A DNA stretch of 64,000 bases. Origin: Novosphingobium flavum (GTDB lineage: Bacteria > Pseudomonadota > Alphaproteobacteria > Sphingomonadales > Sphingomonadaceae). Both the position numbers and the translations under genes were made by a program. The DNA lies in assembly GCF_014230315.1 (NCBI RefSeq), contig NZ_JACLAW010000009.1:62001-126000 (forward strand), in the 5' to 3' direction. The notes under the pieces were generated by a model. It was not told the origin of the DNA. It searched no databases and was given only the letters and a program-made list of their open reading frames with translations. This document shows, piece by piece, positions 1 to 64,000 of this stretch. Numbering within the stretch: position 1 is the stretch's first letter; each line of letters starts with the position of its first letter.

Positions 1-1
1 G

Positions 2-859
2 ACATGGCGGGTCTGCCAGCTGGCGCGCGAAAGCGTCACCGTGGCCCTGTCCGGAGACGGGGCGGACGAAGCTCTGGCCGGATACCGCCGACACCGCTTC
101 CACCATGCGGAGGACCGTTTGCGCCGCCTCCTGCCCCAGCCCTTGCGCGGCCCCCTGTTCGGTGCGCTCGGCTCGCTTTACCCCAAGGCGGACTGGGCCC
201 CGCGCCCGCTGCGGGCGAAGAGCACCTTGATTTCGCTCGCCTCGTCCAGCGACCTTGGCTATTGTCAGGCCCTTGCGATCGTTCCTGAAAGCGGGCGCCA
301 GGCCCTCTATTCACCGCAACTCAAGGCCCAGCTTGGCGATTACCGGGCCGAACAGCCTCTGCTCGAGCTCATGGCCCGCGCCCCGGCGCGCAGCGGGCTG
401 GACCGTGCTCAATATGCCGATCTCGCCTTCTGGCTGCCCGGCGATATCCTGACCAAGGTCGATCGCACCTCGATGGCCGTCAGCCTCGAAGCGCGCGAGC
501 CGCTGCTCGATCACCGCCTGCTGGAATTTTCGGCCCGCCTGCCGGAAAACCTGCGGATCAGGCAGGGGCAGGGCAAATGGCTGATGAAGCAGGCCATGCG
601 CCGCTACCTGCCCGAACCGATCCTGTTTCGCCCCAAGCAGGGCTTCGTCACCCCGATCGCCCAATGGTTTCGCGGCCCCTTGGCCGAAACCGCGCGCACC
701 ATTGCCACCTCGGCCACTCTGGCGCGGACAGGCTGGTTCGATCCCTCCCGCATCGGCGCGCTGGCGGAGGCCCACATCTCCGGCCGGGCCGACAATTCCC
801 GGCTGCTCTGGCAGCTCCTCATGCTCGACCGTTCGTTGACCCGGCTCAAGATCGCCTGA
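2..859 (+). CDS. Asparagine synthase-type amidotransferase, C-terminal part (5'-truncated by window edge)
   Basis: Only the C-terminal synthetase half is in the window; the frame is open to the left edge, so the glutaminase domain and start lie outside. The ATP-pyrophosphatase signature reads VALSGDGADEALAGY, close to the SGGxDS/DE loop that binds AMP-PPi in asparagine synthases. Further on, LPGDILTKVDRTSMAVSLEA followed by REPLLDHRLLEF is the conserved AsnB segment that contacts the adenylate, and KWLMKQAMRRYLP with FRPKQGF is the usual C-terminal motif. The family makes amide bonds using glutamine nitrogen. In sphingomonads close paralogues are tied to exosortase/EPS loci, so this could be such an amidotransferase rather than housekeeping AsnB. 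The missing upstream genes would decide. Confidence 0.88.
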   Translation, partial: TWRVCQLARESVTVALSGDGADEALAGYRRHRFHHAEDRLRRLLPQPLRGPLFGALGSLYPKADWAPRPLRAKSTLISLASSSDLGYCQALAIVPESGRQALYSPQLKAQLGDYRAEQPLLELMARAPARSGLDRAQYADLAFWLPGDILTKVDRTSMAVSLEAREPLLDHRLLEFSARLPENLRIRQGQGKWLMKQAMRRYLPEPILFRPKQGFVTPIAQWFRGPLAETARTIATSATLARTGWFDPSRIGALAEAHISGRADNSRLLWQLLMLDRSLTRLKIA

Positions 860-933
860 ATCCTCGGGACTCTATGGTAAGCAGTTCTTAAACGATTTGC
901 CCTAGAGCCCAGACGAATGGTCAACCTTGACGG

Positions 934-3207
934 ATGATGCAAAAGCACCGCAATCTCTACGTCGCAGTCTTTGCGCTCTTCACATACGCTTTCGCGTGGT
1001 GGATTTTTGCCGCACCGGTCGATCAGGTCTACTGGAATGCCCGCTATTTTCTCAGTGAGCGCCAGGCGGACAAGTCGGTCGTTGTCGTCCGCCTCGATCA
1101 GGTCTCCGACGAAGCTGACGGCAATTCCAATTATTACGCCGAAGTCCTGAAGAGCCTGCACAAAACTGCGCCGGCTCACGTTTACCTTGACGCAGGGATC
1201 AAGCGTGGAAATTCCGCGTTGATCACCGAAATTCGTTCATGGGGAAATCGCCTTTCACTCGTTGCGCGGGTCAACCCGACCAGCATTGCCCACGGAACTT
1301 CCAGCGTCTCGGCCCTCGACCTCCCTGATCGCGCACTGGCGGGAACGGCAGAAGTTCTGGTTTCCGGATTTCGGGTGAATTTCTGGAAATACGTCACATT
1401 GGCGCCGTGCTCCATCGAGGTGGATGGACAAGCCTATCGTTCCCTTGCCGCATCCATGGCTGGCATCGGGTGCAACAGGGGTGATTTCCGACCAGACTTT
1501 TCAATCGATCCGGTAAGCGTGCAAGTGATCGATTCCGGTGCTCTGGTTGATGGCTCGGCCAAAGCCTCGATGCTGGCCGGTCGGACAGTGCTCTTGTCTA
1601 CCTCCGCCACCTCGGCGACAGGCACGCTGGGCTATTTCGGCCATAGACAGCAGCCGCTGGTCATGTTGGACATTGCGGCAGCAGCTGGTGCGAGCCCTCG
1701 ACCATTCGTGGATTGGCGGTTCGAGATCGTGGTGATCCTGTTCATCTTCACGGTCTGGCCGGTTCGGCGGATGAACAATCGCTGGGTACGCTGGAGCGGT
1801 TATGGAGTTGGGGTCGGCATCGCTTTGCTCGGGCCGGTCGCGTTCGAACATTACGGTTTGCTAGTCGGGGCTGGCAGCACCTGTGTCGTTATGGTCGTGT
1901 TCGGCTGCTGGCGAACGTGGTCACGCTGGCGCGAGCGCGTAATCGAAACCGGAAATTCGGGTCTTCCGAACTTCATTGCTCTGGGCAAGCAGAAGGTTCC
2001 GACCGGGTTCAATCTCGTCGTGGCGGTCATCGGCCGATACGAGGAGTTCCTCGCCACCCTGCCCACCGACCTGCATGGCGAATGCGCGCGCCAGATCGCG
2101 CGCCGCTTCTCGGTTGGATGCCGCACGGGCGAAATCTACCATGGCGAGGGCGGCCATTTCGCCTGGCTTGAACAGGATCACGGCGCCGACGAGCAACTCG
2201 AGCACTTCGAAGGTCTCAAGGCCCTGTTTTCGGCTCCGCTGCTGGTCGGCGGACACATGTTCGATACCAACGTCCATTTCGGGATTGACCGGAACGGCCA
2301 GTTCGACACGCTGACCCGGCTGAACACCGCGCTCGCCAGCGCTTCGGAAGCGCTCAAGAGCGGCCGCACGATCGAACAGTTCGAGGCCAATCGCCTTGCC
2401 AACGCGCCGTGGGAGCTCTCGCTGCTCGCCCGCATCGACGAAGGCATGCGCAATGGCGACATCTGGCTCGCCTACCAGCCGCAGTGGGAATTTGCTGAGA
2501 GCCGGATCAGCGGGGCCGAGGCCCTAATCCGCTGGAACGATCCGGTCCGCGGCCCGATCCGTCCCGATGAATTCATCCTCCAGGCCGAGCGGGCAGGGCG
2601 GATCGATGCCCTGACCTATTGGGTTCTCGAGCAGGCGATCAGTTCGGCCGAAGCGATGAACGCGCTGGGCAGCCGCTTCCAGATGAGCGTAAACCTGTCG
2701 GCCCAACTGGTCGACAAGCCCTCGCTGGTTAGTGCCACCTCCGAAATTGTCCTTCGCCGCGGGATCGACTGCCGCCTGCTGACGATCGAGGTTACCGAGA
2801 CCGCGAGCGTCTACAACCGCCCGGCCGCGATCAAGAACCTTCTTGCGCTCAAGGCGATGGGCTTTCGCCTCTCGATCGATGATTTCGGCACGGGCGAGGC
2901 TTCGCTATGCTACCTTGCCGACCTGCCCAGCGATGAACTCAAGCTCGACCGCCGCTTCGTTTCGCGCATGACTACGTCGGACCGGGACTGCAAGATCGTC
3001 CACAGCACGATCAACCTGGCCCATGCGCTCGGCCAGCAAGTGGTCGCCGAAGGAATCGAGGACATCACGACTTTTGATATGCTTCGCCGCCTCGGTTGCG
3101 ACCTTGCTCAGGGGTATTACATAGGTCGTCCGGAAACTTTCGAACAATTGCGCGCGAGATACCTGTCATTTGGGCGGGACGGGGTAAAATCGTTTACGTC
3201 TTGTTAA
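934..3207 (+). CDS. CHASE2 / degenerate GGDEF / EAL membrane protein (probable c-di-GMP phosphodiesterase)
   Basis: 757 residues. A transmembrane segment near residues 7-27 is followed by a CHASE2-like extracytoplasmic sensor region (about 35-255), then hydrophobic segments around 265-330. Next is a GGDEF-like domain (about 343-470) whose signature is EGGHF at 405-409, so it should not synthesise c-di-GMP. The EAL domain (about 495-750) has EAL at 529-531, SVNLSAQL, TIEVTET, IDDFGTG, ELKLDRRF, VVAEGIED and GYYIGRP, so the metal- and substrate-binding residues look intact and hydrolysis of c-di-GMP is likely. The start is ATG 934, with a second ATG directly after it. A strong hairpin lies downstream. 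The environmental signal is unknown. Confidence 0.9.
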   Translation: MMQKHRNLYVAVFALFTYAFAWWIFAAPVDQVYWNARYFLSERQADKSVVVVRLDQVSDEADGNSNYYAEVLKSLHKTAPAHVYLDAGIKRGNSALITEIRSWGNRLSLVARVNPTSIAHGTSSVSALDLPDRALAGTAEVLVSGFRVNFWKYVTLAPCSIEVDGQAYRSLAASMAGIGCNRGDFRPDFSIDPVSVQVIDSGALVDGSAKASMLAGRTVLLSTSATSATGTLGYFGHRQQPLVMLDIAAAAGASPRPFVDWRFEIVVILFIFTVWPVRRMNNRWVRWSGYGVGVGIALLGPVAFEHYGLLVGAGSTCVVMVVFGCWRTWSRWRERVIETGNSGLPNFIALGKQKVPTGFNLVVAVIGRYEEFLATLPTDLHGECARQIARRFSVGCRTGEIYHGEGGHFAWLEQDHGADEQLEHFEGLKALFSAPLLVGGHMFDTNVHFGIDRNGQFDTLTRLNTALASASEALKSGRTIEQFEANRLANAPWELSLLARIDEGMRNGDIWLAYQPQWEFAESRISGAEALIRWNDPVRGPIRPDEFILQAERAGRIDALTYWVLEQAISSAEAMNALGSRFQMSVNLSAQLVDKPSLVSATSEIVLRRGIDCRLLTIEVTETASVYNRPAAIKNLLALKAMGFRLSIDDFGTGEASLCYLADLPSDELKLDRRFVSRMTTSDRDCKIVHSTINLAHALGQQVVAEGIEDITTFDMLRRLGCDLAQGYYIGRPETFEQLRARYLSFGRDGVKSFTSC

Positions 3208-3255
3208 CCATGGAAACTTTGGTTAATGGTTGGCTTCCATCGATGGAGGCAACCC

Positions 3256-3306
3256 ATGATCGTAGCACTGAGCGATTGGCTCTGGACTATCCTGCTCGGC
3301 GATTAA
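3256..3306 (+). CDS. Putative 16-residue leader or micro-protein
   Basis: A very short frame, MIVALSDWLWTILLGD, begins at ATG 3256 with a textbook GGAGG at 3245-3249, six bases upstream. That is a better ribosome site than many long genes here have. The peptide is hydrophobic with two Trp residues and could be a membrane micro-protein, a leader, or the remnant of a transporter N-terminus. It sits between the EAL gene and the terminator at 3425-3461. No known family is recognised, and a chance frame is possible. Confidence 0.3.
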   Translation: MIVALSDWLWTILLGD

Positions 3307-3424
3307 TTCGCGGAGTTCTGCGATTTTCCCCCAATTGGGGTGGGCGCAGTCAACAGGTCGTTCAAGCTGAAGTGATTCGGAATAGTTAACGTCAGCCATG
3401 CGGCGTTAACGGGAACAGACCGAA

Positions 3425-3461
3425 AAAATGGGCCCCGCAGGTAACTGCCGGGGCCCATTTT
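3425..3461. terminator. Bidirectional intrinsic terminator between EAL gene and zapE
   Basis: A 12-bp perfect stem, AAAATGGGCCCC (3425-3436) with GGGGCCCATTTT (3450-3461), encloses a 13-base loop. The A/T ends provide a U-tract in either direction, so it can end both the plus-strand EAL transcript and the minus-strand sdhB-thioesterase-zapE transcript. Confidence 0.85.
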
Positions 3462-3514
3462 CGTTCAACTCGTCGCAAATTTCGGGCGCAAACCGTACCA
3501 GCAGGGGACAGGCC

Positions 3515-4636
3515 TCAATCCTCGCCGTGGCCCAGCGCGAGATAGTCGAGGCTTTGCATTTCCATGAGGCGGCTCACCGTCCGGTCGAACTCGAACCGGC
3601 CATCGCCAGCGGCATAGAGATCCTCGGGCAAGGCATCTGCCGCGGCGATCAGCTTGACCTTGTGCTCGTAAAGCGCATCGATCAGCGTGACGAAGCGCGC
3701 CGCCTCGTTGCGTTGGTCCGGCCCGAGCTGCGGTATCCCGACGATGACCACCGTGTGATAGCCTTGGGCGATCGCCAGGTAGTCCGCGGCGCCCCGGGCC
3801 TCGCTGCACAGCCGCTTGAAACTGAACACGGCCACGCCCTTCAGGCTCTTGGGCACGAACAGCTTGCGACCGCCGCCAAGATCAAGCTCGGCCGACGGGA
3901 CGTGCGCGCTGTCTTCCGGCGGGTAGTCCGTCAGCCTGAAGAACGCCTCGCGCGCCTGGGCCGTGGCGGCATCGCCCAACGGCATGTGCCAGGTTGCCAT
4001 GCCGGCCAGGCGGTCAAGGCGATAGTCCACCGGGCCGTTCAAGGTCAGAACGTCGAGTTCCCGTTCGATCAGGGCAATGAAGGGCAGGAAATGCTCGCGG
4101 TTAAGGCCGTCCTTGTACAATTCGGACGTCGCGCGGTTTGACGTGGTGACGATGGTCACCCCTTCCGACTCGATCAGGGCCGTGAACAGCCGGCTCATGA
4201 TCATCGCGTCGGCGCTGTTGTTGACGACCATCTCATCGAAGGCCAGAACCTTGAAACCGCGCGCCAATGTCGCCGCCACCGGCAGGATCGGATCGCCGCT
4301 TTCCTTCTTGCGCTCCTCGCGAAGCAGGGCGTGGACCTCGATCATGAAGGCGTGGAAGTGGACCCGGCGCTTCTCGGCAATCGCCAGGCTATCGTGGAAC
4401 AGGTCCATCAACATGGACTTGCCGCGCCCGACGCCGCCCCACATGTAGATCCCGCGCGGCCGGGCAGGGGGCTTGCGCCCCAGCAGTCGTCCAAGCAGCC
4501 CGCCCGTCGCGGCAGGGGCGACTTCCAGTTCGTCCTGTAACCGGGCCAGACGCTCGGCCGCGGCGGCCTGCTCCGGATCTGGCCGCAGTTCCCCGGCGGC
4601 GAGAAGCTCACGGTATCTGGCCAGCAAACCGCTCAT
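3515..4636 (-). CDS. zapE: Cell division protein ZapE (AFG1-like ATPase)
   Basis: 373 residues, the usual length for the AFG1/ZapE P-loop ATPase family. Walker A reads GGVGRGKSML preceded by RGIYMWG, Walker B reads VLAFDEM, and the sensor region TIVTTSNRATSELYKDG matches family features. ZapE acts at the inner face of the membrane on FtsZ polymers in Enterobacteria; mitochondrial AFG1 works in respiratory-complex quality control, which may explain its place after sdhB. The start chosen is ATG 4636, which overlaps the TGA of the thioesterase gene (ATGA), indicating translational coupling. The frame stays open further upstream, but that extension has no family similarity. Confidence 0.93.
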   Translation of the reverse strand: MSGLLARYRELLAAGELRPDPEQAAAAERLARLQDELEVAPAATGGLLGRLLGRKPPARPRGIYMWGGVGRGKSMLMDLFHDSLAIAEKRRVHFHAFMIEVHALLREERKKESGDPILPVAATLARGFKVLAFDEMVVNNSADAMIMSRLFTALIESEGVTIVTTSNRATSELYKDGLNREHFLPFIALIERELDVLTLNGPVDYRLDRLAGMATWHMPLGDAATAQAREAFFRLTDYPPEDSAHVPSAELDLGGGRKLFVPKSLKGVAVFSFKRLCSEARGAADYLAIAQGYHTVVIVGIPQLGPDQRNEAARFVTLIDALYEHKVKLIAAADALPEDLYAAGDGRFEFDRTVSRLMEMQSLDYLALGHGED

Positions 4637-5094
4637 CGCGCGCTCGGCTTGCGGATCGTGCCGGTGAACGATGCGACGAGGTGATCCTCCTGCATCATCA
4701 ACCCGCGCAGGAACACCATCCGCCCAGTCTCGCGCAGCACCTCGGTCACCGCATCGAGCGGCGCGCCAATCCTGCCGGAACCGAGGAATTGGCACGAGGT
4801 GTCAAGCGTCACCGACCCGGCGAGATGCTTGCCGATCACCAGCTGCGCGCTGGCGAACAGCGAAAGATCGACCATCGACAGGACCACGCCGCCATGCACC
4901 GTCCCCGAAAGGTTCGCGTGGCGCCGCTGGGTGTGCAGCCGCAGCCTTACAGCTCGCTCACCCTCAGCCCGAACGATGAGGTGGCCGATCGCCAGCCCGT
5001 TGAAGCAGGACGGGTCGGACAGGTTCCAGGTCGACCAGCCGGGATGGGCGGGATCAGGCTCGTGAACGAAGATAACGGGTTCGGCTGAACTCAC
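4633..5094 (-). CDS. PaaI-family hotdog-fold thioesterase
   Basis: 153 residues with a single hotdog domain. The motif GTVHGGVVLSMVDLSLFASA carries the HGG turn and the following Asp typical of PaaI/YbgC-type acyl-CoA thioesterases. The substrate cannot be read from sequence; members hydrolyse aryl- or medium-chain acyl-CoA. Translation appears to start at GTG 5094, one base after the sdhB stop, and the gene ends in an ATGA overlap with zapE. It is therefore the middle gene of a tight sdhB-thioesterase-zapE unit. Confidence 0.88.
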   Translation of the reverse strand: MSSAEPVIFVHEPDPAHPGWSTWNLSDPSCFNGLAIGHLIVRAEGERAVRLRLHTQRRHANLSGTVHGGVVLSMVDLSLFASAQLVIGKHLAGSVTLDTSCQFLGSGRIGAPLDAVTEVLRETGRMVFLRGLMMQEDHLVASFTGTIRKPSAR

Positions 5095-5095
5095 G

Positions 5096-5878
5096 TCAGA
5101 TGTGGCGTTCGGCCTGCATCTTCTTGATCTCTGCGATCGCGCGCGCCGGGGACAGCCCCTTGGGGCAGACGTTGGCGCAGTTCATGATCGTGTGACAGCG
5201 ATAGAGGCGGAAGGGATCTTCCAGCTCGTCGAGCCGCTCGCCGGTCATCTCGTCGCGGCTGTCAGCCAGCCAGCGATAGGCCTGAAGCAGGATCGCCGGG
5301 CCGAGGAACTTGTCCGAATTCCACCAGTAGCTCGGGCACGAGGTCGAGCAGCAGGCGCACAGGATGCACTCGTAGAGCCCGTCCAGCTTCTCGCGCTGCT
5401 CGGGGCTCTGCAGGCGCTCCTTGCCCGAAGGCGTGGTCGAAACGGTCTGCAGCCACGGCCGGATCGAGGCATACTGGGCATAGAAGTGCGTGAAATCAGG
5501 GACGAGATCCTTGATCACTTCCATGTGCGGCAGCGGCGTGATGCGGATGTCGCCCTTGAGATCCTCGATCGCCGTGGTGCAGGCGAGGCCGTTACGCCCG
5601 TTCATGTTCATCGCGCAGGACCCGCAGATCCCCTCGCGGCACGAACGGCGGAAGGTCAGGGTCGGGTCGATCTCGTTCTTGATCTTGATGATCGCGTCGA
5701 GAACCATCGGCCCGCACTGCTCGAGATCGATCTCGAACGAGTCATAGCGCGGATTTTCGCCGCTGTCGGGATCATAGCGGTAAACGGTGAACTTCTTCAC
5801 CCGCGCGGCGCCTTCGGCCTTGTGATGGCGGGACTTGCCCGTGATCTTGCTGTTCGCGGGGAGGGTGAAGGTCGCCAT
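5096..5878 (-). CDS. sdhB: Succinate dehydrogenase iron-sulfur subunit
   Basis: 260 residues. SdhB passes electrons from the FAD subunit to ubiquinone in complex II at the cytoplasmic membrane face. The plant-type [2Fe-2S] ligands are in [15 protein letters not shown] plus GLAC, and the [4Fe-4S] and [3Fe-4S] ligands are in [16 protein letters not shown] and [20 protein letters not shown]. sdhC, sdhD and sdhA are not in the window: upstream of this start is a 227-base gap and then a plus-strand gene, so sdhB heads its own transcript with a thioesterase gene and zapE. The 5879-6105 gap must hold the divergent promoters; I recognise no specific operator in it. Confidence 0.97.
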
Positions 5879-6105
5879 GGTCCCTGTCCGTAAGAATTTG
5901 GTTCGATTAGCCCTCTAGCGATTCGGCGCCGAAGGGCAAGTGCGTGATGGCCTCCTTGGGCGGGAAATGCGCAGCACCCGCATGCCTGCCTGTTGCTTTC
6001 GGCCCAGGCACGGGAAACTGCGGGGGGTCATCGCAGGGCCCCTTCACCAAACTCTTCTAGAACCTTGAACGGTTCAGGTCGCAAGATCGAAGGAGGCATG
6101 CGACC

Positions 6106-7314
6106 ATGATGCGAAGACTTTTGCGTGATCCGGGTGGCAATGCCACCATAGTTACCGCGTTGTCCTTGCTCGTGCTGATCGGCGCGGCCGGGGTCGGCAC
6201 CGACACGGTCCAGTGGACCCTGCTCAAGCGCAAGCTGCAACGCGAGGCCGATTCGGCGGCGCGGGCCGGCGCTCTTGCCAAGATGTCCGGCTCCAGCGTC
6301 ACCAGCGCGGCCCTCGCCGAGATAGAACGGTATACCTCGGTTACCCTGCTCGGCTCGCCCGTCATCGAGAATGCGCCGACTTCCGGCACCTATGCGGGCG
6401 ACACGCAGGCAGTGCGGGTCACATTGGAGGCCGATGCAAGCTTGCCGTTCTCGGGGATATTCCTCAACCGTCCCGTCACCATGCGCGCCTCGGCCACGGC
6501 CGCCGCGATCGGGCAGGGGGACTATTGCATTCTCGCCCTCGAAACCGGCGCCGCCACGGGCATCACCGCCACGGGCAACACCACGGCTGCGCTCGGCTGC
6601 GGGATGGCCGCCAATGCCCAGGGATCGAGCGCCATCGCGATCGGCGGTTCGAGCTATGTGACGGCTACCTCGCTGATGGCGGTCGGCGCGATCTCGGCCG
6701 CCGATCGCAATCTCGCCGCCGGCACGGCCCAGATCCCCTACGCCCTGGTCCAGCCCGATCCCTTCGCCGGCCTGCCCGATCCGGTCGTGCCCGGTGGATG
6801 CAGCGCCAGCCTCACGGTCAACCCCAACCAGAGCCGCGCCGTGGCCAACGACAGCGGGACCGCTTGTTACAAGTCGATGGACCTCAAGGGCACGGTCACT
6901 TTCGCTCCGGGTGTCTACCTGATCGACGGCGGCTCGATCTCGATCAATGCCACGGCCAATGTTTCGGGCAGCGAGGTGATCTTCATTCTCACCAGCAGCA
7001 CGATCGACACCGCGCCCGGCTCCGCCGCCACGATCACGATAAACGGCAATGCGAGGATCAACCTGACCGCGCCGACGAGCGGGACCTATGCCGGGGTCTT
7101 CCTCTATCAGGACCGCCGCGCCAGCCTGGCCAACCAGGCCAACGACATTTCCGGCAATTCCGGCTCCGTGCTGCAAGGTGCAATCTATTTCCCGGCACAG
7201 AAGGTCAAATTCACCGGCAATTCCGGCCTGATCACCATCCGGCCTGATCACCAATTGCCTGCAGGTCGTGGCCCGGCAGGTCGAGTTCACCGGCAGCAGC
7301 ACCGTTACCAATAG
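6106..7314 (+). CDS. TadE/TadG-like Flp pilus-assembly-type protein, frameshifted near its 3' end
   Basis: Read as is, 402 residues. The N-terminus MMRRLLRDPGGNATIVTALS followed by a hydrophobic helix and a heptad-like segment is the TadE/TadG (pseudopilin-like) signature; the rest is a Gly/Thr/Ser-rich extracytoplasmic region. An AGGAGG at 6091-6096 lies ten bases before ATG 6106. At 7222-7253 an exact 16-base tandem duplication shifts the frame by +1: the final residues become an Arg/Gln-rich run ending at 7314. Without the extra copy the frame reads GNSGLITNCLQVVARQVEF and continues coherently to a TAG at 7373-7375, so the ancestral gene was 6106-7375. It is a single gene, not part of a tad cluster here. 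It may be a disrupted gene, a phase variant or an assembly error. Confidence 0.75.
   Translation: MMRRLLRDPGGNATIVTALSLLVLIGAAGVGTDTVQWTLLKRKLQREADSAARAGALAKMSGSSVTSAALAEIERYTSVTLLGSPVIENAPTSGTYAGDTQAVRVTLEADASLPFSGIFLNRPVTMRASATAAAIGQGDYCILALETGAATGITATGNTTAALGCGMAANAQGSSAIAIGGSSYVTATSLMAVGAISAADRNLAAGTAQIPYALVQPDPFAGLPDPVVPGGCSASLTVNPNQSRAVANDSGTACYKSMDLKGTVTFAPGVYLIDGGSISINATANVSGSEVIFILTSSTIDTAPGSAATITINGNARINLTAPTSGTYAGVFLYQDRRASLANQANDISGNSGSVLQGAIYFPAQKVKFTGNSGLITIRPDHQLPAGRGPAGRVHRQQHRYQ
7222..7253 (+). repeat. 16-bp exact tandem duplication causing a frameshift
   Basis: The unit TCCGGCCTGATCACCA occurs twice head to tail (7222-7237 and 7238-7253). Sixteen bases is not a multiple of three, so the second copy breaks the reading frame of the TadG-like gene. 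Deleting one copy restores a frame open to 7375. Confidence 0.95.
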
Positions 7315-7422
7315 CTGTCCGCCCGGCTCCGGCGCCGATGCGTTCAGCGGGTTCCAGGTTCACCTGGTCGAATAGGCGCAAGGGCGCTCACGTCCACGGG
7401 AGCGCTGCACTGAACGCGAAAA

Positions 7423-7455
7423 CGCCCGGCCGGATGACCGGCCGGGCGTCTTGTT
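7423..7455 (+). terminator. Intrinsic terminator downstream of the TadG-like gene
   Basis: An 11-bp GC-rich stem CGCCCGGCCGG / CCGGCCGGGCG (7423-7433, 7438-7448) with an ATGA loop is followed by TCTTGTTTTT. It also lies just beyond the rne stop on the opposite strand and could serve both convergent genes. Confidence 0.85.
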
Positions 7456-7497
7456 TTTGTCACGGAACCTGAAGCTCCGCGAGCATCATTTCAGCAT

Positions 7498-10338
7498 TTA
7501 TTCGCCAAAGGTGCGCTGCCACCAACCACGGCGCGGAGTGCCCGCGTCGGATTCGCCTTCACCGTCCACATCAGCGGTAACTGCGTCCTGAACCGGGTCC
7601 GCGTCGACAGAAGCCGCCACGGCCGGCTCGGAGGCCTCGGCCGGAACGGCGTCCTCAGCGGCAACCGGGGCAGCCTCGGCATCGGCCTTCTTCTTGCGGG
7701 TGCGCTTGGGCTTGGCCGGGGCTTCCTCGGCCGCGGGCGCGGGCACCACTTCCTCGGCCGGTGCCTCGACGGCGGCGGCCTTCTTGCGGGTGCGCTTGGG
7801 CTTGGCCGGGGCTTCCTCGGCGGTCGCCTCGGCGGCGGTCACCTCGGCAACGGCCGGCTCCACTGCAACATCGGCATCGGCTTTCTTCCGGCGCGAACGC
7901 TTGGGCTTGGCCGGAGCTTCCGCGGCATCCGCAGCAACCGCTTCGCTAGCAATCGGAGCTTCGGCCTCGGCATCGACGGCGACTTCCACCGCGTCGTAGT
8001 CCCCGGCCGCAGACGTCTCGTCGCCGGCTTCGTCGCCGGCCTCGTCAGTCTGCTCGCCGTTCTCGCCGCGGCCACGACCACCACGACGCCGACGGCCACG
8101 ACGGCGGCGCTTGCGCGGCCCGTCTTCGCCATTGGTTTCAGTACCGTGGTCGGCGCCGGCCTCGCCGGACGCGTCCTCGGCCATATCGCCTTCAGCCCCG
8201 TCGCCTTCGGCCCCGTCAGTTTCGGAACCTTCGCCGTCCTCGGCCTCGAAGTCCTCGCCCTCGGCCTGCTCAGCGCCGTCGCGAGTGCGATTGCGACCGC
8301 CCCGACGGCGCTTGCGACGGCGGCGGCGACCGCCTTCACCGTCCTCATCCTCGTCACGGGCGCGCCGCTCGCCGCGCGGCTCGGCGCGGACTTCGGCTTC
8401 CTCCTCCTCGAACTCTTCCTCGTCCTCGAACGGAAGATCATCCTCGGGCTCGATGATCGGCTCGAAGCGGGGCAGGGAGGTCGGACGCGGCCCCGACGAG
8501 CCGACGCGCATCTTCGCGCCTTCGTTCTCGCCCTCGGGGATTACTTCCACGCGCACGCCATAGCGGTGCTCGATTTCCTGCAGGTCGTCGCGCTTGGCGT
8601 TGAGCACGTAGATCGCCGCTTCCTGCGAGGCATAGAGCGTGATCACCGTGCCCTTGCCCTTGGCTGCCTCGTCCTCGATCAGGCGCAGGGCGGAAAGCCC
8701 CGCGCTCGAGGCGGTGCGGACCAGGCCCGAACCGTCGCAGTGCGGACAGGTGCGGGTAGTGGCCTCGAGCACGCCGGTGCGCAGGCGCTGGCGGCTCATC
8801 TCCATCAGGCCGAAGCCCGAAATGCGGCCGACCTGGATGCGGGCGCGATCGTTCTTGAGCGCCTCCTTCATCGCCTTCTCGACCTTGCGGACGTTGGAGC
8901 CGTACTCCATGTCGATGAAGTCGATGACGACGAGGCCGGCCATGTCGCGCAGGCGCAACTGGCGGGCGATTTCGCGCGCGGCTTCCAGGTTGGTGCTGAG
9001 CGCCGTCGCCTCGATCCCGTGTTCCTTGGTCGAACGGCCCGAGTTGATGTCGATCGAGACGAGCGCCTCGGTCGGGTTGATCACCAGATAGCCGCCGCTC
9101 TTGAGCTGGACCACCGGGTCATACATCGCGGTCAGCTGGTCTTCCGCGCCGTAGCGCTGGAACAGCGGCACCGGGTCGGAATAGGCCTTCACCCGCCGGG
9201 CATGGCTGGGCATCAGCAGCTTCATGAAGTCACGCGCGGCCCGGTATCCGGCCTCGCCCTCGACCACCACTTCCTCGATGTCGCGGTTATAGATGTCGCG
9301 GATTGCGCGCTTGATCAGGTCGCTGTCCGAATGGATCATCGCCGGAGCGGAAGACTTCAGCGTGTTCTCGCGGATCTCGTCCCACAGGCGGGCGAGATAG
9401 TCGAAGTCGCGCTTGATCTCGGTCTTGGTGCGCTGCAGCCCGGCGGTGCGGACGATGCAGCCCATCGACTTGGGAAGGTCGAGCTCGGAAATGATCGACT
9501 TGAGCCGCTTGCGGTCAGCGGCCGAGCTGATCTTGCGCGAAATCCCGCCGCCGTGGCTCGAATTCGGCATCAGCACACAATAGCGGCCAGCCAGCGACAG
9601 ATAGGTGGTCAGGGCCGCGCCCTTGTTGCCGCGCTCTTCCTTGACGACCTGCACCAGCAGCACCTGACGGCGGTGGATCACGTCCTGGATCTTGTAGCGG
9701 CGGCGCAGCGCCATGCGCTTGGCGCGGATCTCGTCTGCTTCCTTGGCGTGGGCACGGCCACGGTCGCCACCCTGGCGACGGCGGCCACGACGGCGCGGCT
9801 GTTCCTCGCCATCGCCCTCGGCAGCCTCTTCGCTGTCATGATCGAAGCCGTTCTCGACGTGCCCGGCCTCGATCGTTGCCACCTCGTCCTTCTCGGAGGT
9901 GTCGATCTCGGTCACCCCGCCGAAGTCGCCGCCGAACTCGTCATGGCTCGTTCCGGCAAAATCGTCGGCCAGGGCCTCGCCCAGTTCGTCGTCGCCAACG
10001 AAGTCTTCCTCACCCTCGGCAACGGCGCGCAGGGCGGCCTCTTCCTCGGCGTGAGCAGCCTCTTCGGCCAGAAGACGTTCGCGGTCTTCCTTGGGGATCT
10101 GGTAATAGTCGGGATGGATTTCGCTGAAGGCGAGGAACCCGTGCCGGTTGCCGCCGAAATCGACGAAAGCCGCCTGCAGCGACGGTTCGACCCGGGTTAC
10201 CTTGGCAAGGTAGATATTGCCCTTGATCTGCTTGTGTTCGGCAGATTCGAAGTCGAATTCGTCAATCCGGTTGCCCTTGAGCACCGCCACCCGGGTTTCT
10301 TCCGTGTGGCGCGCATCGATAAGCATGCGCGTTGTCAT
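7498..10338 (-). CDS. rne: Ribonuclease E/G (RNase E), degradosome scaffold type
   Basis: 946 residues. RNase E cleaves A/U-rich single-stranded RNA in mRNA decay and rRNA/tRNA maturation. The N-terminus (TTRMLIDARHTEETRVAVLK) begins an S1 domain that is split by a long acidic insertion (about residues 85-205), a recognised alphaproteobacterial trait. The catalytic half follows: VSIDINSGRSTKE and VVIDFIDMEYG carry the two metal-binding Asp residues, and CPHCDGSG is the Zn-link. The last 370 residues are low-complexity, alternating Glu/Asp-rich and Arg-rich blocks with three APAKPKR(S/T)R repeats, ending RRGWWQRTFGE; this part should bind RNA and degradosome partners. ATG 10338, with GGAG eight bases upstream, is preferred to the in-frame TTG just before it. 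Confidence 0.95.
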   Translation of the reverse strand: MTTRMLIDARHTEETRVAVLKGNRIDEFDFESAEHKQIKGNIYLAKVTRVEPSLQAAFVDFGGNRHGFLAFSEIHPDYYQIPKEDRERLLAEEAAHAEEEAALRAVAEGEEDFVGDDELGEALADDFAGTSHDEFGGDFGGVTEIDTSEKDEVATIEAGHVENGFDHDSEEAAEGDGEEQPRRRGRRRQGGDRGRAHAKEADEIRAKRMALRRRYKIQDVIHRRQVLLVQVVKEERGNKGAALTTYLSLAGRYCVLMPNSSHGGGISRKISSAADRKRLKSIISELDLPKSMGCIVRTAGLQRTKTEIKRDFDYLARLWDEIRENTLKSSAPAMIHSDSDLIKRAIRDIYNRDIEEVVVEGEAGYRAARDFMKLLMPSHARRVKAYSDPVPLFQRYGAEDQLTAMYDPVVQLKSGGYLVINPTEALVSIDINSGRSTKEHGIEATALSTNLEAAREIARQLRLRDMAGLVVIDFIDMEYGSNVRKVEKAMKEALKNDRARIQVGRISGFGLMEMSRQRLRTGVLEATTRTCPHCDGSGLVRTASSAGLSALRLIEDEAAKGKGTVITLYASQEAAIYVLNAKRDDLQEIEHRYGVRVEVIPEGENEGAKMRVGSSGPRPTSLPRFEPIIEPEDDLPFEDEEEFEEEEAEVRAEPRGERRARDEDEDGEGGRRRRRKRRRGGRNRTRDGAEQAEGEDFEAEDGEGSETDGAEGDGAEGDMAEDASGEAGADHGTETNGEDGPRKRRRRGRRRRGGRGRGENGEQTDEAGDEAGDETSAAGDYDAVEVAVDAEAEAPIASEAVAADAAEAPAKPKRSRRKKADADVAVEPAVAEVTAAEATAEEAPAKPKRTRKKAAAVEAPAEEVVPAPAAEEAPAKPKRTRKKKADAEAAPVAAEDAVPAEASEPAVAASVDADPVQDAVTADVDGEGESDAGTPRRGWWQRTFGE

Positions 10339-10915
10339 CAAATGATCTCCAGTCGCGCCGCGGCCTTGCGGTCATACGCAGGCGGGCGCGGTTATTCAGT
10401 GTGCCGCCCCGGCGATCCGATACGAACGGAGCACGACGGAGGGCAGGGGTGGTTGCGGTTTGCGTGACTGCAGACAAGGAAGGGCGCGGCGAAAACGGAC
10501 GCGCCGGGAATCGCGAAACTGGGCGCGATTCTGGCACCGTCGCAAACACCGCCGCCCGGAAGGACAGCAGTGAACGGGACGGCGAACGGCTTCTCATGTC
10601 AGCATCAACTCGGTTGTGCCGGTCGCACTGGTTGCGGTCCGGTCTTGTCCGGGTGGTTCCTGCGCGATCCTTCTGAAATTGCACAGCTTTGGCCCTTTCT
10701 GGCGCATGAAGCGGTGCGGGAGGATCAAGGCAGGCCTGCCTCGGAAAGGGTTGCCTAGCATCGCTTTGGCACGGCGGCAAGAATGTTGCGTGTTGACCGT
10801 GCCTTGGCATCGATCTTTTGCGCAAACCGCAAGCTGCGCCCCAAGTGCGTTCCAGCTGCGGATGAACGCTTGCCATCCATTGCCCGATGGCATGGTTCGC
10901 CTTAACCCAGCCTGC
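10339..10915. other. 577-bp gap without a convincing gene; presumptive rne leader/promoter region
   Basis: No supported coding frame is seen here. It must contain the divergent promoters of rne (minus) and the amidase gene (plus). Long structured 5' leaders that mediate autoregulation are known for rne in other bacteria, so much of this gap may be rne 5' UTR. ACCGCAACC occurs twice on the minus strand, near 10450 and 10630. I recognise no Rfam-type element by eye. Frames extending the amidase upstream stay open by high GC only. Confidence 0.4.
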
Positions 10916-11797
10916 ATGAGCGGCTCCGTGGCTTCCCGCATCGTCGACCTGGTCCTGCTGGCACTAGCGCCGGTGGCGATCTACGCCGGCATGATCGCGG
11001 CCGACCGACACTTCGGCCATGCCCGCGCACCGGCCTATGTCGTCCGGCTCGTCCTGCCCGTCGCCGGCGCCGCGCTCGGCCTGCCTCCGGTGCAGGGTCC
11101 GCTCGATGCAAGCCGCCCGCTGGTGGTGATCGACGCCGGACATGGCGGCCACGACCCTGGCGCGGGCCCGGCGGACATGCCGGAGAAAGCGGTCACCCTC
11201 GCGCTGGCCCGCGCCCTGCGTGACCAGTTGCTGGCCGAAGGCGGCATCCGCGTCGCGCTCACCCGCGACGAAGACCGTTACCTCCTCCTGCCCGAGCGGG
11301 CCGACATCGCCCGCCGGCTCAAGGCCGACCTTTTTATCTCGATCCACGCCGATTCCGCCGACAATGCGGAGGCTAGCGGCGCCACGCTCTACACCCTGTC
11401 CGATCGCGGTTCGAGCGACACCGCCGCTCAGCTCGCCGCCAAGGAAAACCGGGCCGACACCGTCAACGGCATCGCGCTCGGTGGGCAGAGCGACGCGGTC
11501 AGCGCGATCCTGGTCGACCTTTCGCAGCGCGAGAGCGCGGCCCGCTCGGTCGAATTCGCCCGGCTCGTGCTGCGCGAGGCGGGCGGCGCGCTGCGTTTCC
11601 GCGAACCGGCCCTGCAATCCGCCGCCTTCGTCGTACTCAAGTCCGCCGACCTGCCGTCCGTCCTGTTCGAGGCCGGCTTCATCAGCAACGAGGCCGACGC
11701 CCGCGAACTCACCTCGGATGCCGGCCGCGCGGCCTTTGCCGACAGTACGGCCCGCGCCGTCCGGGCCTTTTTCGCCCGCCGCGAGCCGCAGCCATGA
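10916..11797 (+). CDS. N-acetylmuramoyl-L-alanine amidase (amidase_3)
   Basis: 293 residues from ATG 10916. The enzyme cuts the amide bond between MurNAc and the peptide stem during cell separation. A hydrophobic segment at about residues 7-27 should export or anchor it. The amidase_3 zinc site is visible: VVIDAGHGGHDPG (His), PEKAVTLALARAL (Glu) and LFISIHADSADN (His), with the catalytic Glu in VLFEAGFISNEAD. No AMIN domain is present. The gene lies 73 bases upstream of penicillin-binding protein 1A, pairing a cell-wall hydrolase with a synthase. The frame is open upstream, but the segment before MSGSVASR looks non-coding and no start has a strong ribosome site, so the start is uncertain. 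Confidence 0.9.
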   Translation: MSGSVASRIVDLVLLALAPVAIYAGMIAADRHFGHARAPAYVVRLVLPVAGAALGLPPVQGPLDASRPLVVIDAGHGGHDPGAGPADMPEKAVTLALARALRDQLLAEGGIRVALTRDEDRYLLLPERADIARRLKADLFISIHADSADNAEASGATLYTLSDRGSSDTAAQLAAKENRADTVNGIALGGQSDAVSAILVDLSQRESAARSVEFARLVLREAGGALRFREPALQSAAFVVLKSADLPSVLFEAGFISNEADARELTSDAGRAAFADSTARAVRAFFARREPQP

Positions 11798-11870
11798 CCA
11801 TGCCGGAAACGATCCGTCGCAAGACACGGTTGCAGCCCGGCGGCGATAGCCGCTAAAGCGCTGAGCGATC

Positions 11871-14444
11871 ATGGCCGAAGACACACCCCCGCCGCCGCAA
11901 TCTCCGCAAAACCCGGATGGGTCCGCCCCGATGCGGGTCCGCATCCGGCGCGAGGTGGCCGGCCTTGGCCGCTGGCTCTCAAGCGCGCGGGAATGGTGGG
12001 GCCACATGTGGCGCACCAGCAAGCAGTTCCGCATCGCCTCCGGCCTGCTCGGCCTGTTCGTCGCGCTCTATCTCGTGATCTGGGCCACGATCGGCCGCAA
12101 CCTGCCCTCGGCCGACAGCCTGCTCACTTACCAGCCGCCGCTGCCGACCATGGTGCGCGGGGTGAACGGCGAAGTGGTCTATTCTTACGCGCGTGAACGC
12201 CGCGTCCAGCTGCGCTTCGTCGATTTCCCGCGCCCGGTGATCAACGCCTTCCTGTCGGCCGAGGACAAGACCTTCTGGTCCCACGGCGGGATCGACTACA
12301 TCGGCTTCGTCGGCGCGGTGTTCGACTATGCGGTCAAGTTCGGCTCGGGCGAGCGTGCCCGCGGGGGGTCGACCATCACCCAGCAGGTCGCCAAGAACAT
12401 CTTGATCGGCAACGAATATTCGGTCACCCGCAAGGTCAAGGAAATGATCCTCGCGCGGCGCATCGAAGGCGTGCTCAACAAGCAGCAGATCCTTGAGCTT
12501 TACCTCAACGAGATTCCGCTCGGCCGTCAGGCCTTCGGCGTGCAGGCCGCCGCGCAGGCCTATTTCGGCAAGGATGTCGACCAGCTCGCCCTGCATGAGG
12601 CGGCTTTCCTCGCCATCCTGCCCAAGGCGCCCGAAACCTACAGCCGCGCCAAGTTCGCCAACCGCGCGATCGAGCGGCGCAACTGGGTGCTCGACCAGAT
12701 GGTCAAGAACGGCTGGGCTACCCCGGCCGAAGCCGCCGCCGCCAAGGCCCAGCCTCTCGGCCTGATCCCGCGCCGGGTCGAATCCTACGATCCCACGGTG
12801 GGCTACTATGTCGAGGAAGTGCGCCGCCGCCTGATTGAGAAATACGGCGAAAAGGCCGAGGACGGCCCGCACAGCGTCTATGCCGGCGGCCTCTGGGTGC
12901 GTACCTCGCTCGATCCCGCCCTGCAAAAGGCGGCGCAGGATTCGCTGCGCGCCGGCCTGCTCCGCTATGCTGCGGGCAAGGCGTGGCACGGCCCCGTGGC
13001 CTGGCTCAAGCTGGGCGAGGATGACTGGCAGAGCCAGTTGATCAGCGCCAATCTCTCGATCCATTATCAGGACTGGCGGATCGGTGTTGTCACCCAGCGC
13101 TCCGGTCCCAGCGCCACGATCGGCTTCCCAGATGGCAAGACTTCGCCGCTGGTCAATCTGCCCGACGCGCTCAAGCGCGGCGACGTGATCGCCGCCGCGC
13201 CGCAAGGCGGCTCGTGGGCCGTGCGGACCGTGCCCGAAGTCTCGGGCGGCATGGTCGTCGAAAGCCCGCATTCGGGCCGGGTGCTCGCCATGGCCGGCGG
13301 TTTCGATTCCGGACTCGGCTCGTTCAACCGCGCCACCCAGGCCGAACGCCAGCCCGGCTCGACCATCAAGCCCTTCGTCTATGCCACGGCGCTGGACTAC
13401 GGGATGACCCCCGCCACCATGGTGCCTGACCAGACCTTCTGCGTCTATCAGGGCGCTGGCCTGGGCCAGAAGTGCTTCCGCAACTTCGACATGAAGGGCT
13501 CGGGCGGGATTCACACCATGCGCTGGGGCCTCGAACAGTCGCGCAACCTGATGACCGTACACATCGCCAATGATACCGGCATGGACCGCGTCGTGCGCAC
13601 GATCGACCGGGTCGGCATAGGCAAGTACGATCCCTATCTCAGCTTCGCGCTGGGGGCAGGGGAGACCACCGTTGCCCAGATGGCCAATGCCTATGCCGCC
13701 CTTGCCAACAACGGCATCCAATATGTCCAGTCGGTGATCGACTATGTGCAAGACCGCACCGGCAAGGTGATCTGGCGGGCCGACAACCGCCCGTGCAACG
13801 GCTGCAATATGGCCGAGTATGACGGCAAGCCGATGCCGCGCCTCGCCCTGCGCGGCAAGCAGGTGCTCGATGCCCGCACCGCCTATCAGGTCGTCCACAT
13901 GCTCGAAGGCGTGGTCCAGCGCGGCACTGCCACCCGCCTGCGCGATCTCGGTCTGCCGCTGTTCGGCAAGACCGGCACCACCTCGGGCCCGACCAACGTC
14001 TGGTTCATGGGCGGCTCGCGCAACATCGTCGGCGGGGTCTACATCGGCTACGACCAGCCCCGTTCGCTCGGCGGCTATGCCCAAGGCGGCACGTTCGCCG
14101 CGCCGATCTTCAAGGACTTCGTGCTGGCCACCAAGGGGCGCTGGGATCACACCCCGTTCACCGCCCCGAACGACATCCGCATGGTCAAGGTGGACCGCGC
14201 CACCGGCAAGCGGGTGTTCGAGGGCGAGCCGACCAGCGATCCCAAGACCTCGATCATCTGGGAGGCCTTCAAGGCCGACACAGAGCCGCCACGGGCCACC
14301 CGCCAGGACCAGCTCGCCAGCCAGCGCGACGCCATCCTCAGCGCGATCCGCCGCCTGCGCCAGGCCCAGTCCGGCGCCCCCGCGCCCGACGGCGGCGAAC
14401 AGGCGGGTGCCGATTTCGTCGAACAGCAAGGCGGCGTTTACTGA
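11871..14444 (+). CDS. mrcA: Penicillin-binding protein 1A (bifunctional transglycosylase/transpeptidase)
   Basis: 857 residues. Class A PBP that polymerises lipid II and cross-links peptides on the periplasmic side. A proline-rich cytoplasmic tail and one transmembrane helix (about 56-76) precede the GT51 domain, with EDKTFWSHGGID (catalytic Glu near 131) and RGGSTITQQVAKN. An OB-like insert follows. The transpeptidase domain has QPGSTIKPF (Ser497, Lys500), EQSRNLMTV (SxN) and FGKTGTTSGPTNVW (KTG). The C-terminus is Ala/Gln-rich. Start ATG 11871. The length and motif order match the PBP1A family. Confidence 0.96.
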   Translation: MAEDTPPPPQSPQNPDGSAPMRVRIRREVAGLGRWLSSAREWWGHMWRTSKQFRIASGLLGLFVALYLVIWATIGRNLPSADSLLTYQPPLPTMVRGVNGEVVYSYARERRVQLRFVDFPRPVINAFLSAEDKTFWSHGGIDYIGFVGAVFDYAVKFGSGERARGGSTITQQVAKNILIGNEYSVTRKVKEMILARRIEGVLNKQQILELYLNEIPLGRQAFGVQAAAQAYFGKDVDQLALHEAAFLAILPKAPETYSRAKFANRAIERRNWVLDQMVKNGWATPAEAAAAKAQPLGLIPRRVESYDPTVGYYVEEVRRRLIEKYGEKAEDGPHSVYAGGLWVRTSLDPALQKAAQDSLRAGLLRYAAGKAWHGPVAWLKLGEDDWQSQLISANLSIHYQDWRIGVVTQRSGPSATIGFPDGKTSPLVNLPDALKRGDVIAAAPQGGSWAVRTVPEVSGGMVVESPHSGRVLAMAGGFDSGLGSFNRATQAERQPGSTIKPFVYATALDYGMTPATMVPDQTFCVYQGAGLGQKCFRNFDMKGSGGIHTMRWGLEQSRNLMTVHIANDTGMDRVVRTIDRVGIGKYDPYLSFALGAGETTVAQMANAYAALANNGIQYVQSVIDYVQDRTGKVIWRADNRPCNGCNMAEYDGKPMPRLALRGKQVLDARTAYQVVHMLEGVVQRGTATRLRDLGLPLFGKTGTTSGPTNVWFMGGSRNIVGGVYIGYDQPRSLGGYAQGGTFAAPIFKDFVLATKGRWDHTPFTAPNDIRMVKVDRATGKRVFEGEPTSDPKTSIIWEAFKADTEPPRATRQDQLASQRDAILSAIRRLRQAQSGAPAPDGGEQAGADFVEQQGGVY

Positions 14445-14481
14445 CGTTCAAAGGGTTTAGGCGGTCCGCCAACTTGGCCTC

Positions 14482-14508
14482 GTCACCCCGGGCTCGACCC
14501 GGGGCCCC
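14482..14508 (+). repeat. REP-like palindromic intergenic element
   Basis: CGTCACCCCGGGCTCGACCC followed by GGGGCCC forms a 7-bp stem (14486-14492 with 14498-14504) around CTCGA. From memory, this resembles a short palindrome commonly dispersed between alphaproteobacterial genes. It sits between mrcA and the peroxiredoxin gene and could act as a weak terminator. There is only one copy in this window. Confidence 0.5.
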
Positions 14509-14562
14509 GCTTTCATTTCGGGCGCACTTGCGGCCGGTCTTCAACCAAGGCATCTTCGCGCC

Positions 14563-15105
14563 ATGGTCCGCCGCCTCACCCCGCTCGCCGCGCTCACAGC
14601 GCTCGTCCTCGCCCCGGCCGCTCACGCAGCCCTCCCGGTCGGCGCCAAGGCGCCCGAGTTCGCCACCCAAGGTGCGCTCGATGGCAAGCCCTTTGCCTTT
14701 GACCTGAAAAAGGCGCTGAAGAAGGGCCCGGTCGTCCTCTACTTTTACCCCAAGGCCTTCACCCAGGGCTGCACTCTCGAAGCCCATGCCTTCTCCGAGG
14801 CGAGCGACGACTTCCACAAGTCCGGCGCCACGATCATCGGCATGTCGAACGACGCCCTGCCGGTCCTCCAGAAGTTCTCGACCGAGGCCTGCCGCGGCAA
14901 GTTCGCCGTCGCCTCGGCCACTCCCAAGATCGTTGCCGACTATGACGTCGACCTCAAGCGCGAGGGCGTTTCCACCGGTCTCACCAGCCGCACCTCCTAT
15001 GTCATCGCGCCGAATGGCAAAGTCGTGCTGGTCCATTCTGACATGAACTATGCCGATCACGTCAAGCTGACCCTGGCGGCGGTGCAGGGCCTCAAGCGTA
15101 AGTAA
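14563..15105 (+). CDS. Exported peroxiredoxin (AhpC/TSA, BCP/PrxQ-like)
   Basis: 180 residues. A signal peptide (MVRRLTPLAALTALVLAPAA, cleavage near residue 22-23) predicts a periplasmic location, unlike cytoplasmic BCP. The peroxidatic cysteine is Cys70 in KAFTQGCTLEAHAF, the PrxQ-type (P/T)xxxTxxC context; Cys110 is the only other Cys after it and may resolve it. The enzyme would reduce hydroperoxides using a thiol donor. It stands alone between mrcA and prfB. Start ATG 14563 gives the shortest frame with a complete signal sequence. Confidence 0.9.
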   Translation: MVRRLTPLAALTALVLAPAAHAALPVGAKAPEFATQGALDGKPFAFDLKKALKKGPVVLYFYPKAFTQGCTLEAHAFSEASDDFHKSGATIIGMSNDALPVLQKFSTEACRGKFAVASATPKIVADYDVDLKREGVSTGLTSRTSYVIAPNGKVVLVHSDMNYADHVKLTLAAVQGLKRK

Positions 15106-15198
15106 GGCGGGGACTTCAAAAGCCTGCGCCGATAGCCACCTTTACAAAACCCGGGCGGTCGCTAATCGGGCCGCTCGGATTTTGTGGAGTGTAGTGTC

Positions 15199-16326
15199 AT
15201 GCGTGCCGAAGGGCAGGCCCATATCGACCGGATCGAAGCGGCGCTGGCGCTAGTCCGCCGCTCGCTGGATTGGGAGCGCGCCCTGCGCCGTCTCGACGAG
15301 TTGAACGCGCGCGTCGAAGACCCCAAGCTCTGGGACAATCCCAAGGACGCCGAAGCGGTGATGCGTGAGCGTCGCCGGCTCGACGCTTCGGTCAGCGCCG
15401 TCCACGCGATCACCGCCGAAATGGCCGACGCCGTCGAATTCGTCGAACTCGGCGAAATGGAAGGCGACGATGCGACCGTTGACGAAGGCATCGCCACCCT
15501 CGCCGCCCTCGTCGAGCGCGCGGACAACGACAAGGTCCAGGCCCTCCTCTCGGGCGAGGCCGACGCCAACGACACCTATCTCGAAGTCCACTCCGGGGCC
15601 GGCGGCACCGAGAGCCAGGACTGGGCGCAGATGCTCCAGCGAATGTACACCCGCTGGGCCGAGCGCCACGGCTACAAGGTCGAACTGGTCGACTACCACG
15701 CCGGCGAAGCGGCCGGAATCAAGTCCTGCACCCTGCTGATCAAGGGCGAGAACGCCTACGGCTATGCCAAGACCGAGAGCGGCGTCCACCGCCTCGTCCG
15801 CATCAGCCCCTATGACAGCTCGGCCCGCCGCCACACGTCGTTCAGCTCGGTCTGGGTCTACCCGGTGATCGACGACAACATCAACATCGACATCAACCCG
15901 GCCGACCTCAAGATCGACACCTACCGCGCCTCGGGCGCGGGCGGCCAGCACGTCAACACCACCGACTCGGCCGTGCGCATCACCCACGTTCCCTCCGGCA
16001 TCGTTGTCGCCAGCCAGATCGACCGTTCGCAGCACAAGAACCGCGAAACCGCGATGAACATGCTGAAGGCGCGGATGTTCGAGGAAGAAATGCGCAAGCG
16101 CGAGGAAATCGCCAGCGCCGAACATGCCGCGAAGACCGAAATCGGTTGGGGCCACCAGATCCGTTCCTACGTCCTCCAGCCCTACCAGCTGGTCAAGGAC
16201 CTGCGCACTGGCGCCACCAGCACGGCGCCCGACGACGTGCTCGACGGCGCACTCGACCCGTTCATCGCCGCGGCTCTCGCCCAGCGCGTGACGGGCGAGA
16301 AGGTCGCCGTGGAAGACGTCGATTGA
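15199..16326 (+). CDS. prfB: Peptide chain release factor 2
   Basis: 375 residues. RF2 recognises UGA/UAA and triggers peptidyl-tRNA hydrolysis. The GGQ loop is in YRASGAGGQHVNTTDSAVRI. The codon-recognition tripeptide is SPY (in RISPYDSSARRHTSF) where E. coli RF2 has SPF. The frame is continuous from ATG 15199, with GGAG eight bases upstream, so the autoregulatory +1 frameshift found in many prfB genes is absent. The stop overlaps the start of the following methyltransferase gene. Full length, with no missing domain. Confidence 0.97.
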   Translation: MRAEGQAHIDRIEAALALVRRSLDWERALRRLDELNARVEDPKLWDNPKDAEAVMRERRRLDASVSAVHAITAEMADAVEFVELGEMEGDDATVDEGIATLAALVERADNDKVQALLSGEADANDTYLEVHSGAGGTESQDWAQMLQRMYTRWAERHGYKVELVDYHAGEAAGIKSCTLLIKGENAYGYAKTESGVHRLVRISPYDSSARRHTSFSSVWVYPVIDDNINIDINPADLKIDTYRASGAGGQHVNTTDSAVRITHVPSGIVVASQIDRSQHKNRETAMNMLKARMFEEEMRKREEIASAEHAAKTEIGWGHQIRSYVLQPYQLVKDLRTGATSTAPDDVLDGALDPFIAAALAQRVTGEKVAVEDVD

Positions 16327-17078
16327 AATCCGGCCTCGCCCTGGCCCTGGCGCTCGCCGCGCTGGCCGGGTGCAAGCCTCAGGCGCCTGACCCGGACGCT
16401 GGCCGGCCCGCCGCCGCGCGCGGTTTCCCCCGCGCCGACCGCCCCGTTTCCGGCACTGGCTCGACCCAGTTCTCCACCGAAGTCCAGCGCGACCATCTGG
16501 GCGAAGCGCGCACGGTCATGACGCTGGCCGGGATCACCCCCGGCGCCACCGTGGCCGACATCGGCGCGGGCGAGGGCTACTACACCGTCCGCCTCGCCGA
16601 ACAGGTCGGCCGCAAGGGCCGCGTTCTCGCCGAGGACATCGACCCCGGCGCGATCGAGCGGCTCGCCCGCCGGGTCGAGAAGGACCAGCTCAACAACGTC
16701 TCGTTGCGCACCGGCACCCCGGAAGACCCGCGCCTTCCCGAAAATTCGTTCGACCGCATCTTCATGGTCCACATGTACCATGAAGTGGCCGAACCCTACG
16801 CCTTTCTCTGGAACCTCAGGCCCGCCCTGAAGGAGAACGGCAGCGTCATCGTGGTCGACGTCGATCGTCCGGCCGACCGTCACGGAATACCGCCCGACCT
16901 TCTCTTCTGCGAATTCGCCGCAGTGGGGTTTCGCTTGGCGGAATTTGTCCGTAAACCGGAGGTGACGGGTTACTATGCAAAGTTCGAGGTCGCGGGGCCG
17001 CGTCCGGCACCGGCGGCCATCGTGCCGTGCAGACTGGGGGCAGGGGCCACAGCGGCACGGCAGGGCAGCGGAAAGTAA
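16323..17078 (+). CDS. Lipoprotein-type class I SAM-dependent methyltransferase
   Basis: About 251 residues. A TTG at 16323 overlaps the prfB stop (TTGA) and has GGAAG eight bases upstream. It gives a lipoprotein signal, MKSGLALALALAALAGC, with a LAGC lipobox. The rest is a Rossmann methyltransferase: motif I VADIGAGEGYYTVRLAEQ, an acidic residue in VLAEDIDPGAIERL, and FDRIFMVHMYHEV. A lipid-anchored, presumably periplasmic methyltransferase is odd because SAM is cytoplasmic, though this combination does recur in proteobacteria. The substrate is unknown. Any longer frame would run inside prfB and is rejected. Confidence 0.8.
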   Translation: MKSGLALALALAALAGCKPQAPDPDAGRPAAARGFPRADRPVSGTGSTQFSTEVQRDHLGEARTVMTLAGITPGATVADIGAGEGYYTVRLAEQVGRKGRVLAEDIDPGAIERLARRVEKDQLNNVSLRTGTPEDPRLPENSFDRIFMVHMYHEVAEPYAFLWNLRPALKENGSVIVVDVDRPADRHGIPPDLLFCEFAAVGFRLAEFVRKPEVTGYYAKFEVAGPRPAPAAIVPCRLGAGATAARQGSGK

Positions 17079-17085
17079 GGGCAAA

Positions 17086-18492
17086 ATGGGATTCAAGGGA
17101 CTACAGCCGATCCTCTACGGTGGCCGCGAAGTGTGGCCGCTGGTTGAAGGCGGCAAGGGCGTTGCCGCAACCAACCACATGAGCTCTGGTGCATGGGCGG
17201 CAGCCGGCGGCATCGGTACGGTCAGCGCGGTGAATGCCGACAGCTACGACGCCGAGGGCAAGATCATCCCGCAGGTCTACAATGCGCTGACCCGCAAGGA
17301 ACGCCACCTCCAGCTGATCGACTATGCGATCGACGGCGCGGTCGAGCAGGTCCGCCGGGCGCACGAGATTTCGGGCGGCAAGGGCGCGATCAACATCAAC
17401 GTCCTGTGGGAAATGGGCGGGGCCCAGGCCGTGCTCGAAGGCGTGCTGGAAAAGACCCGCGGCCTCGTCACCGGCGTCACCTGCGGCGCGGGCATGCCCT
17501 ACAAGCTGTCGGAAATCGCCGCCCGCTTCAACGTGCACTACCTGCCGATCGTCTCCTCGGGCCGCGCCTTCCGCGCGCTTTGGAAGCGCGCCTATCACAA
17601 GGTCGCCGAACTGATGGCCGCCGTGGTCTATGAAGATCCGTGGCTGGCCGGCGGGCACAATGGCCTGTCCAACGCCGAAGATCCCAGGAAGCCGGAAGAT
17701 CCCTATCCCCGGGTCAAGGCCCTGCGCGACACGATGCGCGCCGAAGGCGTGCCCGACTCCGTGCCGATCATCATGGCCGGGGGCGTCTGGTTCCTGCGCG
17801 AATGGAACGACTGGATCGACAATCCGGAACTTGGCGCCATCGCCTTCCAGTTCGGCACGCGCCCGCTCCTCACCGAGGAAAGCCCGATCCCGCAGGCGTG
17901 GAAGGACCACCTGCGCACGCTCGAACCGGGCGATGTCCTGCTGCATCGCTTCTCGCCGACGGGCTTCTACAGCTCGGCCGTGCGCAATCCCTTCCTGCGC
18001 AGCCTCGAAGCGCGCTCGATGCGCCAGATCCCCTATTCCAAGGTTTCGGCCGGCGAACACACCGTGCAGCTCGACGTCGGGGTCAAGGGCAAGAACTTCT
18101 GGGTCACGCCCGGCGATCTTGATCATGCCCGGGCATGGTTCGGCCAGGGCTTCACCGAGGCCCTGCGCACGCCGGACGACACCGTGATCTTCGTCAACCC
18201 CGCCGAGCGTGAGGAAATCCGCAAGGATCAGGCGGACTGCATGGGCTGCCTCTCGCACTGCGGTTTCTCCTCATGGAAAGACCATGACGACTACACCACG
18301 GGCCGTCTCGCCGATCCGCGCTCGTTCTGCATCCAGAAGACCCTGCAGGACATCGCTCACGGCGGCGACATCGACCAGAACCTGATGTTTGCCGGCCACG
18401 CGGCCTACCGCTTCAAGCAGGACCCGTTCTATTCCAACAACTTCACCCCCACGGTGAAGCAACTGGTCGACCGTATCCTGACCGGAGACTGA
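17086..18492 (+). CDS. Nitronate monooxygenase-like flavoprotein (NPD family)
   Basis: 468 residues from ATG 17086. The N-terminal three-quarters has TIM-barrel flavoprotein features of the 2-nitropropane dioxygenase/enoyl reductase group: VAATNHMSSGAWAAAGGIGT, GVTCGAGMPYKLSEIA, VPIIMAGGVWFLREW and AFQFGTRPLLTEES, consistent with FMN binding. The final 90 residues are unusual for the family: Cys385-x2-Cys388-x3-Cys392 in DCMGCLSHCGFSSW, then Cys415, which could bind an iron-sulfur cluster or zinc. The substrate is unknown; oxidation of nitroalkanes is only the family default. It follows the methyltransferase gene by seven bases and ends before a terminator. Confidence 0.85.
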   Translation: MGFKGLQPILYGGREVWPLVEGGKGVAATNHMSSGAWAAAGGIGTVSAVNADSYDAEGKIIPQVYNALTRKERHLQLIDYAIDGAVEQVRRAHEISGGKGAININVLWEMGGAQAVLEGVLEKTRGLVTGVTCGAGMPYKLSEIAARFNVHYLPIVSSGRAFRALWKRAYHKVAELMAAVVYEDPWLAGGHNGLSNAEDPRKPEDPYPRVKALRDTMRAEGVPDSVPIIMAGGVWFLREWNDWIDNPELGAIAFQFGTRPLLTEESPIPQAWKDHLRTLEPGDVLLHRFSPTGFYSSAVRNPFLRSLEARSMRQIPYSKVSAGEHTVQLDVGVKGKNFWVTPGDLDHARAWFGQGFTEALRTPDDTVIFVNPAEREEIRKDQADCMGCLSHCGFSSWKDHDDYTTGRLADPRSFCIQKTLQDIAHGGDIDQNLMFAGHAAYRFKQDPFYSNNFTPTVKQLVDRILTGD

Positions 18493-18518
18493 GCGCCGAA
18501 ATCGCCAGCAAGACGATG

Positions 18519-18549
18519 GGCCGCCGATCCGATTTCGGCGGCCTTCTCG
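18519..18549. terminator. Intrinsic terminator between convergent genes
   Basis: A 9-bp stem GGCCGCCGA / TCGGCGGCC (18519-18527, 18535-18543) with a 7-base loop is followed by TTCTCGTTTG. It ends the nitronate monooxygenase transcript and faces the minus-strand DMT gene. Confidence 0.75.
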
Positions 18550-18559
18550 TTTGCCCGGT

Positions 18560-19027
18560 TCAGCCCTTGGCTGACCGCAAATTCCCGATCTCCATCACCA
18601 CGATCCCGATGAAGATCGCTCCAAGCCCGATCATCCGCATCGCGTCCATCGGTCGCCGCGCCATGCCCAGCAGGCCGTGCTGGTCGATAACGGCGGAAGT
18701 CACCAACTGCGCGATCAGGATGAACGCGACGAAGCTCGCCGCCCCCATGCGCGGAATGATGATCGTGGCCGATAGGGCGTAGAACCCGATCAGCAGGCCC
18801 GCGCCATAGCCGGGCAAGGGCGCCGCGCCCAATTGCGCAAGGGTCGGCAGTCCATATAGCGGGATGGTGATCCCCGCCGCGACCATAAGGGCAATGGCGA
18901 ACATGATCGCGGTCGCCGCGAAGGGATTGCCCACGGCGCGGGAAACCCCGCTATTGAGCACCCCGATCAACGGAATGCCCGCACCGGCAAGGAAGGTCCA
19001 GGCAGCAAGCAGAGGGTAGGAGCGCAT
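18560..19027 (-). CDS. DMT-superfamily membrane protein (YdcZ/DUF606-like)
   Basis: 155 residues with about five hydrophobic segments, the size of the short DUF606/YdcZ branch of the drug/metabolite transporters. The segments FLAGAGIPLIGVLNSGVSRA and ASFVAFILIAQLVTSAVIDQ with HGLLG resemble the family's conserved helices. ATG 19027 is preferred because AAGGA lies about eight bases upstream and the protein then starts in a membrane segment. These half-size proteins usually work as dimers. The transported compound is unknown. Confidence 0.8.
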   Translation of the reverse strand: MRSYPLLAAWTFLAGAGIPLIGVLNSGVSRAVGNPFAATAIMFAIALMVAAGITIPLYGLPTLAQLGAAPLPGYGAGLLIGFYALSATIIIPRMGAASFVAFILIAQLVTSAVIDQHGLLGMARRPMDAMRMIGLGAIFIGIVVMEIGNLRSAKG

Positions 19028-19112
19028 CGGAAAATCCTTTCGGATCAACTTGACCCGCCATTCCCGGCCGGTCAACCGCGCGCTCCCGCCCTCCTGCGAT
19101 CAGCTTGACGGC

Positions 19113-20417
19113 TCAATCCATCTCCCAGGCCCGCTCGCCGTGGCTGGAAAGGTCCAACCCCTCACGCTCGGAATCTTCCGATACGCGCATCGGCAGAAAC
19201 AGGTTGATCCCAAGCGCCAGCAGCGCACTGGCGATCGCGGAAAAGACCGCGACCACGCCCACGCCGATCACCTGCGCCGCGATCTGGCTGGCCATGGTCA
19301 TGCCCTCGGCATAGCCCGTCCCGCCCAGCGCGGGGGCCAGGAACACGGCCAGAAGCAGCGAGCCGACCATGCCGCCGACGCCGTGGACCGCAAAGACGTC
19401 GAGCGAATCGTCGATCTTCAGGCGGAACTTGATGAGCTGGATCATCGGGTAGCAGACCGAGGCCGCGATCAGGCCAAACACCAGCGCCGCCCCCGGCGAG
19501 ATGAAGCCCGCCGCCGGGGTCACGGTGGCTAGGCCTGCGATGGCGCCCGTGGCAAAACCGATCGAGGTCGGCTTGCCCACGGTCACCCGCTCGATCGCCA
19601 GCCACATCAAGGCAGCGGCGCAGGCCGCGACATGGGTGTTGATGATCGCGGCGGCGGCATCGTCGCTGGCGGAAAGGGCCGAGCCGCCGTTGAAGCCGAA
19701 CCAGCCCACCCACAGCAGGGCTGCACCCGCCATGGTCAGGGCCGGGCTATGCGGCAGCATGAGCGTCTTGGGGAAACCATCGCGCTTGCCGAGCAGGGCG
19801 GCGGCAACCAGCGCCGAAACGCCCGCCGTCGTATGAACTACGATGCCCCCGGCAAAATCCAACGTGCCCAGCTTCGCCGCCAGCCAGCCGCCGCCCCAGA
19901 CCCAATGTGCAACCGGGGCATAGACGATGAGGCCCCACAATGCCGAGAAGGCCACGACCCATCCGAATCGCGCCCGGTCGACCCAGGCGCCGACCATCAG
20001 CGCCGGGGTGATCGCGGCGAAGCACATCTGGAACAGGGCATAGGCGCTCTCTGGAACCGTCGTCCCCTCGCGCACCGTGCCGAGCTGGTTGAACATGGCC
20101 ATGTCGCCATTGCCCAGCCAGCCGTTGCTCGCCGGACCGAAGGCAAGCGTATAACCGCAGACCAGCCAGAGCAGCGAGGCGACGGCCACGATCGCGCCGC
20201 ACTGGACCAGCACCGAGAGGAAATTCTTGGCGCGCACCAGCCCGCCGTAGAACAGCGTCAGTCCCGGCGCGGCCATCATCATGACCAGCGCGCTCGACAC
20301 CAGGATCCACGCCGTATCGCCGCTGTCGGCGCCACCGCCCGCAGCACCCTGCGCCCGCGCGGCAACCGGCGCCAACAGGCAAAGAGCGGCACCCGCACGC
20401 GCGGTCCACTTGTTCAT
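19113..20417 (-). CDS. amtB: Ammonium transporter (Amt family)
   Basis: 434 residues with an N-terminal signal-like segment ending near ARAQG and eleven hydrophobic helices. Characteristic motifs are LVMMMAAPGLTLFYGGLVRA, ALMVGAWVDRARF (Asp at the recruitment site) and the pore histidines in GGIVVHTTAGVSAL and FAVHGVGGMVGSLL. It conducts NH4+/NH3 across the inner membrane. A PII gene (glnK/glnB), usually paired with amtB, is not adjacent: the neighbours are a DMT gene and an SH3 gene. Start ATG 20417 with GAGGGA upstream. The divergent region holds two nested palindromes that may bind a regulator. Confidence 0.95.
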   Translation of the reverse strand: MNKWTARAGAALCLLAPVAARAQGAAGGGADSGDTAWILVSSALVMMMAAPGLTLFYGGLVRAKNFLSVLVQCGAIVAVASLLWLVCGYTLAFGPASNGWLGNGDMAMFNQLGTVREGTTVPESAYALFQMCFAAITPALMVGAWVDRARFGWVVAFSALWGLIVYAPVAHWVWGGGWLAAKLGTLDFAGGIVVHTTAGVSALVAAALLGKRDGFPKTLMLPHSPALTMAGAALLWVGWFGFNGGSALSASDDAAAAIINTHVAACAAALMWLAIERVTVGKPTSIGFATGAIAGLATVTPAAGFISPGAALVFGLIAASVCYPMIQLIKFRLKIDDSLDVFAVHGVGGMVGSLLLAVFLAPALGGTGYAEGMTMASQIAAQVIGVGVVAVFSAIASALLALGINLFLPMRVSEDSEREGLDLSSHGERAWEMD

Positions 20418-20485
20418 CGCGTTGTCCCTCCTGCGCGCCGGCTTGCCCGGTCACGCTCCAATGATTGCAGCGATTAGGACAACAG

Positions 20486-20522
20486 TTGCACAAGGTGCAA
20501 GGATGCTGCGCAGCATCCTTGC
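20486..20522. promoter_or_regulatory. Nested palindromes upstream of amtB
   Basis: TTGCAC-AAG-GTGCAA (20486-20500) overlaps a 26-base perfect palindrome with no loop at 20497-20522 (half-site GCAAGGATGCTGC). The first resembles NtrC half-sites (TGCAC...GTGCA), but the spacer is 3 rather than the usual 7 bases. A looped-out RNA hairpin is less likely because there is no loop. The position, 70-105 bases before the amtB start, fits an operator. Confidence 0.45.
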
Positions 20523-20638
20523 GAAAAAGCTCCGTCAAAGTGCTGTATCGCGCTGCCACGGCAGGTTTTCCGCAACGCGAAAGACTTAATGCTCATGCAG
20601 GGTTGAGAGACTCAGGTCGCCGGGTTTAAGGGACTTGC

Positions 20639-21124
20639 ATGTTTCGCAAACTTGCCTCCGCGACCATCGCCGGTCTGTGCCTGCTTGCCGCCACCGGTCC
20701 GGCGGCGGCAGCCGACGATGAAGGCGTGCCCTACTGGGCCTCGCTACGCGGCCGCACTGCCAACCTGCGCGTTGGACCGGGCGAGGATTACCGGATTTCC
20801 TTCCAGTATCACCGCGAAGACCTGCCGATGAAAGTCCTGCGCGTGATGGAAGGCTGGCGCCTGGTGCAGGACCCCGATGGTTCACGCGGTTGGATGCTCG
20901 CCCGCTTCCTCAAGCGCGATCGCGGCGCCATCGTCACCCTCCGGAAGGGCGACCTCGCCGAGATGCACGAACAGGCCGATGCGGCATCCAAGCTGATGTG
21001 GAAACTCGAACCCGGCGTAACCGGCAAGCTCGGAGACTGCGCCGAGGGCTGGTGCAAGCTCGACGTCGGCGGCCACGCCGGATACGTCCGCGAGCAATCA
21101 CTCTGGGGTGCAGGCACGCCCTGA
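20639..21124 (+). CDS. Exported SH3-domain protein
   Basis: 161 residues with a signal peptide (cleavage near residue 25) and two SH3-like modules: one around 35-95 (TANLRVGPGEDYRISFQY ... GWMLARFL) and a second, weaker one to the end (GDCAEGWCKLDVGGHAGYV). Bacterial SH3 domains bind peptidoglycan or proteins in the periplasm; the partner here is unknown. Start ATG 20639 with AAGGGA upstream. Divergent from amtB. Confidence 0.82.
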   Translation: MFRKLASATIAGLCLLAATGPAAAADDEGVPYWASLRGRTANLRVGPGEDYRISFQYHREDLPMKVLRVMEGWRLVQDPDGSRGWMLARFLKRDRGAIVTLRKGDLAEMHEQADAASKLMWKLEPGVTGKLGDCAEGWCKLDVGGHAGYVREQSLWGAGTP

Positions 21125-21142
21125 GGCGGGCAGCTGAACCAC

Positions 21143-21180
21143 TCGTCATTGCGAAGGGCGAAGCCCAGCGGCAATCCAGG
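21143..21180. repeat. Dispersed-type intergenic repeat
   Basis: TCGTCATTGCGAAGGGCGAA followed by GCCCAGCGGCAATCCAGG resembles, from memory, the widespread CGTCATTGCGA...GCAATCCAG palindromic element found between genes in many proteobacteria. Only one copy is present in this window. Confidence 0.45.
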
Positions 21181-21218
21181 GCGACTTTCCGCAGGGGTTA
21201 CTCAACGTAACAGGTGAG

Positions 21219-21240
21219 GGCAGGGGCCGAAGCCCCTGCC
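21219..21240. terminator. Hairpin downstream of the thiolase gene
   Basis: The 9-bp stem GGCAGGGGC / GCCCCTGCC with a CGAA loop lies just past the thiolase stop. There is no T-run on either side, so termination is only presumed. Confidence 0.4.
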
Positions 21241-21248
21241 ACCGGAAA

Positions 21249-22442
21249 TCAGGCCAGTTCGAGCGCGATGGCGATGCCTTCGCCGCCGCCGATGCACAGC
21301 GCGGCCACGCCGCGCTTGCCGCCCTTGGCCTTGAGCGCGCCGATCAGGGTGGTGATCACGCGGGCGCCAGAAGCGCCGAGCGGGTGGCCGAGCGCCGTCG
21401 CGCCGCCGTGGACGTTCACCTTGTCGTGAGCGATGCCAAGGTCGTGCATGGCGAACATGGTGACGCAGGCGAAGGCTTCGTTCACTTCGAACAGGTCGAC
21501 GTCGCCCACGGTCCAGCCAGCCTTGTCGAGCACCTTCTGGATCGCGCCAACCGGGGCCGTGGTGAACTTGGCCGGTTCATGGGCGTGAGTCGCGACCGAG
21601 ACCAGCGTCGCCACCGGCTCCAGCCCCTTGGCCTTGGCCACGCTGGCGCGGCTGAGCACGAGGGCGGCGGCGCCGTCCGAGATCGAGGAGGACGAAGCTG
21701 CCGTGATCGTGCCGTCCTTGGCGAAGGCCGGGCGCAGGCCCGGGATCTTGTCGGGGCGGCCCTTGGGCGGCTGCTCGTCGGTGTCGACCACGGTTTCACC
21801 GGCGCGGGTCTTGATCGTGACCGGGGCGATCTCGCCCTTGAACCCGCCGTCGTTGATCGCGGCCTGGGCGCGGCGCAGCGATTCGATGGCGTAATTGTCC
21901 ATGTCCTCGCGGGTCAGTTGGTACTCGTTGGCGGTAACCTGTGCGAAGGAGCCCATCGAGCCGCCTTCGTAGGCATCTTCCAGCCCGTCGAGCAGCATGT
22001 GATCGAACGCCGTATCATGGCCGAAACGCGCGCCCGCGCGGTGCTTCTTGAGCATGTAGGGGGCGTTGGTCATCGATTCCATGCCGCCGGCTACGGCCAT
22101 GTCGATCGAACCGGCCGCCAGCGCCTCGGCCGCCATGATCACGGTCTGCATGCCCGAGCCGCAGACCTTGTTCACCGTCGTCGCCTCGGCCGAAAGCGGC
22201 AGGCCGGCCTTGAGCGCGGCCTGGCGGGCAGGGGCCTGGCCGAGGCCAGCGGGCAGCACGTTCCCCATGTAGACCCGCTCGACGTCCTCACCCGCAACGC
22301 CGGCTCGTTCGATCGAGGCCTTGATCGCCGTGGCACCGAGATCGACCGCCGAAACGTCCGAGAATACGCCCTGCATCCCGCCCATCGGAGTGCGGGCATA
22401 GGACAGGAAGACAACCGGGTCGGCAGCGGAAATATGCGGCAT
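21249..22442 (-). CDS. Acetyl-CoA acetyltransferase (thiolase)
   Basis: 397 residues. Thiolases condense or cleave acyl-CoA units with acetyl-CoA. The acyl-enzyme Cys is in VNKVCGSGMQTV, the active-site NEAFA and GGATALGHPLGASGAR provide Asn/His, and the second Cys is in ALCIGGGEGIA. The length suits the biosynthetic acetyl-CoA acetyltransferase type (AtoB/PhaA-like), but a beta-oxidation role cannot be excluded. ATG 22442 is used because the family begins with MPHISAADPVVFLSYARTP and GGGAGA lies ten bases upstream. No phaB or paired hydratase gene is nearby. Confidence 0.93.
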   Translation of the reverse strand: MPHISAADPVVFLSYARTPMGGMQGVFSDVSAVDLGATAIKASIERAGVAGEDVERVYMGNVLPAGLGQAPARQAALKAGLPLSAEATTVNKVCGSGMQTVIMAAEALAAGSIDMAVAGGMESMTNAPYMLKKHRAGARFGHDTAFDHMLLDGLEDAYEGGSMGSFAQVTANEYQLTREDMDNYAIESLRRAQAAINDGGFKGEIAPVTIKTRAGETVVDTDEQPPKGRPDKIPGLRPAFAKDGTITAASSSSISDGAAALVLSRASVAKAKGLEPVATLVSVATHAHEPAKFTTAPVGAIQKVLDKAGWTVGDVDLFEVNEAFACVTMFAMHDLGIAHDKVNVHGGATALGHPLGASGARVITTLIGALKAKGGKRGVAALCIGGGEGIAIALELA

Positions 22443-22560
22443 GCTCAAAATCTCCCATGAGCGGCGCATGAGCGCCGCGGAAATGCATTGGCTTGGTCCC
22501 AAGCGAAGCCGACGCGGCCCCCTCTTGTCAACAACTCATAAAGTGGCAAGGCAAGACCTG

Positions 22561-24003
22561 ATGACTTCGCCCACCTCAGCACCCGCCGAATTGATCGCTG
22601 CGCTGGTCCAGCGCCAGCGGGCGAGCTTCCTCTCCGCCATGCCCGAAGCGCTGTCCGTCCGGCGCGACAGGTTGCAGCGTCTTCGCGCGGTGTTGCAGGT
22701 TCATTGCAGCGCCATTGCAGAGGCGGTCGAAGCCGATTTCGGCACTCGCAGCCGCGACTTCACGCGCCTGGCCGACGTCCTTCCCGGCGTCAGCATGGTC
22801 GACTACTGCCTGAAGAATCTCGACCGCTGGGCCCGTCCGGAACGCCGCAAGACCTTGAAACCGTTGAGCTTCCTCGGCGCCCGCGCCGAAGTCCGCTACG
22901 AACCCAAGGGCGTGATCGGCATCGTCTCGCCGTGGAACTTCCCGGTCGTCCTCGCCTTCGCCCCGCTCGCCCAGGTCCTCGCCGCCGGCAACCGTGCACT
23001 GCTCAAGCCCAGCGAGCATACCCCTGAAACTTCAGCGCTTTTTGCGGAGATTCTCGCGTCCGCCTTCGCCCCGGAAGAGGTCGCCGTCGTCACCGGCGAC
23101 GCTGAAACGGGACGCGCCTTCGCCGCCCAGAAATTCGATCACCTGGTATTCACCGGCGCGACCGCGATTGGCCGTGAAGTGGCCCGGGCAGCCGCGGAAA
23201 ACCTCGTGCCGGTGACATTGGAACTTGGCGGCAAGAGCCCCGCGATCGTCTCGCGCAGCGCCGACCTGGCCCACGCGGCCAGCCGCATTGCGCTTGGAAA
23301 GCTGATGAATGCAGGCCAGGTTTGCCTCGCACCAGACTATGTCCTGGTCCCGGAAGAGCGGACCGACGAGATGATAGCTGCGCTCGAAACCGCTGTTCGC
23401 GGCATGTATCCGACGATGCTTTCCAACGACGACTACGCCGCGCTTATCGCCGATCGTCACATCGGGCGGCTAGGCGCCCTCGTCGCCGACGCTGTCGCCA
23501 AGGGCGCGCGGGCGACCGAAATCAACCCCGCGGGCGAGGATTTTTCCGCAAGCAACGCCGCCAAACTGCCGCTGACCGTGCTTAGAGGCGTCAACGACAC
23601 GATGCAGGTGATGCAGGAAGAAATTTTCGGACCGGTCCTGCCTCTGGTCAGCTACCGCTCGCTCGACGAAGCCCTGGCCTACGTGAATGACCACGAGACG
23701 CCGCTCGGCCTCTACTGGTTCGGCGAGGATCAAGCCGAGGCGGAGCGAGTCGTCGCTCGCACACGGTCCGGCGGGGTGACCCTGAACGACACGATTGCCC
23801 ACGTGACGGTCGACGATCTTCCATTCGGCGGGCTCGGCGCATCGGGCATGGGCGCCTACCATGGGATCGAGGGATTCAAGGCATTCAGCCATGCCCGCGC
23901 GGTCTATCGCCAGTCCCGGCACGACATCGCCCGGCTGATCGGACTGAAGCCGCCCTACGGCGCCAAGCTCAAGCAGATCCTCAGGCTCAAGCTGGGCGCC
24001 TGA
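22561..24003 (+). CDS. Coniferyl-aldehyde-dehydrogenase-type aldehyde dehydrogenase
   Basis: 480 residues. NAD(P)-dependent aldehyde dehydrogenase with IGIVSPWNFPVVLAFAPL (cofactor helix), FTGATAIGREVA, general base Glu221 in LELGGKSPAIV and nucleophile Cys255 in AGQVCLAPDYVLV; the CLAPDY context is typical of the CalB and fatty-aldehyde branch. It ends in a basic tail, KLKQILRLKLGA. Substrates may include aromatic or long-chain aldehydes, in keeping with sphingomonad catabolism, but neighbours give no pathway. Start ATG 22561 follows the divergent thiolase by 118 bases; an upstream in-frame extension would overlap that gene's start. Confidence 0.88.
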   Translation: MTSPTSAPAELIAALVQRQRASFLSAMPEALSVRRDRLQRLRAVLQVHCSAIAEAVEADFGTRSRDFTRLADVLPGVSMVDYCLKNLDRWARPERRKTLKPLSFLGARAEVRYEPKGVIGIVSPWNFPVVLAFAPLAQVLAAGNRALLKPSEHTPETSALFAEILASAFAPEEVAVVTGDAETGRAFAAQKFDHLVFTGATAIGREVARAAAENLVPVTLELGGKSPAIVSRSADLAHAASRIALGKLMNAGQVCLAPDYVLVPEERTDEMIAALETAVRGMYPTMLSNDDYAALIADRHIGRLGALVADAVAKGARATEINPAGEDFSASNAAKLPLTVLRGVNDTMQVMQEEIFGPVLPLVSYRSLDEALAYVNDHETPLGLYWFGEDQAEAERVVARTRSGGVTLNDTIAHVTVDDLPFGGLGASGMGAYHGIEGFKAFSHARAVYRQSRHDIARLIGLKPPYGAKLKQILRLKLGA

Positions 24004-24152
24004 ATGCCAAGGCGGGCCAGGCCGCACCCTACGGAAATACCCGCAAATGGTGCAATGCGGCAGTTCCCCCACTTGCGCGGCGGGGCGGGCGGGACTAGGG
24101 GCCTTGAAGCTTCTTTCGAGGCGTCCTTACGAGTCATCTTCGAGGCGTGTGC

Positions 24153-24527
24153 GTGGTCGACCTCTCGCAATACCTGCCGATCCTGATTTTCCTGGTCATC
24201 GCACTGGGACTTTCGACGGCTTTCGTGTTCCTGCCTATGGGCGTTGCCCGTCTGACCGGCGCTCACAAGCCGGATCCCGAGAAGAATTCCGAATACGAGT
24301 GCGGGTTTCCCGCTTTCGAGGATCCGCGCAGTCAGTTCGACGTGCGGTTTTACCTCGTGGCGATCCTGTTCATCGTCTTCGACCTTGAAGCGGCGTTCCT
24401 GTTCCCCTGGGCTGTCAGCCTCAAGGAAACCGGTTGGGCCGGCTGGCTGACGATGATGGTCTTCCTCGCTGAACTGGTGATTGGCTTCGCCTATGCGTGG
24501 AAGAAGGGAGCTCTGGACTGGGAATGA
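24153..24527 (+). CDS. nuoA: NADH-quinone oxidoreductase subunit A
   Basis: 124 residues, three transmembrane helices. The conserved loop [20 protein letters not shown] with the quinone-site Cys is present, followed by [20 protein letters not shown]. First gene of the complex I operon. GTG 24153 is chosen because GAGG (24142-24145) lies seven bases before it; the in-frame GTG at 24147 would be too close to that site. The stop overlaps nuoB. The promoter should lie in 24004-24152, where TTCGAGGCGT occurs twice. Confidence 0.95.
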
Positions 24528-25081
24528 ATACCATGGCTACCACTCCCGCTGCCGGTTCTGCTGCCGGTGGTTCGATCATCGCGCCGGATCAGGCCTTTTT
24601 TGACAGCCTGAACTCCGAGGTTTCCGACAAGGGTTTCCTCGTCACCAGCACCGAGGAGCTGTTCCAGTGGGCCCGCACCGGCTCACTGTGGTGGATGACC
24701 TTCGGCCTTGCCTGCTGTGCGGTCGAGATGATCCACGTCAACATGCCGCGCTATGACATGGAGCGCTTCGGCGCAGCCCCGCGCGCCTCTCCGCGCCAGT
24801 CGGACGTCATGATCGTCGCCGGCACGCTGTGCAACAAGATGGCCCCGGCGCTCCGCAAGGTCTACGACCAGATGTCGGAGCCGAAGTACGTCATCTCGAT
24901 GGGCTCCTGCGCCAATGGCGGTGGCTATTACCACTATTCCTACTCGGTGGTGCGCGGCTGCGACCGGATCGTTCCTGTCGACATCTACGTGCCCGGCTGC
25001 CCGCCGACTGCCGAGGCCCTGCTTTACGGCGTGATGCAGCTGCAGCGGAAAATCCGCCGCATCGGCACTCTCGAACGCTGA
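24524..25081 (+). CDS. nuoB: NADH-quinone oxidoreductase subunit B
   Basis: 185 residues. Carries cluster N2, the last iron-sulfur centre before quinone: ligands in [12 protein letters not shown] (tandem Cys), [11 protein letters not shown] and [14 protein letters not shown] 24524 forms an ATGA overlap with the nuoA stop. A second in-frame ATG at 24533, with GGGA nine bases upstream, is an equally good start. A short Ala/Gly-rich N-terminal extension precedes the conserved core. Confidence 0.96.
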
Positions 25082-25085
25082 GGGG

Positions 25086-25967
25086 ATGAGCGTGACCGTT
25101 CTCCATTCCGCCCCGCGCTATCAGGCCGAGGATGGCCTCGTCGCCGCGCTCTCCGCCACGCTCGGCGACAAGCTGCTCGCCTGCAAGGAAGAGCATGGCG
25201 AGGTGGTCCTGACCGTCCGCCGCGCCGCAATCGACGATGCACTGCGCCTGTTGCGCGACGAGCATGACTACCAGCAGCTGATGGAAATCGCCGGGGTTGA
25301 CTATCCCCAGCGCGCCGAACGCTTCGAAGTGGTCTACATGCTGCTGTCGGTAACTCGGAACCATCGCCTGCTGGTCAAGGTCTCGGCTGCTGAAAATACC
25401 CCGGTGCCGACCGTTACCACCGTCTGGCCGGTCGCCGGCTGGCTCGAGCGCGAAGTGTTCGACATGTACGGCGTGTTCTTCGCCGGCAACACCGACCTGC
25501 GCCGCATCCTGACCGACTATGGCTTCGAGGGGCACCCGTTCCGCAAGGACTTCCCGCTGACGGGCTATGTCGAACTGCGCTACTCGGAAGAGGACAAGCG
25601 CGTGGTCTATGAGCCGGTCAAGCTTGCGCAGGACCTGCGTTCGTTCGACTTCATGAGCCCATGGGAAGGCGCCGACTACGTCCTGCCGGGTGATGAGAAG
25701 GCGCTGACGCCGCCGCCGGCTCCAGCGCCGGTCGCAACGGCTCCCGCAAAGGTAGAGGCCCCCAAGGTCGAGACGCCCAAGGTGACCGAAAAGCCTGCCG
25801 ACACCGGCGCGGGCGAACCGGCCGCCAAGGAAACGGCGAAGAAGGTGAGCAAGGCCAAGGCCGCGCCCAAGGCCAGCAACAAGGCCGAACCGGGCGCGCC
25901 CGAGCCGACCGAAACCCGGCCAGCCCGCAAGCCGCGCGCAAAAAAGACTGATGGAGGCGAGGCATGA
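25086..25967 (+). CDS. nuoC: NADH-quinone oxidoreductase subunit C with basic low-complexity tail
   Basis: 293 residues, against roughly 200 for a typical separate NuoC. The 30-kDa core (residues about 10-195) has [34 protein letters not shown] and [20 protein letters not shown], the hinge region that binds NuoD. The remaining ~95 residues are a Pro/Ala/Lys/Glu-rich tail with repeated [12 protein letters not shown]- and [13 protein letters not shown]-like units, almost certainly disordered. Its purpose is unknown. The start codon is five bases after the nuoB stop, and the stop overlaps nuoD. Confidence 0.95.
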
Positions 25968-27175
25968 GCTTCTCGCTCGAGGAATCGCCGACCACCGGCG
26001 ACGAAGTCATCACGAATTACACGATCAACTTCGGGCCCCAGCACCCCGCGGCGCACGGCGTGCTGCGCATGGTGATGGAGCTTGACGGCGAGATCATCGA
26101 GCGGATCGATCCGCACGTCGGACTGCTTCATCGCGGCACCGAAAAGCTGATCGAGCACAAGACCTATCTCCAGGCCCTGCCGTACTTCGACCGGCTGGAC
26201 TATTGCTCGCCGCTGGCGATGGAGCACTCCTACGTGCTCGCCATCGAGAAGCTGCTCAACCTCGAGGTTCCGCTGCGCGGGCAATACCTGCGCGTGCTGT
26301 TTGCCGAGCTGACCCGCGTCTGCAACCACATGCTCAACATGGGCTCGCACGTCATGGACGTGGGCGCCATGACCCCGAACCTGTGGCTGTTCGAAATCCG
26401 CGAGGACTGCCTCAACTTCTTCGAGCGTGCGTCCGGCGCCCGCATGCACTCGGCCTGGTTCCGCCCAGGCGGCGTTCATCAGGACGTGCCCGAAAAGCTG
26501 CTGGTCGATATCGGCGAGTGGATCGATACCCGGCTGTTCCCTCTGTTCGAAGACGCGATGAGCCTCGTGGTCGACAACCGCATCTTCAAGCAGCGCAACG
26601 TCGATATCGCCAAGGTTTCCAAGGAAGACGCGCTGGCCTGGGGCTTCTCCGGCCCGATGATCCGCGCCGCGGGCATCCCGTGGGATCTGCGCAAGAGCCA
26701 GCCCTACGATGTCTATGACCGCATGGACTTCGAGATCCCGGTTGGCACCAATTCCGATTGCTACGACCGCTTCATGGTCCGCGTCGAGGAAGTGCGCCAG
26801 TCTGCCCGGATCATGAAGCAGTGCCTCGCCGAAATGCCGTCCGGCCCGGTCGCCAGCGAAGACCGCAAGGTCGTGCCGCCCAAGCGCGCCGAGATGAAGC
26901 AGTCGATGGAAGCGCTGATCCATCACTTCAAGCTCTACACCGAGGGCTTCCACGTTCCGGCGGGTGAAGTGTATGTCGCCACGGAAAGCCCCAAGGGCGA
27001 ATTCGGCGTCTATCTGGTCTCGGACGGATCGAACAAGCCGTACCGCTGCAAGATCCGCCCGACCGCCTTCAGCCACCTTCAAGCGATGGATTTCATGTCC
27101 AAGGGCCACATGCTGCCTGACGCGACCGCCATCCTCGGCGCGATCGACGTGGTGTTCGGGGAGTGTGACCGGTGA
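25964..27175 (+). CDS. nuoD: NADH-quinone oxidoreductase subunit D
   Basis: 403 residues, the 49-kDa subunit that forms the quinone pocket with NuoB. Motifs: [20 protein letters not shown] (quinone-site His), [33 protein letters not shown] and the C-terminal [12 protein letters not shown]. The start overlaps the nuoC stop (ATGA), and its own stop overlaps the next start (GTGA), indicating coupled translation. Confidence 0.97.
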
Positions 27176-27522
27176 GCAATCTTGAAACCGCCAAGGCGAT
27201 GATCGCCGCCTATAACGCGCAGGACGTGGACCTCTACGTTTCCTACATGACCGACGAGGCCTGCGAAGCCGGCTATCGCGGCGCCGTGGTGCGCGAGGGC
27301 AAGGAAGGCACGCGCTCGGGTCTCGCCGCCGCGTTCAAGGTCTGGCCGCGGAACAAGGCCGAGATCGTCCACGCGCAGGAAATCGGCAACTACGTCCTGT
27401 TCCGCGAACACGTCACGCGCGGCCCCTCGACCGACGGATCGCCGCTGGTCGAGCCGTTCGAGGTGATCGCAGTCTATTCTTTCGAGGGCGACAAGTGCGC
27501 CCGCGTGGAGTTTATCCGGTGA
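27172..27522 (+). CDS. NTF2/SnoaL-like small protein inside the nuo operon
   Basis: 116 residues. The pattern [20 protein letters not shown] with a long curved-sheet C-terminal half ([20 protein letters not shown]) suggests a nuclear transport factor 2 / SnoaL-type alpha+beta cone, a fold used by isomerases, hydrolases and binding proteins. GTG 27172 overlaps the nuoD stop and its stop overlaps the next gene, so it is translated with complex I. It is not one of the 14 core subunits. Possible roles include assembly or an accessory subunit; this is inference from position only. Confidence 0.8.
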
Positions 27523-27716
27523 AGACCACATTCGACATGATGCGCGTCTGGGCCGTGCTGACCGGCCTCGTCCTTGCCGCCTGGTTCTTCGGAACGCTGT
27601 GGCTCGGCATGAAGACCAGCGACACGGTGCCGATGCTCATCTCGGCCATCGGCGGCTTCGAAATGATGCTTTACGTCCAGGACCTCGTGCTCAAGCGGAA
27701 GCGCCAAAATGGCTGA
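27519..27716 (+). CDS. 65-residue small membrane protein inside the nuo operon
   Basis: Starting at GTG 27519 (overlapping the preceding TGA), the protein has two hydrophobic segments, RVWAVLTGLVLAAWFFGTLW and PMLISAIGGFEMMLYVQDLV, and a basic end LKRKRQNG. That suggests two membrane passes or a hairpin. The last eight bases overlap nuoE. No family is recognised. Its tight coupling to nuoD and nuoE points to a role tied to complex I, for instance assembly or a supernumerary subunit. Confidence 0.75.
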   Translation: MKTTFDMMRVWAVLTGLVLAAWFFGTLWLGMKTSDTVPMLISAIGGFEMMLYVQDLVLKRKRQNG

Positions 27717-28377
27717 TCGTCATCTTGAGGCCGATACGCCCGAACTGCGCGCGCGCTGGGGCTCGTTCGCGTGGACCGAGGCCAATGCCGCCAAGGCGAG
27801 CGAGATTGTCGCGCGCTATCCCGACGGCCGCCAGCGCTCGGCGGTGATGCCGCTGCTCGATCTGGCGCAGCGTCAGGTTGGGGCAGAACTGAACACGCAG
27901 GGCTGGCTGCCGATCCCGGTGATGGAATATGTCGCGGCCTACCTCGACATGCCGATCATCCGCGTGGTCGAGGTGGCAACCTTCTACACCATGTACAATC
28001 TGGTGCCAGTTGGCCGCTATCACGTGCAGGTCTGCGGCACGACGCCGTGCATGCTGCGCGGGTCGGACGACTTGATATCGGCCTGCAAGAAGCGCGGCAT
28101 GCCCGCCGGCGGCGTCTCGGAAGACGGTCTCTGGACCTTCACCGAGGTCGAATGCATGGGCAACTGCTCCTCGGCGCCGATGGTCCAGATCAACGACGAC
28201 AACTACGAGGACCTGACGGCGGAACGCCTCGACGGTATCCTCGACGCACTGGCCCGGGGCGAGCAGCCGAAGACCGGCACGCAGGAGCCTGGCCGCCACA
28301 CGGTCGAGCCGGTTGGCGCGCTGTCTTCGCTCACCGCGATGGCCGGCGAAAACCACGATTACCGGGGGGAGTGGTAA
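27709..28377 (+). CDS. nuoE: NADH-quinone oxidoreductase subunit E
   Basis: 222 residues. The thioredoxin-fold 24-kDa subunit binding [2Fe-2S] cluster N1a: ligands in VCGTTPCMLRGSDDL and VECMGNCSSAPMV. The helical N-terminus (residues 1-85) with FYTMYNLVPVGRYHV is typical. A C-terminal extension after about residue 185 is family-variable. The start overlaps the small membrane gene by eight bases; nuoF follows after three bases. Confidence 0.97.
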   Translation: MADRHLEADTPELRARWGSFAWTEANAAKASEIVARYPDGRQRSAVMPLLDLAQRQVGAELNTQGWLPIPVMEYVAAYLDMPIIRVVEVATFYTMYNLVPVGRYHVQVCGTTPCMLRGSDDLISACKKRGMPAGGVSEDGLWTFTEVECMGNCSSAPMVQINDDNYEDLTAERLDGILDALARGEQPKTGTQEPGRHTVEPVGALSSLTAMAGENHDYRGEW

Positions 28378-28380
28378 GTC

Positions 28381-29667
28381 ATGGCCCTTGCAGACAAGGA
28401 CCGCATCTTCACCAACCTCTACGGCTATCAGCCGTGGAACCTGCCTGCTGCACAGGCGCGGGGTGACTGGGACAATACCAAGGCCCTGCTCGAACGCGGT
28501 CAGGACGCGATCATTGACGAGATCAAGGCCTCGGGCCTGCGTGGCCGTGGCGGCGCCGGTTTCCCGACCGGCCTGAAGTGGTCGTTCATGCCCAAGGAAA
28601 GCAAGGACGGCCGTCCGAGCTTCCTCGTCATCAACGCCGACGAATCCGAGCCCGGTTCCTGCAAGGACCGCGAGATCATCCGCCACGATCCGCACAAGCT
28701 GCTCGAAGGGGCGCTGGTTGCAGGGTTCGCGATGCGCGCGCGCGCGGCCTACATCTACATTCGCGGCGAATATATCCGCGAGGCCGAGACCCTGTTTGCG
28801 GCGCGCGATGAAGCCTATGCGGCCGGCCTGCTCGGCAAGAATGCCTGCGGTTCGGGCTACGACTTCGACGTCTTCGTCCATCGCGGCGCGGGCGCCTACA
28901 TCTGCGGTGAAGAGACCGCGATGATCGAATCGATCGAGGGCAAGAAGGGCCAGCCCCGCCTCAAGCCGCCGTTCCCGGCCGGCGCTGGCCTTTATGGCTG
29001 CCCGACCACGGTCAACAACGTGGAATCGATCGCCGTCGCTCCCACCATCATGCGGCGCGGCGCCGCGTGGTTCTCCTCCTTCGGGCGCGAGAACAACAAG
29101 GGCACCAAGCTCTTCCAGATCTCCGGGCATGTGAACAAGCCCTGCGTGGTCGAGGAGGAGATGTCGATCCCGTTCAGCGAGCTGATCGAGAAGCACTGCG
29201 GAGGCATTCGCGGCGGCAAGGACAACCTGCTTGCCGTGATCCCGGGCGGCTCGTCTGTCCCGCTGGTTCCGGCCGACCAGATCTGGGACGCGCCGATGGA
29301 CTTCGACGGCCTGCGCGCCGTCGGCTCGGGCCTCGGCACGGCAGCGGTCATCGTCATGGACAAGTCGACCGACATCGTCCGCGCGATTTCCCGTCTGTCC
29401 TACTTCTACAAGCACGAGTCCTGCGGCCAGTGCACGCCCTGCCGCGAAGGCACGGGCTGGATGTGGCGCGTCATGGAGCGCCTGCGCACCGGCGACGCCG
29501 AGCTTGAAGAGATCGACATGCTGTTCCAGGTGACCAAGCAGGTCGAAGGCCACACCATCTGCGCCCTTGGCGATGCGGCCGCTTGGCCGATCCAGGGTCT
29601 GATCCGCCATTTCCGCCCCGAAATCGAACGTCGCATCGCTGCGAACGTTCGGGAGGCCGCTGAGTAA
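28381..29667 (+). CDS. nuoF: NADH-quinone oxidoreductase subunit F (NADH-binding, FMN)
   Basis: 428 residues. The 51-kDa subunit where NADH is oxidised. The FMN/NADH-binding glycine-rich motif [20 protein letters not shown], the NADH contact [31 protein letters not shown] and the N3 cluster ligands [15 protein letters not shown] plus a later Cys in [12 protein letters not shown] are all present. Cytoplasmic arm of complex I. Confidence 0.98.
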
Positions 29668-31691
29668 TGCCTAAGCTAACCGTCGACGGCGTCGAGCTCG
29701 AAGTTCCGCAGGGCGCCACCGTCCTGCAGGCCTGCGAGCTGGCCGGCAAGGAAATCCCCCGTTTCTGCTATCATGAGCGGCTGTCCATCGCGGGCAACTG
29801 CCGGATGTGTCTGGTCGAGGTGAAGCCCGGACCGCCCAAGCCGCAGGCTTCGTGCGCGCTGCCGGCCGCCGAGGGGCAGGAAATCCGCACGGATTCCGAG
29901 ATGGTCAAGAAGGCGCGGGAAGGGGTGATGGAGTTTCTCCTCATCAACCACCCGCTTGATTGCCCGATTTGCGATCAGGGCGGCGAATGCGATCTTCAGG
30001 ACCAGTCGGTGGCCTATGGCCGCGGTTCCTCGCGCTTCCACGAACCCAAGCGGGCCGTGACTGAAAAGTACATGGGGCCGCTGATCAAGACCACGATGAC
30101 GCGGTGCATCCAGTGCACCCGCTGCGTGCGCTTCAGCGAGGAAGTGGCAGGGGTGGATGAAATCGGCGCGCTCTATCGCGGCGAGAACATGCAGATCACG
30201 ACCTACCTCGAAAAGGCCGCCAAGCACGAGCTGTCGGCCAACGTGATCGACCTCTGCCCGGTCGGCGCGCTCACCAGCGGGCCCTATGCTTTCGAAGCCC
30301 GCCCGTGGGAGCTCAAGAAGACCCTCTCGATCGACGTTTCGGATGCGATCGGCGCCAATATCCGGCTCGACAGCCGGGGCCGCGAAGTCCTGCGCATCCT
30401 GCCGCGCATCAACGACGACGTGAACGAGGAGTGGATCTCCGACAAGGCGCGCTTTGAGGTCGACGGCCTCACCCGCCGCCGCCTCGACCGGCCGTGGCTG
30501 CGCAAGAACGGCAAGCTCGTCGCCGCCACCTGGGACGAGGCTTTCGCCGCCGTCGCCAAGGTCAAGCCCGGCAGCAGTGTTGCCGCGATCGCCGGTGACC
30601 TTGTCGATTGCGAGACCATGTTTGCCGCCAAGGCGCTGGTTTCCGCGCTCGGCTCGACCTTGCTCGAAGGTCGCCAGACCGGCCTCGCCTATCGGGCCGA
30701 CAATCTTGCAGCGGTGAATTTCAACACCACCCTCTCGGGCATTGAACAGGCCGACGCGATCCTGATCGTCGGCAGCAACGTCCGCTGGGAAGCCCCGCTG
30801 CTCAATTCCCGTCTGCGCAAGGCGGTAAAGCGCGGCGCCAAGGTCTTCGTGGTCGGGCCGGAATACGACCTGACCTACAAGGCCGCGTTCCTCGGTGCTG
30901 ACCTGTCGGTGCTGGGTAATCTTCCGGCCAGCGTCAGCGATGCCTTCAGCGCAGCCAAGCGACCGGCGATCATCGTCGGCGGCGCGGCGCTGGGCAAGAG
31001 CGCGCTTGATGCGACGCTCGCTTTCGCCGAGCAGTTCAACCTCGTTCGCACGCTGGAAGACGGCACGGTCTGGAACGGCTTCAACGCCCTCCACATGGCG
31101 GCCTCGCGCATGGGCGGGCTGATGCTCGGCTATGCCCAGAAGGGCGGCATTACCGATATTGTCACGGCCAAGCCCAAGCTGCTTCTTTCGCTCGGCGCGG
31201 ACGAAGTGGACTACGCCCAGTTTGCGGATTCGATCATCGTCTACATCGGCCATCATGGCGACAAGGGCGCCCACGCCGCAGACGTGATCCTGCCGGCAGC
31301 GGCTTTCACCGAAAAGGCCGGAACCTTCGTCAACACCGAAGGCCGGGTCCAGTTCGCCGATAAGGCCGTCTTCGCGCCGGGTGACGCACGGGAAGACTGG
31401 ACGATCCTGCGCGCGCTGGCCGATGCACTCGGCGTTTCGGTCGGCTTCGACAGCTTCGACGAACTGCGCGACGCAATGGTCGCCGCGGTTCCGGCGCTCG
31501 GCGCCGAGGGCTTGGCCGACTATGGCGCTCTCCCCAAGGCTCCCAAGGGAGCCAAGGCCGAGGGCGTGATCACGGGCTATCCGATCAAGGACTTCTACCT
31601 CACCAACCCGATCGCGCGGGCCTCGGAAACGATGGCGCGCTGCTCGTCCGAGCTGATCCACGGTGATGCTATCGCGGAGGCCGCGGAATGA
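29667..31691 (+). CDS. nuoG: NADH-quinone oxidoreductase subunit G
   Basis: 674 residues. Electron-conduit subunit. The N-terminal ferredoxin-like domain has [19 protein letters not shown] (N1b), then [19 protein letters not shown] (N5, His/Cys ligands), [10 protein letters not shown] and [20 protein letters not shown] (N4). The rest is a molybdopterin oxidoreductase-like domain with no molybdenum site expected. The length matches mitochondrial-type 75-kDa subunits rather than the longer E. coli NuoG. The first base of the ATG is the last base of the nuoF stop. Confidence 0.97.
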
Positions 31692-32731
31692 CCGCCTTCT
31701 TCGGACAGTGGCTGACTTACGACTGGGCATGGGCCCTGGCGACGATCTGCGGCATCCTGCTGATCGCCCTGCCGCTCATGCTCGGCGTCGCCATGATCAT
31801 CTATGTCGACCGCAAGATCTGGGCGGCCATGGCCCTGCGCAAGGGCCCGAACGTCGTCGGCCCCTTCGGCCTGCTCCAGTCCTTCGCCGACGGCGCCAAG
31901 GTCTTCCTGCAGGAAACCATCATCCCGAGCGCCGCGAACAAGGGCCTGTTCCTGATCGCGCCGATCATCACCTTCACGGTCGCCCTGCTGGCCTGGGCGG
32001 TGATCCCGTTCAACTCGGGCGCGATCCTGGCCAACATCAACGTCGGCCTGCTCTACGTCCTCGCGATCTCCTCGCTCGGCGTTTACGGCACGGTGATCGC
32101 GGGCTGGTCGTCGAACTCGAAGTATCCGTTCTTCTCGGCCATGCGCGCGAGCGCCCAGATGATCTCCTATGAAGTGTCGATCGGCTTCATCCTGATCTGC
32201 GTGGTGCTGTGGGCCGGCACGTTCAACATGAACGGCATCGTCCTTGCGCAGAAGGGCCACGTCTTCGGCCTGCTCAACGGCTTCGTGTTCAACCCGCTGC
32301 TGTTCCCGATGTGGGTGATGTTCCTCATCTCCGGCATGGCCGAAACCCAGCGCGCGCCGTTCGACCTGACCGAGGCCGAAAGCGAGCTCGTGGCCGGCTA
32401 CCAAACCGAGTATTCCTCGATGAGCTTCGCGCTCTACTGGCTCGGTGAATATGCCAACGTCCTGCTGATGTGTGCACTCAACGCCACCCTGTTCTGGGGC
32501 GGCTACCTGCCGCCGCTGGACTGGGCGCCGCTCTACCTGATCCCGGGCTTCATCTGGTTGCTGCTCAAGATCTTCTTCTTCTTCTTCATCTTCAGCTGGG
32601 TGAAGGCCACCGTACCGCGGTATCGCTATGACCAGCTGATGCGGCTGGGCTGGAAAGTATTCCTCCCCATCTCGCTGCTGTGGGTTTTCCTCGTCAGCGG
32701 CTACCTCATGCTTACCGGACACTTCGCATGA
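31688..32731 (+). CDS. nuoH: NADH-quinone oxidoreductase subunit H
   Basis: 347 residues, eight membrane helices; forms the quinone entry channel and the first proton path. Conserved loops: [54 protein letters not shown] and [20 protein letters not shown] with [13 protein letters not shown] overlap with nuoG and with nuoI. Confidence 0.98.
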
Positions 32732-33213
32732 CCGTCGGACAGCTCATCAAGAGCTTCACCCTCTGGGAGTTCGTGAAGGCGCACTGGCTGACCTTGAAGT
32801 ATTTCTTCAAGCCCAAGGCGACGATCAACTACCCGTTCGAGAAGAACCCGCTCTCGCCCCGCTTCCGCGGTGAGCATGCCCTGCGCCGCTATCCCAGCGG
32901 CGAGGAGCGCTGCATTGCCTGCAAGCTGTGCGAAGCGGTCTGCCCGGCGCAAGCGATCACGATCGAGGCCGAACCGCGGGAAGACGGCTCGCGCCGCACG
33001 ACGCGCTACGACATCGACATGACCAAGTGCATCTACTGCGGCTTCTGCCAGGAAGCTTGCCCGGTCGACGCCGTGGTCGAGGGTCCGAACTTCGAATTCG
33101 CCGCCGAAACGCGCGAGGAGCTCCTTTACGACAAGGCCAAGCTGCTCGCGAACGGGGACAAGTGGGAGCGGGCAATCGCCGCGAACCTTGAAGCCGATGC
33201 GCCGTATCGCTAG
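32728..33213 (+). CDS. nuoI: NADH-quinone oxidoreductase subunit I
   Basis: 161 residues, 8Fe ferredoxin-type subunit binding N6a and N6b: [16 protein letters not shown] and [16 protein letters not shown]. The N-terminal helix lies on the membrane, linking the peripheral arm to NuoH. ATG 32728 (overlapping the nuoH stop) is used; an in-frame ATG further upstream lies inside nuoH. Confidence 0.97.
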
Positions 33214-33225
33214 GGGCCCCCGCTC

Positions 33226-33843
33226 ATGATTCAGGTCATCGCCTTCTATCTGTTCGCCGCGCTTGCGATCCTCGCCGGCGCCCTGACGATCCTTTCCCGC
33301 AACCCGGTCCATTCGGTTCTGTGGCTGATCGTCGCCTTCTTCAACGCGGCGGGGCTCATGGTCCTGTGCGGCGCCGAATTCATCGCGATGCTGCTCGTCA
33401 TCGTCTATGTCGGCGCGGTCGCGGTGCTGTTCCTGTTCGTGGTCATGATGCTGGACATCGACTTTGCCGAACTGCGCGCCGGCTTTATCCGCAATTTCCC
33501 GCTCGGGATGCTGCTCGCCGTCGTCCTGTTCGTCGAACTGTTCGTGGGCTTGATCGCCCGCGGCGCCGGCAAGCTGACGCTCGGCAAGCCCGATGGCAGC
33601 GCCGCGCCGCTGGCCCATGCCAGCAACATCGAGGCGATCGGCACGCTGCTCTACACGCGCTACCTGTTCCTGTTTGAAGCAGCCGGCATCATCCTGCTGG
33701 TGGCAATGATCGGGGCCATCGTCCTCACGCACCGCCAGCGCTCCGACGTGCGCGGGCAGAACGTCTCGAAGCAGGTCGCGCGCCGGCCGGAAGAGGCCAC
33801 GCGCAACGTCTCGCCGGAAGTTGGCAAGGGGGTCAGCCTCTAA
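33226..33843 (+). CDS. nuoJ: NADH-quinone oxidoreductase subunit J
   Basis: 205 residues with five transmembrane helices; [20 protein letters not shown] and the following [20 protein letters not shown] form the pi-bulge helix region important in coupling. It ends in a polar tail ([19 protein letters not shown]). The last base of its stop is the first base of nuoK. Confidence 0.96.
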
Positions 33844-34148
33844 TGATCGGCATCGAACACTATGTCGTCGTCAGCTCGATCCTGTTCGTGCTCGGCGTGC
33901 TCGGCATCTTCCTCAACCGCAAGAACGTCATCGTCATTCTCATGGCGATCGAACTGATCCTGCTTGCGGTGAACATCAATCTGGTCGCCTTCTCGAGCTT
34001 CCTCGGGGACTTGACCGGGCAGATCTTCGCCATGTTCGTCCTGACCGTCGCCGCGGGTGAAGCCGCAGTGGGTCTCGCGATCCTGGTGATCTACTTCCGA
34101 GGTCGCGGCACCATCGCGGTCGACGACGTGAACCGGATGAAGGGGTAA
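33843..34148 (+). CDS. nuoK: NADH-quinone oxidoreductase subunit K
   Basis: 101 residues, three helices, MrpC-like. Conserved membrane Glu residues sit in [20 protein letters not shown] and [20 protein letters not shown], essential for proton transfer in studied homologues. Four bases separate it from nuoL. Confidence 0.97.
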
Positions 34149-34152
34149 GTCC

Positions 34153-36204
34153 GTGCATTCGATCCTCTTCATCGTTTTCCTGCCGCTGCTGGCAGCCATT
34201 GTTGCCGGGCTCGGCAACAAGGCGCTCGGCAATGTCCCGGCCAAGGTGATCACTACCGGCGCGCTGTTCATTTCCTGCGCACTGTCGTGGCCGATCTTCC
34301 TGTCGTTCGTGGCGGGCTCTGCCGAGGCGAGCGTGACGCCGGTCCTCAAGTGGGTCCAGTCGGGTTCCATGAGCTTCGACTGGGCGCTGCGCGTCGACAC
34401 GCTGACGGCCGTCATGCTGGTGGTGATCACCAGCGTTTCAGCGCTCGTCCACCTCTATTCGTGGGGATACATGGACGAAGAGCCGGATCAGCCGCGCTTC
34501 TTCGCCTATCTCTCGCTGTTCACCTTCGCCATGCTCATGCTGGTGACGGCCGATAACCTTGTCCAGATGTTCTTCGGCTGGGAAGGGGTGGGCCTTGCGT
34601 CCTACCTCCTGATCGGGTTCTGGTTCCGCAAGCCTTCGGCCTGCTCCGCCGCAATCAAGGCCTTCGTGGTCAACCGCGTCGGCGACCTTGGCTTCATGCT
34701 CGGCATCTTCGGAACCTGGCTGGTTTTCCAGACCACTTCGATCCCTGAGATCCTGCACGCCGCCCCGTCGATGGCCGGCTCGACCATCGGCTTCCTTGGC
34801 CACCGTTTCGATACGATGACAGTCCTGTGCGTCCTGTTGTTCATCGGCGCCATGGGCAAGTCGGCCCAGCTCGGCCTGCACACCTGGTTGCCTGACGCGA
34901 TGGAAGGTCCGACCCCGGTTTCGGCGCTGATCCACGCCGCGACAATGGTCACGGCCGGCGTCTTCATGGTCTGCCGTCTCTCGCCGATGTTTGTCGTCAG
35001 CCCGACCGCGATGGGCGTCGTCACCTTCGTCGGCGCGGCCACCTGCTTCTTCGCCGCCACCGTCGGCACGACCCAGTGGGACATCAAGCGGGTCATCGCC
35101 TATTCAACCTGCTCGCAGCTTGGTTACATGTTCTTCGCCGCCGGTTCCGGCGCGTTCGGCGCGGCCATGTTCCACCTGTTCACGCACGCCTTCTTCAAGG
35201 CGCTGCTGTTCCTCGGTGCGGGCTCGGTGATCCACGCGATGCACCACGAGCAGGACATGCGCTACTACGGCGCCCTGCGGAAGGAGATCCCCTGGACCTT
35301 CTGGGCGATGATGGCGGGAACGCTTGCCATCACCGGCGTCGGCATCGTCGACGTGATCGGCTTCGCCGGTTTCTACTCGAAGGACTCGATCCTGGAGGCG
35401 GCGTACGCCTCGGGCAGCGAGGTCGGCAGCTTCGCCTTCTGGTGCGGCATCACCGCGGCACTGATGACCAGCTTCTATTCGTGGCGCCTGGTCTTCCTGA
35501 CCTTCTACGGTGCGCCGCGCTGGGCCGCGTCGGAGCATATCCAGCACGCCGTCCACGGCGAGCATGAGGACGCGGATGCCGAGGACGGTCACGACCACGA
35601 TCACTCGCACGAGCTGCTTGACCCGCACCACGGCGAAGGCACGGCGGGCTACCATCCGCACGAAAGCCCGCTGGTCATGCTGGTGCCGTTGATCGTCCTG
35701 TCGCTCGGCGCAATCTTTGCCGGTTTCCTTTTCACCCATTCGTTCATCAGCGAAGGTGAGGGCGAGTTCTGGAAGGGCGCGCTGGTGTTCAACGAACACC
35801 TGCTCCACGCGATGCACGGTGTGCCGGGCTGGGTGAAGTGGGCGCCGTTCACGGTGATGGCCGTCGGCTTCGGCACCGCCTGGTATGCCTATCTCAAGAA
35901 CCCCCGGTTCCCGGCGGCTTTCGTCGAGCAGTTCGGCGTCGTCCACCGGTTCGTGTTCAACAAGTGGTATTTCGACGAGCTCTACAACTTCCTGTTTGTC
36001 CGTCCGGCCTTCTGGCTCGGCAAGGTGTTCTGGAAGCAGGGCGACGTCGGGATCATCGACCGTTTCGGCCCGAATGGCGCCGCCTGGGTGGTGGCGCAGG
36101 GTTCGCGCGTCGCCCAAAAGGTGCAGTCGGGATATCTCTATAGCTATGCGCTGGTCATGCTCATCGGCCTTGTGGTCGGGATCAGCTGGGTGATGGTGCG
36201 CTGA
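34153..36204 (+). CDS. nuoL: NADH-quinone oxidoreductase subunit L with His-rich insert
   Basis: 683 residues. Antiporter-like proton-pumping subunit at the distal end of the membrane arm, with the long lateral helix at the C-terminus. Key segments: [40 protein letters not shown] and [20 protein letters not shown]. Around residues 465-507 a cytoplasmic or periplasmic loop carries an unusual His/Asp/Glu-rich stretch ([20 protein letters not shown] and more) with over ten histidines. GTG start at 34153. Confidence 0.97.
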
Positions 36205-36205
36205 C

Positions 36206-37747
36206 ATGACGGGTTTCCCCATCCTCTCGCTGATGCTGCTCGTTCCGCTGGCTGGCGCTATCGCCTGCCTCGTGTCGGGCAATCAGTCAGCTCGCCAGAT
36301 CGCCCTGGTCGTAACCTTGGTTGATCTCGTCCTCGGTATCCTGCTGTGGCTGAACTTCGATCTCTCGGCCGGCCATCCGCAGTGGCAGTTCGTCGAACAC
36401 GTGCCGCTCTTCGCCGGCTTCTCCTGGGCCCTCGGGATCGACGGCATCGCCCTGATGCTGATCATGCTGTCGGTCTTCCTGATGCCGATCTGCATCGGCG
36501 CCAGCTGGGAATCGATCACCAAGCGGCAGGGCGAATATTACGCCGCATTCCTGCTGATGGAGACGCTGATGATCGGCGTCTTCACGGCACAGGACCTCTA
36601 CCTGTTCTACATCATGTTCGAAGCCGGCCTGATCCCGATGTACCTGATCATCGGCATCTGGGGCGGTGCGGACCGGATCTACGCCAGCTACAAGTTCTTC
36701 CTCTACACGCTGCTCGGCTCGGTCCTGATGCTGATCGCGATGCTGTGGATGGTGCACGAAGCCGGGACGACCGACATCCCGACGCTGATGGCCTATAACT
36801 TCAGCGCCAAGGCCCAGACCTGGCTGTTCCTTGCCTTCTTCGCCTCCTTCGCGGTGAAGATGCCGATGTGGCCGGTCCACACCTGGTTGCCTGACGCACA
36901 CGTGCAGGCGCCGACGGCCGGCTCGGTGATCCTCGCTGGCGTGCTCCTCAAGATGGGCGGCTACGGCTTCATCCGCTTCTCACTGCCGATGTTCCCGGAA
37001 GCCTCGGCCCAGTTCGCCTGGCTGGTCTTTGCCCTGTCGATGATCGCAGTCGTCGTCACCTCGCTGATCGCGCTGGTCCAGCACGACATGAAGAAGCTGA
37101 TCGCCTATTCGTCGGTCGCGCACATGGCGATCGTCACGATCGGTCTTTTCGCCTTCAACGTGCAAGGCCTCGAAGGCTCGATGATCGTCATGCTCAGCCA
37201 CGGCCTCGTCTCGGGCGCGCTGTTCCTCTGTGTCGGCATCATCTACGACCGTCTGCACACCCGCGAGATCGATCGTTACGGCGGCCTGTCGATCAACATG
37301 CCGAAGTATGCGCTGTTCTTCCTGTTGTTCACCATGGCGTCGATCGGCCTTCCCGGGACCAGCGGCTTCGTCGGCGAATTCCTGTCGCTCGGCGGGATCT
37401 ACCAGGTCTCGAGCTGGGTCGCGCTGGTTTGCACCACCGGCATCATCCTCGGCGCCGCCTATATGCTCTACCTCTATCGCCGCGTGGCATTCGGGGACCA
37501 GAAGCATGCCGATGCCGCCGCGATGACCGACCTGACCTTCCGCGAACTGGCGATGGTCATTCCTCTCGGCCTCGCGGTCCTGTGGATGGGCGTCTATCCC
37601 GAGAGCTTCCTGGCCCCGATGCGGGCTGACATCGCCGCGCTGGACGCGCGCGTCGCCCGGGCCAAGCCTGCAGGTGATGCGAAGGTCACGGCCGGTCAAC
37701 CCGGTGCCCATGCACAGATGAGCGAACACGAAGAGGGGGCGCACTGA
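36206..37747 (+). CDS. nuoM: NADH-quinone oxidoreductase subunit M
   Basis: 513 residues, antiporter-like subunit. Motifs LFYIMFEAGLIPMYLIIGIW (membrane Glu), MPMWPVHTWLPDAHVQAPTA and VQHDMKKLIAYSSVAHMAI carry the Glu/Lys/His proton path. A polar C-terminal tail of about 30 residues ends GAH. The stop overlaps nuoN. Confidence 0.97.
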   Translation: MTGFPILSLMLLVPLAGAIACLVSGNQSARQIALVVTLVDLVLGILLWLNFDLSAGHPQWQFVEHVPLFAGFSWALGIDGIALMLIMLSVFLMPICIGASWESITKRQGEYYAAFLLMETLMIGVFTAQDLYLFYIMFEAGLIPMYLIIGIWGGADRIYASYKFFLYTLLGSVLMLIAMLWMVHEAGTTDIPTLMAYNFSAKAQTWLFLAFFASFAVKMPMWPVHTWLPDAHVQAPTAGSVILAGVLLKMGGYGFIRFSLPMFPEASAQFAWLVFALSMIAVVVTSLIALVQHDMKKLIAYSSVAHMAIVTIGLFAFNVQGLEGSMIVMLSHGLVSGALFLCVGIIYDRLHTREIDRYGGLSINMPKYALFFLLFTMASIGLPGTSGFVGEFLSLGGIYQVSSWVALVCTTGIILGAAYMLYLYRRVAFGDQKHADAAAMTDLTFRELAMVIPLGLAVLWMGVYPESFLAPMRADIAALDARVARAKPAGDAKVTAGQPGAHAQMSEHEEGAH

Positions 37748-39222
37748 TGGCTCCGGCCATGGATTTCTCGCAGTCGCTGCGCCTGATCGCGCCGGAAGAA
37801 CTGCTGAGCATCGCGGGATTGGTCCTGCTGCTCGTCGCCGGCTGGGCCGGGGACAAGGCTTCGCGCGCTATTTCGATCGCCGCGGTGGCCGTGCTGGTCG
37901 GCGCCATGGCGCTGGTCGCCCCGGCGCTGTGCAATGGTGCAATGGGCCCGGAGACAAGCGCTTTCGGCAGTCAGTTCCGAGCTGACGCCTTCGCATCCTT
38001 CGCCAAGCTGCTGATCTACGGGTCCGCGGCCGTTGGTCTGATCGTAGCCCCCTCGTTCTTCGAGAAGTTCCGCGCGATGCGGGCCGAATATCCCGTGCTG
38101 ATCCTTTTCGCGGCCATCGGCACCGGGATGATGGTCTCGGCGACCGACTTCCTGACGCTCTACATTGGCCTCGAGATGAACTCGCTGGCCAGCTACGTCC
38201 TCGCCGCCTTCCTGCGCGCTGACGACCGCTCGGCCGAAGCCGGCCTCAAGTATTTCGTGCTTGGCGCCCTCGCCAGCGGCATCCTGTTGTTCGGCGTCAG
38301 CCTGACCTATGGCTTCACCGGCAGCACCGGCTTCGAGGGCGTGCGCGCCGCGATGGCAGGCGGCCTGACCACCGGCATGATCTTCGGAATTGTCTTCGTC
38401 CTCGCCGGCATTGCCTTCAAGATCGCCGCCGTGCCGTTCCACATGTGGACTCCCGACGTCTACGAAGGCGCCCCCACGCCGGTCACCCTGTTCTTCGCCA
38501 CGGCCCCCAAGGTCGGCGCCATGGGCATGCTGATGCGCGTCGCGCTCGAAGCCTTCGGCGGACAGGCCGGCGCCTGGCAGCAGATCGTGATCTTCGCCGC
38601 CATCGCCTCGATCGTGATCGGTGCGCTCGGCGCGATCGGTCAGCAGAACATCAAGCGCCTGCTTGCCTATTCATCGATCAACAATGTCGGCTTCATCCTC
38701 ATCGGCCTCGCCGTCGCCACCCCGCAGGGTGCCTCGGCCATGCTCACCTACCTCGCGATCTACGTCGCGATGACCGTCGCGAGCTTCGTCGTCGTGCTCC
38801 TGCTCAAGGACGAGGACGGCAACTCGGTCGAGAGCTTTGCCGACATTTCCGGCCTTTCGCGCACGCGCCCGTGGCTGGCTCTGGCCATGGCCTCCGTCAT
38901 GTTCAGCCTTGCCGGCATCCCGCCGCTGTTCGGGTTCTGGGGCAAGTTCGTGGTCTTCCAGGCCGCTGTTGCCGCTGGCTTCGTCCCGCTCGCCGCGATC
39001 GGTATCGCCGCCTCGGTGATCGGCGCCTTCTACTACCTCAAGGTGGTCAAGGTGATGTATTTCGACGAACCGGCCGGCAAGGTCGTCGGCAAGGGTGAGG
39101 TTGCTCATGCCGCGCTGCTCGTGGTCACCGGCCTGTTCCTCTCGCCGCTCGGCTACCTGCTCACCAAGTGGCTTGGTGCGATGACCGACACCGCGGCCGC
39201 CGCCCTGTTCCACGTCGCCTGA
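37747..39222 (+). CDS. nuoN: NADH-quinone oxidoreductase subunit N
   Basis: 491 residues, the third antiporter-like subunit. LTLYIGLEMNSLASYVLAAF has the conserved Glu, with PFHMWTPDVYEGAPTPVTLF and QQNIKRLLAYSSINNVGFIL further on. Last of the 14 complex I genes; transcription evidently continues into birA 31 bases later. A second ATG at 37759 is an alternative start. Confidence 0.97.
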   Translation: MAPAMDFSQSLRLIAPEELLSIAGLVLLLVAGWAGDKASRAISIAAVAVLVGAMALVAPALCNGAMGPETSAFGSQFRADAFASFAKLLIYGSAAVGLIVAPSFFEKFRAMRAEYPVLILFAAIGTGMMVSATDFLTLYIGLEMNSLASYVLAAFLRADDRSAEAGLKYFVLGALASGILLFGVSLTYGFTGSTGFEGVRAAMAGGLTTGMIFGIVFVLAGIAFKIAAVPFHMWTPDVYEGAPTPVTLFFATAPKVGAMGMLMRVALEAFGGQAGAWQQIVIFAAIASIVIGALGAIGQQNIKRLLAYSSINNVGFILIGLAVATPQGASAMLTYLAIYVAMTVASFVVVLLLKDEDGNSVESFADISGLSRTRPWLALAMASVMFSLAGIPPLFGFWGKFVVFQAAVAAGFVPLAAIGIAASVIGAFYYLKVVKVMYFDEPAGKVVGKGEVAHAALLVVTGLFLSPLGYLLTKWLGAMTDTAAAALFHVA

Positions 39223-39253
39223 CCGGGCGGCGTGGGCCGAACCGGCACCCCGC

Positions 39254-39964
39254 GTGATTGAATTCATCGCTGAAACCGGCTCGACCAATGCCGATCTCGC
39301 CGCGCGCATCGAACGCGGCGAGCAACTGGCGGAGGGCCACTGGCTGGTCGCCGATCGCCAGACGGCGGGCAGGGGCCGTCAAGGCCGCGCCTGGTTTGAT
39401 GGTTCCGGCAATTTCATGGGGTCAACCTGGGTCGCGGCCAGCCTCGGCGATCCCCCGCTGCCCAGCTTGGCGCTTGTCGCGGGTCTCGCGCTCCACGCCG
39501 CGAGCAGCGAATGGCTCGATCCGGTCCACATCGCGTTTCTCAAATGGCCCAACGATCTGATGATCGGCGGCGCCAAGCTCGCCGGGATCCTGCTTGAACG
39601 GGCAGGGGGCGGGGTAGTCGTCGGCATCGGCGTCAACCTTGCCGTCGCTCCGGCGATTGATGCCCGGGAGACTGCGGCACTGGCCGATTACGGGGCGGAG
39701 CCTGAACGGGATCACTTCGCGCACACCCTGGCCGTGGCATTCGGCCGCGAACTGGCACTTTGGCGGAGCGAAGGCCTCGCGCCGCTGATCGCCCGCTGGC
39801 TTGCCGCGGCGCACCCGCCGGGCACGCATCTCGCCGTCGGCGAACCGGGCGAAATCCCGATTCGCGGCACATTTGCCGGGCTTGATCCGCAAGGGGCCTT
39901 GATCCTGGACCTTGCAGACGGCACGAGGCAGACCATTCACGCCGGCGAAGTCCGCCTCGCCTGA
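39254..39964 (+). CDS. birA: Biotin-[acetyl-CoA-carboxylase] ligase (no HTH domain)
   Basis: 236 residues. Attaches biotin to carboxyl carrier proteins. The biotinyl-AMP loop is GRGRQGRAW, the catalytic region is [20 protein letters not shown], and the C-terminal beta domain is present. There is no N-terminal winged-helix, so it cannot act as the bio-operon repressor that E. coli BirA is. GTG start at 39254. It follows nuoN, a recurrent sphingomonad arrangement (nuo-birA-coaX-rnj). Confidence 0.93.
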
Positions 39965-39984
39965 GCCTATCGGGAACCGCTGCG

Positions 39985-40764
39985 ATGCTGCTCGCTATCG
40001 ACCTCGGCAATACCAATGTCGTCTTCGCCCTGTTCGAGGGGCGGCAGGTCCGTGCGCGCTGGCGCATCGCCACTGATCCCCGCCGCACCGGCGACGAATA
40101 CGCCGTCTGGCTTTCGCAGCTTCTCGCGCTCGAAGGAGTGGAGCGATCCGCGATCGACGGGATCATCGTGTCCACCGTCGTCCCGCGCGCGCTGCACAAC
40201 ATCCAGGTGCTCGCGCGCAAATATTTCGGGCTGGAGCCCCTGATCGCAGGGGAAGGCGCCGCTGAATACCCGATGCAGATCGACGTCGAGCAGCCCCGCT
40301 CGCTGGGGGCAGACCGGGCCGTCAATGCCATTGCCGCCCATGCCCGCTACCCCGGCGACCTGATCATCGTCGATTTCGGCACGGCAACGACGTTTGACGC
40401 GGTTGATTTCAACGGCGCCTACAAGGGCGGGATCATTGCCCCGGGCCTCAACCTGTCGCTCGACGCGCTGGTCGGCAACACGGCCAAGCTGCCCCGTATC
40501 GCAATCGAGGCCCCGCGGACCGAGAGCGTGATCGGCACCAATACCGAAGACCAGATGCTGATCGGAGTGTTCTGGGGCTATGTCGCCATGATGGAAGGAT
40601 TGATCGCGCGCATGAAGACGGAAATCGGCCGCCCGGCCAAAGTCATTGCCACCGGCGGGCTCGCCGTGCTGTTCCAGCAGCACACCCGGATCTTCGATGC
40701 CGTCGATGCCGATCTCACTCTCGATGGCCTGGCCATTCTCGCGGAAAGGGCTCGCAGCCAGTGA
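39985..40764 (+). CDS. coaX: Type III pantothenate kinase
   Basis: 259 residues. First step of CoA synthesis. Actin-like ATPase fold: [18 protein letters not shown] (phosphate 1), [16 protein letters not shown] (pantothenate site) and [18 protein letters not shown] with [11 protein letters not shown]. The stop overlaps the GTG of the RNase J gene. Confidence 0.96.
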
Positions 40765-42395
40765 CACCCGGCAAGGAACTCCTGTTCTGCGCGCTCGGCG
40801 GTTCGGGCGAGATCGGCATGAACGTCAACCTTTACGGATGTGACGGCAAGTGGCTGATGGTCGATCTCGGCATGACCTTCAGCGGCAATGAATATCCCGG
40901 CGTCGACCTCGTCTTTGCCGATCTCGAATTCATCGAGCGCGAGCGCGAGAACCTGATCGGCATCGTGCTGACCCATGCGCATGAGGATCACATCGGCGCG
41001 GTTCCCTATTTCGCCGAGGAACTCGGCGTGCCGCTCTATGCCACCCCGTTCACGGCGCGGCTCGTGCGGGCCAAGCTGGAAGAGGCCGGCAACGCCGACC
41101 GCGTCGAACTCAATGTGATCGACCATCTCGATCGCTTCGCCCTCGGCCCGTTCGGCGTGCGCTATGTCCCGCTCGCCCACTCCATCGCCGAGGGCAACGC
41201 CCTGCTGATCGACACGCCTTATGGCTCGATCTTCCACACCGGGGATTGGAAACTCGACGACGAACCACGGATCGGGCAGCCGGCCACTTCGGCCGAACTG
41301 ACGGCGATCGGCGACGAGGGTGTGCTGGCACTGGTCTGCGATTCGACCAATGTGTTCAATCCGGAACCGTCCGGCTCGGAAGGGGAGGTCTATCGCGGCC
41401 TCCTGGCCGAAGTGGCCAAGCATCGCGGCAAGCGCGTGCTGGTGACCACCTTCGCCTCCAATGTCGCCCGGCTCAAAACCCTCGCCGAAGTGGCTGAGAC
41501 AACCGGCCGCCAGCTTTGTGTCGCGGGTCGCTCGCTCGACCGGATCATCACCGCCGCGCAGTCGAGCGGTTACCTGAAGGACTTTCCGGCCACCATCGAT
41601 CCGGAAGCAGCCATGAACCTGCCGCGCGGCGAAGTCCTGATCGTCGCCACCGGCGGGCAGGGGGAGCCGCGCGCCGCGCTGGCCCGCATCACCGAGGGGC
41701 ACCATGACATCGAGCTGGAACGGGGTGACGTCGTCCTGTTCTCCAGCCGCCAGATTCCCGGCAACGAGATCCCGATCGGCAAGATCCAGAACAAGCTCGC
41801 CGGTGACGGCATAACGATCATCACCGACCGGCAGAGCCCGATCCACGTTTCCGGCCACCCGGGCCGGCCCGAATTGCTCGCGCTGTATGGATGGATCCGC
41901 CCGCAGATCCTCGTCCCCGTCCACGGCGAGATGCGCCACATGTCGGAACAGGCGCGGCTCGGCAAGCAGGCCGGGATTCCGGCGCAGGTCGTGCAGAAGA
42001 ACGGCGATCTCGTCCGCCTTGCCCCCGGCAAGGCCGGAAAGTTCGGTGAAGTCCGCGCCGGCCGGCTGATCCTTGATGGCGACATCATCGCCCCGGCCGA
42101 CGGACTGGGCATCGTCATGCGCCGCCGTCTGGCATTCAACGGGGTGGTCATCGTTGCGATCGACCACAAGGGCCACTGCGAAGTGGCCGGAATGGGTCTT
42201 CCGCTCGAAGAGGACTACGAGGCCTTCTGCGAGGAAGCCGCCGCCGATGTGAAGGCCGCGATGGCCAAGCTGAAGGGCCATGCCCGCAAGGATCGAGAGG
42301 CCGTGATCGAGGCCGCGCGCCTTGCCGCCCGCCGCGCGGCCACGCGCTGGTCGGGCAAGAAGCCGCAGGTCCAGGTCATGCTGCTTCAGGGCTGA
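40761..42395 (+). CDS. rnj: Ribonuclease J
   Basis: 544 residues. Metallo-beta-lactamase/beta-CASP nuclease with 5'-3' exonuclease and possible endonuclease activity. The zinc site is [15 protein letters not shown], and further ligands are in [27 protein letters not shown] and [15 protein letters not shown]; beta-CASP motif [16 protein letters not shown]. The organism therefore has both RNase E and RNase J in this window. Start GTG 40761, overlapping the coaX stop. Confidence 0.95.
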
Positions 42396-42404
42396 GGAAG
42401 CACC

Positions 42405-42686
42405 ATGCGCTGGACCTCGATGATCGCCATCTATGCCCTGTTCTGGGTACTTTCCGCCGTTTTCGTCCTGCCCTTTGGCCTGCGGACACCGGACGAAACC
42501 GGCGACTCCGTCACGCCCGGCCACGCGGAAAGCGCCCCGGTCAACTTCAGCGGCAAACGGGTGATCAAGCGCGCGACGGTCCTTGGCCTCGTTCTCTTCG
42601 CGCTGTTTTACCTCAACTACGTCAACGGGTGGATCGTCGCCGCAGACCTCGACCTCAGCCGGCTTTATCCGGGCGATCCGAAGTAG
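42405..42686 (+). CDS. DUF1467 family membrane protein
   Basis: 93 residues, two membrane helices (about 5-25 and 58-78) separated by a polar loop with LPFGLRTPDETGDSV, the family hallmark as I recall it. DUF1467 proteins are typical of alphaproteobacteria and of unknown function. Last gene of the nuoA-onward transcription unit, directly before a strong terminator. Confidence 0.85.
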   Translation: MRWTSMIAIYALFWVLSAVFVLPFGLRTPDETGDSVTPGHAESAPVNFSGKRVIKRATVLGLVLFALFYLNYVNGWIVAADLDLSRLYPGDPK

Positions 42687-42688
42687 GT

Positions 42689-42712
42689 AACCCGGGGGCT
42701 GCCCCCCGGGTT
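42689..42712. terminator. Terminator ending the nuo-birA-coaX-rnj operon
   Basis: A 10-bp stem AACCCGGGGG / CCCCCGGGTT with a 4-base loop lies three bases after the DUF1467 stop. It has only a short TTCTC tail; it also faces the minus-strand coiled-coil gene and probably serves both. Confidence 0.75.
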
Positions 42713-42732
42713 CTCACTACCTCGTCCCCCGA

Positions 42733-45324
42733 TCAGTGCCTCAGGCGTTCGATCGCCTGGGCCAGCACGACATAGAGCTTGCCCATGTCGGACGAGAGCA
42801 GGGTCACGCCCAGCGCATGGCCGTCGCGGGTCGAGAGCAGCTGGCGCAGCATTGCCTCGAAATCGTGGATATAGCGGCTGACGTAATCGCGAAACTCGCC
42901 GTCTTCCTCGTAGATCCGGGTGATCTCGCGGCCTTCGGAATTGTCGATCAGGCGCACCGCACGCCGGGTGAAGACACCGCGGTCGCCCTTGAGATAGGCG
43001 GCCCAGGCCGTGTCGGTCACCTCGGTCGAGAGAGACTTGGCAATATCGATCGCGTTGGAGTTGAGCGATTCGGTGATCAGCGCGACCCGCCGCGCGAAAT
43101 CATTGTCGACCTGCTCTTCCGCGCGGGCCTTGGCGTGGGCCACCCGGCGTTCGAGGTTCGCGGTCAATTCCGCCACCTTGCCGAGCTGGTCGCGCAGCTG
43201 GATCGCAGCTTCGCGGCTGACCCCTGCGGCATGGCCCGCGGCCTGTTCCAGCTGTCCGATCGCCTCGGCCATGCGCATCCGCATCGCCCGGTCGATCGCC
43301 GCCGCGCTTTCCTCGCCGAGCCGCTCGGCGACCTGGCTCACGGCGCCGGCACTTTCGTCGCGCAGGTTGGCCACGGCACTGCGCGTGGCCTCGCCCAGTT
43401 GCTCGATAGCCGCGGTCAGCGCGTCCTGCGCCTGCCCGGCTGTGGCGAGGCTTTCCTGCTCCAGCGCAGCCAGGCCTTCGCGCAGCGCTCCGAGCTTTTG
43501 CCCGTGCCGGTCCGCGCCTTCGCCGAGATTGCCTTGCAGCGCGCCCAGTTCATCGAGGGCCTTGCCGAGCGCAGCCCGCGTGTCAGCGGTCGTGGCGGCA
43601 AGAACATCGCCCTGCGCCGAAGCCGCGCGGATCGTCTCTGCCATTGCCGCGACACGCTGTTCCCAATCTTCAAGTCCGGCCTGTCCCTGCGCCAGCGCCG
43701 CAGGAAGCTGGTCGCGCGACTGCGCCGTACTGGCCTGGATCAATTCCAGCAGCCGCACGGCGCCGTCGGTCAGGTCCGTAACGGCGGCATGGGTGCCGGC
43801 GAGAGCCTCGCGGCTCGCGCCCAGCCGGTCGGTCAGTACGCCCAACCCGTTGCCGAGCGATTCTTCGGCCTGATGCCCGAAGGCAGCGATCGCCGCGATC
43901 CGGTCCGACATCGCCTCGATCTGCATGGCGATGGCCTCGCCGGAGGCGGCAAGGGCCTGCTGGCGCTGGTTCTGCTCGGCGCGGCGTTCGTCCAGCTCCT
44001 GGTCGATCCGGGCGAACTGCCCCGTCGTATCGGCGAGGCGCTGCTCGGTCTCGGCCAGGAACTGGCGATTGCGTTCAAGCAGGCGTTCGTCGAAGTCGCT
44101 CGCCTCTTGCGACAGCGTTGCAATGCGGTTGCGTGCCGCTTCCAGTGCCTGCCGATCAAGCGCATCGAGCCGCTCGAGCACGCCGCGCACTTCTTCCTCC
44201 AGTCGGTTCTTTGCGGTGTGCAGCGCCTGCAAGGCGCCCTTTTCTCCATCGCGCAGGGCCCGCGCCAGAGCCGAACCTTCGTCGCGCAGTGCCGAAAGCC
44301 GGGCGCGGAGCGAAGTGAGGGATTCAGCCTCGGTCTCGTCAAGGCGCACACGAGTCTGGGCAAATTCTTCGGCCAAGGCCTCAGCCCGGGCCTTGAGCGC
44401 GGCGAGCCCGGCAGCTTCGTCATCGGCAAGGCGGGCGCGTAGTTCGCCCGCACGGTGCTCCAGCTCCTCGAGCCTGCCGGAAACGACAGCCTGCAGTTCA
44501 CCGAGCCGAGCGTGGAAAAGGCCAAGCGCCTCGTCGACCTTGCCATGCAGCGTGCCGACCTGGGCTTCGCCGGCCGCCCCGGCGGAAGCGAGCCGGTCAA
44601 ACGCCGCGATCAGCTCACCGAGCACGCCTTGCGCCGTGCGCCCGGCATTGCCGATGTTATTGGTCACGTCCTTGGCTGAGCTGGCGATCACCGGCAATTG
44701 GCCGCGCAGGCGCTCCATATTATCGAGCGCGGTCGTGGAAACGCTGGCGATCGCTTCGACCTGGGCGCCATTGCTGCGGATCAGTTCCTGTAGGCGGGCA
44801 GCATGTTCGGAGATCCGTTCGGCGGAAATACGACCGAGAGCCTCGAGATCACGGGACTGGGCGGCAATGAACTCGCGCGCAAGGCTGAGTTCGCGGTTGA
44901 CCGTGATGAGCCGTGCCTCGAGCCGAGCGCTTTCAGTGGAAAGCACGAATGCCGCCTCTCCGAACCGCCGCGCCTCGCGCCGCGAAGTGCGCAGGGCGAT
45001 GAGCCATGCGACGCCGATCAGCAGCACCGGAACGGCCCAGTTGCCGAGCAGCGAAACCCCTTCGCTGGGCGTGGTCCCGGAGGAAATTCGCGTCCACATT
45101 GCCCAGAAGAAGTATCCGGTCCACCCTGCCACGGCCGCAAGGCCGAGGGCAGGGACGAGCCAGTTGCGCCGCATGGCCTCGGGCTCCGGCTCATCTTCCA
45201 AGATCTTGTCTTCCGGCCAAACCTCTTCGGGCAGCGCATCGGCCGCCTCCAGCGTGAGTTCCCCTGCCGCCAGCGGCTTGTCGCCGCCCGGCCCGAATGC
45301 GACGATGCGCGATCCCCCAGACAT
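42733..45324 (-). CDS. Large two-TM coiled-coil protein with TipN-like architecture
   Basis: 863 residues. A polar acidic N-terminus is followed by two transmembrane helices (about 54-78 and 91-111) and then some 600 residues of Ala/Glu/Arg/Leu-rich heptads with almost no Pro or Gly, a long coiled coil. The last ~130 residues form a more conserved-looking globular part (VALITESLNSNAIDIAKSLS, FTRRAVRLIDNSEGREITRI, LLSSDMGKLYVVLAQAIERL). The Caulobacter polarity factor TipN has the same order and nearly the same length (two N-terminal TM segments plus large coiled coil); homology is not demonstrated. Automated pipelines might call it an apolipoprotein- or ATPase-like protein; no Walker motif is seen. 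Divergent from the Hpt-like gene. Confidence 0.85.
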   Translation of the reverse strand: MSGGSRIVAFGPGGDKPLAAGELTLEAADALPEEVWPEDKILEDEPEPEAMRRNWLVPALGLAAVAGWTGYFFWAMWTRISSGTTPSEGVSLLGNWAVPVLLIGVAWLIALRTSRREARRFGEAAFVLSTESARLEARLITVNRELSLAREFIAAQSRDLEALGRISAERISEHAARLQELIRSNGAQVEAIASVSTTALDNMERLRGQLPVIASSAKDVTNNIGNAGRTAQGVLGELIAAFDRLASAGAAGEAQVGTLHGKVDEALGLFHARLGELQAVVSGRLEELEHRAGELRARLADDEAAGLAALKARAEALAEEFAQTRVRLDETEAESLTSLRARLSALRDEGSALARALRDGEKGALQALHTAKNRLEEEVRGVLERLDALDRQALEAARNRIATLSQEASDFDERLLERNRQFLAETEQRLADTTGQFARIDQELDERRAEQNQRQQALAASGEAIAMQIEAMSDRIAAIAAFGHQAEESLGNGLGVLTDRLGASREALAGTHAAVTDLTDGAVRLLELIQASTAQSRDQLPAALAQGQAGLEDWEQRVAAMAETIRAASAQGDVLAATTADTRAALGKALDELGALQGNLGEGADRHGQKLGALREGLAALEQESLATAGQAQDALTAAIEQLGEATRSAVANLRDESAGAVSQVAERLGEESAAAIDRAMRMRMAEAIGQLEQAAGHAAGVSREAAIQLRDQLGKVAELTANLERRVAHAKARAEEQVDNDFARRVALITESLNSNAIDIAKSLSTEVTDTAWAAYLKGDRGVFTRRAVRLIDNSEGREITRIYEEDGEFRDYVSRYIHDFEAMLRQLLSTRDGHALGVTLLSSDMGKLYVVLAQAIERLRH

Positions 45325-45395
45325 TTTCGTAAGTTAACACGGTTTGGTCCTCGGGATAAACCCCGGCTTAACCCTCAGGCGATACCGTATGGCGC

Positions 45396-45701
45396 ATGGC
45401 TTACGAAGCTGGCGCCCTTGATGAGACCTTGGCAGCGGCGGCGGGCGACGACCCGGCGCTTCTTGCCGAGCTTCGCTGCGCCTTTGCCGAAAGCCTGCAG
45501 CGTCAGATCGACCTGCTGGGGCGCGCCCGCTGCGATGGCAACTGGCAGATCGCCGCACAGCGCCTGAAAGGGCTGGCGGCGAGCTTTCACGAAGTCTCGC
45601 TGATCGCCCTCGCCGAAGAAGCCCTGGTTGCGGCTCCGGGCGAGCCCGGCGTGGTCCGGCGGCTGCAACTTTTCCACGACGCGCTCGTCTCTGGCGCCTG
45701 A
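45396..45701 (+). CDS. Hpt-like protein lacking the phospho-accepting histidine
   Basis: 101 residues, all helical. The segment IAAQRLKGLAASFHEVSLIA aligns with the Hpt signature aHxLKGaaaxlG, but the histidine is replaced by Gln55 (Q55-R-L-K-G59). Such a domain could bind a receiver domain without passing phosphate. It starts 71 bases from the divergent coiled-coil gene, a gap with two TTAAC motifs. The downstream genes run in the same direction to the pseudo-kinase at 47930. Alternatively it is simply a four-helix bundle with chance similarity. Confidence 0.65.
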   Translation: MAYEAGALDETLAAAAGDDPALLAELRCAFAESLQRQIDLLGRARCDGNWQIAAQRLKGLAASFHEVSLIALAEEALVAAPGEPGVVRRLQLFHDALVSGA

Positions 45702-45797
45702 ACCGGACCGCAGCCGCCTATTGGCAGGTCCGGCAGCTGTCCCTAAGACAATGGCACCCTTTTTCGGAGACTAGCCCTGCGGGTCGCGCTTCTGACC

Positions 45798-46991
45798 ATG
45801 ATGGAACCGGCCGCCCCCGGTGATCCTGCACCGCGCGCATTCCTGCGCGTCGGCGGGGCCAGCATCGCGCGCCATCAACTGGCGCTGGTATTGGCCGCAG
45901 GCTGCGAGCGGGTAATCTGCCTGGCGCGCGGGCTGGGACCGGAGTTGATCGAGCTTCAGCACGAGGCAGAGCGCGCGCGAGCCTCGTTTCACGTCATTGC
46001 CGGCGCCCGGGGCCTGTCGGGCCTGATCAGCGCGGCTGACGAAGTACTTGTCGTCGCCGAAGGCCTGCTGCCGACCACAGGCGAGGCGCTGCGGCTGATC
46101 GACGGACCGCCGGCCATACTGGTGCAACCATCGGAAACAGGCATTCCGGCCGGATTCGAGCGGATCGACCTCAACCACGCGGATGCGGGGCTCATTCTCA
46201 TTCCCGGGCGCCTGGTCGATCGGTTGATGGACCTGCCGCCCGATGTCGAACCCGGCTCGGCCTTGCTCAGGATCGCACTTCAGGCCGGCGTGGCCCAGCG
46301 GAGTGTGCCTGAGGACATCCGCTCGGCCGGGCGCTGGCTGCTGGTTCGCTCCGAGGCCGAGGCCCATGCCGCCGAGGATGGCTGGATGGAACGGCACACC
46401 GCCGCTGCCGCCCGCAGCCCGGGGCCGTGGCTGGTGCGGCTGCTGGTTCGCAAGTTCGGCCCGGCCTTGCTCCACGGCCAGGGCTCGATCCTGATCATTG
46501 CCGGCATCGCGGTCACGCTCGTGGCCATGGGAATCGCCGTCACCTGGTTCGGGCTTGGCGCGACCGGGCTGGTCCTGGCCGGGCTTGGTTGGCTCATGGG
46601 GCGAAGCTGGGCCATGCTCGGCCAACTCCGGCGCGAGGCCCTGGCCCAAAGCGGTGGACCGGCGTGGCACGGCCCCGCGGCCGATTTTGCCTTCGATGCC
46701 GGGATCGTGGCCATGTTGACCATGTTGCTCCCGCAATTCCCCGGCCAGCCCCTGCTTGAACGTGCTTTCGCGCCGGTCATGCTCGTGGGTCTGGTGAGGA
46801 TACTGTCGCGGGGGTTCTCGCAGAACTGGTCAGCCTGGGCCGATGACCGACTGGTGCTGCTGGTCGTCCTGGCCTGCCTGTTCCTTGGCCAGGTCGGCTG
46901 GCCGGGCGTGCCAGCGCTCGCAGCACTGATTTTGCTCGCCGCGCTCATACTTCCGCGCGGCACCGATCAGCCTGGGCTAACACGAGCTTAA
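45798..46991 (+). CDS. Membrane protein with nucleotidyltransferase-like N-terminus
   Basis: 397 residues from ATG 45798. The N-terminal half (AFLRVGGASIARHQLALVLA, CERVICLARG, ADEVLVVAEGLLP) resembles a degraded nucleotidyltransferase of the MobA/IPCT type: a VGG turn, alternating beta-alpha, but no intact GxGxR loop. The C-terminal half has four or more hydrophobic helices (ILIIAGIAVTLVAMGIAVTW onward). No annotated family is recognised. An in-frame CTG at 45777 with GGAG seven bases upstream would add MRVALLT, which looks like the missing first strand; no other start exists between the upstream stop at 45744 and 45798. Confidence 0.75.
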   Translation: MMEPAAPGDPAPRAFLRVGGASIARHQLALVLAAGCERVICLARGLGPELIELQHEAERARASFHVIAGARGLSGLISAADEVLVVAEGLLPTTGEALRLIDGPPAILVQPSETGIPAGFERIDLNHADAGLILIPGRLVDRLMDLPPDVEPGSALLRIALQAGVAQRSVPEDIRSAGRWLLVRSEAEAHAAEDGWMERHTAAAARSPGPWLVRLLVRKFGPALLHGQGSILIIAGIAVTLVAMGIAVTWFGLGATGLVLAGLGWLMGRSWAMLGQLRREALAQSGGPAWHGPAADFAFDAGIVAMLTMLLPQFPGQPLLERAFAPVMLVGLVRILSRGFSQNWSAWADDRLVLLVVLACLFLGQVGWPGVPALAALILLAALILPRGTDQPGLTRA

Positions 46992-47003
46992 CCACGCACG
47001 TTT

Positions 47004-47933
47004 ATGACAGGGGCCATGAACCTCGAAGGTCGAGATACACCGGTCGTTCCTGCGGCCGAACTGACCGTTCGTGCCGATCTGGCTCGGGCGGGCGGAGTAC
47101 TGGCAGCCATTCCGCCGGTTCTGGCCCATCTCGTCGCCAACCAGACCCACGCCGTCTTCAGCGAGGAAATCGTGGCCCGCACGCGCGGACAGGTCGAGTC
47201 GCTGGCCAGGGCGCTGGTCCGCACCGCCGATGACCTCGCCACGGCGGCCGAGGGCAGGGTGCTCGCCGGGGCTCTGGTCGAGCAACCCGCCCTGCTCGCC
47301 CATTGCCATGTGCTCGCCATCGAAGCGCAGTTGGCCGAACGGCTCGCGCGCGATGGCGGGATCGATCCCGTGCTGTCGCCGCTCCTTCAGGAGCAGATCG
47401 CCGATCCAGACCCGGAGGCGGCCGGCACAGCCATGAAACTGCTCGCCGCCCAGGCCCGCTTCACCCAGTGCCAGCGGCGAATGGAGTTGCCCGTCGGTGA
47501 ATTGGCGGCCGACCTGCTGCCTGACGTCCTGCTTGCGTTCAGCCTCGTCGGCGGTCCGACCGCCGATCACGCCGCGCATTGCCTGCGCGATCAATTCGAT
47601 GAGGGACAGTCTCGCACCGCCTTGCTGGCTCGGGTCGTGCTGGGGCTGGACGAAGGCTTTGGCCCGGCGCTTGATCTCGACCAGGCCGGGCTCGCCCTGT
47701 TCCTGACCGCCGTGGCGCTGGCCACCGGCCATGAGCGCGCTGCCGTGGTCCTGGCGACGAGCCAGGGGCAGCAATCGCGCCTCGCCCTGATCCTGCGCCT
47801 GGCCGGCCTGTCGTCTGCCGCGATCGAGACCGTGTTGATCCGCCTTCACCCCAGCGCCCCCCTGCCACGCGCTGCCATGAGCCTCGAACGCGACGCGGCC
47901 ATTGCCCTGCTGGCCGAGGGAGCGCGGCGATGA
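47004..47933 (+). CDS. Helical protein, possibly DUF2336-type
   Basis: 309 residues, predominantly short helices rich in Ala and Leu (LAGALVEQPALLAHCHVLAI, FTQCQRRMELPVGELAADLL), suggesting a HEAT-like or DUF2336-type repeat fold. DUF2336 proteins are common, poorly understood alphaproteobacterial proteins. The ATGA overlap with the following sensor kinase-like gene shows coupled translation and suggests the two proteins work together. An in-frame ATG at 47016 is a possible alternative start. I assign no biochemical function. Confidence 0.65.
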   Translation: MTGAMNLEGRDTPVVPAAELTVRADLARAGGVLAAIPPVLAHLVANQTHAVFSEEIVARTRGQVESLARALVRTADDLATAAEGRVLAGALVEQPALLAHCHVLAIEAQLAERLARDGGIDPVLSPLLQEQIADPDPEAAGTAMKLLAAQARFTQCQRRMELPVGELAADLLPDVLLAFSLVGGPTADHAAHCLRDQFDEGQSRTALLARVVLGLDEGFGPALDLDQAGLALFLTAVALATGHERAAVVLATSQGQQSRLALILRLAGLSSAAIETVLIRLHPSAPLPRAAMSLERDAAIALLAEGARR

Positions 47934-49333
47934 CTGGCACCGTTTCGCAGCCGGGTGCATCGGCGCGCACCGACGGCAACGATCGCCTGATCGCGGCAGA
48001 CGAACCGCTGCTCGGCCTCCATCTGCAGTGCGGCGGCGAAATGCCCGGCACGCTGGCCATTCCCGCCCTGTTCGAAGCGGTGCGCAAAGCCCGGGCGCTC
48101 GGGCTCAAGCTGGCGCGTCCGATCATTGCTCACGGTGCTGCCGAAACCATCACAGCATGGGTCGAGATCGAACCGCTTGGCGAGACTGCCGATGGCGGTG
48201 CCGGCGCGCTCATTTCCCTGCGCGGCTGGCAGACCCGCCCCCTGCCGGCCGAGGACGAGCAGGCCGCAAGCCGGCGCCGAATCGCGGTCGAACGCGAAAT
48301 CGCAGAGTTTTCCGCCCGGCTTGATGCCGCCCAGCAGGTCCTGTTCGCCGAGGCCCTGCCCGGCGAACTGACCGCCCTGAGCGAGGCCATGGCGGTTGGC
48401 GTCGGGCGCCCGTGGACCGATTTTCTGACGATCGAAGGCAGCAGCCACCGCCAGCCGCTTCACTGGCGCCTGCTCGACGGGGCGCCGGTGCGTGTGCCCG
48501 GGTCCGATCGGCCCTGGCGCGCCACTTTGGTGCCGCAGTTTCGCGGCGGGATCGAGCCGGCCGGGTTCGAACTCTATCTCGCCTCCGATGTGCCGTTCGA
48601 GCCCGCTTCACCGGCCGCCGATACCGCCCCCGCCACAGGGATGAAAGCCCGGGTCATCGGCCGCGAAGTAGCTCCGGTCCTGCGCCAGCCGATCGCCCGG
48701 ATCATCGCCAATGCCGAAACGATACGGGCACGACTGGCCGGTCCCCTCGACGACGAATACAGCGCTTACGCCTCCGACATTGCTGCGGCCGGCCAGCACC
48801 TGCTTGCCTTGATCGACGATCTGACCGACCTCGAAGTTGTCGAGGCAGAGGATTTCTCGACCGCGCCTGATCGCATCGACCTTGCCGAAGTCGCCCGCCA
48901 GGCGGCGGGCATACTCGGGGTCAAGGCGCGCGAAGCGGAAATCTCGATCGATCCTCCGCGAATGGGTGAGAGCCTGATGGCCGTGGCTGAATTCCGCCGG
49001 GTCCTGCAGGTCCTGCTCAATCTCGTGGGCAATGCCCTGCGCTATGCCCCGGGCCAGTCGCAGGTCTGGATTCGCCTCGAGCAGGAGGGGCATCTCGCCC
49101 GGGTCATCGTTGCCGACCAAGGGCCGGGGCTCGATCCGGAGCAGCAGCGCAAGGTCTTCGAGAAATTCGAGCGGCTCGGCCGCAGCGGCGATGGCGGCTC
49201 GGGCCTTGGACTGTACATTTCACGCAAGCTCGCCCGGGCGATGGGCGGCGAACTGTCGGTCGAAAGCGCCCCGGGGCAGGGGGCCCGCTTCATCCTCAGC
49301 GTCCCCGCCGTCGGTTCCGGCGCCGCGGCGTAA
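47930..49333 (+). CDS. Sensor histidine kinase-like protein without the H-box histidine
   Basis: 467 residues, no transmembrane helix. A ~230-residue N-terminal region with unclear sensor fold precedes the dimerisation helices. The H-box reads PVLRQPIARI (249-258) where kinases have HELRTPLxxI, so Pro249 replaces the phosphorylated His. The HATPase domain is intact: N-box NLVGNALRYAP (364-374), DQGPGLDPEQQRKVFEKFER and GDGGSGLGLYISRKLA. It may bind ATP and act allosterically or use a partner's His, but should not autophosphorylate at the normal site. Coupled to the helical gene upstream; ends before a strong terminator. Confidence 0.85.
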   Translation: MTGTVSQPGASARTDGNDRLIAADEPLLGLHLQCGGEMPGTLAIPALFEAVRKARALGLKLARPIIAHGAAETITAWVEIEPLGETADGGAGALISLRGWQTRPLPAEDEQAASRRRIAVEREIAEFSARLDAAQQVLFAEALPGELTALSEAMAVGVGRPWTDFLTIEGSSHRQPLHWRLLDGAPVRVPGSDRPWRATLVPQFRGGIEPAGFELYLASDVPFEPASPAADTAPATGMKARVIGREVAPVLRQPIARIIANAETIRARLAGPLDDEYSAYASDIAAAGQHLLALIDDLTDLEVVEAEDFSTAPDRIDLAEVARQAAGILGVKAREAEISIDPPRMGESLMAVAEFRRVLQVLLNLVGNALRYAPGQSQVWIRLEQEGHLARVIVADQGPGLDPEQQRKVFEKFERLGRSGDGGSGLGLYISRKLARAMGGELSVESAPGQGARFILSVPAVGSGAAA

Positions 49334-49363
49334 TCCGCCTCAAAAGGATCGTTTCAACGAAAA

Positions 49364-49389
49364 ACGCCGCCCCCGAATGGGGGCGGCGT
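49364..49389. terminator. Terminator between pseudo-kinase gene and gltA
   Basis: An 11-bp perfect stem ACGCCGCCCCC / GGGGGCGGCGT with a GAAT loop. It is followed by CTTCATCC on the plus strand and by TTTTCGTTGAAA on the minus strand, so it works best for gltA. Confidence 0.85.
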
Positions 49390-49415
49390 CTTCATCCGGC
49401 CGTTCGGCCCAGCGT

Positions 49416-50696
49416 TCAGCGCTGGGCGACCGGCACGTACTCGCGCTGCGTCGGCCCGGTGTAGAGCTGACGCGGACGGCCAATCTTCTGGCCGGGATCG
49501 GAGATCATTTCGTTCCACTGCGCAACCCAGCCCACGGTGCGGGCGAGGGCGAACAGCGCGGTGAACATGGTGGTCGGGAAACCGATCGCCGAAAGGATGA
49601 TGCCCGAATAGAAGTCGACGTTCGGGAACAGCTTCTTTTCCGCGAAGTAGGGATCGCTCAGCGCGATTTCCTCGAGCTGCAGGGCGGTCTCGAACACCGG
49701 ATCGGTAACCTTGAGCGCCTTGAACACGTCGCGCACGGTCTGCTGCATCACGGTCGCGCGCGGGTCGTAGTTCTTGTAGACGCGGTGACCGAAGCCCATC
49801 AGGCGGAACGGATCGTTCTTGTCCTTCGCACGCTCGATGTAGTGCTTGATCCGGTCGGGGGTGCCGATCTCGCGGAGCATGTTGAGCGCCGCCTCATTGG
49901 CGCCGCCGTGTGCGGGGCCCCACAGGCAGGCGATGCCGGCCGCGATGCAGGCGAACGGATTGGCGCCCGACGAACCGGCGAGACGCACGGTCGAGGTCGA
50001 AGCGTTCTGCTCATGGTCGGCGTGGAGGATGAAGATCCGGTCCAGCGCCTTCTCGACCTCGGGGATCACCTCGTATTCCTCGGCGGGAACGCCGAAGGTC
50101 ATGCGCAGGAAGTTGCCCGTGTAGGACAGGTCGTTGCGCGGGTACATGAACGGCTGGCCGACGGAATACTTGTAGGCCATCGCCGCGATAGTGGGCATCT
50201 TCGCGATCAGCCGGTGGCTGGCGATCTTGCGCTGCATCGGGTCCGAAATATCGGTAGAATCGTGGTAGAACGCCGAGAGCGCGCCGACCACGCCGCACAT
50301 GATTGCCATCGGGTGCGCGTCACGGCGGAAGCCGCGATAGAACGTGGCAAGCTGCTCGTGCAGCATGGTGTGACGGCTGATCGTATATTCGAACTGGCCC
50401 AGTTCGTCCTGGCTCGGCAGTTCGCCGTTGAGCAGGAGGTAGCTGACCTCCATGAAGCTCGAGTGTTCGGCCAGCTGGCCGATCGGATAGCCGCGGTGCA
50501 GCAGGATGCCTTCGTCACCATCGATATAGGTCAGGGCGCTTTCGCAGCTCGCCGTAGACGTGAAGCCCGGATCGAACGTGAACAGCCCGGTCTGCCCATA
50601 GAGCTTGCGGATGTCGACGACATCCGGCCCGACGGATCCGCTCAGAACCGGATATTCAAAATCCTTGCCTTCCGAGGTCAGCTTAACATTTGCCAC
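49416..50696 (-). CDS. gltA: Citrate synthase
   Basis: 426 residues, the length of the large gram-negative type II enzyme that is allosterically inhibited by NADH in relatives. Condenses oxaloacetate and acetyl-CoA. Active-site regions: [32 protein letters not shown] (His) and [16 protein letters not shown] (Asp). The start is GTG 50696, with AAGGAG about nine bases upstream; no ATG is available in frame. Only 18 bases separate it from the gltX stop, so gltX and gltA are probably co-transcribed. Confidence 0.97.
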
Positions 50697-50714
50697 CTGT
50701 ACAACTCCTTGTTG

Positions 50715-52172
50715 TCAAGCCTGTTCGGCGGGTTCGGCCTGCGCGACGATGCGCGCGAGACTTTCTTCCCGGCCGAGCAGGACCAGCACGTCGAAAATTC
50801 CCGGGGAGGTCGTCTGCCCCGTCAGTGCAGCGCGAAGCGGCTGCGCGAGTTTGCCGAGCCCCAGCCCCCATTCAGCGGCAAGGCCCTTGAGCGTTGCCTC
50901 CAATGCTTCTGCCGACCATTCGGCCGCACCTTCCAGCGCCGCCGCGATCCGGGCCAGAAGGCCGCGGGCATCGCCGGTCAGCAGGCCGGCAGCCTTTTCT
51001 TCCAGCACCAACGGGCGCTGGGCGAAGAGAAACGCAGCACCGGCCGCCAGTTCATTGAGGTCTTTGGCCCTGACCTTCAGCACCGGCATGGCCCGGGCCA
51101 ACAAGCCCTGATCGACCGGACCGCTCATCCGCGCTGCGACAAGCCCGGCGAGGCGAACATCGTCGGCTTCGCGCAGGTAATGCCCGTTGAGGTTCTGCAG
51201 CTTGGCAAGGTCGAAGCGCGAGGGGCTCTTGCCAACATGGGCAAGGTCGAACCACGCGACCGCTTGGTCGCGGCTGATGATTTCCTCGTCGCCGTGGCCC
51301 CAGCCGAGACGGAGGAGGTAATTGAACACGGCCTCGGGCAGCAGACCCATCTCGTCGCGATAGGCATCGACGCCGAGCGCGCCATGGCGCTTGGAGAGCT
51401 TGGCCCCATCGGCGCCGTGAATCAGCGGAATATGAGCGTAAGCAGGGTCGGGCCAACCACCTTCGATCCCATCCATCGCCCGGATGATGACGAGCTGGCG
51501 GAAGGCGTTGTTAAGGTGATCGTCACCGCGGATCACGTGAGTGACGCCCATGTCATGGTCATCCACCACGACGGCCAGCATGTAGGTCGGCGTGCCGTCG
51601 CTGCGCAGGATCACGAAATCGTCGATTTCGGCATTCTGGACCGTGACCGTGCCCTGGACCTCGTCTGCAATGACGGTCTCGCCAGCGCGCGGAGCCTTGA
51701 TCCGGACCACGTAGGACGCATCGGAGGGCCAGGTCGAGGAATCAGCATCGCGCCATTCGCTCTCGATCCGGAACGGGCGGCGCTCGGCCTGGGCCTTTTC
51801 CCGGCGCGCAGCGAGTTCTTCCTGGGTGAGATAGCAGCGATAGGCCTTGCCGGCCTCGAGCAGCTTGGCAGCCACTTCGGCGTGACGGTCCGACCGGGCG
51901 AACTGAAATACCGCCGGCTCGTCACCGGCAAGCCCCAGCCATTCGAGCCCGTCGAAGATCGCACCAATGGCTGGCTCGGTCGAGCGGGCGCGATCGGTGT
52001 CCTCGATCCGCAAAAGGTAAGTGCCGCCGTGGTGGCGGGCATAGAGCCAGTTGAACAGGGCCGTGCGGGCCCCGCCAATGTGCAGATAGCCTGTGGGCGA
52101 GGGAGCAAAGCGGGTGACGACGCCGCGACCGCCGGTCACTGCTCCGTCTGACACGCTGCCACTTGCCATCAT
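50715..52172 (-). CDS. gltX: Glutamyl-tRNA synthetase
   Basis: 485 residues. Class I synthetase: [20 protein letters not shown] holds the HIGH-type motif (HIGG), and the KMSKS-type loop is [12 protein letters not shown]. The C-terminal helical anticodon-binding part is present. Alphaproteobacteria often carry two GltX copies, one charging tRNA-Gln as well; which one this is cannot be told. ATG 52172 (or the following ATG 52169) is chosen with AAGG upstream; the longer frame would run into comEC. The divergent comEC start is only 25 bases away, so the promoters must lie inside coding sequence. Confidence 0.95.
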
Positions 52173-52197
52173 CGCCACCTTCCTGTCCAATGCCGCC

Positions 52198-54525
52198 ATG
52201 TCCGGCCTTGCAGCTCCCGGTTCGGCTTCGCCTGCCCCTTCCGGGACCGATGCGTTTTCCGCGCCGGAGCCTGCCACCGCCTATGCCGGATCGCAGCGGG
52301 TTTCCGGCGATTCTTCGAACCGGTTGACCGCTGCACTGCAACAGGCCCCTTGGCGCAGGCCAGCGGCCTTGTCCAGACTGGTTGATGGCCTTGAGCATTT
52401 TGTCGCGAGCGCCGGCTTCGATCGCGCGCCATGGCTTGCCGTGGCCCTTGGGACCGGGATTGCAGCCTGGTTCGTCCTAGGGGCACCTTGGCAATGGATC
52501 GCCCTGCTGGCGGGCCTCCTCGGCCTTGCCGGGCTTGCCGCGATGCTGTTGAGCCGGGAAGGACGTTTTCCCTACCTTCGCGCGGCCATTGTGTCGGTTG
52601 CGCTGGCCATGGCCGCCGGAAGCGCAACGATCTGGACGAAGTCGGTGCTGACCGGAATGCCCGCCATCGAACGCCCCTCGTTCGGCGAAATCACCGGCAT
52701 CGTGGTATCTCGTCAAGAACAGCCGGCCGAGGGGAGGACCCGCCTGGTCGTGGCGATTCGAGACCCTTACGCGCACCAGAGGATCATCAGGGTCAGGATC
52801 AATGTCCCGGCCGCGCGCGATGCGGCCTCAGCCCGTGAAGGCGCGTTGATCCGGGTGAGGGCGCGGTTGATGCCCCCGGCCGCGCCAATGCTTCCCGGCG
52901 GGTCTGATTTTGCCCGCATCGCCTGGTTTCAGCAGCTCGCGGCCACCGGGACGGCGATCAGCCCGGTCGCAGTTCTGCAACCAGGGCGCGATGGTCTGCT
53001 CGACCCCCTGCGGCGAAGCCTGTCCGCTCACATCCGGCGCAACCTTGCCGGGTCGCCGGGCGGGATCGCGGCCGCTTTTGCCAGCGGCGACCGAGGCGGG
53101 ATTGCGGCAAACGACGAAGATGCCATGCGGGATTCGGGACTTACCCACCTCCTGTCGGTCAGCGGGCTCCATGTCAGCGCGGTAATCGGCGCGACATACC
53201 TGCTCGCGCTGAGGCTGCTCGCGCTCTGGCCTTGGCTTGCGCTGCGGCTGCGCTTGCCGATCGTCTCGGCCGGTATCGCAGCCTTCGTCGGCCTGGCCTA
53301 CACGCTCCTGACCGGAGCCGAAGTGCCTACCGTTCGCAGCGTTGCCGGTGCCATGCTGGTTCTCATCGCCGTATCGCTGGGGCGTTCGGCGCTGTCGGTC
53401 CGGATGCTGGCCGCCGCCGGCTTCGCAGTCATGCTGATCTGGCCAGAATCCGTGGTCGGACCGAGCTTCCAGCTGAGCTTCGCGGCCGTTCTGACCATCG
53501 TTACGCTTCATGGCGCCGCCCCGGTTCGGGCATTTGCCGCGCGGCGGATCGAACCGCTCTGGGCGCGGGCCCTTCGCCACGGTGCAGTTCTGCTGGTTAC
53601 CGGCATTGCGATCGAACTGGCGCTTACGCCGATCGTCCTGTTCCACTTCCATCGGGCCGGACTTTACGGCTCGTTCGCAAATGTCCTCGCGATCCCGCTG
53701 ACCACTTTCGTGACCATGCCAATGATCGCCACCGCACTTTTGCTTGACCTGTTCGGCGCCGGCGGCCCCGCGTGGTGGCTGACCGGCCAATCGCTGTCGC
53801 TGCTTCTGGGCATGGCCCATTTCGTGGCCCGCCAGCCCGGGGCAGTGACGATGTTTCCGACCATGGGCCAAGGTGCTTTCGCCCTGTTCGTCAGCGGCGG
53901 GCTGTGGCTGGCGCTGTGGCATCGCCGGATTCGCTACTGGGGCATCGTCCCCTTGCTGGCCGGGACGCTGTGGCTCGCCTTCCTGCGCCCGCCCGATGTC
54001 CTCATCTCCGGCGATGGCCGCCATGTCGCCTTCGCTACCCTCGCGCCCGACAGTCTGCTCATGCTCCGCGACGGGCGAAGCTCCTTTGCCCGCGACAATC
54101 TGGCCGAAAGCGCCGGTATGGACGGGCAGATCACACCGCTCGACCAATGGCCGGGCGCGCGGTGCAACACGGATTTCTGCGCGCTGGAGATCACTAAAGG
54201 CGGGCGGGTCTGGCATTTCCTGATGGCGCGGAGCCACAACCAGGCACCGCTCGGCGAAACGGCCGCGGCTTGCGCGGGTGCGGACGTGGTCATTGCCGAC
54301 CGATACCTACCGCGCTCCTGTCGTCCGGCGGTGCTTAAGGCCGACCGCAGCCTGCTGGAGCAAACCGGCGGAATGGCTCTCGACCTCACCGAAGCAACGA
54401 TCAGGACCGTTGCCGAAAGCCAGGGGCAGCATGGCTGGTGGCGCCCCGGAACCAGCCCTTCACCCCGCGCTTCGAGCGAGGGCCGGGCCAGTCAAGGCCC
54501 GGCGGCGCCCGCCGGCAATCAGTGA
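52198..54525 (+). CDS. comEC: ComEC/Rec2 family DNA-uptake membrane protein
   Basis: 775 residues from ATG 52198. ComEC forms the inner-membrane channel for single-stranded DNA in natural transformation. A first hydrophobic cluster (about 85-150) precedes an OB-like domain ([20 protein letters not shown]), then the competence domain with [20 protein letters not shown] and [20 protein letters not shown] and about ten helices ([19 protein letters not shown]). The C-terminal part resembles a beta-lactamase-like domain without the HxHxDH metal site. A low-complexity tail ends at 54525, overlapping the lexA stop by seven bases (convergent). No strong ribosome site is seen at the start. Confidence 0.9.
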
Positions 54526-55208
54526 TAACGCCGCAGAAGGCCCGCCAACTTGCCCTGGACCTGTACTTCGCCCGAACCATAGACCTGCGGTTCATAGGCC
54601 GCGTTGGCCGGGTCAAGCCGCACCTGCCCCTTGTCGCGATAGAGATACTTGAGCGTTGCTTCCTCGCCGCGAACCAAAGCGACGACGATTTCCCCGTCGC
54701 GCGCCGTATCGGTACGGCGGATCAGGGCAAAATCCCCGTCAAGGATGCCCGCCTCGATCATCGAATCGCCCGATACTTCCAGGGCATAGTGCTCGCCCGG
54801 CCCAAGCAGCGCGGCCGGGACAGGCAGCATGGACGCCGTTTCCATCGCCTCGATCGGAACGCCGGCGGCGATGCGCCCATGGAGCGGGATTTCGATGACG
54901 TCGTTCGCCGGATCGGGGCGGGAGACGACCGAAGCCTTGGCCGCCGCGACCTGAGGCGTGGTGACAGGAGGGGCGCTTACCTTGGCGCTGACGTCGTCAG
55001 GCTGGCGCAAAACCTCGAGCGCACGGGCCCGGTTGGGGAGGCGGCGAATGAAGCCGCGTTCTTCCAGCGCCGAGATCAGGCGGTGCACACCCGACTTCGA
55101 CTTGAGATCGAGCGCCTCCTTCATCTCCTCGAACGAGGGGGACACGCCGCTTTCTTCCAGCCGAGCCTGGATGAAACGGATAAGCTCGTGCTGCTTGCGC
55201 GTCAGCAT
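54519..55208 (-). CDS. lexA: LexA SOS repressor
   Basis: 229 residues. N-terminal winged helix ([20 protein letters not shown] ... [17 protein letters not shown]), self-cleavage site Ala-Gly in [10 protein letters not shown], and catalytic Ser in [16 protein letters not shown] with Lys in EEATLKYLY. RecA-stimulated cleavage would derepress the SOS regulon. ATG 55208 begins the conserved MLTRKQ; a longer frame adds no homology. Two LexA boxes lie 42-74 bases upstream, so it is autoregulated. Last in the trp-moa series but with its own promoter. Confidence 0.97.
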
Positions 55209-55249
55209 CGCTACACACTCCCGTATGGACGGAGCGGGCAAAGGTGAAT

Positions 55250-55264
55250 GTTCCCGCGCCGTTC
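55250..55264. promoter_or_regulatory. LexA box (GTTC-N7-GTTC), proximal
   Basis: GTTC-CCGCGCC-GTTC matches the alphaproteobacterial direct-repeat SOS box exactly, 42 bases upstream of the lexA start codon. Confidence 0.85.
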
Positions 55265-55267
55265 AGT

Positions 55268-55282
55268 GAACGAACAAGGAAC
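55268..55282. promoter_or_regulatory. LexA box (GAAC-N7-GAAC), distal, inverted
   Basis: GAAC-GAACAAG-GAAC is a second box in the opposite orientation, three bases beyond the first. An extra GAAC inside the spacer may allow register shifts. Paired boxes suggest tight autoregulation of lexA. Confidence 0.8.
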
Positions 55283-55306
55283 AATTAAGCAACTTGCAGG
55301 AACACG

Positions 55307-56512
55307 TCAAGACAGTCCGCCATTTTGGAGCAAGTAGGCGCGCACGCTTTCTCCCGCCGCCAGGGCCGGACTTCCGGCAGGTCGATCGACCAGCAGATCG
55401 GTCATGGCCAATGCACCGAGCGCGCCGCTGTCCTGCGTGGAAACGGCGCTCACGCCGCCTGCCTCAAACCGCGCCCGAATGAACTCACGGCGGTCTCCCG
55501 TAGCGGGCAGGGGCCCGGCAAGGCGCTGGTCGATGGCCACCGGCAACGGCCGGGCAGCGCCAAGGAGCCCGCGCAGCAGGGGGAGAAGGAACAGATAGGA
55601 CGTCACCATCGCGGAGACCGGATTGCCGGGCAGGCCGACGATCAGGCGGCCATCGCGCTCGGCAACGAGCAGGGGCTTGCCGGGTTTGATGGCAATCCGC
55701 CAGAAATCGAGCCGCGCCCCCCACTGCTCCAGCGCGGGCCGGATGAGGTCGTGATCGCCGACCGAGGCCCCACCGGAGGTCACGATGACATCGGCGTCTT
55801 CCACCGCATCAAAGGCAGCGATGATGGCTTCGCGCGAATCGGCTACCGGGCCGATCCGGCTAACCTGAACCGGAAGAGACGCCGCGAGGGCAGCGATCAT
55901 CGCGCCGTTGCTGGCCGGAACCTGATGCAAGGCGCAAGTCTCGGGATCGGCCGACAGTTCGTCACCACTATCGATAATGGCGATGCGCGGCGAACGGCGA
56001 ACGGCGAGGTGCCGATGGCCCGCCGCGATGGCAAGGGCGATCTGGGCAGGACCGATCCGCGTTCCGGCCGGCAGCAATTCGGCTTCACGGCGAAAATCAC
56101 TGCCTTCGCCGCGGATATGACGTCCGCAAGGATTGGGGCCAGAGCCAGTCAGGCTTACACTGCCGTCGCTGCGGGTAACATCTTCCTGGACGATGACGGC
56201 CTGCGCCCCGGAGGGCACGATCGCTCCGGTGGAAATCCGAACGGCTTCGCCCGGATTAACCGGGCTATGGAACGGATGGCCGGCGGCACTTTCTCCGACG
56301 ACGTGCCACGGACCGGCAAGATCGTCAGCGCGGACGGCATAGCCATCCATCGCCGAGACGTGGGCCGCAGGCTGGGTGCGACGGGCGCGCAAGGGTTCGG
56401 CCAGATAGCGCCCGAGCGTGCCGGGAACGTCGACCCGCTCGATCGAAAGCGGACTGGCCAGCGCGATGAGCCGGGCCTGTGCCTCTTCGAGCGAAAGCAA
56501 CGGCGGGTTCAT
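55307..56512 (-). CDS. moeA: Molybdopterin molybdenumtransferase
   Basis: 401 residues. Inserts molybdate into adenylated molybdopterin. Conserved motifs: [62 protein letters not shown] and [16 protein letters not shown]. The start ATG 56512 overlaps the moaC stop (ATGA). lexA follows after about 100 bases containing the LexA boxes. No mogA or molybdate transporter gene is nearby. Confidence 0.96.
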
Positions 56513-56979
56513 GGCGCGATCCAGGGGCCGGACTTGCCGCCGCTCTTGGAAACGAGGCGAACGTCCCCGATGACCATCGCCTTGTCGATGGCCTTGGCCA
56601 TGTCGTAGATTGTCAGGAGTGCGACCGAAACCGCTGTCATAGCCTCCATTTCCACTCCGGTCCGCCCGGTCAGGCTGGCCGTCGCCGTCGCCCGGACGCC
56701 GTCATCCTCGATGGCGAAATCGACCGTGACGGCGTCAAGCGCGAGCGGGTGGCACAGCGGGATCAGTTCGGCCGTCTTCTTCGACGCCATGATCCCGGCG
56801 ATGCGGGCGGCAGCGAGAACGTCGCCCTTGGGCACTGCGCCGTCGCGGATCGCGGCGAGGGCCGGCGGCGACATGGTGATCCGGCCCGAGGCGACGGCGA
56901 CGCGCGCCGTTTGCGGCTTGCCGCCGACATCGACCATGCGGGCCTTGCCCTGGTCGTCCAGATGGGTGAGTGCGCTCAT
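56509..56979 (-). CDS. moaC: Cyclic pyranopterin monophosphate synthase
   Basis: 156 residues. Second step of molybdenum cofactor synthesis, converting the MoaA product to cPMP. Signature segments: [40 protein letters not shown] and [20 protein letters not shown] with KSGGKSG near the end. moaA is not adjacent. The upstream neighbour is the globin transducer, 63 bases away with a 7-bp GC hairpin (56998-57021) and no T-run between them. Confidence 0.97.
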
Positions 56980-57042
56980 GCGCCTCCCTTGCCAGACCCG
57001 GGGCCGTGAAAACAGCCCCGGATCTCAGGAAGCCGCACAGTT

Positions 57043-58476
57043 TCAGGCGGCGCGGGTTTCCATTTGGGCAGCGTGCTGGCCCTTGCCCTTCGAGCCGCGC
57101 GGATTGGTGCGCCTTTCGAGACGGAATTGGCCGACCAGATCGGTCAAGGCCTCGGCCTGCATCGACAGGCTGCGGGCGGCAGCACTGGTTTCTTCGGCCA
57201 TGGCGGCGTTCTGCTGGGTATTGAGATCCATCTGCTGGATCTCGCCGCTGATCTTTTGCAGGCTTTCCGACTGGGCGCCGGAGTGGGCGGCGATGCCCGC
57301 CGCTTGGCCGGTCGCCTCACCGGCCTTGCCGATGATCTCACCAAGGGCAGTGCCGGTCCGATCGACCAGTTCGACCCCTTCGAGCACGTATTGCGCAGAC
57401 TTTCCGATCAGGTCCTTGATATTCATCGCGGATTCGGTCGTTCGCTGGGCAAGCGCGCGGACTTCGTTGGCAACGACCGCAAAGCCCTTTCCGGCCTCGC
57501 CGGCGCGAGCCGCCTCGACGCCGGCATTGAGGGCAAGGAGGTTGGTCTGGAACGAGATCGATTCGATCACGTCGGTGATCTGCGCGATTTCTTCGGACGA
57601 GGCCCGGATCTTCTGCATGGCGAGCACCGCCTGCTCCACGATGGCGCCGCCGCGCTTGGCCTGGACGTCGACCTCCGCGCAGCTCGAATTGACCCTGCGG
57701 GCACTGTCGGCCGTGGTCAGGGTGCCTTCGGCGACATTCTTCATGACCTCGGCCGTCCGGCCAAGAGCGGCGGCCTGGCGTTCGGTGCGGTGCGCCTGAT
57801 CATTTGCTGCGGCGGTGATCTCGCCCACGCCGGTGTCCATCTGCTCGGCAATGTCGATCATGGAGTTGACCATGCTGCTGACATGGTAGCGCATCTTGTG
57901 AAAGTCGGCCGCAAGCTCTTCATAAACCTTGGGAACTTCGCCCAGTTCGGCACGCAGGTCACCTTTGGCCATATCGGCCAGGGCCTTGCCAAGCCGCTCG
58001 ATGATATCCTTGCGCGACTTTTCCTCGGCCGCGAAATAGGCCGAAAGGGCTGCTTCCATGTCGAGCAAGGCAGTCTTGACCATGGCCCCGATCATCTCGC
58101 CAAGGCCGGCGCCGCCGAGGCGGAGTAGCAGATTGTCGGTGCTGGCCTTCTTGATCAGGCCTTCGAGTACCACGGCATAGCCGCTGATGTAGAAGTTGGG
58201 GCTCAGGCCGACATTCGCATGGACCCGGCCGATGTGTGCCGAGCGGTTGTAGGCCTGTTCGTCGAAAGCGCCCGAAAACAGGGCCTGCCAGTGCTTGACT
58301 TGGGCAGTGGCAGCCCTGCCGCGCTGCTCCTCGGTCGGCAACAGGGCGCGGGCGGATGGATCGCTGGAGATGCGCTCGTAGAGCTTCGCCAATGCCCCGC
58401 CAGCATGTTTGTCGATCAGGGCGCGAATGCGCGGGAAATAGCGATAGTTGGTTTCGTTGAGGGTTACAAATGCCAT
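57043..58476 (-). CDS. Globin-coupled methyl-accepting chemotaxis-type transducer
   Basis: 477 residues, no transmembrane helix, so a cytoplasmic sensor. Residues 1-160 match the protoglobin/globin-coupled sensor fold; [20 protein letters not shown] carries the proximal His pattern, implying haem binding and O2 (or NO/CO) sensing. A short HAMP-like linker follows, then an MCP signalling domain (about 220-455) with the hairpin tip [20 protein letters not shown] and [20 protein letters not shown] that contacts CheA/CheW. No CheB/CheR tail pentapeptide is seen. It lies between trpC and moaC, which are usually neighbours, so it looks like an insertion into the operon. Confidence 0.93.
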
Positions 58477-58570
58477 GACCGCCTCGTCCTCAAAGCCGGA
58501 AATGTGGCTTCTCTAGACGGGCAGGGTAAAGGTCGGATGGCCGCGACCCAGCGGGCAAGTCCCTAGGGTT

Positions 58571-59359
58571 TCAGCCGTTGAGAAGGGTTACCGTGGCAGC
58601 AGCGACGTCTGACTGGCGCATCAGGCTCTCGCCGACGAGGAAGCAGCGGACGCCGGCCTGTTCGAGACGCAGGATGTCCGCATGGGCATTGATCCCGCTT
58701 TCGCCGACGAGCAGCGCGCCGTTCGGGGCGAGCGGGGCGAGGCGTTCGGTAGTGGTCAGGTCGGTGACGAAAGTCTTGAGATCGCGGTTGTTTACGCCGA
58801 CGAGGCGCGACTTGAGGACGTGGGCGCGGGCCATTTCCTCCTCGTTGTGAACCTCGACCAGAACGTCCATGCCGCGCTCCATGGCGGCGGCCTCGATCTC
58901 GATCATCTGGGCGTCCGACAGGGCAGCGACGATGATCAGGATGGCATCGGCGCCGATGGCCCGGGCCTCGGCGCACTGCCATGGGTCAACCATGAAATCC
59001 TTCCTGATTACAGGAAGTTGGCAGGCATTTCTTGCAGCTATCAGGAAGTCTTCATGCCCCTGAAAATAGGGCGCGTCGGTGAGGACCGAGAGGCAGGTGG
59101 CGCCGCCTTCCTGGTATTGCCGGGCATGGGCGGGGGGATCGAAATCGGCGCGGATCAAGCCCTTGGAAGGACTGGCTTTCTTTATTTCGGCAATGAGGCC
59201 GTAGCCGGTTTGGGCCGCACGGCGCAGGGCGGCCTCGAACCCGCGCGGAGGCGTTTGCGCGGCGGCCATTGCGTCGAGATCGGCGAGCGATTTCAACGGC
59301 TTGCGCCGGGCGACTTCGGCGGCCGTGGTGGCGCAGATTTCAGCGAGCTTGTCGGTCAT
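58571..59359 (-). CDS. trpC: Indole-3-glycerol-phosphate synthase
   Basis: 262 residues, monofunctional TIM barrel. Converts CdRP to indole-3-glycerol phosphate. Active-site motifs: [14 protein letters not shown] (Lys), [10 protein letters not shown] (Lys), [11 protein letters not shown] and [12 protein letters not shown]. Start ATG 59359 overlaps the trpD stop. A 94-base gap separates it from the downstream transducer. Confidence 0.97.
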
Positions 59360-60351
59360 TTGAGCACGTTGATCCAGCAGTCGAGCAGGGCCTTGGCCAG
59401 CCCCTTGTCAATGGCTTCGGCGGCTTCCTCGGCGGCGGAAGCCCAGTTTTCCGCCTCTCCTGCCACCATCAGGGCGGCGGCGGCGTTGAAAAGGACGGCG
59501 TCCCGGTAGGGGCCGGTTTCGCCCATCAGCAGCGCGCGCAGGGCCGCTGCGTTATAGGCCGGATCGCCGCCGCGGATCGCCTCGACCGGCGACGACGGGA
59601 TATCTGCATCGGCACTGCAAACGCGCTGCATCAGCACTGCATCGCCTTCGACCACGGCCAGTTCGTTGCCGCCAGCAAGACTGAGTTCGTCGAGCCCCTC
59701 ATCACCCGAGACGACGAAGCTCTTCTCGGTACCGAGACGGCGGATCGCGTCGGCATAGATCGGGACATATGCCGGACGGGCGATGCCGACGAGCTGGCGG
59801 GTGACGCCGGCCGGGTTGGCGAGCGGGCCCATCAGGTTGAAGATGGTGCGGCGAGCGAGCGCCTTGCGGATCGGCATGATCCGCCCCATCGACGGGTGAT
59901 GCCGGGCAGCGAACAGGAAGCAGATGCCGAGATCGGCAAGGGTGTCCTCCGCCGTCTCCACCGCGCGGTCGAGATTGAGGCCGAGAGCTTCCAACGTATC
60001 GGCCGCGCCCGACTTGGAACTGGCGGCGCGGTTGCCGTGCTTGGCGACGGGCACGCCGCAGGCCGCGACGACGAGGCTGACAGCGGTCGAGACGTTGAGG
60101 GTGTGAAGGCCGTCGCCGCCGGTGCCGCAGACATCGATCGCGCCTGCCGGGGCGGCCACCGGGATCATTCGCGCGCGCATGGCGCGGGCGGCGCCGGTGA
60201 TCTCGCTTGCGGTCTCGCCCCGGTCGGACAGGGCGACGAGGAATGCGGCGATGTCCTCGTCAGCCACCCTGCCGTCGAGCATGGCGGCGAAGGCGGCCTC
60301 GGCCTCGTCTTCGTGCAGCGAAGCGGTGGTGACGGGCGGCAGCAGACTCAT
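59356..60351 (-). CDS. trpD: Anthranilate phosphoribosyltransferase
   Basis: 331 residues. Couples anthranilate to PRPP. The PRPP-binding segment [20 protein letters not shown], followed by [20 protein letters not shown], is diagnostic, and [15 protein letters not shown] is conserved. ATG 60351 overlaps the trpG stop; a longer frame lies inside trpG. Separate TrpG and TrpD, not a fusion as in E. coli. Confidence 0.97.
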
Positions 60352-60935
60352 GCCGGAAGGGCGGCGGGCTGAACTCCGCAAAGCTTCAGGAAGTTGGCCA
60401 GCATGGCGTGGCCATGCTCGGTCGCGATCGATTCGGGGTGGAACTGCACACCGTGGATCGGCAGCGAGACGTGGCGGAAGCCCATCGTGTGGCCATCGTC
60501 GGAACGGGCATTGACCGCGAGCGCGTTCGGCACCGGATCGACGATGAGCGAGTGATAGCGGGTGGCGAGGAACGGCGAGGGGATACCCTCGAACACGCCC
60601 GTATTGTCATGCGTCACCGGGCTGGTCTTGCCGTGCATCAGCCCGCCGCGCACGACCTTGCCGCCGAAATACTGGCCGATCGACTGGTGCCCGAGACAGA
60701 CGCCGAGGAGCGGCAAGCCGTTGTCCGCCGCGGCGCCGACCAGATCGAGGCTGATCCCCGCCTCATTCGGTGTGCAGGGACCGGGCGAGAGCAGGAAGCC
60801 GTTGGCGCCGGACTGCACCGCCTGCTGCGCGGTGAGGGCATCGTTGCGCACGACCTCGACCGTGGCGCCCAGTTCCATCAGGTAATGGACCAGGTTCCAG
60901 GTGAAGCTGTCGTAATTGTCGATGACAAGGATCAT
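60348..60935 (-). CDS. trpG: Anthranilate synthase glutaminase subunit
   Basis: 195 residues. Class I glutamine amidotransferase supplying NH3 to Trp[21 protein letters not shown], oxyanion [13 protein letters not shown], nucleophile Cys in [12 protein letters not shown], and His-Glu in [13 protein letters not shown]. It may also serve aminodeoxychorismate synthesis. ATG 60935 is preceded by AAGGGCGGG. A 44-base gap separates it from the YcxB-like gene upstream. Confidence 0.97.
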
Positions 60936-60979
60936 GGTCCCGCCCTTTTTCAGCCTTCGGCGCGGCAAGCAAGCAAATC

Positions 60980-61513
60980 CTACCTGCGCACGACACCGCC
61001 GGCTTGCAAGGCCCCGGTGAGCGCGGCGATCGTTGCGGGTGGAACCTTGGCCTTGGGGATCGGGTAGAACAACTGGGACGAGATGTAGATCATCAGCGTG
61101 CGCTCGTCCTCGCGCCAGCCATGGAGGGCGGACCAGGGATAGGTCGATTCGCTGAAGACCGTGCCGTGGCTGAGCGTTTCATCGGTGAAGGCATAGCGGA
61201 TCGGGCCCGAGAGGTCGGGGCGCTGGGCCAGCTGGCGGCGGGCGGCGAGGCGCCAGAGCGGGCGCAGGGCGATCATCACCGCCAAGAGCAGCAGCGCGGC
61301 GAGGGCGAGGGCGCCTTCGAGCAGCAGGGTGAGCGGGCGCGAGGTAACGGACCAGCGTGCCTGCGGCGAACAGATCAGCAGGATCACCAGCAGTTCGACC
61401 AGCAGCAGGACGGCCAGGAACAGCGGGCGGGTCCGTTCGAGCCGGGCATGAAGGCGGAAGGCGGCGACGAGATCCTCTTCGGTGAGGGTAATCTCGAAGC
61501 CGCCGCCGTTCAT
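60980..61513 (-). CDS. YcxB-like membrane protein between trpE and trpG
   Basis: 177 residues. After a short polar N-terminus with [20 protein letters not shown] come two transmembrane helices (about 30-50 and 65-85), then a cytoplasmic beta-rich part ending [20 protein letters not shown] and [11 protein letters not shown], the pattern of the YcxB-like (PH-domain-related) family. ATG 61513 overlaps the trpE stop, so it is translated with the tryptophan enzymes, although no link to tryptophan synthesis is known. Confidence 0.8.
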
Positions 61514-63048
61514 TGCCCGAAGCCGGGTTCGGCCGCGAGCCGGACTGCCTCTCGCGCGGCGGCGAAGAGAGCGCCTGCCTTGTTCTCGCACTCGGCCTGC
61601 TCGCTGGCGGGGACCGAGTCGGCAACGATTCCGGCGCCGGCCTGAACGTGCATGACCCCGTCCTTGAGTACGGCGGTGCGCAGGACGATGCAGGAATCGA
61701 CCGAGCCATCGGGGGCAAAATAGCCGACGCCGCCGGCATAGGCGCCGCGCGTTTCGGGTTCGAGTTCGGCGATGATCTCGCAGGCGCGGACCTTGGGTGC
61801 GCCCGAAACCGTGCCCGCCGGGAAGCCGGCGAAAACCGCGTCGACCGCGTCGTGATTGGCCGTATCGAGCTTGCCGACCACGTTCGAGACGATGTGCATG
61901 ACGTGGCTGTAGCGTTCGATCGTGTAGCTCTCGGTGACCTTGACCGAGCCCTTGGCCGCGACCCGGCCGACATCGTTGCGGCCGAGATCGAGCAGCATCA
62001 GGTGCTCGGCCCGTTCCTTGGGATCGGCCAGCAGGCTTTCCTCGTTGGCGCGGTCTTCCTCGGGCGTGGCGCCGCGCGGGCGGGTGCCGGCGATCGGGCG
62101 GATCGTGACTTCGCCGTGACGAACGCGGACGAGGATTTCCGGGCTCGACCCGATCAGGGCGAAGCCGGGCAGGTCGAGAAAATAGAGGAACGGCGAGGGG
62201 TTTACCCGGCGCAGCGCGCGGTAGAGCGCGATCGGCGGCAGGGCGAAAGGCGTCGTGAAGCGCTGGGCCAGAACGACCTGGAAGATGTCTCCCGCGACGA
62301 TGTATTCCTGCCCCTTGCGGACCATCTGTTCATAACGCTCGGGCGCGATGACCGGGGTGCGGACCGGCTCGGGCAGGTCGGCCCGGTGGACCGGCGGCGG
62401 GGCCGGGCGGGCGAGGCGGGCGAGGGCGGCGTCGATCCGCTCGGCCGCGGCGTCGATCTGGGCCTGCGGCTCGCCCTGACCGGGCCAGAGCGGAGCGACG
62501 CACCACAGGGCGTCGGACAAGCGGTCGATCACCAGGATCAGGGTCGGCCGGACGAACAGCATGTCGGGCAGTTCGAGCGCGGACTGGGGGGCGCGCGGCA
62601 GCTTCTCGACGAGGCCGATCGTTTCGTAGCCGAAATAGCCGACGAGGCAGGCCAGCGCCGGGGGCAACTCGGCCGGGACGTCGATCCGGCAGGAGGCGGC
62701 CAGCGCCCGCAGTTCGGCAAGCGCATCGCCGGCGAGCGGTGAGAAGGCCGCGCGGTCGGTCTGCCAGGCGCGGTTGATCTCGGCCCCGTGGCCGGTGGCG
62801 CGAAAAACGAGGTCAGGATCGATCCCGAGCAGGCTGTAGCGCCCACGCACGGCGCCGCCTTCGACCGACTCGAGCAGGAAATCGCCGCGCCCGTCCTCGA
62901 ACAGCTTGAGCGCGGCGCCGACCGGGGTTTCCGTATCGGCCACCAGCCGGCGCCAGACGAGCGCCGGCTTGCCAGCGGCGAGCTGGGCAAGGGCCGGCGC
63001 GGCGTTTTCCGGGGTGCTGGTGGCGGCGGCGGTCGCGGTCAGGGTCAT
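61510..63048 (-). CDS. trpE: Anthranilate synthase component I
   Basis: 512 residues. Converts chorismate to anthranilate with TrpG-derived ammonia. The tryptophan-feedback motif LLESVEGG is near residue 60. Chorismate-binding motifs include GDIFQVVLAQRFTTPF, IRPIAGTRPRGATPEEDRAN, LLDLGRNDVGRVA and FPAGTVSGAPKVRA. Only 22 bases separate it from the foldase gene upstream, so there is no room for a classical attenuator leader; feedback inhibition or an upstream promoter must control it. Confidence 0.97.
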   Translation of the reverse strand: MTLTATAAATSTPENAAPALAQLAAGKPALVWRRLVADTETPVGAALKLFEDGRGDFLLESVEGGAVRGRYSLLGIDPDLVFRATGHGAEINRAWQTDRAAFSPLAGDALAELRALAASCRIDVPAELPPALACLVGYFGYETIGLVEKLPRAPQSALELPDMLFVRPTLILVIDRLSDALWCVAPLWPGQGEPQAQIDAAAERIDAALARLARPAPPPVHRADLPEPVRTPVIAPERYEQMVRKGQEYIVAGDIFQVVLAQRFTTPFALPPIALYRALRRVNPSPFLYFLDLPGFALIGSSPEILVRVRHGEVTIRPIAGTRPRGATPEEDRANEESLLADPKERAEHLMLLDLGRNDVGRVAAKGSVKVTESYTIERYSHVMHIVSNVVGKLDTANHDAVDAVFAGFPAGTVSGAPKVRACEIIAELEPETRGAYAGGVGYFAPDGSVDSCIVLRTAVLKDGVMHVQAGAGIVADSVPASEQAECENKAGALFAAAREAVRLAAEPGFGQ

Positions 63049-63070
63049 GCGCTGGGTGCTTCGCGGGCGA

Positions 63071-64000
63071 TCAGTTGCCGGTGCCGGTCAGCTGGCGGGA
63101 GACGGCGTCGATCGCGATCTGGTTCTTCTTGAAACCGACTGCATCGCGCATCGCCTTGCGCAGCTGCTCGGCATATTCGCGGCTGGTCATCTGCGACAGT
63201 TCGGCCGTGGCCGAGGCGAGCAGCGGGGCGGCCTGTTGCGGCGTGCCGGGGACGATCTTCGCGAGGCTGACCACAAACCAGCCCTGCCCGCCGGGAGCGG
63301 CAAGGACCTTGGTCGTGCCCTGCGCCATCGAGAACAGCAGCCCGAGCGCGGGCGGAATGCCATTCGCCTGACGGGAGAATTCCTGCCGGTTGATGTTCAG
63401 CCGCTGGACCGGCGGCAGGCCGGCAACGCCGAGGCCGGCCAGGGCCGCGCCGAGATCGGTGCCCTTGCGGGCCTGCGCGGAGACCTTCTCGGCGGCGGCC
63501 TTGGCGGCGGCGGCGCCCTTTTCGAGCAGGTAGGCCGAGGCGACGTCGCCGCGAATCTCGGCGAGCGGGGCCGGGGCCGACGCGGTGATGCGGGCGACGT
63601 CGAAGACCACGAACTTCTTGCCGGGCTCGATTTCGGCGAGCTGCGGCTGGCCCTCGCGCTCCATCGAGAAGGCGGTCTGCAGCACGCGGGCGAGTTCGGC
63701 CGGGGCCGGGGTGCCCTTGGTATAGACCTTGCCATCCGCGGTGAGTGGCTCGGTCTGCTGAAGGGTCAGCGACAGTTCCTTGGCGACGTCACCGAGCGAG
63801 CCGCCATTGTCGAACTCTTCCTCGATCTTGCTCGAGAAGTCGGACAGCGCGGTGCGCTTCTTCTGGGCGGCGAGGTCGGCGCTGATTTCGGCGCGGGCCT
63901 GATCGAGGGTCTTGCCGGGGCGCTGGTCGATGACGTCGACGCGCAGGATCGCCCAGCCGAGAGTGGCCTTGATCGGCCCGGCCATCGCACCCTTGGCCGC
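63071..64000 (-). CDS. PpiD/SurA-type periplasmic peptidyl-prolyl isomerase, C-terminal part (truncated by window edge)
   Basis: Frame open to the right edge; about 309 C-terminal residues are visible. GWAILRVDVIDQRPGKTLDQ after a presumed PpiC domain, a repeated substrate-binding-like module (KKFVVFDVARITASAPAPLA) and the tail ELSQMTSREYAEQLRKAMRD match the C-terminal region of PpiD-like membrane-anchored foldases. In other sphingomonads such a gene precedes trpE, as here. The N-terminal anchor and rotamase core are outside the window. Confidence 0.8.
   Translation of the reverse strand, partial: AAKGAMAGPIKATLGWAILRVDVIDQRPGKTLDQARAEISADLAAQKKRTALSDFSSKIEEEFDNGGSLGDVAKELSLTLQQTEPLTADGKVYTKGTPAPAELARVLQTAFSMEREGQPQLAEIEPGKKFVVFDVARITASAPAPLAEIRGDVASAYLLEKGAAAAKAAAEKVSAQARKGTDLGAALAGLGVAGLPPVQRLNINRQEFSRQANGIPPALGLLFSMAQGTTKVLAAPGGQGWFVVSLAKIVPGTPQQAAPLLASATAELSQMTSREYAEQLRKAMRDAVGFKKNQIAIDAVSRQLTGTGN

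Follow-up and report, generated by a model that had tools for sequence, protein, structure and literature searches.

A pseudo-histidine kinase and an Hpt-fold protein that appear to have lost relay chemistry yet remain conserved in Sphingomonadaceae

Pseudo-histidine kinases and pseudo-Hpt proteins are already known singly. In PMC4211667, Caulobacter DivL is described as acting by binding rather than catalysis, and its ATP binding is described as weak. PMC7402358 presents the Arabidopsis pseudo-HPt AHP6, whose histidine is replaced, as a precedent for a competing decoy. For the locus described here, the conserved survivors can be compared directly with their His-bearing ancestors and with the stretch of the tree in which the histidines were lost. 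This makes it testable which role keeps a relay protein in place once phosphotransfer has gone. As judged from sequence comparison, the passing of phosphate between histidines was lost in one bacterial family of soil and water. The kinase and the carrier nevertheless remain strongly conserved there, and a third enzyme-like protein, devoid of its catalytic motifs, often accompanies them.

Organization of the locus and predicted proteins

Four co-directional ORFs were confirmed on the plus strand of the window, that is, the whole 64,000-nucleotide stretch of DNA analysed, and the two substituted residues lie where the original prediction had placed them (Gln55, codon CAG at 45558-45560; Pro249, codon CCG at 48674-48676).

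42733 to 45324, minus strand: divergent, membrane-anchored coiled-coil neighbour of 863 amino acids (membrane part and coiled coil judged by eye from the sequence)
45396 to 45701, plus strand: gene 1, Hpt-fold protein of 101 amino acids without the phospho-His
45798 to 46991, plus strand: gene 2, IPCT-DIPPS-fold pseudoenzyme with a nucleotidyltransferase domain and a CDP-alcohol phosphotransferase-like membrane domain, catalytic motifs gone
47004 to 47933, plus strand: gene 3, putative diverged helical DUF2336 protein, paired with gene 4
47930 to 49333, plus strand: gene 4, pseudo-histidine kinase with Pro249 in place of the His in its DHp domain and intact N, G1, F, and G2 ATP-binding boxes
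49364 to 49389, no strand: GC-rich inverted repeat in the interval from gene 4 to the convergent gltA, read from the sequence and absent from the list made by the scan

The start of gene 4 lies inside the end of gene 3 (ATGA overlap), and the median gap between the two genes, by predicted starts, is 3 nt in 72 named loci. The inverted repeat is likely to be a terminator common to gene 4 and gltA; a promoter scan found none. The coiled-coil neighbour had no Pfam family above the cut-off. A search pattern (DLLxR[AS]RCD[GA]) that favours close relatives gave 418 loci, of which the best 80 serve as the named loci, and the names Sphingomonadaceae (family) and Sphingomonadales (order) are taken from them. 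The cluster is present in named genomes of Novosphingobium, Erythrobacter, Tsuneonella, Qipengyuania, and others. Of the 72 named loci with gene 4 (among the best 80 of 418), 71 keep the order 1-2-3-4, whose conservation the original prediction had proposed to check; in the remaining 8 of the 80 a contig end falls in or just past the cluster.

Gene 1 carries Gln55 in the context Q-R-L-K-G. It has no Pfam Hpt match itself, and 11 of 28 gene-1 family members match at E ≤ 1 (best, 1.5e-4). Its AlphaFold model (pLDDT 91.4) aligns with HptB at Z 11.3 and an rmsd of 2.5 over 98 residues. Hpt proteins head the lists in structure searches, with a best Foldseek E value of 0.2 and a Z score little above those of unrelated helical bundles. 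For the four-helix Hpt fold assigned to gene 1, the Pfam matches of its relatives and of the His-bearing ancestors therefore count as well. None of the 28 aligned family members (window and 27 of 31 loci; L035, L042, L057, and L060 had no usable gene 1) has the phospho-His of H-x-x-K-G, and among the best 80 of 418 named loci the site is His in a single one (L290, Pontixanthobacter rizhaonensis). The site varies freely among Met, Leu, Gln, and other residues.

Gene 4 matched HATPase_c (1.4e-28) and HisKA (4.6e-7), and thus has the DHp and CA domains; it reads P-V-L-R-Q-P against the H-E-L-R-T-P of kinases. The key N, G1, F, and G2 residues are invariant in 31 alignment rows, and the G2 box is present in 58 of 58 crown orthologues, the ATP-binding boxes thus being kept. 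None of 130 crown orthologues (129 distinct, as one named locus duplicates a sampled genome) has the H-box phospho-His: 105 have Pro, followed by Arg, Gly, Glu, Gln, Ser, Thr, Ala, Val, and Asp. The 58 orthologues of the crown genome sample comprise P33 R9 G6 E3 Q2 S1 T1 A1 V1 D1, and Pro was found in all 72 named loci with gene 4 (among the best 80 of 418), L295 included. The intact HATPase domain and the replaced H-box His that had been predicted were thus both borne out; as to the conservation of Q55 and P249, the loss of His is conserved at both sites and Pro prevails in gene 4, but Gln55 itself is not conserved. At H+1, 0 of 130 sequences have Asp or Glu, and at H+4 there is Gln in 93 and Thr in 3 of 130. 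No PAS domain was found by Pfam in the gene 4 of the window, and a Sphingomonas-type orthologue (L112) still has one.

Gene 2 had been predicted as a nucleotidyltransferase-like membrane protein, and its fold agrees: the model resembles IPCT-DIPPS of Archaeoglobus fulgidus (4mnd; Foldseek 7.6e-7; Z 22.1; rmsd 4.9 over 354 residues) and has its overall two-domain fold. The full CDP-alcohol phosphotransferase signature, which we take to be D-x2-D-G-x2-A-R-x8-G-x3-D-x3-D, occurs in 0 of 118 gene-2 proteins and is visible in 4mnd in an alignment. The presumed nucleotidyltransferase motif, A-[AG]-G-x-G-x-R, is likewise found in none of the 118. Gene 2 is therefore a whole IPCT-DIPPS fold without the catalytic motifs. 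Its alignment comprised the window and 24 of 30 loci (L037, L033, L042, L044, L052, and L059 left out), and the alignments for structure prediction held 37 (A9) and 32 (A10) of the 80 named loci after removal of near copies.

Gene 3 has no Pfam match, and DUF2336 (PF10098) is not listed for any of 31 gene-3 alignment rows; it scored above the cut-off in both Sphingomonas-type orthologues scanned (1e-13 and 1.7e-9). The predicted DUF2336 identity thus holds through those orthologues and not for gene 3 itself, which appears to be a diverged DUF2336 protein confirmed only via distant Sphingomonas-type relatives. Searching the PDB by sequence with the alignments of genes 1 and 3 brought no useful match, and our literature search found no paper mentioning DUF2336. 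Alignments A2 and A3 each held the window and 30 of 31 loci, L060 being left out of A2 and L035, with a mis-set start, out of A3. The designations "Sphingomonas-type" (genus g2) and "Sphingobium-type" (genus g6) are guesses.

Histidine-bearing ancestors

Outside crown Sphingomonadaceae, members of the Sphingomonadales have a DUF2336 protein beside a PAS histidine kinase with the His intact. Among 30 DUF2336 loci read class-wide, only 4 had kinase-profile matches (L117, L119, L124, and L144), and an order-level sample was therefore used; it gave 10 DUF2336-kinase pairs in 20 loci read, all with S-H-E-L-[RK]-T-P. In the kinase tree, the 58 gene-4 proteins fall into a single clade (100/100) with a long stem (1.79). 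This clade groups with the 10 DUF2336-linked kinases (97/99) and not with 20 other kinases of the window's genome; branches among the comparison kinases are long, and the DUF2336-linked kinases do not resolve as a single group. Of the 24 other kinase matches, 20 entered this tree, which also includes L035.

A second, separate ancestral cluster outside the crown consists of a coiled-coil protein beside the series Hpt(His), pseudo-receiver, and second Hpt(His). The ancestral Hpt adjoining the coiled-coil gene has His in 19 of 19 loci (18 by pattern, L198 by eye). The receiver lies beside it in 17 of the 19, and all 17 receivers have Asn at the usual phospho-site, which we take to be the CheY-type phospho-Asp position. 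The coiled-coil gene adjoins gene 1 or its His-bearing ancestor in Sphingomonadaceae and in sample families f2 and f4 to f7; no such link was seen in f3 and f8.

Among 42 Sphingomonadaceae genomes searched, the receiver (E ≤ 1e-20) and the second Hpt (E ≤ 0.001) were found in G053 and in none of the other 41. This genome keeps the His in both kinase and Hpt, and in the RNase J tree (99/98) it branches off before the other 23 family genomes. His-bearing ancestors thus occur in other Sphingomonadales families and in G053. His-bearing orthologues, which the original prediction had named as its refutation, were found only outside the crown, plus the one named gene-1 locus; what is shown is therefore ancestry and not local mutation, and the orthologues rule out sequencing error as well. 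Genes 1 and 4 descend from two separate His-bearing ancestral loci. With the gene 2 motifs gone as well, the losses number more than the two originally predicted. According to PMC12632262, the phospho-His is missing from 0.9% of HisKA and 0.9% of Hpt domains; against these rates, the losses seen here, conserved in most sampled genomes of the family, go beyond chance.

A kinase beside gene 1 in genus g6 (L095 and L099; His kept, no Pfam HATPase) was considered as a His-bearing gene-4 orthologue and rejected, because it has a counterpart elsewhere in the window's genome (C20:271166-272884, 37% identity over most of its length) and because genus g6 has a true gene 4 elsewhere.

Proposed mode of action and alternative explanations

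Median dN/dS values for genes 1 to 4 were 0.036, 0.15, 0.145, and 0.067 in only four species pairs, over which selection looks strongly purifying on all four genes. The comparison indicates that in crown Sphingomonadaceae the kinase and the first Hpt lost the His yet remain under such selection. The losses are old and conserved, gene order is kept, and selection is purifying; therefore, a role without phosphotransfer is the natural reading, and binding, not catalysis, is probably how the gene group works. The best explanation, to which we would give about an even chance, is an ATP-binding DivL-like pseudokinase switch combined with a membrane pseudoenzyme and an Hpt-fold adaptor. Gene 4 would act as a DivL-like pseudokinase dimer, still able to bind ATP but making no phospho-His; its switch would be a movement of the CA and DHp domains driven by ATP or a ligand. 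Gene 3 would bind gene 4, as a partner retained from the ancestral pair. Gene 2 may tether the complex to the membrane and use its dead site to detect a nucleotide or a ligand linked to one, and gene 1 may be an adaptor or decoy on a receiver or kinase surface, passing no phosphate. Any connection with CtrA is no more than a guess. We hold more tentatively, and with some doubt, to the wider scenario in which a whole phosphorelay became a non-phosphorylating pseudoenzyme complex through the His losses, the disappearance of the receiver and second Hpt, and the recruitment of a dead enzyme as membrane sensor, driven by ATP binding alone.

Genes 1 and 4 might instead be mere neighbours unrelated in function, the real unit being genes 2-3-4, with gene 1 belonging to the coiled-coil gene. 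This we consider unlikely, though it is the most serious of the alternatives. Gene 1 stays beside the coiled-coil gene where genes 2-3-4 sit elsewhere, the ancestral loci are separate, and gene 1 (absence cut-off, E ≤ 0.01) was not detected in 11 of 58 genomes bearing gene 4 (cut-off, E ≤ 1e-50). Among 63 sampled crown genomes, however, the two genes are clustered in 36, which is 36 of the 47 having both (they lie far apart in the other 11); 4 of the 5 crown genomes without a detected gene 4 (G105, G121, G133, and G135) also lack a detected gene 1, which is present in the fifth (G131); and both His losses and the disappearance of the receiver and second Hpt fall in the same stretch of the tree. 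The predicted four-gene module accordingly stands as a conserved order, but the four genes are no obligate single unit, and the four genomes with neither gene imply that the complex is dispensable on an evolutionary time scale.

Phosphate chemistry could also persist by another route, with gene 4 acting as an ATPase or phosphatase on a receiver or with another acceptor such as His65 of gene 1 or His290 of gene 4. The invariant ATP-binding residues could mean a leftover catalytic role, DivL itself being a weak ATP binder, and according to PMC4211667 DivL Y550H gathered phosphate when given DivK~P and ATP. At least 90% of close gene-1 relatives keep His65, but it is mostly Gly in more distant orthologues; His290 is likewise conserved in at least 90% of gene-4 sequences, but its segment is also common to His-bearing relatives. 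With the H+1 acid gone throughout and H+4 mostly Gln, we find this route improbable. Least credible, and in our view highly improbable, is that the genes are functionless, decaying remnants of a lost relay: the His, the receiver, and the second Hpt are indeed lost, genes 1 and 4 are both undetected in some lineages, and gene 1 is truncated in G083, but dN/dS values of 0.04 to 0.15 already contradict decay, as do the G2 box kept in 58 of 58 orthologues and the gene order conserved in 71 of 72 named loci.

Comparison with known systems

The reading of gene 4 as a binding pseudokinase has its nearest parallel in DivL (PDB 4q20), which likewise has a kinase fold without the phospho-His and is a sequence relative (8.5e-23), tenth in the list after ordinary kinases. 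DivL has Tyr at the site, whereas gene 4 has Pro, Arg, Gly, or others; gene 4 keeps its ATP boxes and is paired with DUF2336, unlike the weakly ATP-binding DivL. Gene 4 is unlikely to be the DivL of its genome: the window has Pro, none of the 130 orthologues has Tyr, and a separate Tyr-bearing kinase of that genome (L158) does not group with gene 4 in a tree that holds no proven DivL. The DUF2336-linked PAS histidine kinases of other Sphingomonadales families are, by gene order and tree, putative ancestors or sisters of genes 3 and 4; they keep S-H-E-L-[RK]-T-P, whereas gene 4 has neither the His nor the acid. Gene 2 shares the full-length fold of IPCT-DIPPS (4mnd) but lacks its signatures throughout. 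AHP6 and gene 1 both have an Hpt fold in which the His is replaced; the likeness is limited to that fold, with no further homology claimed. The AHP6 site is Asn, whereas that of gene 1 is variable.

Fold assignment of the cluster products

The original prediction of four ORFs, a 4-base overlap between genes 3 and 4, and residues Q55 and P249 in place of the phosphotransfer histidines was reproduced in full. The genes, with the divergent neighbor of gene 1, are as follows:

42733-45324 (-), coiled-coil gene, 863 aa
45396-45701 (+), gene 1, Hpt-fold protein
45798-46991 (+), gene 2, IPCT-DIPPS-fold membrane protein
47004-47933 (+), gene 3, diverged DUF2336 protein
47930-49333 (+), gene 4, pseudo-histidine kinase with Pro249

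Gene 4 matched the Pfam domains HisKA and HATPase_c. Gene 1 itself is too diverged for a Pfam match; 11 of 28 members of its family matched Hpt at E<=1 (best, 1.5e-4), and its structural model (pLDDT, 91.4) resembles an Hpt bundle (versus HptB, Z 11.3 and rmsd 2.5 over 98 residues; Foldseek E only 0.2). The whole of the gene 2 model (pLDDT, 92.7) resembled IPCT-DIPPS (Foldseek, 7.6e-7; Z 22.1 and rmsd 4.9 over 354 residues), a protein that gene 2 profiles also found by sequence (8.5e-5 and 1.6e-5). The full phosphotransferase signature was absent from all 118 gene 2 proteins, with loose motif pieces in 2, 3, and 4 of them. Judged by its motifs, gene 2 appears to be the third dead enzyme of the cluster, and its activity is to be counted among those lost, beside those of genes 1 and 4. 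The coiled-coil protein had no Pfam family above the cutoff.

Conservation of the histidine losses and of the gene cluster

Of 147 Sphingomonadales genomes, 32 had a match to a single gene 3 protein used as the query. The 31 loci fetched around these matches share the order RNase J, DUF1467, coiled-coil gene (-), genes 1 to 4, gltA (-), and gltX (-), some with gaps; gene 1 was not found in four. The gene 4 profile matched 27 of 32 further Sphingomonadaceae genomes at E<=1e-50, namely, 26 orthologues from the crown (the family without the early-branching genome G053) and a histidine-bearing ancestor form in G053. Among 58 crown orthologues, the H-box position is occupied by Pro (33), Arg (9), Gly (6), Glu (3), Gln (2), Ser, Thr, Ala, Val, or Asp and by His in none; all 58 have the G2 ATP box (weakest in L245).

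Residues at the gene 1 site were tallied for the best 80 of 418 relatives, all of them named loci (Novosphingobium, Tsuneonella, Parerythrobacter, Pontixanthobacter, Aurantiacibacter, Erythrobacter, Qipengyuania, Croceibacterium, and others): Met in 50, Leu in 19, Gln in 8, and Ser, Trp, and His in 1 each. The sole His is that of Pontixanthobacter rizhaonensis (L290:6501-6800). Gene 4 has Pro in all 72 of these loci that contain it (68 by pattern and 4 by eye), and the predicted order 1-2-3-4 on one strand was confirmed in 71 of them; gene 2 was not detected in the other. In the eight loci lacking gene 4, the contig stops in or just past the cluster. The chemistry is therefore lost in both proteins, as proposed, whereas Q55 itself is not conserved and has no special meaning. 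Genes 1 to 4 are maintained, with median dN/dS values over four species pairs of 0.036, 0.15, 0.145, and 0.067, respectively.

Genes 1 and 4 were both present in 47 of 64 sampled family genomes (gene 1 being truncated in G083), gene 4 alone in 11, gene 1 alone in 2, and neither in 4; a weak gene 1 match in G105, not upheld by the Hpt profile search, was counted as absent. The two gene-1-only genomes are G131 and G053, the latter with ancestral forms of gene 1 and of the kinase. By coordinates, genes 1 and 4 are clustered in 36 of the 47 genomes and far apart or on different contigs in 11. From predicted starts, the median gap is 3 nt between genes 3 and 4 (n = 72), 24 nt between genes 2 and 3 (n = 73), and 78 nt between genes 1 and 2 (n = 79). 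Genes 2-3-4 are the tight unit; the association of gene 1 with the coiled-coil gene is the older one. The original observation is right and extends beyond what could be seen from the sequence alone; its interpretation is right in spirit, with "four-gene module" and "Q55" needing qualification. In G131 (L096), gltA directly follows genes 1 and 2; genes 3 and 4 appear to have been deleted.

Histidine-bearing ancestors and timing of the losses

Of the 147 genomes, 92 contain PF10098 (DUF2336), with strong copies in other families and in G053. A kinase directly adjoins the DUF2336 gene in 10 of 20 loci read, all 10 retaining S-H-E-L-[RK]-T-P; no gene 1 or gene 2 homologues were found in these 20 loci. 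The Hpt profile matched in 25 of 40 genomes, of which 37 were from outside Sphingomonadaceae and the other three were G053, G083, and G105. At 19 loci (families f2 and f4-f7 and G053), the match adjoins the coiled-coil gene and keeps its His (H-K-F-K-G in L198); no such locus was found in eight f8 genomes or one f3 genome tested. The coiled-coil gene adjoins an Hpt gene in Sphingomonadaceae, f2, and f4-f7.

In 17 of the 19 loci, a receiver adjoins the Hpt and has Asn immediately before a conserved Trp, at the position where receivers usually carry the phospho-Asp. A further gene in each of these 17 loci is a second Hpt; the two scanned matched Pfam at 1.1e-5 and 8e-6, and the His is invariant in the eight aligned. 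The receiver lies between the two Hpt genes in all 17 (L187-L193, L195-L197, and L199-L205), the first Hpt having its His in each. The Asn receiver is a putative pseudo-receiver within an otherwise intact relay.

Among 42 Sphingomonadaceae genomes, only G053 has a match to the receiver at E<=1e-20 and to the second Hpt at E<=0.001, and its kinase and Hpt both have the His. The RNase J tree places G053 outside the other 23 sampled family genomes (99/98), followed by G105 and G121, two genomes without a detected gene 1 or gene 4. In a tree of 88 kinases, with long branches on several comparison kinases, gene 4 forms a single clade (100/100; stem, 1.79) that groups with the 10 DUF2336-linked kinases (97/99), separately from 20 other kinases of the N. 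flavum genome. On the simplest reading, the kinase His would have been lost once, after the G053 split but before the gene 4 genomes diverged from one another, and the Hpt His, receiver, and second Hpt within the same stretch.

Possible mechanism and related kinases

Gene 4 has kept its ATP site and lost the acceptor and the adjacent acid, with the H+4 residue mostly replaced, which points to a conformational switch that would be driven by ATP binding. Counting against a simple story are the absence of gene 1 from many genomes and the His at the gene 1 site in one named locus. A mirror-image kinase (G000:C20:271166-272884 in the N. flavum genome, L095:2687-4330, and L099:2696-4333) keeps the HisKA His (HELRSPL/HELRTPL) and has a helical-looking N-terminal part, with no HATPase found by Pfam. 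In genus g6 it is encoded close to gene 1, and in N. flavum at another place in the genome.

DivL is an example of a kinase of this fold that can work through binding to a receiver (PMC4211667). However, DivL binds ATP weakly, and gene 4 is not DivL-like in appearance. Another N. flavum kinase, L158 (G000:C11:283500-285600), has Tyr replacing the H-box His (NMSYEFRTPL), and a pattern search found no G2 box; it is possibly the DivL counterpart. In Sphingomonadales, the CckA-ChpT-CtrA relay is kept and DivJ-PleC-DivK is degenerate or lost (PMC2877005), so that the output of the cluster could possibly be an input to CckA-ChpT-CtrA.
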